From contig AZYC01000003.1 in the NCBI GenBank assembly GCA_000513075.1, positions 1-45,705 on the forward strand: a DNA stretch of 45,705 nucleotides. The letters run 5' to 3'. How positions within the stretch are numbered: the first letter of the stretch is position 1; each line of letters starts with the position of its first letter. Under the pieces are notes generated by a model. It searched no databases and was not told where the DNA came from. It saw only the letters and a list, made by a program, of their open reading frames with translations. Source of the DNA: an alpha proteobacterium SCGC AAA288-G21. Lineage in GTDB: Bacteria > Pseudomonadota > Alphaproteobacteria > Pelagibacterales > Pelagibacteraceae. A program made the position numbers and the translations under genes. Below, piece by piece: positions 1 through 45,705 of this stretch.

Positions 1-90
1 AAAAAAAAAGAAAAGATGAAAAGTTGTTCTTGACCGCGCCTAAATTGCCCCACTTTTGTGCCAAAAAATTTGTGATACAATTTAAATATT

Positions 91-276
91 ATGAATGTGT
101 TTATAATTTTATCAATACTTATAATTGTTATTGGAGTTCTCCTAATAGTGGCTACTCCATCAGTATTATTTAAATTTAATTGGAATGAAAAAACGGGTCG
201 AGAAAAGATTCTAGTGATCTTATTTTACTGTATTTTGCTTTATATAATAAATATAATTTATTGGTTTATTAATTGA
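91..276 (+). CDS. small two-helix membrane protein, unknown function
   Basis: This 61-residue ORF starts at ATG. It has two hydrophobic stretches, about residues 3-22 and 40-60, separated by a short polar loop containing the segment NWNEKTGREK, so it is probably a small inner-membrane protein with two helices. I do not recognise a family. A possible -10 element (TACAAT, 76-81) lies just upstream, with no convincing -35. The stop is followed directly by another ATG and two further tiny reading frames that look interrupted. It could be the intact member of a small decaying cluster. No function is proposed. Confidence 0.5.
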   Translation: MNVFIILSILIIVIGVLLIVATPSVLFKFNWNEKTGREKILVILFYCILLYIINIIYWFIN

Positions 277-385
277 ATGTGGCGCAAAAAAAAAAGAACA
301 TAGAATTTTCGATAAAATAATACTTGCAGTTTTTCTATTGGTTGCATTCGTTTACGTAGTGAAATTTCTTACGGGGTTTTTTTAA
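277..385 (+). pseudogene. small one-helix membrane ORF, frame-broken at an A10 run
   Basis: The ATG at 277 immediately follows the previous stop and reads MWRKKKRT before a stop. A run of ten A (286-295) sits inside this ORF. If one A is skipped, the frame continues as KKKEHRIFDK followed by about 20 hydrophobic residues (ILAVFLLVAFVYVV and on) and ends at TAA 383-385, giving about 35 residues with one membrane helix. That frame has no ordinary start codon of its own. It may be a gene broken by a one-base insertion, a homopolymer sequencing error, or a gene read by slippage on poly-A. The hydrophobic stretch is visible; the rest is inference. Confidence 0.35.
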
Positions 386-426
386 TGAAAAAACTATCTC
401 TATACGTATTTCTGGTTTTGTATTGA
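385..426 (+). pseudogene. aborted signal-peptide-like ORF
   Basis: The ATG overlaps the preceding TAA (TAATG) and encodes MKKLSLYVFLVLY before TGA. This looks like the n- and h-regions of a signal peptide with no mature protein after it. The downstream sequence to 499 has no continuing frame. It is probably the relic of a small secreted protein, or a chance ORF. Confidence 0.25.
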
Positions 427-499
427 CCTATAGCAAACAAAAATTCTCACTGATTCCAGCACAGACTCAACATTAATTTTGGTGTAGGATTAAAGTGAG

Positions 500-967
500 A
501 TGAAAAAACATTCTGGTGGTTGTGCGTGTGGCAAAGTTAGATACCATACTATTGGTCAACCAGTAAAAACAGGCCTGTGTCACTGCAGGTATTGCCAGTT
601 AAGAACAGGAACAGCTTTTGGAATTTCTGTTTATTTTAAAAAAGAGAATTTAAAAATTGAGTCTGGTGATTTAAAAAAATATACATTTACTACTGAAAAT
701 GGAAATACCTTTGAAACTAATTTTTGCACTAATTGTGGAACAAGTCTTTTTTGGACGCTTTCTCATATGAAAGATCTTATGGGTGCTGCAGGCGGAACTT
801 ATGATCCACCTTCATTCTGGTTTAATATAGAAAGAGAAATATTCAAAAGAACCAAAGCAGAATTTGTAAGCATTAATTGTCCAGAAAATCATGAAACCTC
901 TCTTACTTATAAGCCACAAGCGGGGGATGAACCTAGGTTGGATGGAAAAAATAACAAAAAGAAATAA
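500..967 (+). CDS. GFA/CENP-V family zinc-binding protein
   Basis: This 155-residue protein has the GFA fold signature. The N-terminal GGCACGKVRY contains Cys8 and Cys10. CHCRYC follows with Cys27, Cys29 and Cys32, then CTNCG with Cys76 and Cys79, matching the two zinc sites of the family. The C-terminal tail is lysine-rich. The family is named after glutathione-dependent formaldehyde-activating enzyme (S-hydroxymethylglutathione formation), but most members have unknown substrates and a direct role in formaldehyde oxidation is doubtful. The protein is probably cytosolic. It is monocistronic in appearance, with about 115 bp upstream after the broken small ORFs. Family assignment is firm; the reaction is unknown. 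Confidence 0.85.
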   Translation: MKKHSGGCACGKVRYHTIGQPVKTGLCHCRYCQLRTGTAFGISVYFKKENLKIESGDLKKYTFTTENGNTFETNFCTNCGTSLFWTLSHMKDLMGAAGGTYDPPSFWFNIEREIFKRTKAEFVSINCPENHETSLTYKPQAGDEPRLDGKNNKKK

Positions 968-976
968 AAATAAAAA

Positions 977-1045
977 ATGAAAAAACTTTTAGGGATCTTG
1001 GTTCTGGTTACGGTAGGCTTACGGCGAAAATTTACTTTACGTTAA
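977..1045 (+). pseudogene. truncated signal-peptide-like ORF
   Basis: The ATG shortly after the GFA gene encodes MKKLLGILVLVTVGLRRKFT and stops after 22 residues. The first 15 residues look like an export signal and the rest does not, as though a frameshift removed the mature part. It is squeezed between the GFA gene and the convergent tRNA. It is probably a remnant; an untested small peptide is the alternative. Confidence 0.25.
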
Positions 1046-1049
1046 ATTT

Positions 1050-1126
<77 letters not shown>

Positions 1127-1132
1127 ATAAAT

Positions 1133-1339
1133 TTAAATTCTATTCATCATTTTTCGGATTTTTTTTACCCTTTTAATATTTTCTTGCTTAATTCTTTTTT
1201 TCTTTTCCGATGGTTTTTCATAAGTATCTTTTAATTTTACAATTTTGAAAAAACCATCTTTTTGAAGCTTTCTCTTTAAGATTCTCAAAGCTTGTTCAAT
1301 ATTATTATCCTTAACTTCAATTTTAATAACTACCTCCAA
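1133..1339 (-). CDS. rpsU: 30S ribosomal protein bS21
   Basis: This is a 68-residue basic protein with the bS21 pattern: NNIEQALRILKRKLQKDG, then FFKIVKLKDTYEKPSEKKKR and a lysine/arginine-rich C-terminus. It binds the 30S platform near the anti-Shine-Dalgarno and helps initiation. The start is uncertain. The TTG at 1339 overlaps a perfect GGAGG (1337-1333). If GGAGG is the ribosome binding site, the start would be the ATT at 1327-1325, four to five bases downstream, giving a 64-residue protein beginning (M)KIEVKDNN. There is no ATG or GTG nearby in this frame. tRNA-fMet follows about 6 bp downstream on the same strand. Confidence 0.9.
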   Translation of the reverse strand: MEVVIKIEVKDNNIEQALRILKRKLQKDGFFKIVKLKDTYEKPSEKKKRIKQENIKRVKKIRKMMNRI

Positions 1340-1447
1340 AAGTTGATTTGATTAACACTTTTAATTTTTTTTGTCCACAAAAATTCTTCAAGTGTATCAT
1401 TACAAAATTTAATACTATTCCAATTAAATTTGCTGATCATTGTAATC

Positions 1448-2020
1448 TTAACTAGAATCCATTTTTTCTTTTTTAATTTTTTCTCTTTCCCTTTTAATTT
1501 TTCTTTTTGCTTTTTCCAAAGCATTTTCTAAATCAAGTTGTGAACAAAGGTTTATAGCAATAGGATCTTTGGGAGACAAATTGTTAAAGTTCCAATAAGA
1601 TCTTTTTTTTATAGATACAACTGTGTTTTTGGTTGTTCCAATTAATCTAGCAATTTGTGTATCTAATAACTCTGAATAATTTTTAATTAACCACAGAATC
1701 GCATCAGGTCTATCCTGTCTTTTCGAAAGAGGGGTATATTTAGGTTTTTTTCTTTCCTTTGTTGATATATTGATTTCTTTTTTTAAAAGTTGTAACGATC
1801 TGTGCACGTCTTTTGATGAACGCTCAATTTCTTCTCTAGTGAGTTGACCGGCTATAATAGGATTGTAAGCTTTAATTCCTTTAGCTACTTCTCCATCTGC
1901 AATGCCTTGAACTTCTACTTCGTGTAAATTGCAAAAATCTGCAATTTGTTTAAATGACAGCGAAGTATTTTCAACTAACCATACGGCCGTAGCTTTTGGC
2001 ATTAATGGAATGTCTTTCAT
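1448..2020 (-). CDS. trcR: DUF1013 / TrcR-like transcriptional regulator
   Basis: This 190-residue protein is typical of the DUF1013 family, found almost only in alphaproteobacteria and annotated as cell-cycle transcriptional regulator TrcR. Two helix-turn-helix-like segments are visible: [19 protein letters not shown] near residues 22-40, and [20 protein letters not shown] in the second half. The first 60 residues ([16 protein letters not shown]) are the conserved family core. The C-terminus is a charged, lysine-rich helix. The start overlaps the rpmE stop (ATGA), so the two are probably co-transcribed. The family is clear; the symbol and the cell-cycle role are taken from family naming, not from this sequence. 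Confidence 0.85.
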
Positions 2021-2244
2021 TTTAAAAATGATTTAAAGTTTTGAAATTTTTTATTGAATTTACTTACTCTACCCTTATCAAGGATTTTTTGTCTTCCACC
2101 AATCCATGCAGAATGAGATTTTGGATCTATATCTAATTTGAGTATATCTCCTTCTTTACCCCAAGTTGATTTTGTTTCAAACTGACTTCCATCAGTCATT
2201 TCAACTTTAATCTTGTGATAATCAGGATGTATTTTTTTTTTCAT
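2017..2244 (-). CDS. rpmE: 50S ribosomal protein bL31
   Basis: This 75-residue protein has the bL31 layout: [19 protein letters not shown] at the N-terminus and [20 protein letters not shown] near the C-terminus. The CxxC zinc pair of some bL31 forms is absent, so it belongs to the zinc-free (C-minus) type that is common in alphaproteobacteria. It acts in the large subunit, bridging to the 30S head. It overlaps the downstream regulator gene by 4 bp, and 56 bp separate it from suhB upstream on the same strand. Confidence 0.95.
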
Positions 2245-2300
2245 AATTTAATTTAGTTTTATAGCAAAAGATTTGTATTAAACAAATAAAACTTACAGTT

Positions 2301-3092
2301 TTAACTGTTTATTAAATTAACTAAATCCTTATTTATAAAGGAATTTGTAGCTAGGATATTTCTTTTATTTATATAATCTGAATTTCCAGAATAGTCAGTT
2401 ACGAAACCACCAGCTTCTTTTAAAATTACTATTCCAGCTGCAATATCCCAATAATTTAAATTTCTTTGAAAAAAACCGTCAGCTCTTCCGGCGGCTACGT
2501 AAGCAACGTCAAGTGCTGCACTTCCCATTTTTCTTATGGGTGAAGGTAAAAATCTTGAAATTTTTTTATATTCATCCAAAGCTAATTCTCTTTCATTAGA
2601 TTTAAAAGCAGGTCCTCCTGTAAATATCATGCAATCTTTTAATTTTTTTCTGTTAGATACTTTTATTCTTTGATTATTTACATAAGCTCCCTTTTCCTTT
2701 TCCGCTAAAAACATTTCATTTTTTATGGGATCATAAATTACACCACATATTATTTCATTTTTTTTTTCTAAAGCCAAAGATATTGCAAAATGTGGAATAC
2801 CATGTAAAAAATTTAATGTTCCATCGATAGGATCAATAATCCATCTATATTCAGAATTTTCAGATTTAATTTCCCCTATTTCTTCACTGAGAATAGAATA
2901 ATTTGACCTTGATTTTTTTAATTCGCTAATTAAAGTTTTTTCAACTTTTTTATCAGCACTGGATACAAAATCTGAGGGTCCTTTAATTGAAACCTGTAAT
3001 TTTTCAATTTCTCCAAAATCTCTTATTAATGACTTAGAAGCTTTTTCACAAGCCATTATCATTACGTTTATGTTTGCAGAAATTGTTTTCAT
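2301..3092 (-). CDS. suhB: inositol monophosphatase family protein
   Basis: This 263-residue phosphatase of the IMPase/SuhB family hydrolyses inositol-1-phosphate or related sugar phosphates with Mg2+. The metal ligands are visible: Glu70-Glu71 in SEEIGE, and IDPIDGTLNF with Asp87, Asp90, Gly91 and Thr92. The C-terminal YWDIAAGIVILKEAGG carries the last aspartate. The start overlaps the efp stop by one base (TAATG), placing it at the end of the tkt...efp run. SuhB proteins also bind RNA polymerase in rRNA antitermination in some bacteria. Exact substrate cannot be read from the sequence. Confidence 0.9.
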   Translation of the reverse strand: MKTISANINVMIMACEKASKSLIRDFGEIEKLQVSIKGPSDFVSSADKKVEKTLISELKKSRSNYSILSEEIGEIKSENSEYRWIIDPIDGTLNFLHGIPHFAISLALEKKNEIICGVIYDPIKNEMFLAEKEKGAYVNNQRIKVSNRKKLKDCMIFTGGPAFKSNERELALDEYKKISRFLPSPIRKMGSAALDVAYVAAGRADGFFQRNLNYWDIAAGIVILKEAGGFVTDYSGNSDYINKRNILATNSFINKDLVNLINS

Positions 3093-3655
3093 TATTTTAT
3101 TTTCTTAATATATTCTAAGCTCCTGCTATCTACCGTAATTTTATCGCCATTTTCTATAAAAGGAGGTACTAAAATTTTAAGGTCGTTATTAATAATAGCA
3201 GGTTTATAGGAAGAAGAAACAGTTTGGCCTTTTAAGGCTACATCAGTACTAATAACTATACATTCTATTGAAATAGGTAATTCAACAGAGAGAGGATTAT
3301 CTTCAAAAAAATTAATTGTTACTTCTAAATTTTCTTTTAGGAGTTTTGTTTTTTCTCCAATTTTTTTTTTACTTATTGCCATTTGTTCAAAAGTTGTTTG
3401 GTTCATAAAATGACAATCGTTATCGTCCTCAAAAAGAAAATTAAATTTTTTTTCTTCCAAAACTACTCTCTGGACGTTATCATTAGATCGAAATCTTTCA
3501 TTGCGTTTAGTATCTTTGTTTATACTTTTTAACTCTACTTGGTTGAAGGCGCCACCTTTACCAGGCTTTACATGTTGAGTTTTTATAACTTCCCATTGAT
3601 CGTTGTCATGGTTTAAAATCATTCCAGGTTTTATTTCATTTCCTAATATTTTCAT
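3092..3655 (-). CDS. efp: elongation factor P
   Basis: This 187-residue EF-P has its usual three domains. EF-P enters the ribosomal E site and rescues polyproline stalls. The modification loop HVKPGKGGAF is present with Lys33, equivalent to the lysine that EpmA lysylates in E. coli. The middle KLLKENLEVTINFFEDNPLSVELP and the C-terminal VPPFIENGDKITVDSRSLEY signature match the family. No epmA or epmB is in this window, so modification status is unknown. It sits 3 bp after thiE and overlaps suhB by one base. Confidence 0.97.
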   Translation of the reverse strand: MKILGNEIKPGMILNHDNDQWEVIKTQHVKPGKGGAFNQVELKSINKDTKRNERFRSNDNVQRVVLEEKKFNFLFEDDNDCHFMNQTTFEQMAISKKKIGEKTKLLKENLEVTINFFEDNPLSVELPISIECIVISTDVALKGQTVSSSYKPAIINNDLKILVPPFIENGDKITVDSRSLEYIKKIK

Positions 3656-3658
3656 TTT

Positions 3659-4267
3659 TTATTTAAATTTTTTTATTGCAGCAACAGGATCTAATTTTTT
3701 ATTATTCCAAATATAGTCTGAACAGGCTATAAAATCTGCCCCATTAGATAAAATTTTTTTATAGTTGGAATCATTAATTCCACCAATTGCAACGGTCGGC
3801 ATATTAATTTTTTTTTTAGCCCAATGCAATATTGCTAAGTTGGCTTTAAAAGGTGATTTTTTTGTTGAAGATTTAAAAAACGATCCAAAAGCAATATAAT
3901 TTGCTTTTATCCTATTTGCTTTCAACGCTAAGTTTTTGGAATTGTGACATGTTATTCCAATAATTTTATTTTTTCCCAAAATTTTTCTACTTTTTTTATA
4001 ATTCATATCTTTTTGACCAATATGACATCCGTCTGCACCTATTTTTTTTGCAATCAAAGGTTTATCATTAATTAAAAATTTAACTTTATTTTTTCTAGCT
4101 ATTTTTTTTATTTTTTTAGATATTTTTATAAGATTTTTGCTGGTTATTTTTTTGAGTCTTAATTGAAAAAACTTAACCTTATTGGTTTTAAATACCATAT
4201 CAAGCTCTCTATAAAATTTATTTCCCTTTATTTTCGTAGGCGATATTAAATAAATAAATTTTTTCAA
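3659..4267 (-). CDS. thiE: thiamine-phosphate synthase
   Basis: This 202-residue TIM-barrel enzyme joins HMP-pyrophosphate and the thiazole phosphate to form thiamine monophosphate. Family motifs are present: FLINDKPLIAKKIGADGCHIGQKDM near residues 64-88 (quoted in two parts: FLINDKPL and GADGCHIGQKDM), IGITCHN, AFGSFFKSSTKKS (the diphosphate-binding GxxFxTxTK-like loop) and PTVAIGGIN. It is rich in lysine and a little shorter than E. coli ThiE. It is unusual in being embedded between fda and efp in a glycolytic operon. thiD is at 23264 in the same window; thiC is not in view. Assignment is good although the sequence is diverged. Confidence 0.88.
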   Translation of the reverse strand: MKKFIYLISPTKIKGNKFYRELDMVFKTNKVKFFQLRLKKITSKNLIKISKKIKKIARKNKVKFLINDKPLIAKKIGADGCHIGQKDMNYKKSRKILGKNKIIGITCHNSKNLALKANRIKANYIAFGSFFKSSTKKSPFKANLAILHWAKKKINMPTVAIGGINDSNYKKILSNGADFIACSDYIWNNKKLDPVAAIKKFK

Positions 4268-4273
4268 TTTTAG

Positions 4274-5293
4274 CTAAGCTGATATCTGATTTTCCAACTT
4301 GATATTCCATTTAGCCGTAGTTGAGAGGCCATTCATTTTGGATCTATGATTAAAAATTTTTTGTGTATTACTAGTATCTTCAATATTTTTTGCCCAATTT
4401 TTCAAAGCACTTTGTTGCAAAGCCCTTCCATAGGAAAAAGACATCAAAAAATTTGTGTCATTAATTTTATTTATTTCATTTAAATTTTGAGTGGCTTCAA
4501 CTTCGGTTTGCCCCCCCGATAAAAAGACTATTCCAGGAACTTCACTAGGCACATTTTCCTTTAAACATTTGATTGTTTTTTTTGCTATTTCTAAAGAATT
4601 ACTTCTATTTTTTGATTTATCTCCGGGCAATATCATATTAGGCTTTAATAGGGTTCCCTTAAGATTTATCTTGTGCAAGGCTAACTCTTTATAGCATTCC
4701 TTTAAAACTTTAGAGGTTATCTCGTAGCATTTATTGATATCGTGGTCTCCTTCCATTAGCACTTCTGGCTCAACTATAGGAACCATTTTTGCTTCTTGCG
4801 CCAACGCAGCATATCTCGCTAGGGTTTGTGCGTTGGATTTAATAGATAGTTCAGAAGGAAATTTATCAGAAATATTGTATACTGCTCTCCACTTTGTGAA
4901 TCTTGCTCCTAATTTATAATATTCTGTCAATCTTTCTCTTAATCCGTCTAGTCCTTCAGTAATTTTTTCTTCAGGTGAACCAGCTAATTTTTTTGCACCA
5001 GTATCAACTTTGATACCTGTAACTGATCCAGAGCCCTCAATTAGCTCAGGAATAGTTTTTCCAGAAGAAGTTTTTTGTTTTATTGTTTCATCATAAAGGA
5101 TCACTCCACCAATATAATTTTTCATCCCTTCTGAAGAAAACAAAATTTCTCTAAATTTAAGTCTATTTTCAGCTGTTGATTCAATGTTCACGCTTGACAA
5201 TCTTTTTGTCATAGTTCCGGTGCTTTCATCAGCTGCAAGTATGCCTCTGCCTTTGGTTATAATTTGTTTTGCAATTTTTTCTATTTCGCCCAT
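4274..5293 (-). CDS. fda: fructose-bisphosphate aldolase, class I
   Basis: This 339-residue aldolase is of the eukaryote-like class I type. It cleaves or forms fructose-1,6-bisphosphate through a lysine Schiff base and needs no metal. Motifs: GRGILAADESTGTMTKR near residues 15-31, FTKWRAVYNI, PIVEPEVLMEGDHDI, LLKPNMILPG (Schiff-base lysine) and FLSGGQTEVEATQNLN. The C-terminal region SFSYGRALQQSALKNWA is also typical. It lies 7 bp after pgk in the tkt-gap-pgk-fda series, so it is likely co-expressed with them. It may run in either direction in the cell. Confidence 0.96.
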   Translation of the reverse strand: MGEIEKIAKQIITKGRGILAADESTGTMTKRLSSVNIESTAENRLKFREILFSSEGMKNYIGGVILYDETIKQKTSSGKTIPELIEGSGSVTGIKVDTGAKKLAGSPEEKITEGLDGLRERLTEYYKLGARFTKWRAVYNISDKFPSELSIKSNAQTLARYAALAQEAKMVPIVEPEVLMEGDHDINKCYEITSKVLKECYKELALHKINLKGTLLKPNMILPGDKSKNRSNSLEIAKKTIKCLKENVPSEVPGIVFLSGGQTEVEATQNLNEINKINDTNFLMSFSYGRALQQSALKNWAKNIEDTSNTQKIFNHRSKMNGLSTTAKWNIKLENQISA

Positions 5294-5300
5294 GAATATT

Positions 5301-6494
5301 TTAATTAATTTCCAAAGCTTTTATACCAGGTAACATTTTTCCTTCAAGAAATTCTAAAAAAGCTCCACCCGCACTTGATAAGTAAGTAAATCCATTAGAA
5401 CATTTAAATTTATTTATTGCTGCTATTGTGTCACCACCTCCGGCAATAGAAATGAGAGATTTGGTTTTGGTATTATCAGATATTTTGTTTGCAATTTTTT
5501 TACTTCCTATAGAAAACTCATCAATTTCAAAATAACCAGCTGGGCCATTCCACAAAACTGTTTTTGATTTATCTATTACTTTAAATATATTTTGTAAGGT
5601 TTTTTCACCTAAATCCAAAATTAAATCGTTATCATTAATTTGATCTAATCTTTTTAGAACACCTTTTGAATTATGATTTTTTGATGTTATTACATCCTCA
5701 GGTAATACAAGATTGCAGTTATTTTTTTTAGATTCTTGAATTATATTTTTTATCAAGTTTTCTTGATTTTTTTCAAATATAGATTGCCCAATATTATAAT
5801 TCTTATATTTTAAAAAAGTATTTGCCATGGCACCAACAATGATGATGTTTTGCATTTTTTTTATAAGATTAATTAAAATACCTGATTTAGTAGAAATTTT
5901 TGAACCCCCTAAGATGCAAGTTATGGGTTTTTTTGCATTATCCGTTAACATTTTTATAGCACTTATTTCTTCCAATAGTTGTTTGCCAGCGAAGGAATCA
6001 ATGTGTTTTGTTATTTCACAAACAGAAGCGTGAGTTCTATGAGAACATGGAAACGCTTCATTTATATATATATCACCAATTTTTGAAAGTTCTTTAGCAA
6101 AAGACACTGAGTTTAATTCTTCTTCTTTATAAAAACGTATGTTTTCTAAGAGCATGATTTTTCCATTAGGAATTTTTTTTGAATTTTGAATTACTAATGA
6201 ACCAATACTTTCATTTAAAAACACCACATCTTGATTAAGATAATTGGATAATTTTTTTGCAATTGGTTTTAGAGTTAATTCAGGAACGATTTTCCCCTTG
6301 GGTCTTCCGAGATGTGCAATAATTATTATTTTTGCTTTTTTATTTATTAGAGATTTTATAGTTGGCAAAACTTTTTCAATTCGGGAATTCTCTGTTATAG
6401 CTCCGTCATTTATTGGAACATTAAAATCAACTCTTAATAAAACTCTCTTTCCCTCAATATCTATATTTTCATCTAATTTATTTATTTTAACCAT
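5301..6494 (-). CDS. pgk: phosphoglycerate kinase
   Basis: This 397-residue enzyme transfers phosphate between 1,3-bisphosphoglycerate and ADP. The N-terminal domain has KRVLLRVDFNVP near residue 17 and IIIIAHLGRPKG. The substrate loop LLENIRFYKEEE and the nucleotide-domain motifs CILGGSKISTK, VLWNGPAGYFE and SIAGGGDTIAAI follow in order. The length is standard. It is 6 bp downstream of gap and 7 bp upstream of fda, forming a compact lower-glycolysis operon that probably also serves gluconeogenesis. Confidence 0.98.
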   Translation of the reverse strand: MVKINKLDENIDIEGKRVLLRVDFNVPINDGAITENSRIEKVLPTIKSLINKKAKIIIIAHLGRPKGKIVPELTLKPIAKKLSNYLNQDVVFLNESIGSLVIQNSKKIPNGKIMLLENIRFYKEEELNSVSFAKELSKIGDIYINEAFPCSHRTHASVCEITKHIDSFAGKQLLEEISAIKMLTDNAKKPITCILGGSKISTKSGILINLIKKMQNIIIVGAMANTFLKYKNYNIGQSIFEKNQENLIKNIIQESKKNNCNLVLPEDVITSKNHNSKGVLKRLDQINDNDLILDLGEKTLQNIFKVIDKSKTVLWNGPAGYFEIDEFSIGSKKIANKISDNTKTKSLISIAGGGDTIAAINKFKCSNGFTYLSSAGGAFLEFLEGKMLPGIKALEIN

Positions 6495-6500
6495 TGCGTA

Positions 6501-7502
6501 TTAAATTTTGCCAAAATAATTCGCCAAATCACACACTCTGGATGCAAAACCCCATTCATTATCGTACCAAGCAGAAACTTTTGCCATTTTGTTTTCTATC
6601 ACCTTTGTTAACGTAAGGTCTACTATAGCAGAGTGAGGATTATGATTGAAATCAGAGGAAACAAGGGGTTCATTATTTGTCTCTAAAATATTTTTTAGTT
6701 TTGACTTTGAAGCTTTTATAAATGAATTATTTATTTCCTCAGCAGTTAAATTTTTTGATGAAGAAAATACGAATTCCATCAAAGACACGTTGGGAGTCGG
6801 AACTCTAATTGAAATTCCTTCAATTTTTCCTTTTAGTCTTGGAATAATGTCACCAAGAGATTTTGTGGCTCCCGTAGTTGTTGGTACCATTGAACTAGGA
6901 GCACTTCTTGCTCTTCTTAAATCTTTGTGTGAATTATCCAATAATCTTTGATCAGTTGTGTAAGAATGTATTGTCGTCATGAAACCTCTTTCAATTCCAA
7001 AATTTTCATTCAACGTTTGTGCGACTGGAGCAAGACAATTTGTGGTACAGGATGCAGCAGAAATTATTTGATCACTGGATTTTAAATTTTTTTCATTAAC
7101 TCCATAAATGATACTTTTTGCACCTTTACAAGGAGCCGAAACAATAACTTTATTTGCACCAGAATTAATGTGTTGTGAGGATTTTTCTTTTGTATTGAAT
7201 TTGCCTGTACATTCTAAAACCATATTAACTTTATACTTTTTCCAATCTATTTTTGATATTTCATTTTCTTGGATCATGTTTATTTTTTTTTTATCAATAT
7301 TAATTGTTTTTTCTGAGTGGTTAATTTTTGATTTTAATTTTCCATGTACGGTATCATTAATTAACAAGAAACTACTTGTTTCAGCGTTGCTTTTATTATT
7401 AATAGCTACTACTTCTAAATCTTTTCTATTTTGTTCAATGATGGACCTAAGTATCATCCTTCCAATTCTACCAAATCCATTAATTCCAACTTTTAAAGTC
7501 AT
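6501..7502 (-). CDS. gap: glyceraldehyde-3-phosphate dehydrogenase
   Basis: This 333-residue enzyme interconverts glyceraldehyde-3-phosphate and 1,3-bisphosphoglycerate. The nucleotide site is VGINGFGRIGR (5-15) and the catalytic Cys152 lies in ASCTTNCLAP. HSYTTDQRLLDNSHKDLRRARSA resembles the Gap2/GapB subgroup, quoted here as DNSHKDLRRARSA. After the second beta strand the sequence is VAINNKS, with Asn where NAD-specific enzymes usually have Asp, which suggests use of NADP(H), alone or with NAD. Cofactor choice is an inference. It lies 2 bp downstream of tkt and 6 bp upstream of pgk. Confidence 0.97.
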   Translation of the reverse strand: MTLKVGINGFGRIGRMILRSIIEQNRKDLEVVAINNKSNAETSSFLLINDTVHGKLKSKINHSEKTINIDKKKINMIQENEISKIDWKKYKVNMVLECTGKFNTKEKSSQHINSGANKVIVSAPCKGAKSIIYGVNEKNLKSSDQIISAASCTTNCLAPVAQTLNENFGIERGFMTTIHSYTTDQRLLDNSHKDLRRARSAPSSMVPTTTGATKSLGDIIPRLKGKIEGISIRVPTPNVSLMEFVFSSSKNLTAEEINNSFIKASKSKLKNILETNNEPLVSSDFNHNPHSAIVDLTLTKVIENKMAKVSAWYDNEWGFASRVCDLANYFGKI

Positions 7503-7504
7503 AA

Positions 7505-9487
7505 TTATTTATTTAACATTTTCCTTGTTAATTTTACAATATTTTCACTGGTTAAATTAAAATGTTCATAAATTTTTTTATATGGAGCACTTTTTCCAAA
7601 AGATTTCATACCCAAAGAAATTCCATTTGGGCCTACATATTTTTCCCAACCAATAATACTACCAGCCTCAATTGAGATTTTTATTGATTCTTTATCTATA
7701 ATTTTTTCCCTGTATTCTTTTGACTGTTTATCGAACAATTCCTGGCACGGCATAGAAACTACTTTTGAATTTATATTTATGTTTTTTAGTTTTTTTTGAG
7801 CTTCTATCGCTATTTGAACTTCTGAACCAGAAGCAATAAGGGTTATTTCAGGGATAGTCTTAGTTTCTATTATTTCATAAGCTCCAAGTCTGCTCATATT
7901 TTTTTTTGAAAATGTTTCAGTAACAAAAGGAAGTTTTTGTCTTGATAATGCTATCACGCTCGGATTAGTACTACTTTTTAAGGCTATTTCCCAACATTCA
8001 AGTGTCTCAATTGTGTCTGCAGGTCTAAACACTTTCAAGTTTGGTATTGCTCTTAGATGAACTAAATGTTCGATTGGTTGGTGAGTGGGACCATCTTCAC
8101 CCAACCCAATAGAATCATGTGAAAATATATAAATTACTTTTAAACCCATAAGAGCTGACATTCTTAATGAAGGTTTGCAATAGTCCAAAAAAATTAAAAA
8201 AGTTCCACCGTATGGTATTATGCCTTCATGAAGAGACATGCCGTTCATAATTCCAGCCATAGCATGTTCACGCACACCATAATGAATATAATTTCCTTTA
8301 AAATCCGAAGGTTTAATAATCTCAGAATGCTTAGTTTTCGTATTGTTTGAACCACTTAAATCGGCAGATCCACCAATCAATTCTGGTAGATTGTTTGTAA
8401 TAGTTTCCAGAACCAACTCAGAAGCTTTTCTTGAAGCTATGGCAGGTTTTAAATCAAATAATTTTCTTTTTTCTTTCTCTATAATTTTATCAAAATTTTT
8501 TGGTAATTTTCCATTAATTAGTCTAGTGAATTCATCTTTTATTTTCTTTCCCTTTTTAATGTAAATGCTGTTCCATTTTTTTTCCTGCAGATTTCCTCTT
8601 TTTCCAATTTCTCTCCATTCATTTAGTATTTTTTTTGGAATTTCAAATGGTCCATATTTCCATTTCAATTTTTTTCTAACTAATACCACTTCTTCTTTAC
8701 CAAGAGCGGCTCCATGAGAAGACTCCTTGCCTGATTTATTAGGAGAACCATAACCAATTATTGTTTTACAAGAAATTAAACTTGGTTTTTTGGATTTTAA
8801 AGTTTTTTTAATAGCTCTTGAAATTTGTTTTTCATTATGTCCGTTCACTTCTTGAAAAGACCAACCATAACTTTCAAATCTTTTTTTGTAATTATCAGAT
8901 ACTGCCAATTTTGTTGAACCGTCTATGGATATTTTGTTATTGTCAAAAAAAACTACAAGATTTTTTAATTTTAGATGTCCAGCTAAGCTCATAGCTTCGT
9001 GGCTTATTCCCTCCATTAGATCTCCATCACTAGCGATCACATAGGTTTTGTGATTAATTAAACTTGAGCCAAATTTTTTTTTCAATATTTCTTCTGCAAT
9101 AGCCATACCAACGGCATTAGATAGACCCTGTCCCAAAGGGCCTGTTGTAGTTTCTATTCCGGAATTTTTTTTGTATTCAGGGTGACCAGCACAAATAGAG
9201 TTTAACTGTCTGAAATTTTGAATATCCTTTAATGAAATACTTTTGAATCCAGTTAAATACAGTAAAGAATATAAAAGCATTGATCCGTGTCCAGCGGATA
9301 ACACGAAGCGATCTCTGTTAATCCAACCAGGATTTTTTGGATTAAACCTTAAGTAGTATTTAAATAATACCGTTACAACATCGGCCATTCCCATCGGTAG
9401 TCCCGGATGGCCGGAATTGGCTTTTTCTACTGCATCTACAGATAAAAATCTTATTGCATTGGATAATTCTCTTAAGTGGTTGTTCAC
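7505..9487 (-). CDS. tkt: transketolase
   Basis: This 660-residue thiamine-diphosphate enzyme moves two-carbon units between ketose and aldose phosphates in the non-oxidative pentose phosphate pathway. Visible motifs are SGHPGLPMGMAD near residue 25, TTGPLGQGLSNAVGMAIAEE, the ThDP motif GDGDLMEGISHEA, and FSHDSIGLGEDGPTHQPIEH in the pyrimidine domain. The start is GTG at 9487. It is the first gene of the minus-strand run to suhB, behind a candidate promoter in the 56-bp divergent gap. Placing tkt with gap, pgk and fda links pentose and triose metabolism. Confidence 0.97.
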   Translation of the reverse strand: MNNHLRELSNAIRFLSVDAVEKANSGHPGLPMGMADVVTVLFKYYLRFNPKNPGWINRDRFVLSAGHGSMLLYSLLYLTGFKSISLKDIQNFRQLNSICAGHPEYKKNSGIETTTGPLGQGLSNAVGMAIAEEILKKKFGSSLINHKTYVIASDGDLMEGISHEAMSLAGHLKLKNLVVFFDNNKISIDGSTKLAVSDNYKKRFESYGWSFQEVNGHNEKQISRAIKKTLKSKKPSLISCKTIIGYGSPNKSGKESSHGAALGKEEVVLVRKKLKWKYGPFEIPKKILNEWREIGKRGNLQEKKWNSIYIKKGKKIKDEFTRLINGKLPKNFDKIIEKEKRKLFDLKPAIASRKASELVLETITNNLPELIGGSADLSGSNNTKTKHSEIIKPSDFKGNYIHYGVREHAMAGIMNGMSLHEGIIPYGGTFLIFLDYCKPSLRMSALMGLKVIYIFSHDSIGLGEDGPTHQPIEHLVHLRAIPNLKVFRPADTIETLECWEIALKSSTNPSVIALSRQKLPFVTETFSKKNMSRLGAYEIIETKTIPEITLIASGSEVQIAIEAQKKLKNININSKVVSMPCQELFDKQSKEYREKIIDKESIKISIEAGSIIGWEKYVGPNGISLGMKSFGKSAPYKKIYEHFNLTSENIVKLTRKMLNK

Positions 9488-9494
9488 TTTAAGA

Positions 9495-9523
9495 CCTATA
9501 TAGACTTGGCTAATTCAAATCAA
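9495..9523 (-). promoter_or_regulatory. candidate sigma-70 promoter for the tkt operon
   Basis: On the minus strand TTGATT (9523-9518) and TATAGG (9500-9495) are separated by 17 bases, just ahead of the GTG start of tkt. The gap also serves the divergent plus-strand genes. AT-rich background makes chance matches common, so this is tentative. Confidence 0.35.
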
Positions 9524-9543
9524 TAATATGATGAAATTTATAA

Positions 9544-9867
9544 ATGAAAAATTTGGAAGAAAAAGAAAAAAAATTACAGTCTGCACTGTCAAAACTCAAG
9601 ATTTTAAAATTAAATTTTGATGATTTAAGTGCAAATATTTCAAATATAGAGAATCAAAAGAATCAATTAAAGATTGAAAAAGAAGAATTGCAACAAAAAT
9701 ATATAAATTTAAATAGTGAACATCAAAATTTAAAACATAAATTAGAAAAAGTTAATTTAGAAGCTATCAGCAAATTTGAAAATCAAAATAAGTTTACCCA
9801 AAAGGTTGATGAGCTGAATCAAGAAACAGATAGTTTAATAGAAGAAATAGACAAATGGCAAACGTAA
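9544..9867 (+). CDS. coiled-coil protein linked to zapA (DUF4164-like)
   Basis: This 107-residue protein is almost entirely predicted coiled coil: regular heptads of Leu, Ile and Asn with Glu and Lys from residue 3 to about 100, and no membrane segment or signal peptide. Its end overlaps the zapA start by 13 bp, so translation is probably coupled. Alphaproteobacteria often carry a short coiled-coil protein (DUF4164) directly before zapA, which suggests a role around the FtsZ ring. That link rests on position; the sequence alone is too low in complexity to prove homology. Confidence 0.7.
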   Translation: MKNLEEKEKKLQSALSKLKILKLNFDDLSANISNIENQKNQLKIEKEELQQKYINLNSEHQNLKHKLEKVNLEAISKFENQNKFTQKVDELNQETDSLIEEIDKWQT

Positions 9868-10301
9868 ATATTAAATTTAATGGAAAAGACTACCTTCTAT
9901 CTTGCGATGATGGCCAAGAGGAAAATTTGAAAGAATTAGCTAGCCATTTGAGCAAAAAATTTAATGAATTAAAATCAAATTTAGGAAACATAGGTGAAAA
10001 TAAACTTTTATTAATTTCATCAATTAAAGTTATTGATGAATATTATGATCTATTAAAAAAAATTGAGTCTAAAAAAAAAGAATTCAATAATTTGTCAGAA
10101 AAATTTAAAGAACTCAAATCATTGGTAATAGATTATAAAGGAAATAAAGATAATGAAATAGATAAACTAAAAGAAGACTTAAACAAATTTAAAATAATGG
10201 CTGATGAAAATAAAAATGTTTATGAAAAGATACTTGATACAACTACAGAATCTATTGAAGAATTTATTCAAAGTTCCTTAAAGGATAAAAGACTGCAATA
10301 A
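9855..10301 (+). CDS. zapA: cell division protein ZapA
   Basis: This 148-residue protein starts MANVNIKFNGKDYLLSCDDG, matching the ZapA beta-hairpin head. QEENLKELASHLSKKFNEL and NKLLLISSIKVIDEYYDLLKK follow, then a long coiled-coil tail. ZapA bundles FtsZ filaments at midcell. The tail is about 40-50 residues longer than in E. coli ZapA. The upstream coiled-coil gene overlaps it and the cyclo-ligase gene begins at the base after its stop, so all three are probably one transcript. Confidence 0.92.
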   Translation: MANVNIKFNGKDYLLSCDDGQEENLKELASHLSKKFNELKSNLGNIGENKLLLISSIKVIDEYYDLLKKIESKKKEFNNLSEKFKELKSLVIDYKGNKDNEIDKLKEDLNKFKIMADENKNVYEKILDTTTESIEEFIQSSLKDKRLQ

Positions 10302-10889
10302 ATGCAGGTTGATAAATCACTTTTAAGAATAAAGTTTACTAAAAAAAGAAAAAAATTATACTCGAAAAAAACTCTTTTTTCATTTAACAAAATTTTTTTT
10401 TTAATAAAAAAAAACTTTCCAAAGAAAAAGCCTTCAATTGCTGGATATTATCCATCTAATTTTGAAGTTAATATTTTAGATTTTTTATCTCAGGCAAACA
10501 AAAAAAATTTTAAAGTTGGTCTCCCAGTAATTAAAAAAGATTATAAAATAGATTTTAAATACTGGATTTCAAATGAGCCTTTGTATGTAAATAGATATGG
10601 AATCTTAGAACCCAAAAAACAAAATATAACATTCAAGCCTGATATAATTTTAGTGCCACTAATCGCTTTTGATCGAAATTTGAACCGTATAGGATATGGA
10701 AAGGGCTATTATGATAGAGCTTTGAAGCAGATATCAGATAAAAAAAAGATACTAACTATTGGAATAGCTTTTTCTTTTCAAGAGGCCTCTATTATTCCCA
10801 CAAATCAATATGATTATAATTTAGATTGTATTTTAACAGATAGAAATTTAATTTATAAGAAGACTAATGAAAATTTTATTTTTAGGTGA
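10302..10889 (+). CDS. ygfA: 5-formyltetrahydrofolate cyclo-ligase
   Basis: This 195-residue enzyme converts 5-formyl-THF to 5,10-methenyl-THF with ATP. The family signature RIGYGKGYYDRAL is clear at about residues 129-141, with IILVPLIAFDRNLN just before it. The N-terminus has the basic nucleotide-binding segment RIKFTKKRKKL. The ATG follows the zapA stop with zero spacing. In many proteobacteria 6S RNA lies between these two genes; here there is no room for it. It overlaps the next gene by 23 bp. Confidence 0.93.
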   Translation: MQVDKSLLRIKFTKKRKKLYSKKTLFSFNKIFFLIKKNFPKKKPSIAGYYPSNFEVNILDFLSQANKKNFKVGLPVIKKDYKIDFKYWISNEPLYVNRYGILEPKKQNITFKPDIILVPLIAFDRNLNRIGYGKGYYDRALKQISDKKKILTIGIAFSFQEASIIPTNQYDYNLDCILTDRNLIYKKTNENFIFR

Positions 10890-11676
10890 TGTACTTGGCC
10901 CTTCAGGATGTAAATCAGTAAAAAGTTATTTACCTCAAATTAAGAAAAAAAATAAAATAGATTTTGTAATAATAAATGGAGAAAATGCAGCAGATTCAGG
11001 AATTGGAATCACTGAAAAAATTACAGAAGATTTATTTAATGCTGGAGTTGATGTGATTACAAGTGGTAATCACATTTGGGATCAAAGAGAAACAATAGAA
11101 CACATAGCAAGAGAAAAAAGACTTTTAAGACCTGAAAATTTCATTGAAGGTACACCCGGAAAAGGTTTTGAAATCTATAGAACGACGTCGGGAGAAAAAA
11201 TAGCAGTATTAAATTTGATGGGAAATATTTTTATGAAAAAATGCGAGGATGTTTTTACAACAACTGAGAAAATATTTAATAAATTTAGACTTAAAAGGGA
11301 TGCAGATTTCATTGTCGTGGATTTTCATGGAGAAATCACAAGCGAAAAAATGGCAATGGGACATTATTTAGATGGAAAAGCAACGCTAGTTGTTGGCACC
11401 CACACTCACGTACCCACATCTGATTTTAGAATTTTAGAACATGGTACTGCTTATCAAAGTGATACTGGGATGTGCGGAGATTATAATTCAGTGATTGGAA
11501 TGAATAAGGAAAATTCTCTTAAAAAATTTTTCAATAATAAAGAAGCTAAAAAACACTTTCCTGCACTAGGTGAGGCGACGTTGTCTGGCATAATAGTTGA
11601 TGGAGATTCAAATACTGGTTTAGCAAAGTCAGTAAAACAATTTCTTTTTGGCGGTGTATTAAAGGAAGCTAATTAA
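10867..11676 (+). CDS. ymdB: YmdB-family metallophosphoesterase (TIGR00282)
   Basis: This 269-residue protein has the di-metal phosphoesterase motifs of the YmdB family: FLGDVLGPSG at the N-terminus, INGENAADSGIGIT, TSGNHIWDQRE, then VDFHGEITSEKMA and VVGTHTHVPTSD. Bacillus YmdB is a 2',3'-cyclic-nucleotide phosphodiesterase that affects RNA turnover and multicellular behaviour; the role in alphaproteobacteria is not known to me. It starts inside the end of the cyclo-ligase gene and is followed 1 bp later by yebC. Confidence 0.92.
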   Translation: MKILFLGDVLGPSGCKSVKSYLPQIKKKNKIDFVIINGENAADSGIGITEKITEDLFNAGVDVITSGNHIWDQRETIEHIAREKRLLRPENFIEGTPGKGFEIYRTTSGEKIAVLNLMGNIFMKKCEDVFTTTEKIFNKFRLKRDADFIVVDFHGEITSEKMAMGHYLDGKATLVVGTHTHVPTSDFRILEHGTAYQSDTGMCGDYNSVIGMNKENSLKKFFNNKEAKKHFPALGEATLSGIIVDGDSNTGLAKSVKQFLFGGVLKEAN

Positions 11677-11677
11677 T

Positions 11678-12406
11678 ATGGCTGGGCATTCACATTGGGC
11701 TGGTATTAAATATAAAAAAGGAAAAGCAGATAAACAAAGATCAAAAATTTTTTCTAAGATTTCAAGAGAAATTACAGTAGCTGCTAAGTCAGGAGATAAA
11801 AATCCAGATATGAATCCTAGATTAAGATCTGCAATTCAGTTGGCTAGATCAGTTAATATGCCCAAAGAAAGTATCGAAAGAGCAATTAGTAAATCCAAGG
11901 CTAACCAAAACATCAACTATGATCATCTAAGATACGAAGGGATGGGCCCAGGAAAAATGTTTGTCATAGTTGAAACTTTAACCGATAACAAAAACAGAAC
12001 TGCTTCCAATATTAGAACAATTTTTCAAAAGCATGGAGGTAGGCTTGGTACTACAGGAGTAGCTTCGCACAATTTTAAGCAATTAGGAATTATTAGAATT
12101 AAAAAAAAAACAATTTCAGATGAAGCAATATTAGAATTAGCTATCAATGCAGGGGCTGAAGAATGTATTTCTAATGAAAACTTTCATGAAATATATTGCC
12201 CTAAAGAACAATTTTATAAAGTTAAAACTGCAATTGAAAAAAAAGTTGATAATTTTATCCATTCAGGCATTGCATGGCATGCATTAAATCAGTTAGATCT
12301 AAAGGAAGATCAATATAAATCCGCTATTAATTTATTAGATTCCCTAGAAGAAGATAACGATGTACAAAACGTTTATACAAATTTAAAAGTGAAAAAATTA
12401 AATTAA
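11678..12406 (+). CDS. yebC: YebC/PmpR family protein
   Basis: This 242-residue protein starts MAGHSHWAGIKYKKGKADKQ, the nearly invariant YebC N-terminus. SGDKNPDMNPRLRSAIQLAR and YEGMGPGKMFVIVETLTDNK complete the signature. Members were long annotated as DNA-binding transcription regulators; recent work on YebC-type proteins points to a role in translation of proline-rich stretches. It is cytosolic and standard in length. It sits 1 bp after ymdB and 2 bp before the RuvC-like gene, as in the classical yebC-ruvC order. Confidence 0.95.
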   Translation: MAGHSHWAGIKYKKGKADKQRSKIFSKISREITVAAKSGDKNPDMNPRLRSAIQLARSVNMPKESIERAISKSKANQNINYDHLRYEGMGPGKMFVIVETLTDNKNRTASNIRTIFQKHGGRLGTTGVASHNFKQLGIIRIKKKTISDEAILELAINAGAEECISNENFHEIYCPKEQFYKVKTAIEKKVDNFIHSGIAWHALNQLDLKEDQYKSAINLLDSLEEDNDVQNVYTNLKVKKLN

Positions 12407-12408
12407 AA

Positions 12409-12891
12409 ATGATAATTTTTGGAATAGATCCCGGGATAAGTGGAGCAATTTGTGTTCTAAAAGAAGGAAAGATTTTGGAAGTTTACGAAATGCCAACAAT
12501 GATAGATGGAAAAAAAAATAAAAGACAGGTCAATGGTGCGGAAGTCACAAATATTTTTTTAAAAGAATTGAATAATGAAAATGCAGCAAAAGTTATTGTT
12601 GAACACGTAACAGCAATGCCAGGACAAGGAGTAACAAGCATGTTTAATTTTGGGCAATCGTTTGGTGTCCTGAAAGGGATATGCGCAGCATTAAAGTTGC
12701 CAATTTATTTTGTGAGACCCGTGAAATGGAAAAAATACTTCAATTTAATTAAAACAAATAAAGACGCAAGTCGCACCAAAGTTATTGAAATTTTTCCATA
12801 TATTTCATCAAAAATATCAAGAAAAAAAGACTCAAATAAAGCAGATTCAATATTAATTGCTAAATATTTCGAGGAAACCCAGAATGCATGA
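12409..12891 (+). CDS. ruvC: RuvC-like Holliday junction resolvase, divergent type
   Basis: This 160-residue RNase H-fold protein starts MIIFGIDPGISGAICVL with Asp7. Glu65 is in VIVEHVTAM and Asp146 in NKADSILIAKY, matching the catalytic acids of RuvC; the fourth position (Asp or His in RuvC) is Asn143. The central PGQGVTSMFNFGQSFGVLKG and the PVKWKKYF segment resemble phage and poxvirus-type resolvases more than classical RuvC. It occupies the ruvC position after yebC, but ruvA, ruvB and ybgC are not between it and tolQ. It probably cuts Holliday junctions, though partner and specificity are unknown. Confidence 0.75.
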   Translation: MIIFGIDPGISGAICVLKEGKILEVYEMPTMIDGKKNKRQVNGAEVTNIFLKELNNENAAKVIVEHVTAMPGQGVTSMFNFGQSFGVLKGICAALKLPIYFVRPVKWKKYFNLIKTNKDASRTKVIEIFPYISSKISRKKDSNKADSILIAKYFEETQNA

Positions 12892-12948
12892 ATGTAATTG
12901 GATGAATATTGACAAATTCATGACACATTTTAGTGCAAATTAATTTCA

Positions 12949-13629
12949 ATGGAAGCAGAAATAGCAACAGAAGCAGTTGGACTAGCCAGTTCTACAGATT
13001 TTTCGTTAATAAGTCTTTTTATGAGAGCAGACATTGTTGTAAAAAGTGTAATTATTATTTTAATCTTAGCATCAATTTATTCTTGGGCATTAATATTTGA
13101 CAAACATAGACTTTTTAAAAGAATTCATAAAAGCTCTTCAATTTTTGAAGATAAATTTTGGAATTCAAAATCTGCAGAAAGTTTTTATAAAAGTCTTCCA
13201 ACTAAAACTAAAGATCCTATAGCAAATATATTTCGGTCTGCTATGGTTGAATTAATCAAATCAAAATCTAAAAATAATGATATCCAAACCGCAAGAGTTG
13301 CGAGAATTTTAGAAATTTCAACAGATCAAGAAATTCAATCTATTGAAAAAAATTTTTCTTTTTTAGCAACAGTAGGTTCTACATCGCCATTTATTGGATT
13401 ATTTGGAACAGTTTGGGGTATCATGAACTCTTTTCAATCAATAGCGATATCTAGAAATACAAGTTTAGCTATAGTTGCACCGGGAATCGCAGAAGCACTA
13501 TTTGCAACTGCGTTGGGTTTGCTTGCAGCAATACCTGCTGTGATGGCGTACAATAAGTTCAATAATGAGTCCAGAATATACGGACGAAGAATAGAAAATT
13601 TTACAAAAAGATTTTTATCAATCATCTAA
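12949..13629 (+). CDS. tolQ: Tol-Pal system protein TolQ
   Basis: This 226-residue inner-membrane protein of the MotA/TolQ/ExbB family has a first helix near residues 28-47 and the conserved TVGSTSPFIGLFGTVWGIMN region, with helices 2 and 3 near 140-200. IAEALFATALGLLAAIPAVMAYN is typical TolQ, quoted here as ATALGLLAAIPAVMAYN. With TolR it forms the proton-driven motor that energises TolA and pulls the outer membrane inwards during constriction. It is the first gene of tolQRAB-pal, 57 bp after the resolvase gene. Confidence 0.96.
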   Translation: MEAEIATEAVGLASSTDFSLISLFMRADIVVKSVIIILILASIYSWALIFDKHRLFKRIHKSSSIFEDKFWNSKSAESFYKSLPTKTKDPIANIFRSAMVELIKSKSKNNDIQTARVARILEISTDQEIQSIEKNFSFLATVGSTSPFIGLFGTVWGIMNSFQSIAISRNTSLAIVAPGIAEALFATALGLLAAIPAVMAYNKFNNESRIYGRRIENFTKRFLSII

Positions 13630-13637
13630 TTTAAAAT

Positions 13638-14054
13638 ATGGCATTCAAATATAATCGCTCACATACAGAACCAATGAGCGAAATCAATGTTACACCTTTT
13701 GTTGATGTGATGCTGGTTTTATTAATTATATTCATGGTGACGGCACCATTATTAACTGTTGGCGTTCCAGTAGATTTACCAGAAAGTTCTGCGGACTCCT
13801 TGCCCGAAGATCAAGAGCCTCTAACATTATCTATTAATGCAAAGGGTGAAATTTTTATTCAAGAACATCAAGTTGAATACGATAAAGTGATACCCAAAAT
13901 TTTAGCTATTGCAAAAAATAGAACTGATACGAGAATTTATGTTAGGGGGGACAAAACAATAAATTATGGAAGAGTTTTAGAGATTATGGGTATGTTGTCC
14001 GGCTCTGGTTTTACTAAGGTAGCTTTAATATCCGAACCTTATAAAGAACGGTAA
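13638..14054 (+). CDS. tolR: Tol-Pal system protein TolR
   Basis: This 138-residue ExbD/TolR protein has a short cytoplasmic N-terminus, then the single helix VTPFVDVMLVLLIIFMVTAP with the proton-path Asp23. The periplasmic part contains VPVDLPESSAD and IYVRGDKTINYGRVLEIMG. It works with TolQ to convert the proton gradient into movement of TolA. The start lies 8 bp after the tolQ stop. The length is normal. Confidence 0.96.
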   Translation: MAFKYNRSHTEPMSEINVTPFVDVMLVLLIIFMVTAPLLTVGVPVDLPESSADSLPEDQEPLTLSINAKGEIFIQEHQVEYDKVIPKILAIAKNRTDTRIYVRGDKTINYGRVLEIMGMLSGSGFTKVALISEPYKER

Positions 14055-14071
14055 TTTATTTTTTTTGATGA

Positions 14072-14878
14072 ATGAACAAAAGTATTTTTTTATCAACCAT
14101 TTTTCACATTCTGATTTTTAGTCTATCAGTCATGAGTTTTCCTTATATGCTAAAAAAACCAATTGATTTACCTCCGATTATATCAATAGAGTTAATACAA
14201 ATTTCTGATATTACCAATATTCCTTACGCTCCTAAAGCAAGGAAGATTTTGGAAAAAATTAAAAAAGAAAAAGAAAGAGTAGTTTCGGAACAAGCTCCTC
14301 CAAAGGTAGTCAAAAAAGAAAAACCTGATGCCATCCCACTTCCTGAAGATGTAAAAAAACAGAAAAAAATAGAAACTAAAAAACAAAACCCAAAAAAAAT
14401 TGAAACTGAAATAAAACAGACATCAGAATTTGAAAAAAAAGAGCTTTTTGATCCAAATCAAATTGCAGCATTAATTGATAAATCCAAAGTCGAGACAGCT
14501 GAAACTATGCGTAAGAGTGACAAACTCACTCAAAGTCAGGATAAAAATTTCATAGCATCCAGTTTAACTTTAAGCGAAGAAGATGCATTAAAGGCTCAAA
14601 TATTTGGCTGTTGGAGTATTCCATTAGGTTTACCATACAATGAAAATTTATTAGTAAGAATTAAACTAAAATTGAAACAAGATGGTACAGTGATTAAATC
14701 AGAAATTTTAGATCATGCTCGAATGAATACACCTGGACAAGCTTTTTACAAAGTATTAGCCGAAAGTGCTTTAAGAGCAGTTAGATTATGCCAGCCATTA
14801 AGAGTTCCAACAACAGGCTATGAGAGATGGAAGGACTTACAGCTTAATTTTGATGCCAACGAAATGCTAAAAGGATGA
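14072..14878 (+). CDS. tolA: TolA-like protein, short linker
   Basis: This 268-residue protein has one N-terminal membrane helix (about 4-25), a lysine- and proline-rich periplasmic linker from about 65 to 140, and a C-terminal domain. In that domain the segments [20 protein letters not shown] and [12 protein letters not shown] carry two cysteines, the usual positions of the TolA domain III disulfide. The long alanine-rich helix of E. coli TolA is absent, so the arm is shorter. It spans the periplasm between TolQR and Pal/TolB. It overlaps the tolB start by 4 bp (ATGA). Confidence 0.9.
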
Positions 14879-16209
14879 AAAACATATTATTTTTAATTTT
14901 TTTATTTGTTGTTTTTTTTGCAAAAAGTACTTTTGCATTAATTGAAATTGATATAACGAGAGGAAATTTAAATCCACTTCCGATTGCAGTTTCACCCCTT
15001 CATGTAGAATCAAAATCATCTGAAATATTGCAAGAAATAAAAGTGGGTTCCGAAATATCAAAAATAATTGAAAATAACCTTTTAAGATCAGGTCTATTTA
15101 ATCCATTGGAAAAAGATTCTTTTGTTCAGAAACCAGATATAGCTCATCTTAAACCACGCTTTGAGGATTGGAAGTTAATTAAAGCGCAGGCGTTAATTAC
15201 AGGGAAAGTCAATATTACAAATGATAAATTAAGAATAGAATTTAGATTGTGGGACATATTAGCTGCTAAAGAGCTGATGGCCTTAGCGTTTACTACAGTG
15301 CCAAATAATTGGAGAAGAGTAGCGCATATAATTACAGATAAAATTTATAAAAGACTTACTGGAGAAGAGGGATATTTTGATACAAGGATAATTTATGTAG
15401 CTGAAAAGGGTCCAAAAAATCAAAGAATAAAAAGATTAGCAATTATGGATCAAGATGGAGCGAATACTAAATATTTAACTTTAGGAAATGAGCTTGTTTT
15501 AACTCCAAGATTTAATCCAACAAATCAAATGGTGACCTATATGTCTTATTTTAGAAATTTACCAAGAGTTTATTTATTAGATATTGAAACGGGTGTCCAG
15601 GAAGTAGTCGGCGATTTTGCTGGTATGACCTTTGCTCCAAGATTTTCTCCAGACGGAAAAAAAATAATTATGAGTTTTGCAAAAGATGGTAATTCTGACA
15701 TATTTACAATGGACTTAGAAACAAGAGTAGTTGAAAGAATAACCGAACATCCTGCAATAGATACATCTCCTTCTTATTCTCCAGATGGAAAATATATTTG
15801 TTTCAACTCTGACAGAAGCGGATATCAACAAATTTATGTAATGAGAAGCGATGGTTCTGATGTTAAAAGAATTACATTCGGGCAAGGAATATACGGCACA
15901 CCGGTTTGGTCTCCAAGGGGAGATTTAATAGCTTTTACAAAAATGTACCAAGGTAAATTTTATATTGGAGTTATGAGGACAGACGGATCGGGAGAAAGAC
16001 TTCTTACTGAAAACTATTATCAGGAGGCCCCATCCTGGTCACCAAATGGGAGAGTTTTAATTTTTTATAGGGAAACGAAATCTGGAAGCCAGGGAGAAGG
16101 ATTTTCAGCCACATTGTGGTCAATTGATCTAACAGGTTATAATGAGAGATTGATTGAAACTCTAACAGATGCTTCCGACCCATCTTGGTCATCTTTACTG
16201 TCAAAGTAG
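14875..16209 (+). CDS. tolB: Tol-Pal system beta-propeller protein TolB
   Basis: This 444-residue periplasmic protein has a signal peptide (1 to about 21, ending STFA) and an N-terminal alpha/beta domain with the TolA-contacting start. A six-bladed propeller follows, made of PD40-type repeats such as [34 protein letters not shown] and [15 protein letters not shown]. It binds Pal and relays TolA movement. The length matches the family. Its start overlaps tolA; about 77 bp separate it from pal. Confidence 0.97.
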
Positions 16210-16286
16210 GCATTATTTGATTGAAATTTCACTTGCATCGTGTATCTAGAAATATTAATGTTTGGAATAATTAAGGGGGCCTAAAT

Positions 16287-16781
16287 ATGCTTTTAAGATA
16301 TTCATTAAGAAATATACTATTGATAATAATGGCGGCATTAATATTGTCCGCTTGTGCTGCAAAGACAACAAAAAAGATTGAAACACAAACAACGCAAATT
16401 ACAGGGGACACTTATACCGGCGATGAAACTGTTAAGTATTTAGCAACGGGAGTTCCGGATAGAGTTTTCTTTGCAACTAATAAATCGGTTTTAACAACAG
16501 CATCAAGAGATACATTGAGAAAACAAGCTGCTTGGTTAAGAGAAAACAAAAGTATCAATGTGACGGTCGAAGGTCATGCAGATGAGCGAGGTACTAGAGA
16601 GTATAACTTAGCTTTAGGTGAAAGAAGAGCTAATGCTGCAAAGGATTATCTTATGACCTATGGAATATCTGGTAACAGAATTTCTACAATAAGTTATGGA
16701 AAAGAAAGACCAGTGAATTCTGGTTCTGGTCCTTTAGCTTGGTCACAAAATAGAAGGTCTGTAACAGTCAAGGCTAACTAA
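16287..16781 (+). CDS. pal: peptidoglycan-associated lipoprotein Pal
   Basis: This 164-residue outer-membrane lipoprotein has an N-terminal signal with lipobox LSAC (Cys23). The OmpA-like domain has RVFFATNKSVLTT and INVTVEGHADERGTREYNLALGERRA, the latter holding the Asp and Arg that bind diaminopimelate in peptidoglycan (quoted core: GHADERGTREYNLALG). It anchors the outer membrane to the wall and accumulates at constriction sites with TolB. An A/G-rich ribosome site (AAGGGGG) precedes the ATG. A strong terminator follows. Confidence 0.97.
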   Translation: MLLRYSLRNILLIIMAALILSACAAKTTKKIETQTTQITGDTYTGDETVKYLATGVPDRVFFATNKSVLTTASRDTLRKQAAWLRENKSINVTVEGHADERGTREYNLALGERRANAAKDYLMTYGISGNRISTISYGKERPVNSGSGPLAWSQNRRSVTVKAN

Positions 16782-16800
16782 TTTTTTTTAATAGAATTCA

Positions 16801-16840
16801 AAAGACCCTAGAACAATTAATCTAGGGTCTTTATTTTGCC
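16801..16840 (+). terminator. Rho-independent terminator after pal
   Basis: A perfect 12-bp stem (16801-16812, AAAGACCCTAGA, with 16821-16832) with an 8-nt loop is followed by TTTATTTT-like T-rich sequence. It starts 19 bp after the pal stop and separates tolQRAB-pal from cpoB, which lies 25 bp further on. Full or partial termination would uncouple cpoB from the tol operon. Confidence 0.9.
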
Positions 16841-16864
16841 ATTATTTTAATTAGTAATTAAAAA

Positions 16865-17836
16865 ATGCATGGATTAGCGAAATACTTAATAAGTATATTT
16901 GTAATTATCTTTATCTTAAATATTCAAAATAAATCTTTTAGTGAGGAAAGTGAAATATACGATATATTAAATGTTATACAAAAAGATTTAACAACTTTAG
17001 AAAAAGCAGTTTATTCAGGGGATTCTTTTTCTACATCACAATCAAGCAATTCAAATTTATCTCAGGATACGCTCACGAGACATTTATTAAAACTTTCGGA
17101 AATTGAACTACAGTTTCAGGAACTTACAAATAAATTTGAAGAAATAAATTTTAAAATTGACAAACTTTCAAATAGAATTTCAAAAAATCAGGCTGACAAT
17201 CAATTACGATTTCAAGATATAGAAGAAGCTAGATTATCAGGACGGCTTCAACCACTCGGAGTTACAAGCGACAAATCAGAAAATCAACTGCCCGGTTCCT
17301 CAGAGGCCCAAGATCTTGGTAGAATTAGCGATGAAGATTTAAAAAATACGCAACAGATACAAATTACTCAATCTGTAGAATCTACCAGCGCTGTTGTAAC
17401 TGAAAAATATATTAGTGAAGAAAAGATTTTACCTGAAGGAACACCAAAAGAACAATATGATTTTGCGCTTAGCTTTGTAAAAGTTGGCGACTATGAAACT
17501 GCAGAAATAGCACTAAAAGAATTTGTTGATACAAATACTAAAGATGAACTTGCTGGTAGTGCACAATATTGGTATGCAGAAACATTTAGAATTAGACAGC
17601 TCTATCAAGATGCGGCAACAGCATATTTAGATGGTTACCAAAAATTTCCTAAGAGTTCCAAAGCTCCTATTAATTTATTAAAGCTTGGTGTATCTTTAGT
17701 TCAAATTGGAGAAAAAGATCAGGGCTGTTCAATGATTACTGGAGTAAGTAAGCAATATCCAAAAGCAAGTCAATCTGTTCTTCAAAAAGCAAAATATGAA
17801 GAAAAAAAATTCGACTGTCCAACAAAAAAAAGTTAA
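16865..17836 (+). CDS. cpoB: CpoB/YbgF cell division coordinator
   Basis: This 323-residue exported protein has a signal peptide (about 1-27), then a coiled-coil segment (about 75-125) that usually trimerises. A low-complexity Ser/Gln/Glu linker follows, then a C-terminal TPR domain starting TPKEQYDFALSFVKVGDYETA, with AGSAQYWYAETFRIRQLYQD as the second repeat. In E. coli CpoB couples Tol-Pal constriction with PBP1B septal synthesis. It follows the pal terminator and its end overlaps tilS by 41 bp. Position and architecture both support the call. Confidence 0.92.
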   Translation: MHGLAKYLISIFVIIFILNIQNKSFSEESEIYDILNVIQKDLTTLEKAVYSGDSFSTSQSSNSNLSQDTLTRHLLKLSEIELQFQELTNKFEEINFKIDKLSNRISKNQADNQLRFQDIEEARLSGRLQPLGVTSDKSENQLPGSSEAQDLGRISDEDLKNTQQIQITQSVESTSAVVTEKYISEEKILPEGTPKEQYDFALSFVKVGDYETAEIALKEFVDTNTKDELAGSAQYWYAETFRIRQLYQDAATAYLDGYQKFPKSSKAPINLLKLGVSLVQIGEKDQGCSMITGVSKQYPKASQSVLQKAKYEEKKFDCPTKKS

Positions 17837-18845
17837 ATTTGATAACAAATACCTTAAAGACCTAAAAATTAAAAAGATATATTTAACTTTTAAAAAACAA
17901 TTATATTTCCAAATTAAAAATGCAAAATTTTGCATTGGTGTATCTGGAGGGCCAGATAGTTTAGCTCTAGCATTTTTAGGTAAAATGTTTTCAAAAGAAT
18001 TTAATAGTAAATTTATAGCTTTAATAATTGATCATAATTTAAGAAAACAATCTGGAATTGAGGCACGAAAAGTTAAAAAAATTTTAACAGAGCACAAAAT
18101 TAGAGCCAAGATATTGACTTGGAAAGGCAAAATTCCAAAATCAAATATCCAATTTAATGCTCGTAATATTCGATATTTTTTATTGAACAAGGAATGTAAC
18201 AAATTAAATATTAAAAATTTAGTTTTGGCTCATCACGAAGGTGATTTGATAGAAAATTTCTTTATAAGATTGTTTAGAGGCAGTGGTTTAAAAGGTTTAT
18301 CTTCACTAAATATAAAAAGATATTCAGAAGACAATACTTTAAATTTGATTAGACCTTTAATCAATACTAAGAAAAGTGAATTAATTTATATTTCAAAAAA
18401 AGTTTTTAAATTTTATTTAACAGATCCATCAAATTTTAAAGAAAAATTTTTACGTACAAGAATTAGAAATTATTTAGATAAATTTAGATTGGATGGATTA
18501 GATATTAATAAAGTGAAATTAACCTTAAGTAACTTACAGTCAGCAAATGAATCTATAAATTTTTATAAAGAAAAATCTATCAAAAATTACGCAAGGTATT
18601 TACAACGTAAATCATGCTTTGTTAGTTATGATTTATTCAATTATGAGTCTAAAGAGGTTATTTTTAGAACAGTTAGCGACATTATCTCTAAAATTTCTGA
18701 CAATTATTATCCACCGAGAGGAAAAGATGTTAAAAATTTAATCACTAGAATACAATCAAAAAAATTTAAGAAATCAACTCTTGGCAAATGTATAATTGAA
18801 AAAACCCATAACATCTTAATATTTAGAAAAGAATTTGGGAATTAG
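17796..18845 (+). CDS. tilS: tRNA(Ile)-lysidine synthase
   Basis: This 349-residue PP-loop ATPase turns the wobble C of tRNA-Ile(CAU) into lysidine so that AUA is read as Ile, important in this AT-rich genome. The PP-loop GVSGGPDSLALAF has Ser50-Gly-Gly-Pro-Asp-Ser55. LIIDHNLRKQSGIEA, LVLAHHEGDLIENFFIRLFRGSG and IRPL-type segments follow. Compared with E. coli TilS the C-terminal domains are shortened. The start used lies inside the end of cpoB; a later start near residue 20-40 is possible because the first 40 residues are lysine-rich and unconserved. Confidence 0.93.
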   Translation: MKKKNSTVQQKKVKFDNKYLKDLKIKKIYLTFKKQLYFQIKNAKFCIGVSGGPDSLALAFLGKMFSKEFNSKFIALIIDHNLRKQSGIEARKVKKILTEHKIRAKILTWKGKIPKSNIQFNARNIRYFLLNKECNKLNIKNLVLAHHEGDLIENFFIRLFRGSGLKGLSSLNIKRYSEDNTLNLIRPLINTKKSELIYISKKVFKFYLTDPSNFKEKFLRTRIRNYLDKFRLDGLDINKVKLTLSNLQSANESINFYKEKSIKNYARYLQRKSCFVSYDLFNYESKEVIFRTVSDIISKISDNYYPPRGKDVKNLITRIQSKKFKKSTLGKCIIEKTHNILIFRKEFGN

Positions 18846-18891
18846 TTTTAAATTATGTGCTTATTTTATATATTATTGTGTTAGTTAGCCC

Positions 18892-18920
18892 CTTGTTTAA
18901 TTTAGAATAAATCTTATTTT
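18892..18920 (+). promoter_or_regulatory. candidate sigma-32 (RpoH) promoter for ftsH
   Basis: CTTG (18892-18895), 17 bases, then CTTATTTT (18913-18920) matches the alphaproteobacterial RpoH pattern CTTG-N17/18-CYTATNT. It is 33 bp before the ftsH ATG, so transcription would start about 20-25 bases upstream of the ORF. FtsH is a classic heat-shock protease and rpoH is in this window. A TATAAT at 18926-18931 could serve a sigma-70 promoter but has no good -35. Confidence 0.55.
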
Positions 18921-18952
18921 AATAGTATAATATTAATATATAGATATTGATT

Positions 18953-20842
18953 ATGAACTTTAGAAATTTGGTGATGTGGGCAATTATAGTTTTCCTGACT
19001 ATAGGTCTCTATAATATGTTTAAACAGCCACAGAACATCCAGCAAGCAAACGATATATCTTTTTCAGAGTTTTTAAAAGAAGTTGATAATGGCAGGGTGG
19101 CAAAGGTTGATATTAAAGGAAATAATATCAGCGGGGTACTTTCAGATGGAAAGAATTTCAAAACTTATGCACCAAACGATCCTAACTTGGTAGAAAAATT
19201 ATCTAATAAAGGAGTAGGTATTACTGCCTCTCCAACAGAAGATAAAATGCCATCATTACTCGGGGTACTTCTGTCTTGGTTTCCTATGTTGCTTCTAATT
19301 GGTGTTTGGATATTTTTCATGCGTCAAATGCAGGGTGGTAGAGGCGGAGCGATGGGCTTTGGAAGATCCAAAGCAAAACTGATGAGTGACTCGAAAAAAA
19401 AAGTAACTTTCGATGATGTCGCAGGTGTTGATGAAGCAAAAGAGGAAGTTCAGGAAATTGTAGAATTTTTAAAAGATCCTAGAAAATTTATGAGACTTGG
19501 TGGAAAAATACCTAAAGGTGCACTACTTATAGGCCCTCCAGGAACAGGAAAAACTTTATTGGCTAAAGCAATTGCAGGAGAAGCAAATGTTCCATTTTTT
19601 ACAATATCTGGATCAGATTTTGTTGAAATGTTTGTTGGCGTTGGTGCTTCAAGAGTGAGAGATATGTTTGAACAAGGAAAAAAAAGTGCCCCATGTATAA
19701 TTTTTGTTGATGAATTAGATGCGGTAGGAAGAAGTAGAGGTGCGGGACTAGGCGGAGGCAATGACGAAAGAGAACAAACTCTTAATCAGATACTGGTAGA
19801 AATGGATGGTTTTGAAACAAACGAGGGTGTAGTTATAATTGCAGCAACCAATAGACCTGATGTATTAGATCCAGCGCTACTAAGACCAGGTAGATTTGAC
19901 AGACAAGTAGTTGTTTCATTGCCTGATATAGTTGGAAGAGAACAAATTCTAAAAATACATGCTAAAAAAATTTCACTAGGACCTGACGTAAAACTAAAAA
20001 CAATAGCCAGAGGAACACCGGGATTTTCAGGAGCGGATTTGGCCAATTTAGTAAATGAGTCTGCATTATTAGCTGCAAGAACGAATAAAAGAATTGTTAC
20101 AATGCAGGAATTCGAGGATGCTAAAGATAAAGTTATGATGGGTCCTGAGAGAAAATCAATGGTTATGACTGAAGACGATAAAAAATTAACGGCCTATCAT
20201 GAAAGTGGGCATGCTATTGTTGCTTTAAACGAAGAAGCATCAGATCCTATACATAAGGCAACGATTATACCTAGAGGAAGGGCTTTAGGTGTTGTTTGGA
20301 CTTTGCCAGAAAGGGATAAATATTCTCATTCAAGGGAATATTTAGAAGCAAATATATCGAAAGCAATGGGCGGACGGATTGCGGAGGAATTGATTTTTGG
20401 TCACAAAAAAGTTACTTCTGGCGCAGCCTCAGATATCCAGATGGCTACTAAACTAGCAAAAGATATGGTGACCAGATTCGGAATGAGCAACGAACTTGGA
20501 CCTCTAACATATGGAGAAAATGAAGATGAGGTTTTTCTTGGAAGATCGATAACTAGACAACAACATATATCAGAAGAAACTGCAAAAAAAGTGGATGCAG
20601 AGATTAAAAAAATAGTAGACGCAGGGTACAAAAGGGCAAAAAAAATATTAACAGAAAAAATAGATGATATGCATAAATTAGCAAAAGCCCTAATATCATA
20701 TGAGACCTTAACAGGCGACGAGATTACGGATTTAATTTTAAAAAACAAATATCCAAAAAGAGCTGAAGATATAAAAGAGGACGAAAGTAATAAAACTTCC
20801 GCACTAGGTTCTTTGGGTTTAAAACCTAAACCTGCACATTAA
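18953..20842 (+). CDS. ftsH: ATP-dependent zinc metalloprotease FtsH
   Basis: This is a membrane AAA+ protease of 629 residues from the ATG at 18953; a TTG two codons upstream is less likely. It has two N-terminal membrane helices (about 5-22 and 103-125) around a periplasmic domain. Then come Walker A GPPGTGKT (starting at residue 194), Walker [12 protein letters not shown], the SRH region [18 protein letters not shown], and the zinc site HESGH (His416, His420). It degrades misassembled membrane proteins and short-lived regulators such as sigma-32 in E. coli. It follows tilS, and folP begins 10 bp later. Confidence 0.98.
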
Positions 20843-20852
20843 GAGTTCATAG

Positions 20853-21929
20853 ATGAGAAAATATTACACAAGGGCGTGTAATTTTTGCCATGGAGAGACA
20901 GCAAGAAATTTAATTTTAAATAATAAGGCCTTACCTTTAAATTCTAGACAGAATATAGCTTTTGATCAAATAGAAATTTTTCAAAGAAAACAAAATCAAG
21001 TTGTTGAAAGCAAATTTTGCTCAATTGCAGAAATTAAAAATTTAGATAAAGAAATATTACTTGAAATAGAAAAGGATATAAAAAATATAACCTTGGAAAG
21101 AAAAAGTATATTGGGATTGAAATTTGATACACCTCAAATAATGGGAGCACTCAACATAACACCAGATAGTTTTTCTGATGGAGGATTATTTTTTGAAGAA
21201 ACAAAGGCATACGAGCAAGCTAAATTAATGATAGATAGTGGAGCCGCAATTATAGATATTGGAGGAGAGTCAACAAGACCAGGATCGAAAACTGTTGATG
21301 AAAAAGAAGAGTGGAAAAGAGTAGAAAAAACTATTATTAAATTTAAACAAAATTATCCAAAAGTTCCTTTGTCTTTAGACACACGAAAATCTTATGTTAT
21401 GAACAAAGGAATTCAAAATGGAGTTAATATTATCAACGATGTATCAGGTTTAAATTTTGACGATAAATCGTTTAATCTTATTAATTCAAAAACAATTCCT
21501 TTTATTTTACATCATATGCAAGGGTCTCCTAAAACAATGCAGAACAACCCAACTTACGAAGATGTTTTATTGGATATTTTTGATTTTTTTGAGGAAAAAA
21601 TTAATTTTTGTTTAAAACATAATTATAAAAAAGAATTGATTGTTCTAGATCCTGGAATTGGATTTGGAAAAAATTTAGATCATAATTTAAGATTAATTTC
21701 AAAAATTTCAATTTTTCATAGTTTGGGATGTCCAATTCTCATAGGAACTTCCAGAAAAAGATTTATAGAACATATTGTAACAAAATTTGATACACCCGAT
21801 CGAACAGGAGGTACATTAGCATCAGTGTTGCATGGACTTTCTCAAGGAGTTCAGATATTCAGAATTCACAATGTTAAAGAAATTAATCAAGGAATATTAG
21901 TTTTTAACAAAATAATAAATACCAATTAA
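20853..21929 (+). CDS. folP: dihydropteroate synthase
   Basis: This 358-residue enzyme condenses p-aminobenzoate with the pterin diphosphate in folate synthesis. The TIM-barrel core begins near residue 90 with IMGALNITPDSFSDGG. IDIGGESTRPGSK, LDTRKSYVM, INDVSGLNFD, LHHMQG and VLDPGIGFGKNLDHN follow. An extra N-terminal region of about 90 residues precedes the core; comparable extensions occur in other alphaproteobacterial FolP proteins. It is followed 3 bp later by glmM, the common ftsH-folP-glmM order. Confidence 0.95.
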   Translation: MRKYYTRACNFCHGETARNLILNNKALPLNSRQNIAFDQIEIFQRKQNQVVESKFCSIAEIKNLDKEILLEIEKDIKNITLERKSILGLKFDTPQIMGALNITPDSFSDGGLFFEETKAYEQAKLMIDSGAAIIDIGGESTRPGSKTVDEKEEWKRVEKTIIKFKQNYPKVPLSLDTRKSYVMNKGIQNGVNIINDVSGLNFDDKSFNLINSKTIPFILHHMQGSPKTMQNNPTYEDVLLDIFDFFEEKINFCLKHNYKKELIVLDPGIGFGKNLDHNLRLISKISIFHSLGCPILIGTSRKRFIEHIVTKFDTPDRTGGTLASVLHGLSQGVQIFRIHNVKEINQGILVFNKIINTN

Positions 21930-21932
21930 TTC

Positions 21933-23264
21933 ATGAGCAATAAATATTTTGGAACAGATGGTATTAGAGGTACCGTTAACCAAGGCAATATTACTGGAGA
22001 AAAATTCTTTAAGTTTGGTTTAGCATCAGCTACTTATTTTAAAAACCAAAAAAAAACTAAACAAATAGCTATAATAGCTAAAGATACAAGATTATCTGGA
22101 TATACTTTAGAGCCAGCTTTGGTATCAGGCTTAGTTTCAGGCGGAATGCATGTTTTTACACTGGGACCGTTACCAGCTAATGGACTTGCTATGTTAACAA
22201 AATCAATGAAGGCAAATATGGGTATTATGATTACCGCATCCCACAATCCTTATTATGATAATGGTCTTAAATTATTTGGGCCAGATGGTATGAAATTATC
22301 AAATCAAATAGAAAATAAAATCGAAAAGCTTATAGATGCGAAAAATACAAAACAACTTACAAATCCCAAATTGTTAGGCAGAGTTAAAAGACTTGAAAAT
22401 GGCAATGATAAGTATATTGAAATATTAAAAAAAAATTTTCCAAATAATTTTAACTTAAAGGGAACCAAAATAGTTTTAGATTGTGCTAATGGTGCAGGTT
22501 ATAAAGCTGCCCCTAAATTACTTAATAATCTAGGAGCACAAGTTGTATCAATTGGAATAAAACCCAATGGTTTGAATATTAACGATAAATGTGGATCTAC
22601 CTATCCATCCAAAATTCAATCAGCTGTAAAAAAATATAAAGCTGATGTTGGCATTTCATTCGATGGTGATGCAGACAGAATTATTATGTGTGATGAAAAC
22701 GGTAAAATTATAAACGGTGATCAAATTATTGCAATGCTAGCTCGTAGATGGAAATCAAAGAAAATTTTAAAAGGTGGTGTAATTGGAACTTTAATGTCGA
22801 ACTATGGATTAGAAAATTTTTTGAGAAAAGAAAAGATTAAGTTTTTTAGATCTAAAGTAGGAGACAGATATGTAAAAGAAAAAATGAAAAAATCAAATTT
22901 TAATTTGGGTGGCGAACAATCTGGTCATATAATTCTAGGAAAATTCGCAACAACCGGAGATGGTTTGATGGTAGCATTAGAGGTTCTCTTTTCATTAAGA
23001 AAAGGAAAAAAAGCTAGTCAATTACTTAATGTTTTTCGACCTTTGCCACAGATATTAGAGAACGTAATGGTAAAAGATAAAAATATAATCAATAAACCTA
23101 AATGTAAAAAAGCAATTAAAAAAGCAAATAAATTAATGAACGGATATGGAAGATTATTAATAAGAAAATCAGGCACAGAGCCAAAGATAAGAATTATGGG
23201 TGAGTCACATAACAATAATTTAATATTAAAATGTATAAAAATAATTAAGAGCTCGATAAAATAG
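21933..23264 (+). CDS. glmM: phosphoglucosamine mutase
   Basis: This 443-residue enzyme converts glucosamine-6-phosphate to glucosamine-1-phosphate for UDP-GlcNAc, peptidoglycan and LPS. It starts YFGTDGIRGTVN. The active serine is Ser103 in TASHNPYYDNG, the Mg loop is SFDGDADRIIM, the sugar loop is LGGEQSGHIIL, and the C-terminal phosphate site is RKSGTEPKIRIM. The length is standard. Its TAG stop shares one base with the GTG start of thiD. Confidence 0.97.
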   Translation: MSNKYFGTDGIRGTVNQGNITGEKFFKFGLASATYFKNQKKTKQIAIIAKDTRLSGYTLEPALVSGLVSGGMHVFTLGPLPANGLAMLTKSMKANMGIMITASHNPYYDNGLKLFGPDGMKLSNQIENKIEKLIDAKNTKQLTNPKLLGRVKRLENGNDKYIEILKKNFPNNFNLKGTKIVLDCANGAGYKAAPKLLNNLGAQVVSIGIKPNGLNINDKCGSTYPSKIQSAVKKYKADVGISFDGDADRIIMCDENGKIINGDQIIAMLARRWKSKKILKGGVIGTLMSNYGLENFLRKEKIKFFRSKVGDRYVKEKMKKSNFNLGGEQSGHIILGKFATTGDGLMVALEVLFSLRKGKKASQLLNVFRPLPQILENVMVKDKNIINKPKCKKAIKKANKLMNGYGRLLIRKSGTEPKIRIMGESHNNNLILKCIKIIKSSIK

Positions 23265-24076
23265 TGAAACCTAAGTCAAAAGTATTAATAATTGCTGGTT
23301 CGGACTGCTCAGGAGGAGCTGGTATACAAGCAGACATTAAAACTGTAACAGCGCTTGGTAGTTATGCGACGACTGCTATAACTGCAGTAACTGCGCAAAA
23401 TACTAAAGGTGTAAAAAAAATTATCTCAATTCCAACAAGAATTGTTCAAAAACAAATAATAATGATTTTGGATGATATTGGGGCTCATGCTGTAAAAATA
23501 GGTATGCTACATAATGCAGACATAATAAAAAGTGTTTGTAAAATTTTAAAAAAATATAAATCAAAAAATGTTGTTCTTGATCCAGTAATGATTGCTAAAG
23601 GTGGGGAAAAATTAATTAGTAATAGTTCAATTAAGCATTTAAAAAAACTACTTCTTCCCTTATGTACTCTAGTTACACCGAACATTCCGGAAGCAGAAGT
23701 ATTAACTGGATATTCTATTTCAAGTAAAGAAGATATGATTAAGGCCGCTAAAAAAATTCTCAATATGGGATCAAAAAATGTGCTATTAAAAGGTGGCCAC
23801 AGTAAAAGTAAAATGATTTTTGATATTCTAGCATCCAAAAAAGAAATAAAAATTTTTTCAAAAAGAAAAATTAGAACGAAAAATACACATGGAACTGGCT
23901 GCACATTATCTTCTGCTCTTGCTACATGTTTATCTCAAAAGAAAAATGTAATTAAATCATGTAAAATATCTCTAAGATATGTAGATAAAGCAATAGCTTC
24001 TGCGCCAGGCTATGGAAAAGGTTTCGGACCTTTAAATCATTTAGTTTCATTTAATTTAAGAAATATCAATGTCTAA
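23264..24076 (+). CDS. thiD: HMP/HMP-phosphate kinase
   Basis: This 270-residue PfkB-type kinase phosphorylates hydroxymethylpyrimidine and its monophosphate to HMP-PP for thiamine synthesis. Motifs: IIAGSDCSGGAGIQADIKT at the N-terminus, TAITAVTAQNT, HAVKIGMLHN, VVLDPVMIAKGGEKLI, PNIPEAEVLTG, LLKGGHSK and the catalytic THGTGCTLSSALA. The start is GTG overlapping the glmM stop; the end overlaps purA by 8 bp. With thiE elsewhere in the window it would support HMP salvage. Confidence 0.95.
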   Translation: MKPKSKVLIIAGSDCSGGAGIQADIKTVTALGSYATTAITAVTAQNTKGVKKIISIPTRIVQKQIIMILDDIGAHAVKIGMLHNADIIKSVCKILKKYKSKNVVLDPVMIAKGGEKLISNSSIKHLKKLLLPLCTLVTPNIPEAEVLTGYSISSKEDMIKAAKKILNMGSKNVLLKGGHSKSKMIFDILASKKEIKIFSKRKIRTKNTHGTGCTLSSALATCLSQKKNVIKSCKISLRYVDKAIASAPGYGKGFGPLNHLVSFNLRNINV

Positions 24077-25361
24077 TGTAGCTGTCATAGGTGCCCAATG
24101 GGGAGATGAGGGTAAAGGTAAAATTGTTGACTGGCTTTCAGAAAAAGCCGACGTTGTAGTAAGGTTCCAAGGAGGTCATAATGCTGGCCATACACTCGTA
24201 ATAAATAATAAGACATATAAGCTAAAACTTTTACCCTCAGGGATAGTTAGAAAAAATAAAATTTCTATTATTGGCAATGGCGTAGTTATTGATCCCTGGG
24301 CTTTGCTAGATGAAATTGAGCAAATTAAAAATTTGGGAATAAAGATTAATAATGAAAACTTATTTATTGCTGAAAATGCTACGCTAATTTTACCATTTCA
24401 TAAAGAGTTAGATGAAATAAGAGAAGACTCAAAAAATATAGATAAGATAGGTACTACAAGAAGAGGAATAGGACCGGCCTACGAAGATAAAGTTGGAAGA
24501 AGAGGAATTAGAGTTATTGATTTAGCTAACGAAAAAAATTTGTCAAAAAAAATTGACACTATTTTGTTTCATCATAATTCAATAAGAAAGGGGTTAGGAA
24601 AAAAAACGGTAGATAAAGAAGCAGTAATGAAAGAGCTCATTAAAATTTCACCTGCAATTTTGAAATTTTCCATACCGGTTTGGAAAAAAATAGAAGAATT
24701 AAAGAAAAAAAACAAAACTATACTTTTCGAAGGTGCTCAAGGTATTTTATTGGACGTTGATCATGGCACATATCCTTACGTAACTTCATCAAATACAGTT
24801 GCAGGTGCATCATTGGTTGGCTCTGGATGCGGTCTAGCTACTATTAATTACGTTCTTGGGATTGTTAAGGCTTACACTACCAGAGTAGGTGAAGGTCCAT
24901 TTCCAACGGAATTAAAAAATGAAGTAGGAAAAAAAATTGGTGAAAGAGGAAAAGAATTTGGGACAGTCACTAATAGAAAAAGAAGATGTGGTTGGATTGA
25001 TGCCGTACTAGTTAAACAATCTTGCATTATATCTGGAATTAATGGAATAGCTTTAACAAAAATAGATGTATTAGATGAATTTAAAGAGTTGTATATATGC
25101 GTTGCTTACGAACTTCATGGAAAAGAAATTGATTATTTTCCAAGCGCACTACAGGATCAGATTGAAGTAAAGCCAATTTATAAACGAATGGATGGTTGGT
25201 TAAAAAATACAAAAGGTATAAGGAAGTGGGACGATCTTCCCACAAATGCTCAAAAATATATTTCGTTTATTCAAGATTTTTGCGATGTTAAAATATCTAG
25301 TATTTCTACTAGCCCAAGCAGAGATGATTCAATTTTAATTGAAGATCCGTTTAAGCACTAA
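24069..25361 (+). CDS. purA: adenylosuccinate synthetase
   Basis: This 430-residue GTPase joins IMP and aspartate, the first step from IMP to AMP. The N-terminal GAQWGDEGKGKIVDWL holds Asp13, and NAGHT has His41. The IMP-binding TTRRGIGPAYEDK, the LFEGAQGILLDVDHGTYPYVT region and the GTP-site TVTNRKRRCGWIDAV segment are present in order. The length is standard. The gene ends by overlapping the convergent rpoH by 4 bp. Confidence 0.98.
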   Translation: MSNVAVIGAQWGDEGKGKIVDWLSEKADVVVRFQGGHNAGHTLVINNKTYKLKLLPSGIVRKNKISIIGNGVVIDPWALLDEIEQIKNLGIKINNENLFIAENATLILPFHKELDEIREDSKNIDKIGTTRRGIGPAYEDKVGRRGIRVIDLANEKNLSKKIDTILFHHNSIRKGLGKKTVDKEAVMKELIKISPAILKFSIPVWKKIEELKKKNKTILFEGAQGILLDVDHGTYPYVTSSNTVAGASLVGSGCGLATINYVLGIVKAYTTRVGEGPFPTELKNEVGKKIGERGKEFGTVTNRKRRCGWIDAVLVKQSCIISGINGIALTKIDVLDEFKELYICVAYELHGKEIDYFPSALQDQIEVKPIYKRMDGWLKNTKGIRKWDDLPTNAQKYISFIQDFCDVKISSISTSPSRDDSILIEDPFKH

Positions 25362-26254
25362 CCATCTGGTACTAAATTTTTTAATTTAGCAGCATTCAAC
25401 ATGCATTTTTGAAGTTTATGAAAAGCTTTGTTTTCTATTTGTCTGATTCTTTCTCTACTGATTTTGTATTTCTTACTTAGCACATCCAAAGTAATCGGTT
25501 TATCATTCAGCCTTCTTGCATAAAGAATTCCTTTTTCTCTATCATTTAAAACGTGTATAGACTCTTCGAATAAATTTTTTCTTTGACTAAGTTCTTGATT
25601 TTGAGAAATTTTCAATTCTTGATCCATGGAATTATCAGTTAACCAATCTTGCCATTCATCTCCATTTTCTCCGACCAAATCATTTAGTGATTTTTCTTGG
25701 CTCATAAGTCTTCTATTCATTGATATTACTTCTTCATTACTAACATTGAGACGATCGGCAATTTCATCTACATGCTCTTTATTTAAATCACCTTCAGATT
25801 TTGGAGCTATTTGATTTTTTAATTTTTTTAAGTTAAAAAAAAGTTTTTTTTGCGCAGTAGTTGTGCCTATTTTAACTAAACTCCATGATCTTAAAATATA
25901 CTCTTGTATAGATGCCTTAATCCACCACATAGCATAAGTTGCAAGTCTAAATCCCTTTTCTGGATCAAATTTTTTCACCGCTTTCATTAAACCAACATTT
26001 CCTTCTGATACCAATTCACTTACCGGCAAACCATAACCTCGGTATCCCAAGGCAATTTTAGCAACTAGTCTTAGGTGGCTGGTTACAAGTTTTTCTGCAG
26101 ATTTTAAATTACCTCTATCCCTCCAGCTTTTTGCTAACATATATTCTTCTTTAGCTTCAAGCATTGGAAATTTTTTTATTCGAACAAGATAACCAGATAA
26201 GCCTCCATCACTGGATAGGCTTGGGAGATAATAGGTTGCTGTTTTAGTTGTCAT
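25358..26254 (-). CDS. rpoH: RNA polymerase sigma-32 factor
   Basis: This is a sigma-70 family heat-shock factor of 298 residues from the ATG at 26254, preferred over an in-frame start 15 codons upstream because MTTKTATYYLPSLSSDGG aligns with known RpoH N-termini. Region 2 has SELVSEGNVGLMKAVKKFDP and RLATYAMWWIKASIQEYILR; the RpoH box region TAQKKLFFNLKK follows. Region 4.2 is LDVLSKKYKISRERIRQIEN. It directs transcription of chaperones and proteases, including probably ftsH here. The gene follows rluD, an arrangement usual in alphaproteobacteria. Confidence 0.96.
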   Translation of the reverse strand: MTTKTATYYLPSLSSDGGLSGYLVRIKKFPMLEAKEEYMLAKSWRDRGNLKSAEKLVTSHLRLVAKIALGYRGYGLPVSELVSEGNVGLMKAVKKFDPEKGFRLATYAMWWIKASIQEYILRSWSLVKIGTTTAQKKLFFNLKKLKNQIAPKSEGDLNKEHVDEIADRLNVSNEEVISMNRRLMSQEKSLNDLVGENGDEWQDWLTDNSMDQELKISQNQELSQRKNLFEESIHVLNDREKGILYARRLNDKPITLDVLSKKYKISRERIRQIENKAFHKLQKCMLNAAKLKNLVPDG

Positions 26255-26305
26255 AACTTTAATCTGAGTACTATTTAATAAAGTATTTGTCAAAAACAAG
26301 GCGTA

Positions 26306-27286
26306 TTATTTGCTGATATTTCTCAGTTTTTTAACCAATTTTGACAAATTTTTTGGCAATGGAATTTCAAAATGAACTTCTTTACTACTTGATGGATGAA
26401 CAAATCCAAGAGATTTTGCATGTAAAAATTGTCTGTCAATATTTTTTATCATTGAATCTAATTCCATGTCTATCTTTTTAAATTTTTTATTTTTTTTTCG
26501 ATACAGTTTATCTCCAATTATTGGGTTGCCTTTATAAGTCATATGAACTCTAATTTGATGAGTTCTTCCGGAGTCCAATTTACACTCAATTAAACTCAAG
26601 GTTGGGACTTTGTTATTTTGAAAAACTTCCAACGTTTTATAATTTGTAACAGCTGATTTCCCCTTTGTTTGGCTTACCTCCATTAACTGTCTATTTCTAT
26701 TGCTTCGAGTAATATAATTTTTAATAATTCCTTTTTGAGGTCTTAAAGTTCCCCATACCAAAGCTTCATATTTTCTATTTATCGTATGGTCACTAAATTG
26801 TTTTGAAAGATTTATATGTGCTATATCATTTTTTGCAACAACCAAGAGTCCACTTGTGTCCTTGTCCAATCTATGTACGACGCCAGGTCTTAACTCTCCA
26901 CCAATCGTAGATAAACTTCCCTTACAATAATTGACAAGTGCATTAACTAAAGTATTTTCAGTGTTACCAGCGCCAGGATGCACCACAAGGCCTGCTGGTT
27001 TATTGATTATAATTATATCATTGTCCTCAAAGACAATTTCTAAATTATAATCATATGGTTTGATATTAGTTTTTTTTGGTAGAGGAATTTTTATTATAAT
27101 AGTATCTTTCAAATTAATTTTTTTTGATGGTTCAAAATTAGTTTTATCGTTAACTGTTACGAAACCATCTAGAATTAAATTCTTTATTCTAGTTCGACTA
27201 ATATCGGTTATTTTAGAACTGATAAAAATATCCAAACGCTTATTTGAATTTTGATCATCTACAAATAACTTAATTATTTTTTTCAT
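26306..27286 (-). CDS. rluD: 23S rRNA pseudouridine synthase RluD-type
   Basis: This RluA-family pseudouridine synthase has 326 residues from the ATG at 27286; a start 14 codons further up would add a non-family segment. The N-terminal S4 RNA-binding domain is KRLDIFISSKITDISRTRIK. The catalytic domain has INKPAGLVVHPGAGN and GVVHRLDKDTSGLLVVAKN with Asp141. ECKLDSGRTHQIRVHM and PIIGDKLY complete the signature. It probably modifies helix 69 of 23S rRNA. It is 51 bp upstream of the rpoH start on the same strand. Confidence 0.93.
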   Translation of the reverse strand: MKKIIKLFVDDQNSNKRLDIFISSKITDISRTRIKNLILDGFVTVNDKTNFEPSKKINLKDTIIIKIPLPKKTNIKPYDYNLEIVFEDNDIIIINKPAGLVVHPGAGNTENTLVNALVNYCKGSLSTIGGELRPGVVHRLDKDTSGLLVVAKNDIAHINLSKQFSDHTINRKYEALVWGTLRPQKGIIKNYITRSNRNRQLMEVSQTKGKSAVTNYKTLEVFQNNKVPTLSLIECKLDSGRTHQIRVHMTYKGNPIIGDKLYRKKNKKFKKIDMELDSMIKNIDRQFLHAKSLGFVHPSSSKEVHFEIPLPKNLSKLVKKLRNISK

Positions 27287-27358
27287 TTTTAATTTATAAT
27301 ATCCTAAATTTAGCGTGCTTGTAGTCAATTGGACATAAGCTTTAGAAGCAAGTTAGTC

Positions 27359-27387
27359 TTGACTCAATTATATATTAGGAGTATTTA
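27359..27387 (+). promoter_or_regulatory. candidate promoter of the B12 riboswitch transcript
   Basis: TTGACT (27359-27364), 17 bases, then TATTTA (27382-27387). The predicted start near 27394 falls within two bases of the first paired base of the riboswitch closing stem, which supports it. Confidence 0.5.
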
Positions 27388-27395
27388 GCAAAATA

Positions 27396-27590
27396 ATACT
27401 GTTAATATGGTGGGGAATAATGTGAAAATCATTAGCTGTTCTCGCAGCGGTAATAAAGATTAGATCTAAGCCCGAGTACCACCCAGTATAGCCCGCTGTC
27501 GAATGAAGGCCGAGAAAAGTCTAATTCTACAATGAAAAATTAGCAGTGGCATTAAATTAACAAATAAAACTAATTTTTAGTTTTATTAAA
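27396..27590 (+). ncRNA. cobalamin riboswitch
   Basis: The core matches cobalamin riboswitches closely. It has GGGGAATAATGTGAAAATCA (27412-27431), then AGCTG, CGCAGCGGTAA and the B12 box AAGCCCGAGTACC ending at 27480; the E. coli btuB leader has nearly the same words. Helices visible are a closing stem ATACTG (27396-27401) with CAGTAT (27484-27489), GGTGG (27409-27413) with CCACC (27479-27483), AATG/CATT around loop TGAAAAT, and GCTG/CAGC. P7 is very short. The expression platform runs to about 27590 and ends in an AT-rich 10-bp hairpin (27563-27587) just before the btuB start. That hairpin has no T-tract after it, so control may be at translation. It should repress btuB when B12 is plentiful. 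Confidence 0.9.
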
Positions 27591-27603
27591 GTGACGATGC
27601 TAA

Positions 27604-29532
27604 ATGCTAATAATATTGAGATTATTAATATTAATTCTAATTTTAAATTTTTCTATAAATAAACTATTTGCCGCCGATATCCCGGTTATAGTTATTGCGC
27701 CAAGTAAAAAAGCACAATCTATTTCGACAGTTGGTTCATCGGTGATGGTTTATGATCAAGAATATCTAGATAATAATGAAGATTTTTTTTTAGGGGATAT
27801 TTTATCGGATGGATCATCAATTAATTTTAATCAGAGTGGTGGCGCAGGAACAATTTCCGGAATTCAATTAAGGGGTTTACCAAAAGCCTACTCAACGGTC
27901 TATATTGATGGGGTTAAAATGTCGGACAACTCAACTCCAAAAAACGATTATTATTTTGATGATATCTTGTCTGGTCAAATTTCCAGAGTTGAAATATTGA
28001 AAGGTAATCAGAGCTCAGTTTATGGAAGTGGAGCGATGGGTGGTACAATAAATATTACCACTAAAAGAGGTCAACCAGGATTTCAAAAAAACTTTTTTTA
28101 CAATACTGGATCTCATGGAACCCAAAATTTAGGTTTTTCATTAGGTGGAGCGAATGATGACAGAGATTTTTATATAGGTTTGGAGAGGTATCAAACAGAT
28201 GGAATTTCACAGATGAGTCATAATGAGGAAGACGATGCATATAAAAATCATACTTTAATTGCAAATTATGGATATAAAATTTCAGATAAAATTGGATTTA
28301 CAACTAACTACAGATTCGCCAATGCTAGATTAGAATATGATTCTGTAAACAAAGATTATAGAAATGATTGGGATAATTCTCATGAAAAAGAGTCTACTGT
28401 TAATTTTGGTTTTTCATATAAACCAAATGTAAAGTTTACAAACAATTTAAATTTTACAAGTGCTTATAACAGCAGAACGGGTAATGATATACAAAGTGCT
28501 TATGACAGTAGATTTCAAAAAAATGGTTTCTGGTCATATCGAGACGCCATTAACTATAAAGGAATATACAATTTTAATTTAGACAATAGTGCAGTTTTTG
28601 GAATTGAGAAAGAATGGAATGAAATGGACTATGAAAAATACAATGGTCGTGATGATGCCATAGATCGTAGATATGCTGAAGAAGTTGTTTCTCAATATGT
28701 TGATTTTCAGTCCAGATTAACAAATAATTTATACGCCACAGCTGGTATAAGATTTGATGATCATACTGCTGCTGGACGCGAGCATAGCGAACGAGTTTCT
28801 CTAGCTTATCTTTTTGATGATAAAAATACTAAACTTAAAAGCTCTTATGGTACAGGAATTAAATATCCCTCCCTTTATGAATTTTATAAAAATGAAGGCA
28901 GCTCTTCACTGGGAGCCGAGCATGGTAAAAGTTTTGACTTTGGTATGGAAAAATCTTTTCCAGAAAAAGGTATTAGATTTGATATTACTTATTTCAATCA
29001 TAAATATGAAGATATGATCGAAGGTCAAAAAAGAACTGGCTGGTTGCCTCAAAATGTTTCCGGCACAGTTAGGTCACAAGGTATTGAGTTATTTTCTCAA
29101 TATAAGTTCAGCAATATATTAAATTTTGATCTGAATTATACTTATAGCTCTACTTACGATGGTGCAGACTTTGACGATCCAGATATGGGTCCTGATAGTA
29201 ATGGCTTATTCACGAATTCTCAATTAGTTAGAATTCCTAGACATTTCATTAATTTAACCACCAAAGTATCACCAGTAAAAGATTTAAATATTACTTTAAA
29301 AACTAAATGGTCAGATGAAATGAGAGATTATGAAAATGTAAATAGTACGGTAAGCGGAGATCAAAGATTAAAATCTTTTTTGGTGAACGATCTAACGGCT
29401 GATTATAAATTGGCTAACGGATATAAAGCTTTTTTTAAAATAGATAATATCTTTGATGAAGTTTACAATACTGCTCTCGAATATAATCAAATGGACAGAT
29501 CTTTTAATTTTGGAATAAAAAGGTCTTATTAG
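27604..29532 (+). CDS. btuB: TonB-dependent vitamin B12 receptor, BtuB-like
   Basis: This 642-residue outer-membrane receptor has a signal peptide (about 1-23, LFAA). It has a TonB-box-like IPVIVIAPS near residues 26-34, then a plug domain with ISGIQLRGLPKAYSTVYIDG and ISRVEILKGNQSSVYGSGAM. The rest is a 22-strand-type barrel ending in alternating residues and a terminal tyrosine (FNFGIKRSY). The cobalamin riboswitch directly upstream sets the substrate. Uptake needs TonB-ExbBD, not seen here; TolQRA nearby is a different motor. A 60-bp gap separates it from the DUF6580 gene on the same strand. Class is certain; B12 specificity rests on the riboswitch. Confidence 0.9.
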   Translation: MLIILRLLILILILNFSINKLFAADIPVIVIAPSKKAQSISTVGSSVMVYDQEYLDNNEDFFLGDILSDGSSINFNQSGGAGTISGIQLRGLPKAYSTVYIDGVKMSDNSTPKNDYYFDDILSGQISRVEILKGNQSSVYGSGAMGGTINITTKRGQPGFQKNFFYNTGSHGTQNLGFSLGGANDDRDFYIGLERYQTDGISQMSHNEEDDAYKNHTLIANYGYKISDKIGFTTNYRFANARLEYDSVNKDYRNDWDNSHEKESTVNFGFSYKPNVKFTNNLNFTSAYNSRTGNDIQSAYDSRFQKNGFWSYRDAINYKGIYNFNLDNSAVFGIEKEWNEMDYEKYNGRDDAIDRRYAEEVVSQYVDFQSRLTNNLYATAGIRFDDHTAAGREHSERVSLAYLFDDKNTKLKSSYGTGIKYPSLYEFYKNEGSSSLGAEHGKSFDFGMEKSFPEKGIRFDITYFNHKYEDMIEGQKRTGWLPQNVSGTVRSQGIELFSQYKFSNILNFDLNYTYSSTYDGADFDDPDMGPDSNGLFTNSQLVRIPRHFINLTTKVSPVKDLNITLKTKWSDEMRDYENVNSTVSGDQRLKSFLVNDLTADYKLANGYKAFFKIDNIFDEVYNTALEYNQMDRSFNFGIKRSY

Positions 29533-29592
29533 TGAGAAAATTGAATAATTAAGACTAGTTTTAAATAAATTTATGTATTATACGTTTTAAAT

Positions 29593-30153
29593 ATGAAAAC
29601 ATTTTTTAAAATTTCGGTAAAAGAAATATTCCCCATTGGTTTAGTTTTGTTATTAGCATTCTCTAGATTGATACCTCATCCACCTAATTTTACTCCAATA
29701 GTGGCTGTAGCGATAATGAGTGGTTATTTTTTTAAAAATATAAAATTGTCTTTTGTTGTGTTGCTAATTGCCATGTTATTGGTGGATGTTTTCCTTGGAT
29801 TTTATAAACACATGTTGTTTGTTTATTTATCATTATTTCTAATAACTTTTATTTTTTTTAAAATATCTGACAAAATAAATTTCAAAAATTTGTTCGTTTT
29901 TGGTTTTTTGGGTTCATTAATATTTTATTTGGTTTCTAATTTTGGTGTATGGGCTTCTGGAGTTCTTTCTCCGGTTACTAATCTACCTTATGAAAAAGAT
30001 TTAAATGGTTTAATAAGCTGTTATTTTTTAGCAATACCCTTTTTTAAGAATACACTTTTCTCCACAGTAATATTTTCTTATGCTGCTTTCCTTGCAAACC
30101 ATTCTTATAAAAAAATGGAACAAAACAAAATAGCGAGAAAATCTATCAAATAA
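29593..30153 (+). CDS. DUF6580 membrane protein, candidate B12 transporter component
   Basis: This 186-residue protein has about five to six hydrophobic segments and the family signature SRLIPHPPNFTPIVAVAIMS near residues 24-43, followed by a VDVFLGFYKH loop. DUF6580 proteins resemble the small substrate-binding (S) subunits of ECF vitamin transporters in size and topology. It follows btuB on the same strand, 60 bp downstream and possibly under the same riboswitch. No BtuC, BtuD or BtuF gene is next to it, so it may carry B12 across the inner membrane. Topology and motif are visible; transport of B12 is inferred from position. It ends 2 bp before the convergent tRNA-Arg. Confidence 0.75.
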   Translation: MKTFFKISVKEIFPIGLVLLLAFSRLIPHPPNFTPIVAVAIMSGYFFKNIKLSFVVLLIAMLLVDVFLGFYKHMLFVYLSLFLITFIFFKISDKINFKNLFVFGFLGSLIFYLVSNFGVWASGVLSPVTNLPYEKDLNGLISCYFLAIPFFKNTLFSTVIFSYAAFLANHSYKKMEQNKIARKSIK

Positions 30154-30155
30154 TT

Positions 30156-30233
30156 TGGCGGGCCGCGAGGGACTCGAACCCCCAACCTCTGCGTCCGAAG
30201 CGCAGCGCTCTATCCAATTGAAGCTAGCAGCCC
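30156..30233 (-). tRNA. tRNA-Arg (TCG)
   Basis: The minus strand gives a 78-nt tRNA with encoded CCA (TGG at 30156-30158). Acceptor GGGCTGC pairs with GCGGCCC with one G-T wobble. The anticodon stem CTGCG/CGCAG surrounds loop CTTCGGA, so the anticodon is TCG (complement of 30196-30198), reading CGA and other CGN arginine codons. The T loop is TTCGAGT. It abuts the B12 cassette. Confidence 0.94.
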
Positions 30234-30242
30234 ACAAATCTA

Positions 30243-31034
30243 TTATTCGCCAACATTAATTAGCGTACCTTTTTTTCTTGCTCCATAAAAAGCTAAATAG
30301 AATATAGAAACAGCTGAAGCAAAGTAAATTAAATTTAATTTTAATGCAGTTAAAATATTTGAATAATTTACAACATTATCTAATAAAATAGACCTTACTT
30401 CTTCAAATATATAAACCAAAGGTAAGATCTTAGCCACTACTTGGAGCCAATCCGGCAAAATTGACAATGGATAATAAACACAACCTAAAGGAGCTAATAA
30501 AAAAAGCGATGACCAGGCTATGTTTTCAAAAGCAGGACCGTATCTCAAAAGTCCAGAAGTCACTAATAGTCCAAGCGTAATTCCAAAAAGATACAAACTT
30601 AAAAAGAGTAAAATTAGTGAAGGACCTAAGGTAAATATAGAAACACCAAAAAAAGGAGTTGCAAGAAGTATGGCAGGTATTATTCCAATTAGCGTTCTTA
30701 ATAGGGCTGTAGCTGTGAGAGCTATTATGATCTCGCTAACTTTTAATGGAGCAACGAATAAATTGGTAAAATTTCTGCTCCAAATTTCTTCAAGAAATAA
30801 CATATTGAAGCTGATACTTGAGCGGAATAAAAAATCATAAAGAATAGCTGAACTTAAGATAATACCTACGGTATGGTTATAGAGATCAGTATGTAATGTA
30901 AAAAATTTTGAAATAAAACCCCATAGAACTATTTGAATTGTGGGCCAATATATTAAATCTAAAATTCTAGGCAAAGAACCTTTGATTAAATATATGTGGC
31001 GCAAAGACAAAGCATACATTCTATGGAATTTCAT
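30243..31034 (-). CDS. ABC-2 type transporter permease
   Basis: This 263-residue ABC-2 membrane protein has about six hydrophobic segments. Its N-terminus RMYALSLRHIYLIKGSLPRI and the segment FLEEIWSRNFTNLFVAPLKVSE are typical of NodJ/YadH-type exporters. It pairs with the ATPase gene 1 bp upstream on the same strand. Substrates for such pairs range from lipids and polysaccharides to drugs, and nothing here decides between them. It is located in the inner membrane. Confidence 0.9.
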   Translation of the reverse strand: MKFHRMYALSLRHIYLIKGSLPRILDLIYWPTIQIVLWGFISKFFTLHTDLYNHTVGIILSSAILYDFLFRSSISFNMLFLEEIWSRNFTNLFVAPLKVSEIIIALTATALLRTLIGIIPAILLATPFFGVSIFTLGPSLILLFLSLYLFGITLGLLVTSGLLRYGPAFENIAWSSLFLLAPLGCVYYPLSILPDWLQVVAKILPLVYIFEEVRSILLDNVVNYSNILTALKLNLIYFASAVSIFYLAFYGARKKGTLINVGE

Positions 31035-31035
31035 A

Positions 31036-31761
31036 CTATTCTCTTACAATTTTTAAAAACACTTCTTCTAAATTTTTTCTTCCATGCTTATTTATTAAAT
31101 CACTACTTGTTCCTCTATCAATTATTTCACCATTTTTCATCATCATTACTTCGTGACAAAGTCTTTCCACTTCATTCATATTATGGGAAGCTAATAAAAT
31201 AGTTGAACCTTTATTAGAGGCAAAGTCTTCAATAAAGCCTCTAATATAATCACCTACATCAGGGTCAAGGCTAGCAGTTGGTTCATCGAGAAGAAGTATT
31301 TCAGGATCATTGATTAAAGCTTTAGCTAAAGAAACTCTATTTTTTTGACCCGAAGAAAGCTCACCAGTTTTTCTCGATCTAAATTCACTTAAATTTAACT
31401 TTTTCATTAAATCATAAATTTTTTCTTTTAAATTTTTTACACCATATAACCTGCCATAAACTTTTAAATTTTCTTCAACAGTAAGTTTCTTTGGCAATTC
31501 AATATATGGAGAAATAAAATTCATTTTTCCCAATAAACTTGTTCTATTATTTTCAATGTTTTTATGATTAATAATTACGGTTCCTGACGTGGGTTTTATT
31601 AAACCTAACATCATACCGATGGTAGTAGATTTTCCACATCCATTTGGTCCAAGAAGACCAATTATTTTACCTTTGTTAATTTTAAAACTTATGTTTTTTA
31701 CAGCCAAAGCATTTTTAAATTGCTTAGTTAAATTATTAATTTCGATTACAGCATCACTCAT
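31036..31761 (-). CDS. ABC transporter ATP-binding protein
   Basis: This 241-residue ATPase of the CcmA/NodI/YadG type has Walker A GLLGPNGCGKSTTIG (near residue 34), signature LSSGQKNRVSLAKAL, Walker B EILLLDEPTASLDP and the switch histidine in LLASHNMNEVE. It energises the permease encoded directly after it. Its start overlaps the sua5 stop by 4 bp, so the exporter is transcribed with a tRNA-modification gene, probably for compactness rather than shared function. Confidence 0.93.
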   Translation of the reverse strand: MSDAVIEINNLTKQFKNALAVKNISFKINKGKIIGLLGPNGCGKSTTIGMMLGLIKPTSGTVIINHKNIENNRTSLLGKMNFISPYIELPKKLTVEENLKVYGRLYGVKNLKEKIYDLMKKLNLSEFRSRKTGELSSGQKNRVSLAKALINDPEILLLDEPTASLDPDVGDYIRGFIEDFASNKGSTILLASHNMNEVERLCHEVMMMKNGEIIDRGTSSDLINKHGRKNLEEVFLKIVRE

Positions 31762-32690
31762 TTATATGAAGCTTTCTTTAATCTATCATTGATTGCCAAA
31801 CCCAAACCTTTGTTAGGTATTTTACTAACAGCTATAGAACTATAGCCTTTTTTTTTTATTAATCTTAAAATACTAAATAAATTTTTAGCAGCTTCTCTCA
31901 TATTTCCATTTTTAGTTAAAGCAAAGTAATTATTTTTATTTTTCGTTTTGCTCAAAAACTGAAGAAAAGCCTCATTTTTTTTTGGATATTTAGCATTTAG
32001 TCTTACTGGTATCCCTGGAGAATAATGAAATCCTAATTGTCCAGGAGATTTAATATTTTTTAAAAAATTTTTTAATTTTAATTTACGATGTAATACTTTT
32101 TCTAATTGTTCAATAGTAATTCCTCCTGGTCTTAAAATGGAAATCTTATTGGTTAGGTCCACAATTGTAGATTCAAGTCCTATTTTAGTTTTTCCTCCAT
32201 CAAGAATTAATTTAATTTTATTTCCAAACTCTTCTTTAACATCATCAAATTTTACGGGACTTAATCTTGTAGAAATGTTTGCACTTGGTGCCGCTAATGG
32301 AAAATTTAATTTAGATAATAAATTTTGGGTAATCTTATTTTTTGGAAATCGCACTGCGATAGTTTTTTTATTTGCATTTACATATTTTGATAATTTGGAG
32401 TTCTTTTTTTTATTTAGCACAAATGTTAAAGGACCAGGACAAAATTTTCTATACAATTTATTGAAAGTCTCATTTACTATGCAATCTTGTTTTAAATCTT
32501 TGATTCTATAATAATGGACAATTAAAGGGTTTTTTAAGGGTCTTTTTTTTAGTGAGAATATTTTTTTTACAGCTTTATTTGAATATGCATTTCCAGCCAA
32601 ACCATAAACAGTTTCTGTTGGTATAGCGACTATATCATTATTTGTTAGATACTTTTTAGCTCTCTCTATATTTGAATGGATATTTTTCAT
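31758..32690 (-). CDS. sua5: threonylcarbamoyl-AMP synthase (Sua5 type)
   Basis: This 310-residue protein makes threonylcarbamoyl-AMP from threonine, bicarbonate and ATP for t6A37 of ANN-reading tRNAs. The YrdC domain has IVAIPTETVYGLAGNAYSN near residues 21-39 and KKRPLKNPLIVHY, then AAPSANISTRLSP and STIVDLT. GQLGFHYSPGIPV marks the linker into the C-terminal Sua5 domain, which distinguishes it from short TsaC. It starts 23 bp from the divergent xseB. The call is secure. Confidence 0.94.
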   Translation of the reverse strand: MKNIHSNIERAKKYLTNNDIVAIPTETVYGLAGNAYSNKAVKKIFSLKKRPLKNPLIVHYYRIKDLKQDCIVNETFNKLYRKFCPGPLTFVLNKKKNSKLSKYVNANKKTIAVRFPKNKITQNLLSKLNFPLAAPSANISTRLSPVKFDDVKEEFGNKIKLILDGGKTKIGLESTIVDLTNKISILRPGGITIEQLEKVLHRKLKLKNFLKNIKSPGQLGFHYSPGIPVRLNAKYPKKNEAFLQFLSKTKNKNNYFALTKNGNMREAAKNLFSILRLIKKKGYSSIAVSKIPNKGLGLAINDRLKKASYK

Positions 32691-32713
32691 ATATAAATTA
32701 ATATGGATATAGT

Positions 32714-32950
32714 ATGAATCCTAAAAATATTCCAGCTGATATAAAAAACAAATCAATCGAAGATGCTCAAAAAGAAGTATCAGAAATAATAGAAATATTG
32801 GAAAAGGAAGAAAACCTTGAAAATTCACTGGAAAAGTATCATCGTTTAATATTTTTAAATAAATATATTGAACAAAAATTTAAAGATAAATCAAAAAACA
32901 TATCAAAAAAAGATTTTGAAAATATACAAAATTCCTTATCAAAAAATTAA
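32714..32950 (+). CDS. xseB: exodeoxyribonuclease VII small subunit
   Basis: This is a 78-residue acidic helical protein. The EDAQKEVSEIIEILEKEENLENSLEKYHR region (core: LEKEENLENSLEKYHR) matches XseB, which has two helices and the LE-x6-SLE-x-Y pattern. It binds XseA to form exonuclease VII, which degrades single-stranded DNA. It stands directly before ispA and dxs, the widespread xseB-ispA-dxs order. XseA is not in the window. Confidence 0.88.
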   Translation: MNPKNIPADIKNKSIEDAQKEVSEIIEILEKEENLENSLEKYHRLIFLNKYIEQKFKDKSKNISKKDFENIQNSLSKN

Positions 32951-32955
32951 TTATT

Positions 32956-33840
32956 ATGTCAGGATTTCAAAATAAAATCAGACAAATAGCAAAGGATACA
33001 GATAAATATCTATATCAATATTTTAAAAAGCAGGATGCCAAATCCTATTTACTCAAACCAATGAAGTATGGTTTATTTTCAGGTGGAAAAGGATTTAGAT
33101 CGAAAATCATTTTTGATACAGGAAAAATATTTAATATTGATTATAATTTATTAAAAGCTTTAAGTGCGGCAGTAGAATGTGTTCATTCTTATTCTTTAAT
33201 TCATGACGATTTACCAAGTATGGATGATGATGACATTAGAAGAGGCAAACCTTCTACTCATAAAAAGTTTGGAGAATCTACGGCTATTCTATCAGGCAAT
33301 TCTTTATTAACTTTAGCTTTTGAAATTCTAAGTGATAAAAAATTAAAATTAAAAAACAAAATTAAAACAGAGTTAATTTATTCTTTATCTATTTGTTCTG
33401 GATATTCTGGTATGGCCGGAGGTCAATACTTAGATCTAAATTTCGAACATAAAAAAGTGAACAAATTACAACTAATCGAGATGCAAAATAAAAAAACAGG
33501 AAAACTTTTCAGTTTCTGCTGTAGTAGTTCTGCAATAATTAAAGAAAAAAAATTATCTATGAAAAGAGATTTAAGCCAAATAGGATTACAAATAGGCTTA
33601 CTTTATCAAATAAGTGATGATTTGATTGATGTTAGGGGAAATAGTAATAAGGCTGGCAAACCAACCAAAAGAGATGTTAAAAGAGGTAAGGCAACTTTAG
33701 TTAATTTGTTGGGTTATAATAATTTATTAGAATTTACCTATTCTTTAAAAAATAAACTTGTTAATAAAATAAAAAAATATGGTACAAAATCTCGTGATTT
33801 ATTAGAATCACTTGAATATATAATTCACAGAGAAGTTTAA
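32956..33840 (+). CDS. ispA: farnesyl (geranyl) diphosphate synthase
   Basis: This 294-residue short-chain prenyltransferase adds isopentenyl diphosphate to DMAPP/GPP. The first aspartate-rich motif is HDDLPSMDDDDIRRG (Asp84, Asp85, Asp90) and the second is ISDDLIDVRG near residue 217. GGKGFRSK near residue 44 binds IPP. The two-residue insert in the first motif is typical of bacterial FPP synthases. It lies 5 bp after xseB and its stop abuts the dxs ATG. The product feeds quinone and undecaprenol synthesis. Confidence 0.95.
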   Translation: MSGFQNKIRQIAKDTDKYLYQYFKKQDAKSYLLKPMKYGLFSGGKGFRSKIIFDTGKIFNIDYNLLKALSAAVECVHSYSLIHDDLPSMDDDDIRRGKPSTHKKFGESTAILSGNSLLTLAFEILSDKKLKLKNKIKTELIYSLSICSGYSGMAGGQYLDLNFEHKKVNKLQLIEMQNKKTGKLFSFCCSSSAIIKEKKLSMKRDLSQIGLQIGLLYQISDDLIDVRGNSNKAGKPTKRDVKRGKATLVNLLGYNNLLEFTYSLKNKLVNKIKKYGTKSRDLLESLEYIIHREV

Positions 33841-35760
33841 ATGGCAAATTACAAATTATTAAATAATATAAATTATCCATCGGACTTGAAAAAACTAAAT
33901 GTGAAGGAACTCAAAGAATTAGCAGTAGAACTGAGAACAGAACTAATTGATGTAGTTTCAGAAACAGGTGGTCACTTGGGAGCTGGTCTAGGTGTTGTGG
34001 AACTTACAGTAGCCCTTCATTATGTTTTTGATACACCAAAAGACAAATTAGTTTGGGATGTGGGTCATCAATCTTATCCACACAAAATTTTAACAGGAAG
34101 AAAAAATGAGATTAGAACTATAAGACAAGGTAATGGTCTTTCAGGTTTTACCAAAAGATCTGAAAGTGAATACGATACATTCGGGGCGGCTCATAGTTCA
34201 ACTTCAATATCCTCTAGTCTGGGTATAGCTGTGGCAAAAAGTTTATCTAATAATAAAAACAATGTTGTTGCTGTTATAGGAGATGGGGCAATGAGTGCTG
34301 GTATGGCCTATGAGGCCATGAATAATGCTGGTGCCACAAAATCAAAATTGGTCGTTATTTTGAATGATAATGATATGTCCATAGCAAGACCTGTAGGGGC
34401 TATGAGTTCCTATTTGGCAAGATTATTATCTGGAAAAATTTATTTTAGTTTTAGAAAAATAATCAAGTTAATTACATCTTTTTTTTCAAAACAATTCAGT
34501 ATTAAGGCGCACAAAGCTGAAGATTTTCTAAAGAATATGGTAACAGGTGGGACTTTATTTAGTGAACTTGGTTTTTATTATATCGGCCCAATTGATGGAC
34601 ATAATTTGGAAGCATTATTGCCAGTACTAAAAAATGTTAAAAATTCCAAACATAATGGACCTATTTTGATACATATAGTTACCAAAAAAGGTAAGGGATA
34701 TGAACCTGCGGAAAAGGCAAGTGATAAATATCATGGTGTTAGTAAATTTGATGTAATTACTGGAAAACAAAAAAAATCGTCCTCGAAAGTTCCTTCCTAC
34801 ACAAAGGTTTTTGCAAATACTTTAATTCAACATGCTGAAAAAGATACTAAGATAATTGGAATAACAGCAGCAATGCCATCGGGTACTGGAATGGACTTAT
34901 TTGGTAAAAAATTTCCAGACAGAATGTTTGATGTTGGTATTGCTGAACAACACGCCGTAACATTTGCAGCTGGTTTGGCGACCGAAGATTACAAACCTTA
35001 TGTGGCTATTTATTCAACGTTTCTTCAGAGGGCTTATGATCAAGTTGTTCATGATGTCGCAATTCAAAGTTTACCTGTTAGATTTGCTATAGATAGAGCT
35101 GGATTAGTTGGATCAGATGGCCCTACTCATGCCGGATCATTCGATATTACATATCTATCAACATTGCCCAATTTTATTGTAATGGCAGCCAGCGATGAAG
35201 CAGAATTGGTTAGAATGATTAATACTTCAACAACTATAAACAATAAACCTAGTGCTTTCAGATATCCTAGAGGAAATGGTTTAGGTGTAACTCTACCGGA
35301 AATCACCGAAATAATTTCTATTGGCAAAGGAAGGATTTTAAAAGAAGGAAAAAATGTTGCAATTGTAAGCTTAGGAGCAAGATTACAAGAATGTTTAATA
35401 GCATCCGAATCACTCAATCGAAAAGGAATTTCAGTTACGGTCGCAGACATGAGATTTGCAAAACCTATTGATCAGGATTTAATTTTGGATTTGTGTTCAA
35501 AGCATGAGGCACTAATAACTATTGAAGAAGGTTCCATTGGTGGATTTGGATCTCATACAATGCAATTTTTGTCGAGCAGGGGGATATTAGATAAAGGAAT
35601 AAAATTGAGATCTATGATTTTACCAGATATTTTTATTGATCAAGATACACCAGAAAATATGTACAAGAAAGCCGGGTTGGACTCTATATCTATTGAAGAA
35701 AAAGTTCTAGAAGCTCTGAAATCTAATGTTCTCTTATCTAAAACAAAATCAGTGAGTTAA
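33841..35760 (+). CDS. dxs: 1-deoxy-D-xylulose-5-phosphate synthase
   Basis: This 639-residue ThDP enzyme joins pyruvate and glyceraldehyde-3-phosphate, the first step of the MEP isoprenoid pathway. Motifs: [19 protein letters not shown] near residue 43, [17 protein letters not shown], the ThDP/Mg motif [18 protein letters not shown], and [18 protein letters not shown] in the pyrimidine domain. The C-terminal segment [13 protein letters not shown] is typical. It follows ispA with no gap and converges on aroC with a 2-bp gap. Confidence 0.97.
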
Positions 35761-35762
35761 AT

Positions 35763-36845
35763 TTATTTACACTGAGCTTTATTCATTAGATAATGATCTA
35801 GTAATACACAATTCATCATAGCCTCACCAATAGGAACGGCTCTTATTCCAACACATGGGTCATGTCTGCCTTTAACAGAAATTTCAGTATTTTTTCCTTT
35901 TTTGTTTATCGTTTTTCTACTCAATAATATAGAAGAAGTTGGTTTGACCACAAAAGATGCAATTATATCTTGGCCAGATGAAATTCCTCCCAATATTCCT
36001 CCTGCATTATTGGATTTAAAGAATATTTTTTTTCCTTTTTGTCTAATTTCATCAGAATTCTCCAGCCCGCTTAATAAAGCAGAATACATTCCAGATCCAA
36101 TGTTTACCCCTTTTACCGCGTTTATACTCATTAAAGCAGCTGTAATATCCGCATCCAATTTTGAATAAATAGGTGCGCCCAAACCTATTGGGATACCAGA
36201 TGCTCTAATTTCGATAATTGCACCACATGATGAGCCAGATTTTCGAACACCCAAAAGATACTTTTCCCACAATTTTGTTACTGACTTGTCAGGACAGAAA
36301 AAGGAGTTTTTTTGAATTTCTTTATCTTTCCAATTCTTAATGTTGCACCCTAGCAAACCTAACTGGATAACCGCACCAATAACTTTAAATTTTTTTCCAA
36401 TTTTGTTTTGTAAAACTTTCTTTGCTATTGCTCCTGCGGCAACTCTTGAAGCAGTTTCTCTAGCAGATTGTCTTCCCCCGCCTCTGTAATCCCTAATTCC
36501 GTATTTTTTAAAATAAGTGTAGTCAGCATGACCTGGTCTGAATTTATCTTTAATAGTTTCATAATCCCTTGATTTTGCATCTTCGTTATAAATAATCATA
36601 GAAATGGGTGTTCCCGTGGTTTTGCCTTGAAAAATACCAGATAAAATTTCCACTTCATCAGATTCTTTTCTCTGAGATGTGAACTTTGATTTTCCAGGGC
36701 GTCTTCGGTTCATATCTTTTTGTATATCTTTTTGTGATAAGGCAATATTTGGTGGACAACCATCTACTACACATCCAATAGCAGGGCCATGGGATTCACC
36801 CCATGTTGTAAAACGAAACATCTTTCCAAAAGTATTAAATGACAT
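35763..36845 (-). CDS. aroC: chorismate synthase
   Basis: This 360-residue FMN-dependent enzyme turns EPSP into chorismate at the end of the shikimate pathway. Signatures: [20 protein letters not shown] at the N-terminus, [31 protein letters not shown] and [20 protein letters not shown], with [18 protein letters not shown] near the end. The length is standard. It is divergent from pdxH with a 34-bp AT-rich gap holding TATAAT-like sequences. Confidence 0.97.
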
Positions 36846-36879
36846 TAAATTATATTATATAGAATATTTTGACTATTTT

Positions 36880-37503
36880 ATGAATCAAAAAAACTCATTA
36901 GGCTTAAATTCCTGCTTCATGGACTTAAATAATCCTTTTGAATTGTTTAAATCTTGGATGACTGAGGCTGAAAAAAAAGAATCTAGAGATCCAACAGCTT
37001 CATCTTTGGCAACAGCAAACAAAGAAGGCCAACCAAATGTAAGAATGGTACTCTTAAAAGGCATAAGTTCTAAAGGGTTCGTTTTCTATACCAATTTAAA
37101 TAGTCAAAAGAGCCATGATCTTAAGAAAAATCCGAAAGCAGCAATGTGCTTTCATTGGAAGAGTTTTAACAGACAAATTAGAATTTTGGGAAGTGTAACT
37201 CAAGTTGACGAAGAAGAAGCTGATCATTATTTTAATAGCAGATCCTATGAAAGTAGAATTAGTGCTTGGGCTTCGGATCAGTCAGATACAATGAGAGAAA
37301 GGTCTGAGCTTTTAAAAAAAATAGAAGATTATAAAACAAAATATAAAAATGAAAATAATGTACCTAGGCCACCTCATTGGTCAGGATGGTGTTTAAGACC
37401 TTCATCTATTGAGTTTTGGCTGCACAGAGACAACAGAATTCATGAAAGGCTTAGATATAACAAAACTCCTAATGGATGGGAAAAAGAAATTTTATATCCT
37501 TAA
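36880..37503 (+). CDS. pdxH: pyridoxamine 5'-phosphate oxidase
   Basis: This FMN enzyme of 207 residues starts from the ATG at 36880; an upstream extension of the frame overlaps aroC and is not conserved-looking. It oxidises PNP or PMP to PLP. Motifs: PTASSLATANKEGQPNVRMVLLKG, quoted as ATANKEGQPNVRMVLLKG, then GFVFYTNLNSQKSHDL, AMCFHWKSFNRQIRI, ISAWASDQSD and the C-terminal PHWSGWCLRPSSIEFW with HDRIHERL-like ending. A later ATG at 36919 is also possible. It ends 4 bp into the convergent polyprenyl synthase gene. Confidence 0.95.
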   Translation: MNQKNSLGLNSCFMDLNNPFELFKSWMTEAEKKESRDPTASSLATANKEGQPNVRMVLLKGISSKGFVFYTNLNSQKSHDLKKNPKAAMCFHWKSFNRQIRILGSVTQVDEEEADHYFNSRSYESRISAWASDQSDTMRERSELLKKIEDYKTKYKNENNVPRPPHWSGWCLRPSSIEFWLHRDNRIHERLRYNKTPNGWEKEILYP

Positions 37504-38513
37504 AAAGATCTTTCCAAACTGAAAGAAGTTAAATTTTCTAATATATTTTTTCCCCTAGAAGGTTTGAATATGCTCAAAGAGCTTGAAGCTAAATTTACAA
37601 AATATTCTGCTTTTTTATAACATTGGTCAACAATGTTATACTTTGAAATTAATTTTAATATTATCTTAAAATCTTCTTCATTTCTCTTAGTTTGTTTAAA
37701 TATTTTTTTTAAAAATTCTTTTTCATTGATATTAGACTGTTGATAAACAAGTATTGCTGGTAATGTTACTTTTCCTTCAAAAAAATCCTTACCAATTTTT
37801 TTTCCAAATAAGTTCAAATTTGAATTGTAATCCAATGTGTCGTCAGCTATTTGAAAAGTAAGTCCCAAATTTTTTCCATAAAATTGTAAAGCATCTTTTT
37901 CTTTGTCGTTTTTATTTGTAATTATTCCTCCAACTTTTGTTGCTGCAGCAAAAAGAGAAGCAGTTTTTGAACTTATTATTTTTAAATAAATTTCTTCCAA
38001 CATATCAATTTCACCCTTATGCTGTAATTGTAACACTTCACCTTGAGCAATTTTCGATGAGGTTGAAGATAAAAGTTTTAATACTTCATAGTCGTTGTCT
38101 TCAACCATGATTTCGAAACATCTACTTAATAAATAATCTCCTACCAATATAGAAGATTGGTTACCCCAAATTTTATTTGCTGTTTTCTTTCCTCTTCTAA
38201 CCACACTTTTGTCAATAACATCATCATGTAAAAGAGTTGCACTGTGAATCAATTCAACGCAGGCAGCTAGATTTATATCTCTAAGACCTTTTGAGTATCC
38301 ACAAAGTTCAGAACATCCCAAAGTTAAAAGAGCTCTAATTCTTTTGCCCCCCGAATTTAAGTGGTGAACAACCATTTGACCAATCAAATTAACATCGCTT
38401 TCTAATCTTGAGTTTATTTTATCCTCAACTAGAGAGATTTTTTGATATACCGAAGATCTCAAATCATTATAAGCATTGTTAACTTTTCTTTTTAGCTGAA
38501 TTACAGTACCCAT
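37500..38513 (-). CDS. ispB: long-chain polyprenyl diphosphate synthase
   Basis: This 337-residue trans-prenyltransferase makes the octa- to decaprenyl side chain of ubiquinone. GGKRIRALLTLG near residue 55 binds IPP; the first Asp motif LLHDDVID (Asp97, Asp98, Asp101) and the second QIADDTLDY are present. GKKIGKDFFEGKVTLPAIL follows. No two-residue insert is seen in the first motif, as expected for long-chain enzymes. The final chain length (8, 9 or 10 units) cannot be read from sequence. The substrate FPP probably comes from the ispA product. Confidence 0.92.
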   Translation of the reverse strand: MGTVIQLKRKVNNAYNDLRSSVYQKISLVEDKINSRLESDVNLIGQMVVHHLNSGGKRIRALLTLGCSELCGYSKGLRDINLAACVELIHSATLLHDDVIDKSVVRRGKKTANKIWGNQSSILVGDYLLSRCFEIMVEDNDYEVLKLLSSTSSKIAQGEVLQLQHKGEIDMLEEIYLKIISSKTASLFAAATKVGGIITNKNDKEKDALQFYGKNLGLTFQIADDTLDYNSNLNLFGKKIGKDFFEGKVTLPAILVYQQSNINEKEFLKKIFKQTKRNEEDFKIILKLISKYNIVDQCYKKAEYFVNLASSSLSIFKPSRGKNILENLTSFSLERSF

Positions 38514-38661
38514 ATATTCAATAAAAATAATACATTAAAAAATATTTATTTACATCGTAATTGACGCACCTTGTTTGCTTCAACCACAGGTAGCTTTATG
38601 CTTTACTTAAAACTTAAAAGGTTTTAAAAAATGGTATATTAAACAATCATTCATAATTAGC
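38514..38661. other. divergent intergenic region
   Basis: This 148-bp gap between the polyprenyl synthase gene (minus) and the S49 peptidase gene (plus) must hold promoters for both. On the minus strand a weak TTGAAG-N18-TACGAT pair is visible. No ORF, RNA gene or strong hairpin is recognised in it. Confidence 0.3.
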
Positions 38662-39507
38662 ATGTTTTCATTTTTTAAAAAAATCATATTAGGCATATTC
38701 TTATATTTTAAAGACAAAAGAACTGTCTCCCACATTAGATTAACCGGCGTCATTGGAAATATTGGAAAATTTAAACAGGGAATAGATTTTTCCAGTCAGC
38801 AAGAAATAATCAAAAAAGCTTTTTCAGTTGAAAAGATTGAAGCAGTGGTTATCTCAATAAATTCACCAGGAGGCTCTCCTGTTCAATCACATCTGATTTA
38901 TAGCTATGTTAGAAAAATGGCCAAAGAAAAAAATGTCAAAGTGTTAGTTTTTGCCGAAGATGTAGCAGCATCAGGAGGATATTTAATTGCATGTGCTGGA
39001 GATGAAATTTATGCTAATTCAAGTTCAATTATTGGTTCCATAGGAGTTATTTATTCTTCTTTTGGATTACAAGAACTAATTAAGAAAGCAGGAATTCAAA
39101 GAAGAATATACACTGCGGGCAAAAATAAAAGTACTCTTGATCCATTTGTTGATGAAAAAGAAGAAGATATAGAAAGGTTAAAGAAAATTCAGTTAGATCT
39201 TCATGCTGATTTTATCAAGGTGGTAGAAGAAAGTAGATCATCTAAACTAAAAAAGAAAGAAAACACAGATCTTTTTACGGGCGAGTTTTGGTCAGGTTCT
39301 AAGTCAAAAGAACTAGGTCTGATTGATGGCTTAGGTAATGCAGATGAAATACTTAAAGAAAAATTTGGTGAAGACGTTGTCATCAAAAAATTTGAAAAAC
39401 CAAAAGGTTGGCTTAGCAAAAAAATATCTGGAGGTAGTGAAAATCAAATTGAAACATTGGTTCAGTTGTTAGAAGAAAGATCTATTTGGCAGAAATATGG
39501 TCTTTAA
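38662..39507 (+). CDS. sppA: S49 family signal-peptide-peptidase-like serine protease
   Basis: This 281-residue short-form S49 peptidase has a weak N-terminal hydrophobic segment (about 3-16). The core [20 protein letters not shown] is followed by [20 protein letters not shown] with nucleophile Ser104, then [11 protein letters not shown] and [12 protein letters not shown] with the likely base Lys156. It is membrane-associated and thought to degrade leftover signal peptides or damaged membrane proteins. It could also be called SohB-like. Its stop overlaps the glyQ start by one base. Confidence 0.92.
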
Positions 39508-40406
39508 TGAAAAAAAAAACAAATAAAAAAAAACAAATAAAAAAAAAAAATATATCAGTCCAGAAATTCCAAGATACAATATTAAATTTACAAAAATATT
39601 GGGGCAACTATGGATGCGTAATTTTGCAGCCGTATGATATGGAGGTTGGAGCTGGAACCTTTCATCCTGCAACAACCTTAAGATCTCTGGGAACAAAACC
39701 TTGGCGAGCGGCTTATGTACAACCTTCGAGACGTCCATCAGACGGAAGATATGGTGATAATCCAAATAAATTACAACATTATTATCAATTTCAAGTACTC
39801 ATTAAACCTTCGCCCAAGGAAATAAAAAAACTTTATTTAAAAAGTTTATCAACTATTGGAATAAATTATAAAGATCATGACATTAGATTTGTTGAAGATG
39901 ATTGGGAAAGTCCAACTTTAGGTGCGGCAGGACTTGGATGGGAGGTTTGGTGCGATGGTATGGAAATTACTCAATTTACTTACTTTCAGCAAATGGCTGG
40001 CATTGAATGCAAACCAGTATCTGTTGAATTAACTTATGGATTAGAACGAATATGCATGTTTACACAAAAAAAAAATAATGTATTTGACCTACTGTGGAAT
40101 GACTCTGGAATAAAATATAAAGATGTTTTTTATCAATCAGAAAAAGAATTTTCAGCATATAATTTTGAACACGCCAATACAGATTTTCTGTTCAAGATTT
40201 TTGAAATGGTAGAAACCGAATGTAAATCTTTACTAGATAAAAAATTGTCATTACCAGCTTACGACCAATGTTTAAAAGCTAGCCATGTTTTTAACCTATT
40301 AGATTCCAGAGGTGTTATTGGTGTGGCACAAAGAGCCGTCTATATTTCAAGAATTAGAGATTTGGTTAAACGAGCAGGATCTGTTTGGTTAGAAACCCAA
40401 ACATAA
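39507..40406 (+). CDS. glyQ: glycyl-tRNA synthetase alpha subunit
   Basis: This is the catalytic alpha subunit of the bacterial alpha2beta2 GlyRS, 299 residues from the ATG at 39507 (TAATG overlap with the S49 gene). The core begins [20 protein letters not shown] and continues with [41 protein letters not shown]-like sequence and ITYFQQMAG-like and [12 protein letters not shown] motifs. The first 16 residues are nearly all Lys and Asn, encoded by long A runs, an unusual basic extension. It is followed by glyS after 3 bp. Confidence 0.97.
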
Positions 40407-40409
40407 CCG

Positions 40410-42476
40410 ATGTCAGAACTATTCTTAGAGTTGTTTAGTGAGGAAATACCTTCTGGATTACAAAAAAATGCCAGAGAGGGTATACTAAAACTTTTTACAG
40501 AAAGTTTTTCTAAACTAAATATCAATTTTAAGTCAAACAAATCTTATTCCACACCAAAAAGATTAGTTTTTTTCTTTGAAGGAATATCAGAAAAAATTGA
40601 GAAAAAAGGAATAACCATTAAAGGTCCTAAAGTTGATGCTCCCACTATTGCTTTGGATGGTTTTTTAAAATCAAATAATCTAGATCGTGCAGAAGTTTTT
40701 GAACAGAACACAGAAAAAGGTAGGTTTTTTTTTGCTAAAATAAGTCCAAAAATTATCCTTGTTAAGCAGGAGCTGGCTAAAATAATTCCAGATATTTTAA
40801 ATAAATATTCTTGGAAAAAATCCATGAGATGGGCAGATCATAGTTTAACTTGGGGAAGACCATTAAAATCAATTTTAGCCTTACTTGATAATCAGGTAAT
40901 TCAATTTAGTTTTCATCATTTACTAAGCAATAATCTTACATTTTCAGATGAAATTATTGAGGAAGGACAAAAAAAAATAAAAAGTTTTAAATCTTACTTA
41001 AAATTATTAGACCGCAGAAAAATCATTTTAGATCAGAATCTCAGAAAGCAACTAATCGTAAAACAAATAGATAAAGTTTGCAGGACAAGGAAGTTAAAAA
41101 AAAAATTAAATGAAAAATTATTAGATGAAGTAGTTGATCTTGTTGAAAAACCAAATATTCTGGTAGGCAAATTTGACATATCTTTTTTAAATATACCAAA
41201 AGAAATATTGATCACTTCCATGCAGCAGCATCAAAAATATTTTCCTCTATTTAATCAGGAAGACAATTTAACCAATGCTTTTATTATTGTAACAAATTTA
41301 GAAGATAAAAAAGGACTTGTTAAGATTGGAAATGAAAGAGTAATTTCGGCTAGATTATCAGATGCAAAATTTTTTTGGGAAAAAAATAAAGCTCAAAGTT
41401 TAGTTAAACAAGTTGGCAACCTTAAATCAATTAATTTTTTTTCAAAATTAGGAACCATGTTTCATAAAGTTCAAAGAATTAAAAAACTTGGGACAATGAT
41501 TGCCGATCAACTTAATTTAAATAAAGAAAAAGTAGAAATTTCAGCTTCGATTTGTAAAGTAGATCTTCTTTCAGATTTAGTTGGTGAATATCCTGAACTC
41601 CAAGGTATTCTAGGCAGCTATTTTGCTAGCGCCCAAGGATTTGATGACGACATTTCTATAGCAATTATGGAGCATTATCTTCCTTTAGGATTAGATAGCA
41701 AAATACCCAAGAAACCCATTAGTGTTGCCGTTTCTATTATAGATAAAATAGATACTCTTGTTGGTTTTTTTGGAATTGGAGAAAAACCCACAGGTTCCAA
41801 AGACCCTTTTGCATTGAGGAGAACCGCTTATGGACTTTTGAGGATTATCATCGAGAATAATTTGTCTATTCAATTAAAAAACTTAATAAATTATTCAAAT
41901 ACTCTTTACCTAGAGCAGGGTTTCAAATTTCCAAATCAATTAAACATAAATGCAATAACTAATTTTTTGAGAAATAGATTGAGAAATTATCTTAAAGTAA
42001 AAAATGTAAGATATGATATTATTGAAGCCGCTGTATCCTCACAAGTTTCCGGCGATTTTGTTTCATTATATAAAAAATGTTTAACTCTTAATGAATATTT
42101 GAAAAAAGATTTGGGAAAAAATATATTGACGACCTACAAAAGAGTATCAAGTATTTTGGATCAAGAAAAGAAAACAGTTAATTTAAAAATTACAGGAGAA
42201 CCCAATTCGATTTTATTTAATAAAGATGAAGAAAAACTTCTTTTTAATCAAATAAATGAAGTAAGGAAATATTTTTCTAGCGTGATAAAAAATGAAAATT
42301 ACGAAAAAACATTGGAGATCTTGTCCAGTGCAAAAAAAACTACAGATAATTTTTTTGAAAATGTTGTAGTTAACGATAAAAATGAAAATATGAAGAAAAA
42401 TAGGCTCGAATTATTAGAAATGTTTTGTAACACTTTTGATAATTTCATTGATTTTTCTAAGATAGAAGGAGCATAG
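40410..42476 (+). CDS. glyS: glycyl-tRNA synthetase beta subunit
   Basis: This 688-residue beta subunit binds tRNA-Gly. It starts SELFLELFSEEIPSGLQKNA, the conserved GlyS N-terminus, with TPKRLVFFFEGI, FFAKIS, MRWADHSLTWGRPLKSILAL, SMQQHQKYFPLF and RLSDAKFFWEKN segments. DLVGEYPELQGILGSYFASA and the C-terminal GEKPTGSKDPFALRRTAYGL (HD-type and anticodon regions) follow. Its length is normal for the family. The stop directly touches the TTG start of ppdK. Confidence 0.97.
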   Translation: MSELFLELFSEEIPSGLQKNAREGILKLFTESFSKLNINFKSNKSYSTPKRLVFFFEGISEKIEKKGITIKGPKVDAPTIALDGFLKSNNLDRAEVFEQNTEKGRFFFAKISPKIILVKQELAKIIPDILNKYSWKKSMRWADHSLTWGRPLKSILALLDNQVIQFSFHHLLSNNLTFSDEIIEEGQKKIKSFKSYLKLLDRRKIILDQNLRKQLIVKQIDKVCRTRKLKKKLNEKLLDEVVDLVEKPNILVGKFDISFLNIPKEILITSMQQHQKYFPLFNQEDNLTNAFIIVTNLEDKKGLVKIGNERVISARLSDAKFFWEKNKAQSLVKQVGNLKSINFFSKLGTMFHKVQRIKKLGTMIADQLNLNKEKVEISASICKVDLLSDLVGEYPELQGILGSYFASAQGFDDDISIAIMEHYLPLGLDSKIPKKPISVAVSIIDKIDTLVGFFGIGEKPTGSKDPFALRRTAYGLLRIIIENNLSIQLKNLINYSNTLYLEQGFKFPNQLNINAITNFLRNRLRNYLKVKNVRYDIIEAAVSSQVSGDFVSLYKKCLTLNEYLKKDLGKNILTTYKRVSSILDQEKKTVNLKITGEPNSILFNKDEEKLLFNQINEVRKYFSSVIKNENYEKTLEILSSAKKTTDNFFENVVVNDKNENMKKNRLELLEMFCNTFDNFIDFSKIEGA

Positions 42477-45143
42477 TTGAAGAAGTTTATATTTAATTTC
42501 AGCAACAAAAAACCAAAGAAAAACTTTAATGCCAAAAACGTCTTAGGTGGCAAAGGAGCCAATTTAGCTGAAATGGAAAGATTAGGTCTTCCCGTTCCTC
42601 CTGGATTTACAATTTCTACAAAAGTATGTGATTTGTTTTATAAGAACAAAAAAAAATTACCATCTTTTATTATTAAACTAATAAAAAAAGAATTAAAACT
42701 AATTGAGAAATCATCAAAAAAAAAATTTGGAGATTTAAATAACCCTTTGCTTGTTTCTGTTCGTTCCGGCGCAAAAGTTTCGATGCCAGGAATGATGGAT
42801 ACTATTTTAAATTTAGGACTTAACGATAAAACTGTTTTGGCTTTGATAAACAAAACATCTAACCCAAGATTTGTGCAGGATAGTTACAGAAGATTTATAC
42901 AAATGTATGGTTCGGTGGTCTTAAATATAAAAAGTTATCATTTTGAAGAATTAATTGAAAATTATAAATTTACCAAAGGTGTCATTGCGGATATAGATTT
43001 AGATGAAAACGACTGGAGTGGACTAATTAATAATTTCAAAGATTTGATTAAAAAAGAAACAAAAAAAGATTTTCCGCAAGATGTTTTAGAACAGCTATAC
43101 GGTGCAATTAGTGCTGTTTTTTTGTCTTGGGAAAGTAAAAGAGCTAAAGTTTATAGAAGACTTCACCATATTTCTGAAGATTGGGGGACAGCAGTAAATA
43201 TACAGTTAATGGTTTTTGGGAACATGGGCAAAGATTCAGCAACAGGGGTTGTTTTTACTAGAAATCCTTCAACCGGTGAAAAATTTTTATTTGGAGAATA
43301 TTTAATTAATGCTCAGGGCGAGGATATTGTTGCAGGTACTAGAACCCCTCTACACATAACAAAAAAAGCAAGAATTAAAGATAAAGTCAAAGAACCTTCC
43401 ATGGAAGAGTCCATGATCAAAGTTTACTTACAACTTAAAAAAATTCTCTTCCGTTTAGAAAAACACTACAAAGATATGCAAGATGTAGAATTTACAGTTG
43501 AAAATAATAAACTTTGGATGCTTCAAACAAGATCGGGAAAACGAACAGCCAAATCTGCAATTAAAATTGCTGTAGATATGGTCAAAGAAAAACTAATTTC
43601 AAAAAAAGAAGCGGTTCTGAGAATTGATCCCAATACTTTGGATACATTATTACACCCAACACTTGACAAAAAAGTAAATAAAAAAATTATTGCTTCAGGC
43701 TTACCTGCTTCTCCAGGTGCCGCAAGTGGTAAAGTAGTTTTTTCTGCCGATGAAGCTGAAAGATTAAATGAAATGATGCAAAACTCTATTTTGGTTAGAA
43801 CAGAAACATCCCCCGAAGATATTCACGGCATGCATGCCGCTAAAGGTATTTTAACTTCTAGAGGAGGCATGACAAGTCACGCAGCAGTAGTTGCAAGAGG
43901 AATGGGTAGACCATGTGTGTCAGGTTCAACCAAAATTAACATCGATTATGTAAATAAAATATTCAGGGCAGACGATATTACTGTTAAAGAGGGAGATATA
44001 ATCACAATCGATGGTTCAAGCGGTGAAATAATTTCAGGTGAAGTTCCAACTGTTAAACCAGAAATGTCTGGTGATTTTTCTAAATTAATGAGCTGGGCTG
44101 ACTCCTTTAGAAAACTTAAAGTTAGAACAAATTCAGAAACTCCCCTTGACACAAAGACAGCAAGAGAATTTGGAGCAGAAGGCATTGGCTTGTGTAGAAC
44201 AGAGCATATGTTTTTTGACGAAGAAAGAATTATTTCAGTGAGACAAATGATACTTTCTAAAACAACGGAGGATCGTGAAGAAGCTTTAAAAAAACTTCTT
44301 CCTTATCAAAAAAATGATTTTATAGAAATTTTTAAAATTATGAATGGTTTACCTGTGACAGTTAGATTGTTGGACCCTCCTTTACACGAGTTTTTACCAA
44401 AAACTGATAAAGATATCGATGATATTGCTAAGAAATTAAACTTAACAGAGAAAGATATAAAATCTAGAATTGTTGAGCTTCACGAACAAAATCCTATGTT
44501 GGGACATAGAGGGTGTAGACTTGGTATTTCTTTTCCAGAAATTTACCATATGCAATGTGAGGCAATTTTTGAGGCGTTAGCTGAATGTAAAAAACAAAAA
44601 GTAAAATTAGTTATACCTGAAATAATGATTCCTTTGATTTCAACTGCGACTGAAATTAAAATACTTAGAAACCTTGTAGAAAAAACAGCAAAAGAAGTTC
44701 AAAAAAAACATTCAATCAAAATAAAATATTATGTTGGCACAATGATTGAACTTCCTAGAGCAGCCTTAAGAGCAAAAGATATAGCTAAATTTGCTGACTT
44801 TTTTAGTTTCGGAACTAATGATTTAACGCAGACAACATTCGGCATAAGCAGAGATGATTCTGGTAAATTTTTAAATGATTATGTAGAAAATAAAATATTC
44901 AACAAAGATCCATTTGTTAGCATTGACGAAAGAGGAGTAGGAGAATTAATTAAAATTGCAGTTGAACGTGGAAGGATGCAAAAAAGATCTCTTAAACTAG
45001 GTATTTGTGGAGAACATGGGGGCGATCCTTCAAGTGTAGAATTTTGTGCTAGGGCTGGACTTAATTATGTTTCCTGTTCACCTTATAGAGTTCCTGTTGC
45101 TAGATTGGCAGCAGCACAAGCCTATCTGAAGAAAAAAAAATAA
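42477..45143 (+). CDS. ppdK: pyruvate, phosphate dikinase
   Basis: This 888-residue enzyme interconverts pyruvate, ATP and phosphate with PEP, AMP and PPi. The start is TTG, supported by AAGGAG five bases upstream (42466-42471). The N-terminal ATP-grasp domain has LGGKGANLAEMERLGLPVPP and SVRSGAKVSMPGMMDTILNL. The swivelling domain has GGMTSHAAVVARGMG with phosphohistidine His468. The C-terminal PEP domain has GTMIELPRAALRA, FGTNDLTQTTFGISRDD and GICGEHGGDPSS with catalytic Cys844. It probably supplies PEP for gluconeogenesis, alongside the fda-pgk-gap set. Confidence 0.98.
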   Translation: MKKFIFNFSNKKPKKNFNAKNVLGGKGANLAEMERLGLPVPPGFTISTKVCDLFYKNKKKLPSFIIKLIKKELKLIEKSSKKKFGDLNNPLLVSVRSGAKVSMPGMMDTILNLGLNDKTVLALINKTSNPRFVQDSYRRFIQMYGSVVLNIKSYHFEELIENYKFTKGVIADIDLDENDWSGLINNFKDLIKKETKKDFPQDVLEQLYGAISAVFLSWESKRAKVYRRLHHISEDWGTAVNIQLMVFGNMGKDSATGVVFTRNPSTGEKFLFGEYLINAQGEDIVAGTRTPLHITKKARIKDKVKEPSMEESMIKVYLQLKKILFRLEKHYKDMQDVEFTVENNKLWMLQTRSGKRTAKSAIKIAVDMVKEKLISKKEAVLRIDPNTLDTLLHPTLDKKVNKKIIASGLPASPGAASGKVVFSADEAERLNEMMQNSILVRTETSPEDIHGMHAAKGILTSRGGMTSHAAVVARGMGRPCVSGSTKINIDYVNKIFRADDITVKEGDIITIDGSSGEIISGEVPTVKPEMSGDFSKLMSWADSFRKLKVRTNSETPLDTKTAREFGAEGIGLCRTEHMFFDEERIISVRQMILSKTTEDREEALKKLLPYQKNDFIEIFKIMNGLPVTVRLLDPPLHEFLPKTDKDIDDIAKKLNLTEKDIKSRIVELHEQNPMLGHRGCRLGISFPEIYHMQCEAIFEALAECKKQKVKLVIPEIMIPLISTATEIKILRNLVEKTAKEVQKKHSIKIKYYVGTMIELPRAALRAKDIAKFADFFSFGTNDLTQTTFGISRDDSGKFLNDYVENKIFNKDPFVSIDERGVGELIKIAVERGRMQKRSLKLGICGEHGGDPSSVEFCARAGLNYVSCSPYRVPVARLAAAQAYLKKKK

Positions 45144-45148
45144 TTTTT

Positions 45149-45705
45149 TTAAATTTCTAACTTAAAATTTACAGCTGGAACACTATGAGTAATCTGTCCC
45201 ACAGATATTCTTTTTACTCCAGTTGAGGCAATTTTTCTTACATTTTTTAGTGTGATACCGCCTGAAGCTTCCGTTTCATAGAACTTATAGGATAGTTTGA
45301 TACCTCTTCTAAGATTAGTGGGACTCATATTATCAAATAAGACCCTGTCAAATTTTAAACTCGTGATTTTTTTAAGCTGGTTAAGGTTGTCCACTTCTAC
45401 AGTAATTTTTTTTCCTTTTTTATTTCTAATAGCTTTTTTGACTAATTTACGGATATCTCCTTCTATAGCGATATGATTATCTTTTATTAAAATTTCATCA
45501 CTAAGATTAAATCTATGATTAAGTCCTCCTCCCAATCTAACTCCATATTTTTGTATTAATCTTAAATTTGGTGAAGTTTTTCTGGTACAACAAATTTTAC
45601 AAGATTTTCCCTTTACTTTACTAACGAATTTGTTTGTTATTGTTGCTACTCCCGAAATTAAGCTTAAAAAATTAAGAGCTACTCTTTCGCTTTTTAGAAT
45701 TTCCT
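45149..45705 (-). CDS. nadC: nicotinate-nucleotide pyrophosphorylase, 5' end cut by window
   Basis: This is the C-terminal part, 185 codons, of quinolinate phosphoribosyltransferase, which makes nicotinate mononucleotide from quinolinate and PRPP. The frame stays open to the window edge. It reads SERVALNFLSLISGVATITN, CTRKTSPNLRLIQKYGVRLG, GGLNHRFNLSDEILIKDNH, ITVEVDNLNQ, VLFDNMSP and the ending ASTGVKRISVGQITHSVPAV, all typical of NadC. About 90-100 N-terminal residues lie outside. It converges on ppdK with a 5-bp gap. Confidence 0.95.
   Translation of the reverse strand, partial: EILKSERVALNFLSLISGVATITNKFVSKVKGKSCKICCTRKTSPNLRLIQKYGVRLGGGLNHRFNLSDEILIKDNHIAIEGDIRKLVKKAIRNKKGKKITVEVDNLNQLKKITSLKFDRVLFDNMSPTNLRRGIKLSYKFYETEASGGITLKNVRKIASTGVKRISVGQITHSVPAVNFKLEI

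Follow-up and report, generated by a model that had tools for sequence, protein, structure and literature searches.

Architecture of the locus

The window, that is, the whole stretch of DNA analysed here, comprises 45,705 nucleotides. The genome that holds it (G000) has been assembled as a draft of 909,786 bases, split into 139 contigs and 66% complete. It belongs to the family Pelagibacteraceae (SAR11); the comparison set consisted of 147 Pelagibacteraceae genomes, 53 of them near-complete. As the initial annotation had stated, the interval between rluD and a tRNA-Arg gene holds a riboswitch, a TonB-dependent receptor gene and a DUF6580 gene, and Rfam and Pfam searches located all of them there. 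The features are as follows.

12949..16781 (+), tolQ-tolR-(tolA-like)-tolB-pal (Pfam MotA_ExbB, ExbD/TolR, TolB_N, OmpA)
26306-27283 (-), rluD, with rpoH beyond it
27313..27339 (+), putative pseudogene, decayed 5' part of the resident tRNA-Arg, GCTTGTAGTCAATTGGA versus GCTTGTAGCTCAATTGGA of the intact gene at the empty site of G020
27359..27387 (+), putative promoter-like block TTGACT-17-TATTTA, recurring in G006
27396..27489 (+), AdoCbl-II cobalamin riboswitch aptamer (RF01689, Rfam)
27440..27443 (+), L5 loop UCUC, one half of a kissing loop, covarying with L13
27490..27552 (+), conserved expression-platform extension, kept in 27 SAR11 leaders
27493-27498/27544-27549 (+), closing stem of the extension
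27507-27510/27519-27522 (+), L13 hairpin of the extension, loop GAGA at 27512-27515
27563..27587 (+), perfect 11-bp A/T hairpin right before the receptor start, read from the sequence
27604..29532 (+), TonB-dependent receptor, BtuB-like, 642 aa (Pfam Plug and barrel)
29593..30153 (+), DUF6580 (PF20221), predicted from fold and profile matches to be an S-component-type (BtuM/CbrT-like) inner-membrane cobalamin transporter
30156..30233 (-), tRNA-Arg(TCG), which arrived with the cassette, as judged by comparison with G020, G006, G029 and other genera

A promoter had also been annotated at the cassette, where a consensus scan made no call. What can be retained of it is a CTTGAC-17 nt-TATTTA block 8 nt upstream of the aptamer, which is common to G000 and G006 and has a partial counterpart, a similar CTTGAC, in G029. 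G006 and G029 likewise have similar hairpins upstream of the start codon.

The leader RNA

The aptamer matched the full AdoCbl-II model (RF01689, positions 1-81) with 70.7 bits and an E-value of 1.1e-15, well above the Rfam gathering score of 36.5. Thus, the cobalamin riboswitch originally read from the sequence has the support of a covariance model. Leaders from 27 SAR11 genomes could be aligned over the aptamer and the 60 nt of conserved extension that follow it. In the structure that we propose for them, 96.3% of the cells are paired and two-sided changes occur at 20 pairs; none of 500 shuffles reached the real score, and slid controls came nowhere near it either. Two of the four pairs of the L5-L13 kissing loop covary (CG to UA and UA to CG), with four of the 27 leaders differing: L5/L13 reads UCCU/AGGA in most genomes and UCUC/GAGA or ACUC/GAGA in those four (the genus of G000 plus G008). 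A third solution, UCCA/UGGA, was found in phage L294. Because no intrinsic terminator was found in the cassette leader, its action would fit translational control.

Identity and exchange of the receptor

The receptor reading frame matched the Pfam families Plug (8e-17) and TonB_dep_Rec_b-barrel (8e-31). Its best NCBIfam model was TIGR01779 (BtuB) with 192 bits, which lies far under the equivalog cut-off of 599.7, and "BtuB-like" therefore appears to be the furthest assignment that the sequence allows. The score against PRK10641 (117 of 836 bits) was likewise below the equivalog cut-off, and CirA and BtuB ranked about equal in a phmmer search. The annotated label is thus fair with respect to domains and top model and should not be sharpened to BtuB. 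A TonB-box-like motif, DIPVIVIAPSK, lies near the N-terminus, and DIPVIVIAP is conserved across clade A, the receptor clade of the window, while no TonB to pair with it was found in the 147 genomes.

Comparison of G000 with G006 revealed DNA identities of 88-93% for rpoH, rluD, DUF6580 and the ABC permease gene, 91.5% for the aptamer, 95% for the extension and 97% for the tRNA, versus 65.8% for the receptor gene. The receptor genes of G000 and G029 are 93.3% identical. In the receptor tree, which is approximate given its long branches, G000 and G029 join another genus (G024, G085; support 99) and G006 falls into a separate subclade. All three stand together in the tree of DUF6580 (100/99). The comparison of gene trees proposed in the initial annotation therefore yielded incongruence between receptor and DUF6580. 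Since the drop in identity is limited to the receptor and the trees disagree, the receptor was exchanged in place inside a fixed cassette, whose riboswitch, DUF6580 gene and flanks stayed orthologous. Codon use, which had been suggested as a further check, did not mark the cassette as foreign: the receptor gene is the most typical of the 39 window genes and, thus, codon use is uninformative on foreignness.

Elsewhere in the family, DUF6580 adjoins receptors from three clades (A, B and C) that are only distantly related (22-56% identity). Such exchange may possibly reflect selection by phages that target a receptor on the cell surface, or different forms of cobamide. That all three clades occur with one and the same riboswitch and DUF6580 could also mean that the cassette imports another corrinoid or a B12 precursor (pseudocobalamin, cobinamide or an alpha-ribazole-containing compound), or that the swapped receptors recognise different forms or carriers. 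CbrT, a B12-specific transporter discussed below, accepts cobinamide (PMC5997447), and pseudocobalamin and cobalamin are both present in the ocean (PMC9296465). However, no sequence feature here discriminates between corrinoids, and the riboswitch links the unit with a cobamide of some kind anyway; we consider this reading rather unlikely.

Partners not found and the probable users of B12

The initial annotation had proposed a search for tonB-exbBD and metH, which recovered neither TonB nor MetH. The C-terminal domain of TonB was found in none of the 147 genomes. ExbD/TolR occurs once in nearly all of them, and the single match in G000 is the TolR of the tol-pal cluster in the window. An ExbD besides TolR was thus missing from nearly all of the 147 genomes. 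The gene at the tolA position had no Pfam match. Tol-pal, the only ExbD-type motor found, is a candidate for energising the receptor. At the inner membrane, no strong BtuC match was obtained in the 147 genomes; matches to FecCD scored 17-31 bits and mostly concerned frames of approximately 270 aa.

Methionine synthase was rejected as the B12 user, since the MetH activation domain was detected in 0 of 147 genomes. A lack of both MetH and MetE in SAR11 agrees with a published account (PMC12478193). An adenosyltransferase of the PduO/EutT type was absent from all 28 genomes tested for it. The B12-binding proteins of G000, eight in total, are all B12-binding radical-SAM proteins, and several of their genes cluster with genes for glycosyltransferases, O-antigen ligase-like proteins and UDP-sugar metabolism. 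Genes of this kind were present in 32 of the 36 genomes with a cassette and in 17 of the 111 without (p=9e-16), an association reached by none of 20,000 within-genus permutations. Many of the 17 cassette-free genomes with such a gene are only 55-65% complete. In four cassette genomes no B12-radical-SAM match exceeded the cut-off, and one of these, G009, has a sub-threshold match. In five genomes (G024, G093, G055, G002 and G085), a B12-radical-SAM gene directly adjoins the cassette. The users of the imported B12 are likely class B radical-SAM enzymes.

DUF6580 as a candidate B12 importer

The membrane protein annotated beside the receptor was confirmed as DUF6580 (PF20221, 2e-40). Two AlphaFold models, with pLDDT values of 92 and 93.5, depict a small, all-helical membrane protein, which we now read as a probable B12 transporter. 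Among 350,542 PDB chains searched with Foldseek, BtuM with cyanocobalamin (8c7p) ranked first (probability 1.00, TM 0.63) and BtuM with hydroxycobalamin second (probability 0.97, TM 0.51), which agrees with an S-component-like fold of six membrane helices. The next ranks went to the S-components FolT, RibU, ThiT and BioY. All fold matches with a probability >0.3, among the matches listed, were ECF S-components. The Foldseek E-values are weak (0.14) and not significant alone, so that rank, probability and TM carry the fold assignment. The BtuM result was obtained with a broad DUF6580 alignment; the model from a SAR11-only alignment gave only weak S-component matches. A profile built from the broad alignment and run against the whole PDB up to an E-value of 10 retrieved 6FNP_A as the sole chain, a match of modest strength (E 0.0013). 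This is CbrT, a B12-specific S-component (PMC5997447). A relationship to the ECF S-component superfamily is thus reached both by sequence, through the CbrT profile, and by fold.

The genomic context was examined at 47 non-SAR11 loci that had been selected by DUF6580 similarity alone. A cobalamin-type riboswitch was present at 18 of them, with 20 riboswitches in the 434 kb covered. The operons include riboswitch-BtuB-adenosyltransferase-ROK-DUF6580 (L197), riboswitch-BtuB-Dph-BtuF-DUF6580 (L195) and BtuB-DUF6580-MetH (L249), and at two CPR loci (L240, L220) DUF6580 occurs near a class II ribonucleotide reductase without a receptor. Agreement on two independent B12 transporters, BtuM and CbrT, together with this context, makes it very likely that DUF6580 is an inner-membrane B12 importer. 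None of the papers searched named DUF6580.

DUF6580 spans Bacteroidota to CPR as well as phages, and in many phyla it has cobalamin riboswitches next to it.

Cys80, the axial ligand in BtuM, has no conserved counterpart in DUF6580, as the invariant and nearly invariant columns of alignments A1 and A3 contain no cysteine. Because the axial cysteine is not conserved, we did not file DUF6580 as BtuM. The nearly invariant histidine of a PHP motif is a candidate ligand.

Alternatively, DUF6580 might have an accessory function in the modification, decyanation or storage of cobalamin, with import left to an unrecognised ABC system. BtuM also decyanates B12 (PMC6072759), and BtuF is encoded at some DUF6580 loci. 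Against such a role stand the lack of a strong FecCD/BtuC match in the 147 genomes, the predicted S-component fold and the CPR loci, which pair DUF6580 with the class II enzyme. An accessory function is, in our view, unlikely.

Distribution and insertion of the cassette

At least one part of the cassette was found in 36 of the 147 family genomes (riboswitch in 27, DUF6580 in 34, receptor in 35), distributed over nine of 14 genera, and two to four of the 53 near-complete genomes carry it. The unit had been described as accessory and rare; its patchiness bears out the first term, whereas 36 of 147 genomes do not make it very rare, despite the low count among near-complete genomes. The cassettes occupy many different genome sites, several of them close to a tRNA or rRNA gene. 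In G007, a 1458-aa frame that looked like a "fusion" was rejected as an open frame opposite another ORF.

Comparison of the rluD to tRNA-Arg interval among SAR11 genomes, as the initial annotation had suggested, revealed an empty site in G020, which is of the same genus as G000, and in other genera. The ancestral, cassette-free order, found in G020, G003, G050, G077 and others, is rluD(-), tRNA-Arg(+) and ABC permease(-). In G000, G029 and G006, the cassette sits between rluD and an inverted tRNA-Arg of different sequence. This cassette-side tRNA-Arg has another sequence than the resident gene in G020 and in other genera, and its counterparts in G006 and G029 match it at 97-100% identity. The best alphaproteobacterial matches of the cassette-side gene amount to 77-89% over 56-71 nt, and no exact viral match was found. 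On the left side of the cassette, G006 retains a clear trace of the resident gene (local score 28, against at most 14 after shuffling). The remnant in G000 is shorter (local score 15, maximum of 300 shuffles 12), and none is recognisable in G029. From these sequences, the cassette inserted together with a second tRNA-Arg of its own, after which the resident gene decayed. The remnant and the intact empty site polarise the event at rluD/tRNA-Arg as a gain. The proposal of a gain beside a tRNA gene therefore holds with one correction, namely, that the adjoining tRNA-Arg is the incoming and not the resident one.

The occurrence in nine of 14 genera, and the fact that the riboswitch, receptor clade A and DUF6580 are common to several SAR11 genera, would also be compatible with a cassette ancestral to the family that was lost many times. 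At this site, however, the polarity is that of a gain, with a decayed tRNA-Arg in G000 and G006 and an intact one in ancestral orientation in G020 and other genera. Moreover, the many different cassette sites and the disagreement between receptor and DUF6580 trees speak against patchiness by loss, which we judge improbable. A binning or assembly artefact, with a phage or foreign contig fused to a SAR11 contig, could be suspected from the 139 contigs of the draft and the similar units in phages, but is extremely improbable, given that G000, G029 and G006, each assembled separately, have the same junctions and that the codon use of the receptor gene is typical.

Related units in phages

Among 80 IMG/VR contigs with DUF6580, several of which are near-copies of each other, 15 carry the riboswitch with the full extension upstream of DUF6580 (120-154 bits), and 33 have an adjacent TonB-dependent receptor gene. 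In phages L294, L307 and L284, a T4-type terminase gene lies next to the riboswitch-DUF6580-receptor unit. L294 and L307 additionally carry UvsX or a single-strand-binding protein, and L308 a major head protein. By terminase and capsid, the nearest known phages are of the PA5oct type or other jumbo phages (52-69% identity). The GenBank phages of the collection contained no DUF6580. The riboswitch-DUF6580-receptor unit of SAR11 is also carried by uncultivated marine T4-like phages. In the receptor tree, the phage proteins form the sister group of clade B of SAR11 (support 99) and do not group with clade A, for which reason we do not name phages as the source of the window copy. As a vehicle for the cassette family at large, they are plausible but unproven.

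Proposed function

We propose, with a probability of roughly three in four, that the locus is a portable, self-regulated cobamide (B12) uptake cassette that serves radical-SAM enzymes, was inserted with its own tRNA-Arg and later had its receptor swapped. At low intracellular cobalamin, the leader RNA would permit expression of the operon; binding of cobalamin to the aptamer would lead to formation of the L5-L13 kissing loop and shut the operon down. The receptor would move B12 across the outer membrane into the periplasm. From there, DUF6580, acting as a solitary S-component-type protein like BtuM/CbrT and replacing BtuCDF, would move it over the inner membrane. The imported B12 would go to radical-SAM enzymes of class B (B12-binding), which are often encoded in surface-polysaccharide clusters, and not to methionine synthase. 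On the evolutionary side, the cassette inserted with its own tRNA-Arg beside the resident one, which then decayed, and the receptor was later exchanged in one lineage. The sequences themselves show the parts of the cassette, the RNA structure, the patchy distribution, the insertion, the receptor swap and the association with radical-SAM genes; the ligand, the direction of regulation, transport by DUF6580 and energising by the Tol motor are inferred from them.

In a more tentative generalisation, which we hold at somewhat less than even odds, DUF6580 proteins may be widespread solitary cobalamin importers, and the cassette a Tol-powered portable unit of SAR11 and virulent T4-like phages that is selected by surface-decorating radical-SAM enzymes.

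The proposal offers a possible reason for organisms that lack MetH or MetE (PMC12478193) to import B12 nonetheless. It gives a testable role to a Pfam family of unknown function whose range extends from Bacteroidota to CPR and into phages. It also connects the supply of B12 with phages and with the variable chemistry of the cell surface in very abundant ocean bacteria.

Comparison with known systems

As in E. coli, where B12 uptake involves BtuB, TonB-ExbBD and BtuCDF, a TonB-dependent receptor is under control of a B12 riboswitch. In contrast to E. coli, the SAR11 genomes yielded no TonB_C, no ExbD besides TolR and no strong BtuC match; the receptor scores under the BtuB equivalog cut-off, and the inner-membrane step is assigned, by prediction, to DUF6580. 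The closest precedent for this step is BtuM, a solitary S-component-like B12 transporter that is likewise small, has the same fold and is encoded beside btuB without BtuCDF (PMC6072759). BtuM also provides the precedent for S-component action without an ECF module (PMC6072759). DUF6580 differs from it by an identity of only 17%, a separate Pfam family and the lack of a Cys80 match. CbrT, the S-component of ECF-CbrT (6FNP, PMC5997447), is B12-specific and the only sequence match in the PDB, but stems from a Gram-positive source and needs an ECF module (PMC5997447), whereas the SAR11 cassettes themselves show none.

A cobalamin riboswitch directly upstream of btuB has been noted in another streamlined marine bacterium, OM43 (PMC9004378); the DUF6580 cassette, its mobility and the radical-SAM link are not described for OM43. 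The leader RNA resembles the env8/Cbl-II riboswitches of marine metagenomes (reviewed in PMC10907184) in its marine origin and in the L5-L13 kissing loop with the expression platform. Here, in distinction to these, the riboswitch is assigned to SAR11 and phages and carries the conserved 60-nt extension.

Viral contigs

In marine T4-like phage contigs from IMG/VR, an AdoCbl-II riboswitch, DUF6580 and a TonB-dependent receptor are arranged in this order and adjoin the terminase gene. The following viral contigs were recorded, the first four being of this kind:

L294, 4785-7318: riboswitch, DUF6580, receptor
L307, 4779-7300: riboswitch, DUF6580, receptor
L284, 4800-7363: riboswitch, DUF6580, receptor
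L289, 4787-7318: riboswitch, DUF6580, receptor
L299, two segments (943-2748 and 4875-5483): carries DUF6580 and a B12-binding radical-SAM gene

The riboswitch-DUF6580-receptor arrangement was not found among GenBank phages. A second order, receptor-DUF6580 without an RF01689 match, occurs in phage contigs L308, L309, L313 and L347, with a glutamine riboswitch close by in L308 and L313. In the 276 kb viral contig L299, DUF6580 is contained in a tRNA array, and the B12-binding radical-SAM gene is located on the same contig.

Receptor and DUF6580 variants

Within the Pelagibacteraceae, a third receptor type of 743-774 aa adjoins DUF6580 (loci L202-L206, L209, L212, L216, L225, L227 and L229). Riboswitch matches at these loci were weak (24-34 bits) and mostly partial, possibly reflecting a divergent cobalamin riboswitch. 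At L069 (5793-10046, genome G110), a 1417 aa receptor, whose long C-terminal part gave no Pfam match, sits under a riboswitch of the same type as that of the window cassette. The DUF6580 reading frames of L137 (G107), L140 (G067) and L143 (G025) carry ~60 extra N-terminal residues with a cysteine-rich pattern; perhaps a DUF1289-like domain is fused there, or the start was placed too far upstream.

On contig C26 of G020 (L108), rpoH-rluD-tRNA-Arg is present twice, the second copy being inverted and probably an assembly artefact.

Other elements of the window

A short AUG-AAA-AAU-UAG frame lies within the riboswitch extension (27533-27544). The gene in the tolA position (14072-14878) had no Pfam match; it could encode a divergent TolA/TonB-like protein, a candidate to serve both systems.

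CPR bacteria

CPR cells are thought to have no outer membrane. In these bacteria, a class II ribonucleotide reductase is encoded near DUF6580 (L240, 1919-5525; L220, 1965-5519), and L240 also has an AdoCbl-II riboswitch. Both DUF6580 loci may serve B12 import.
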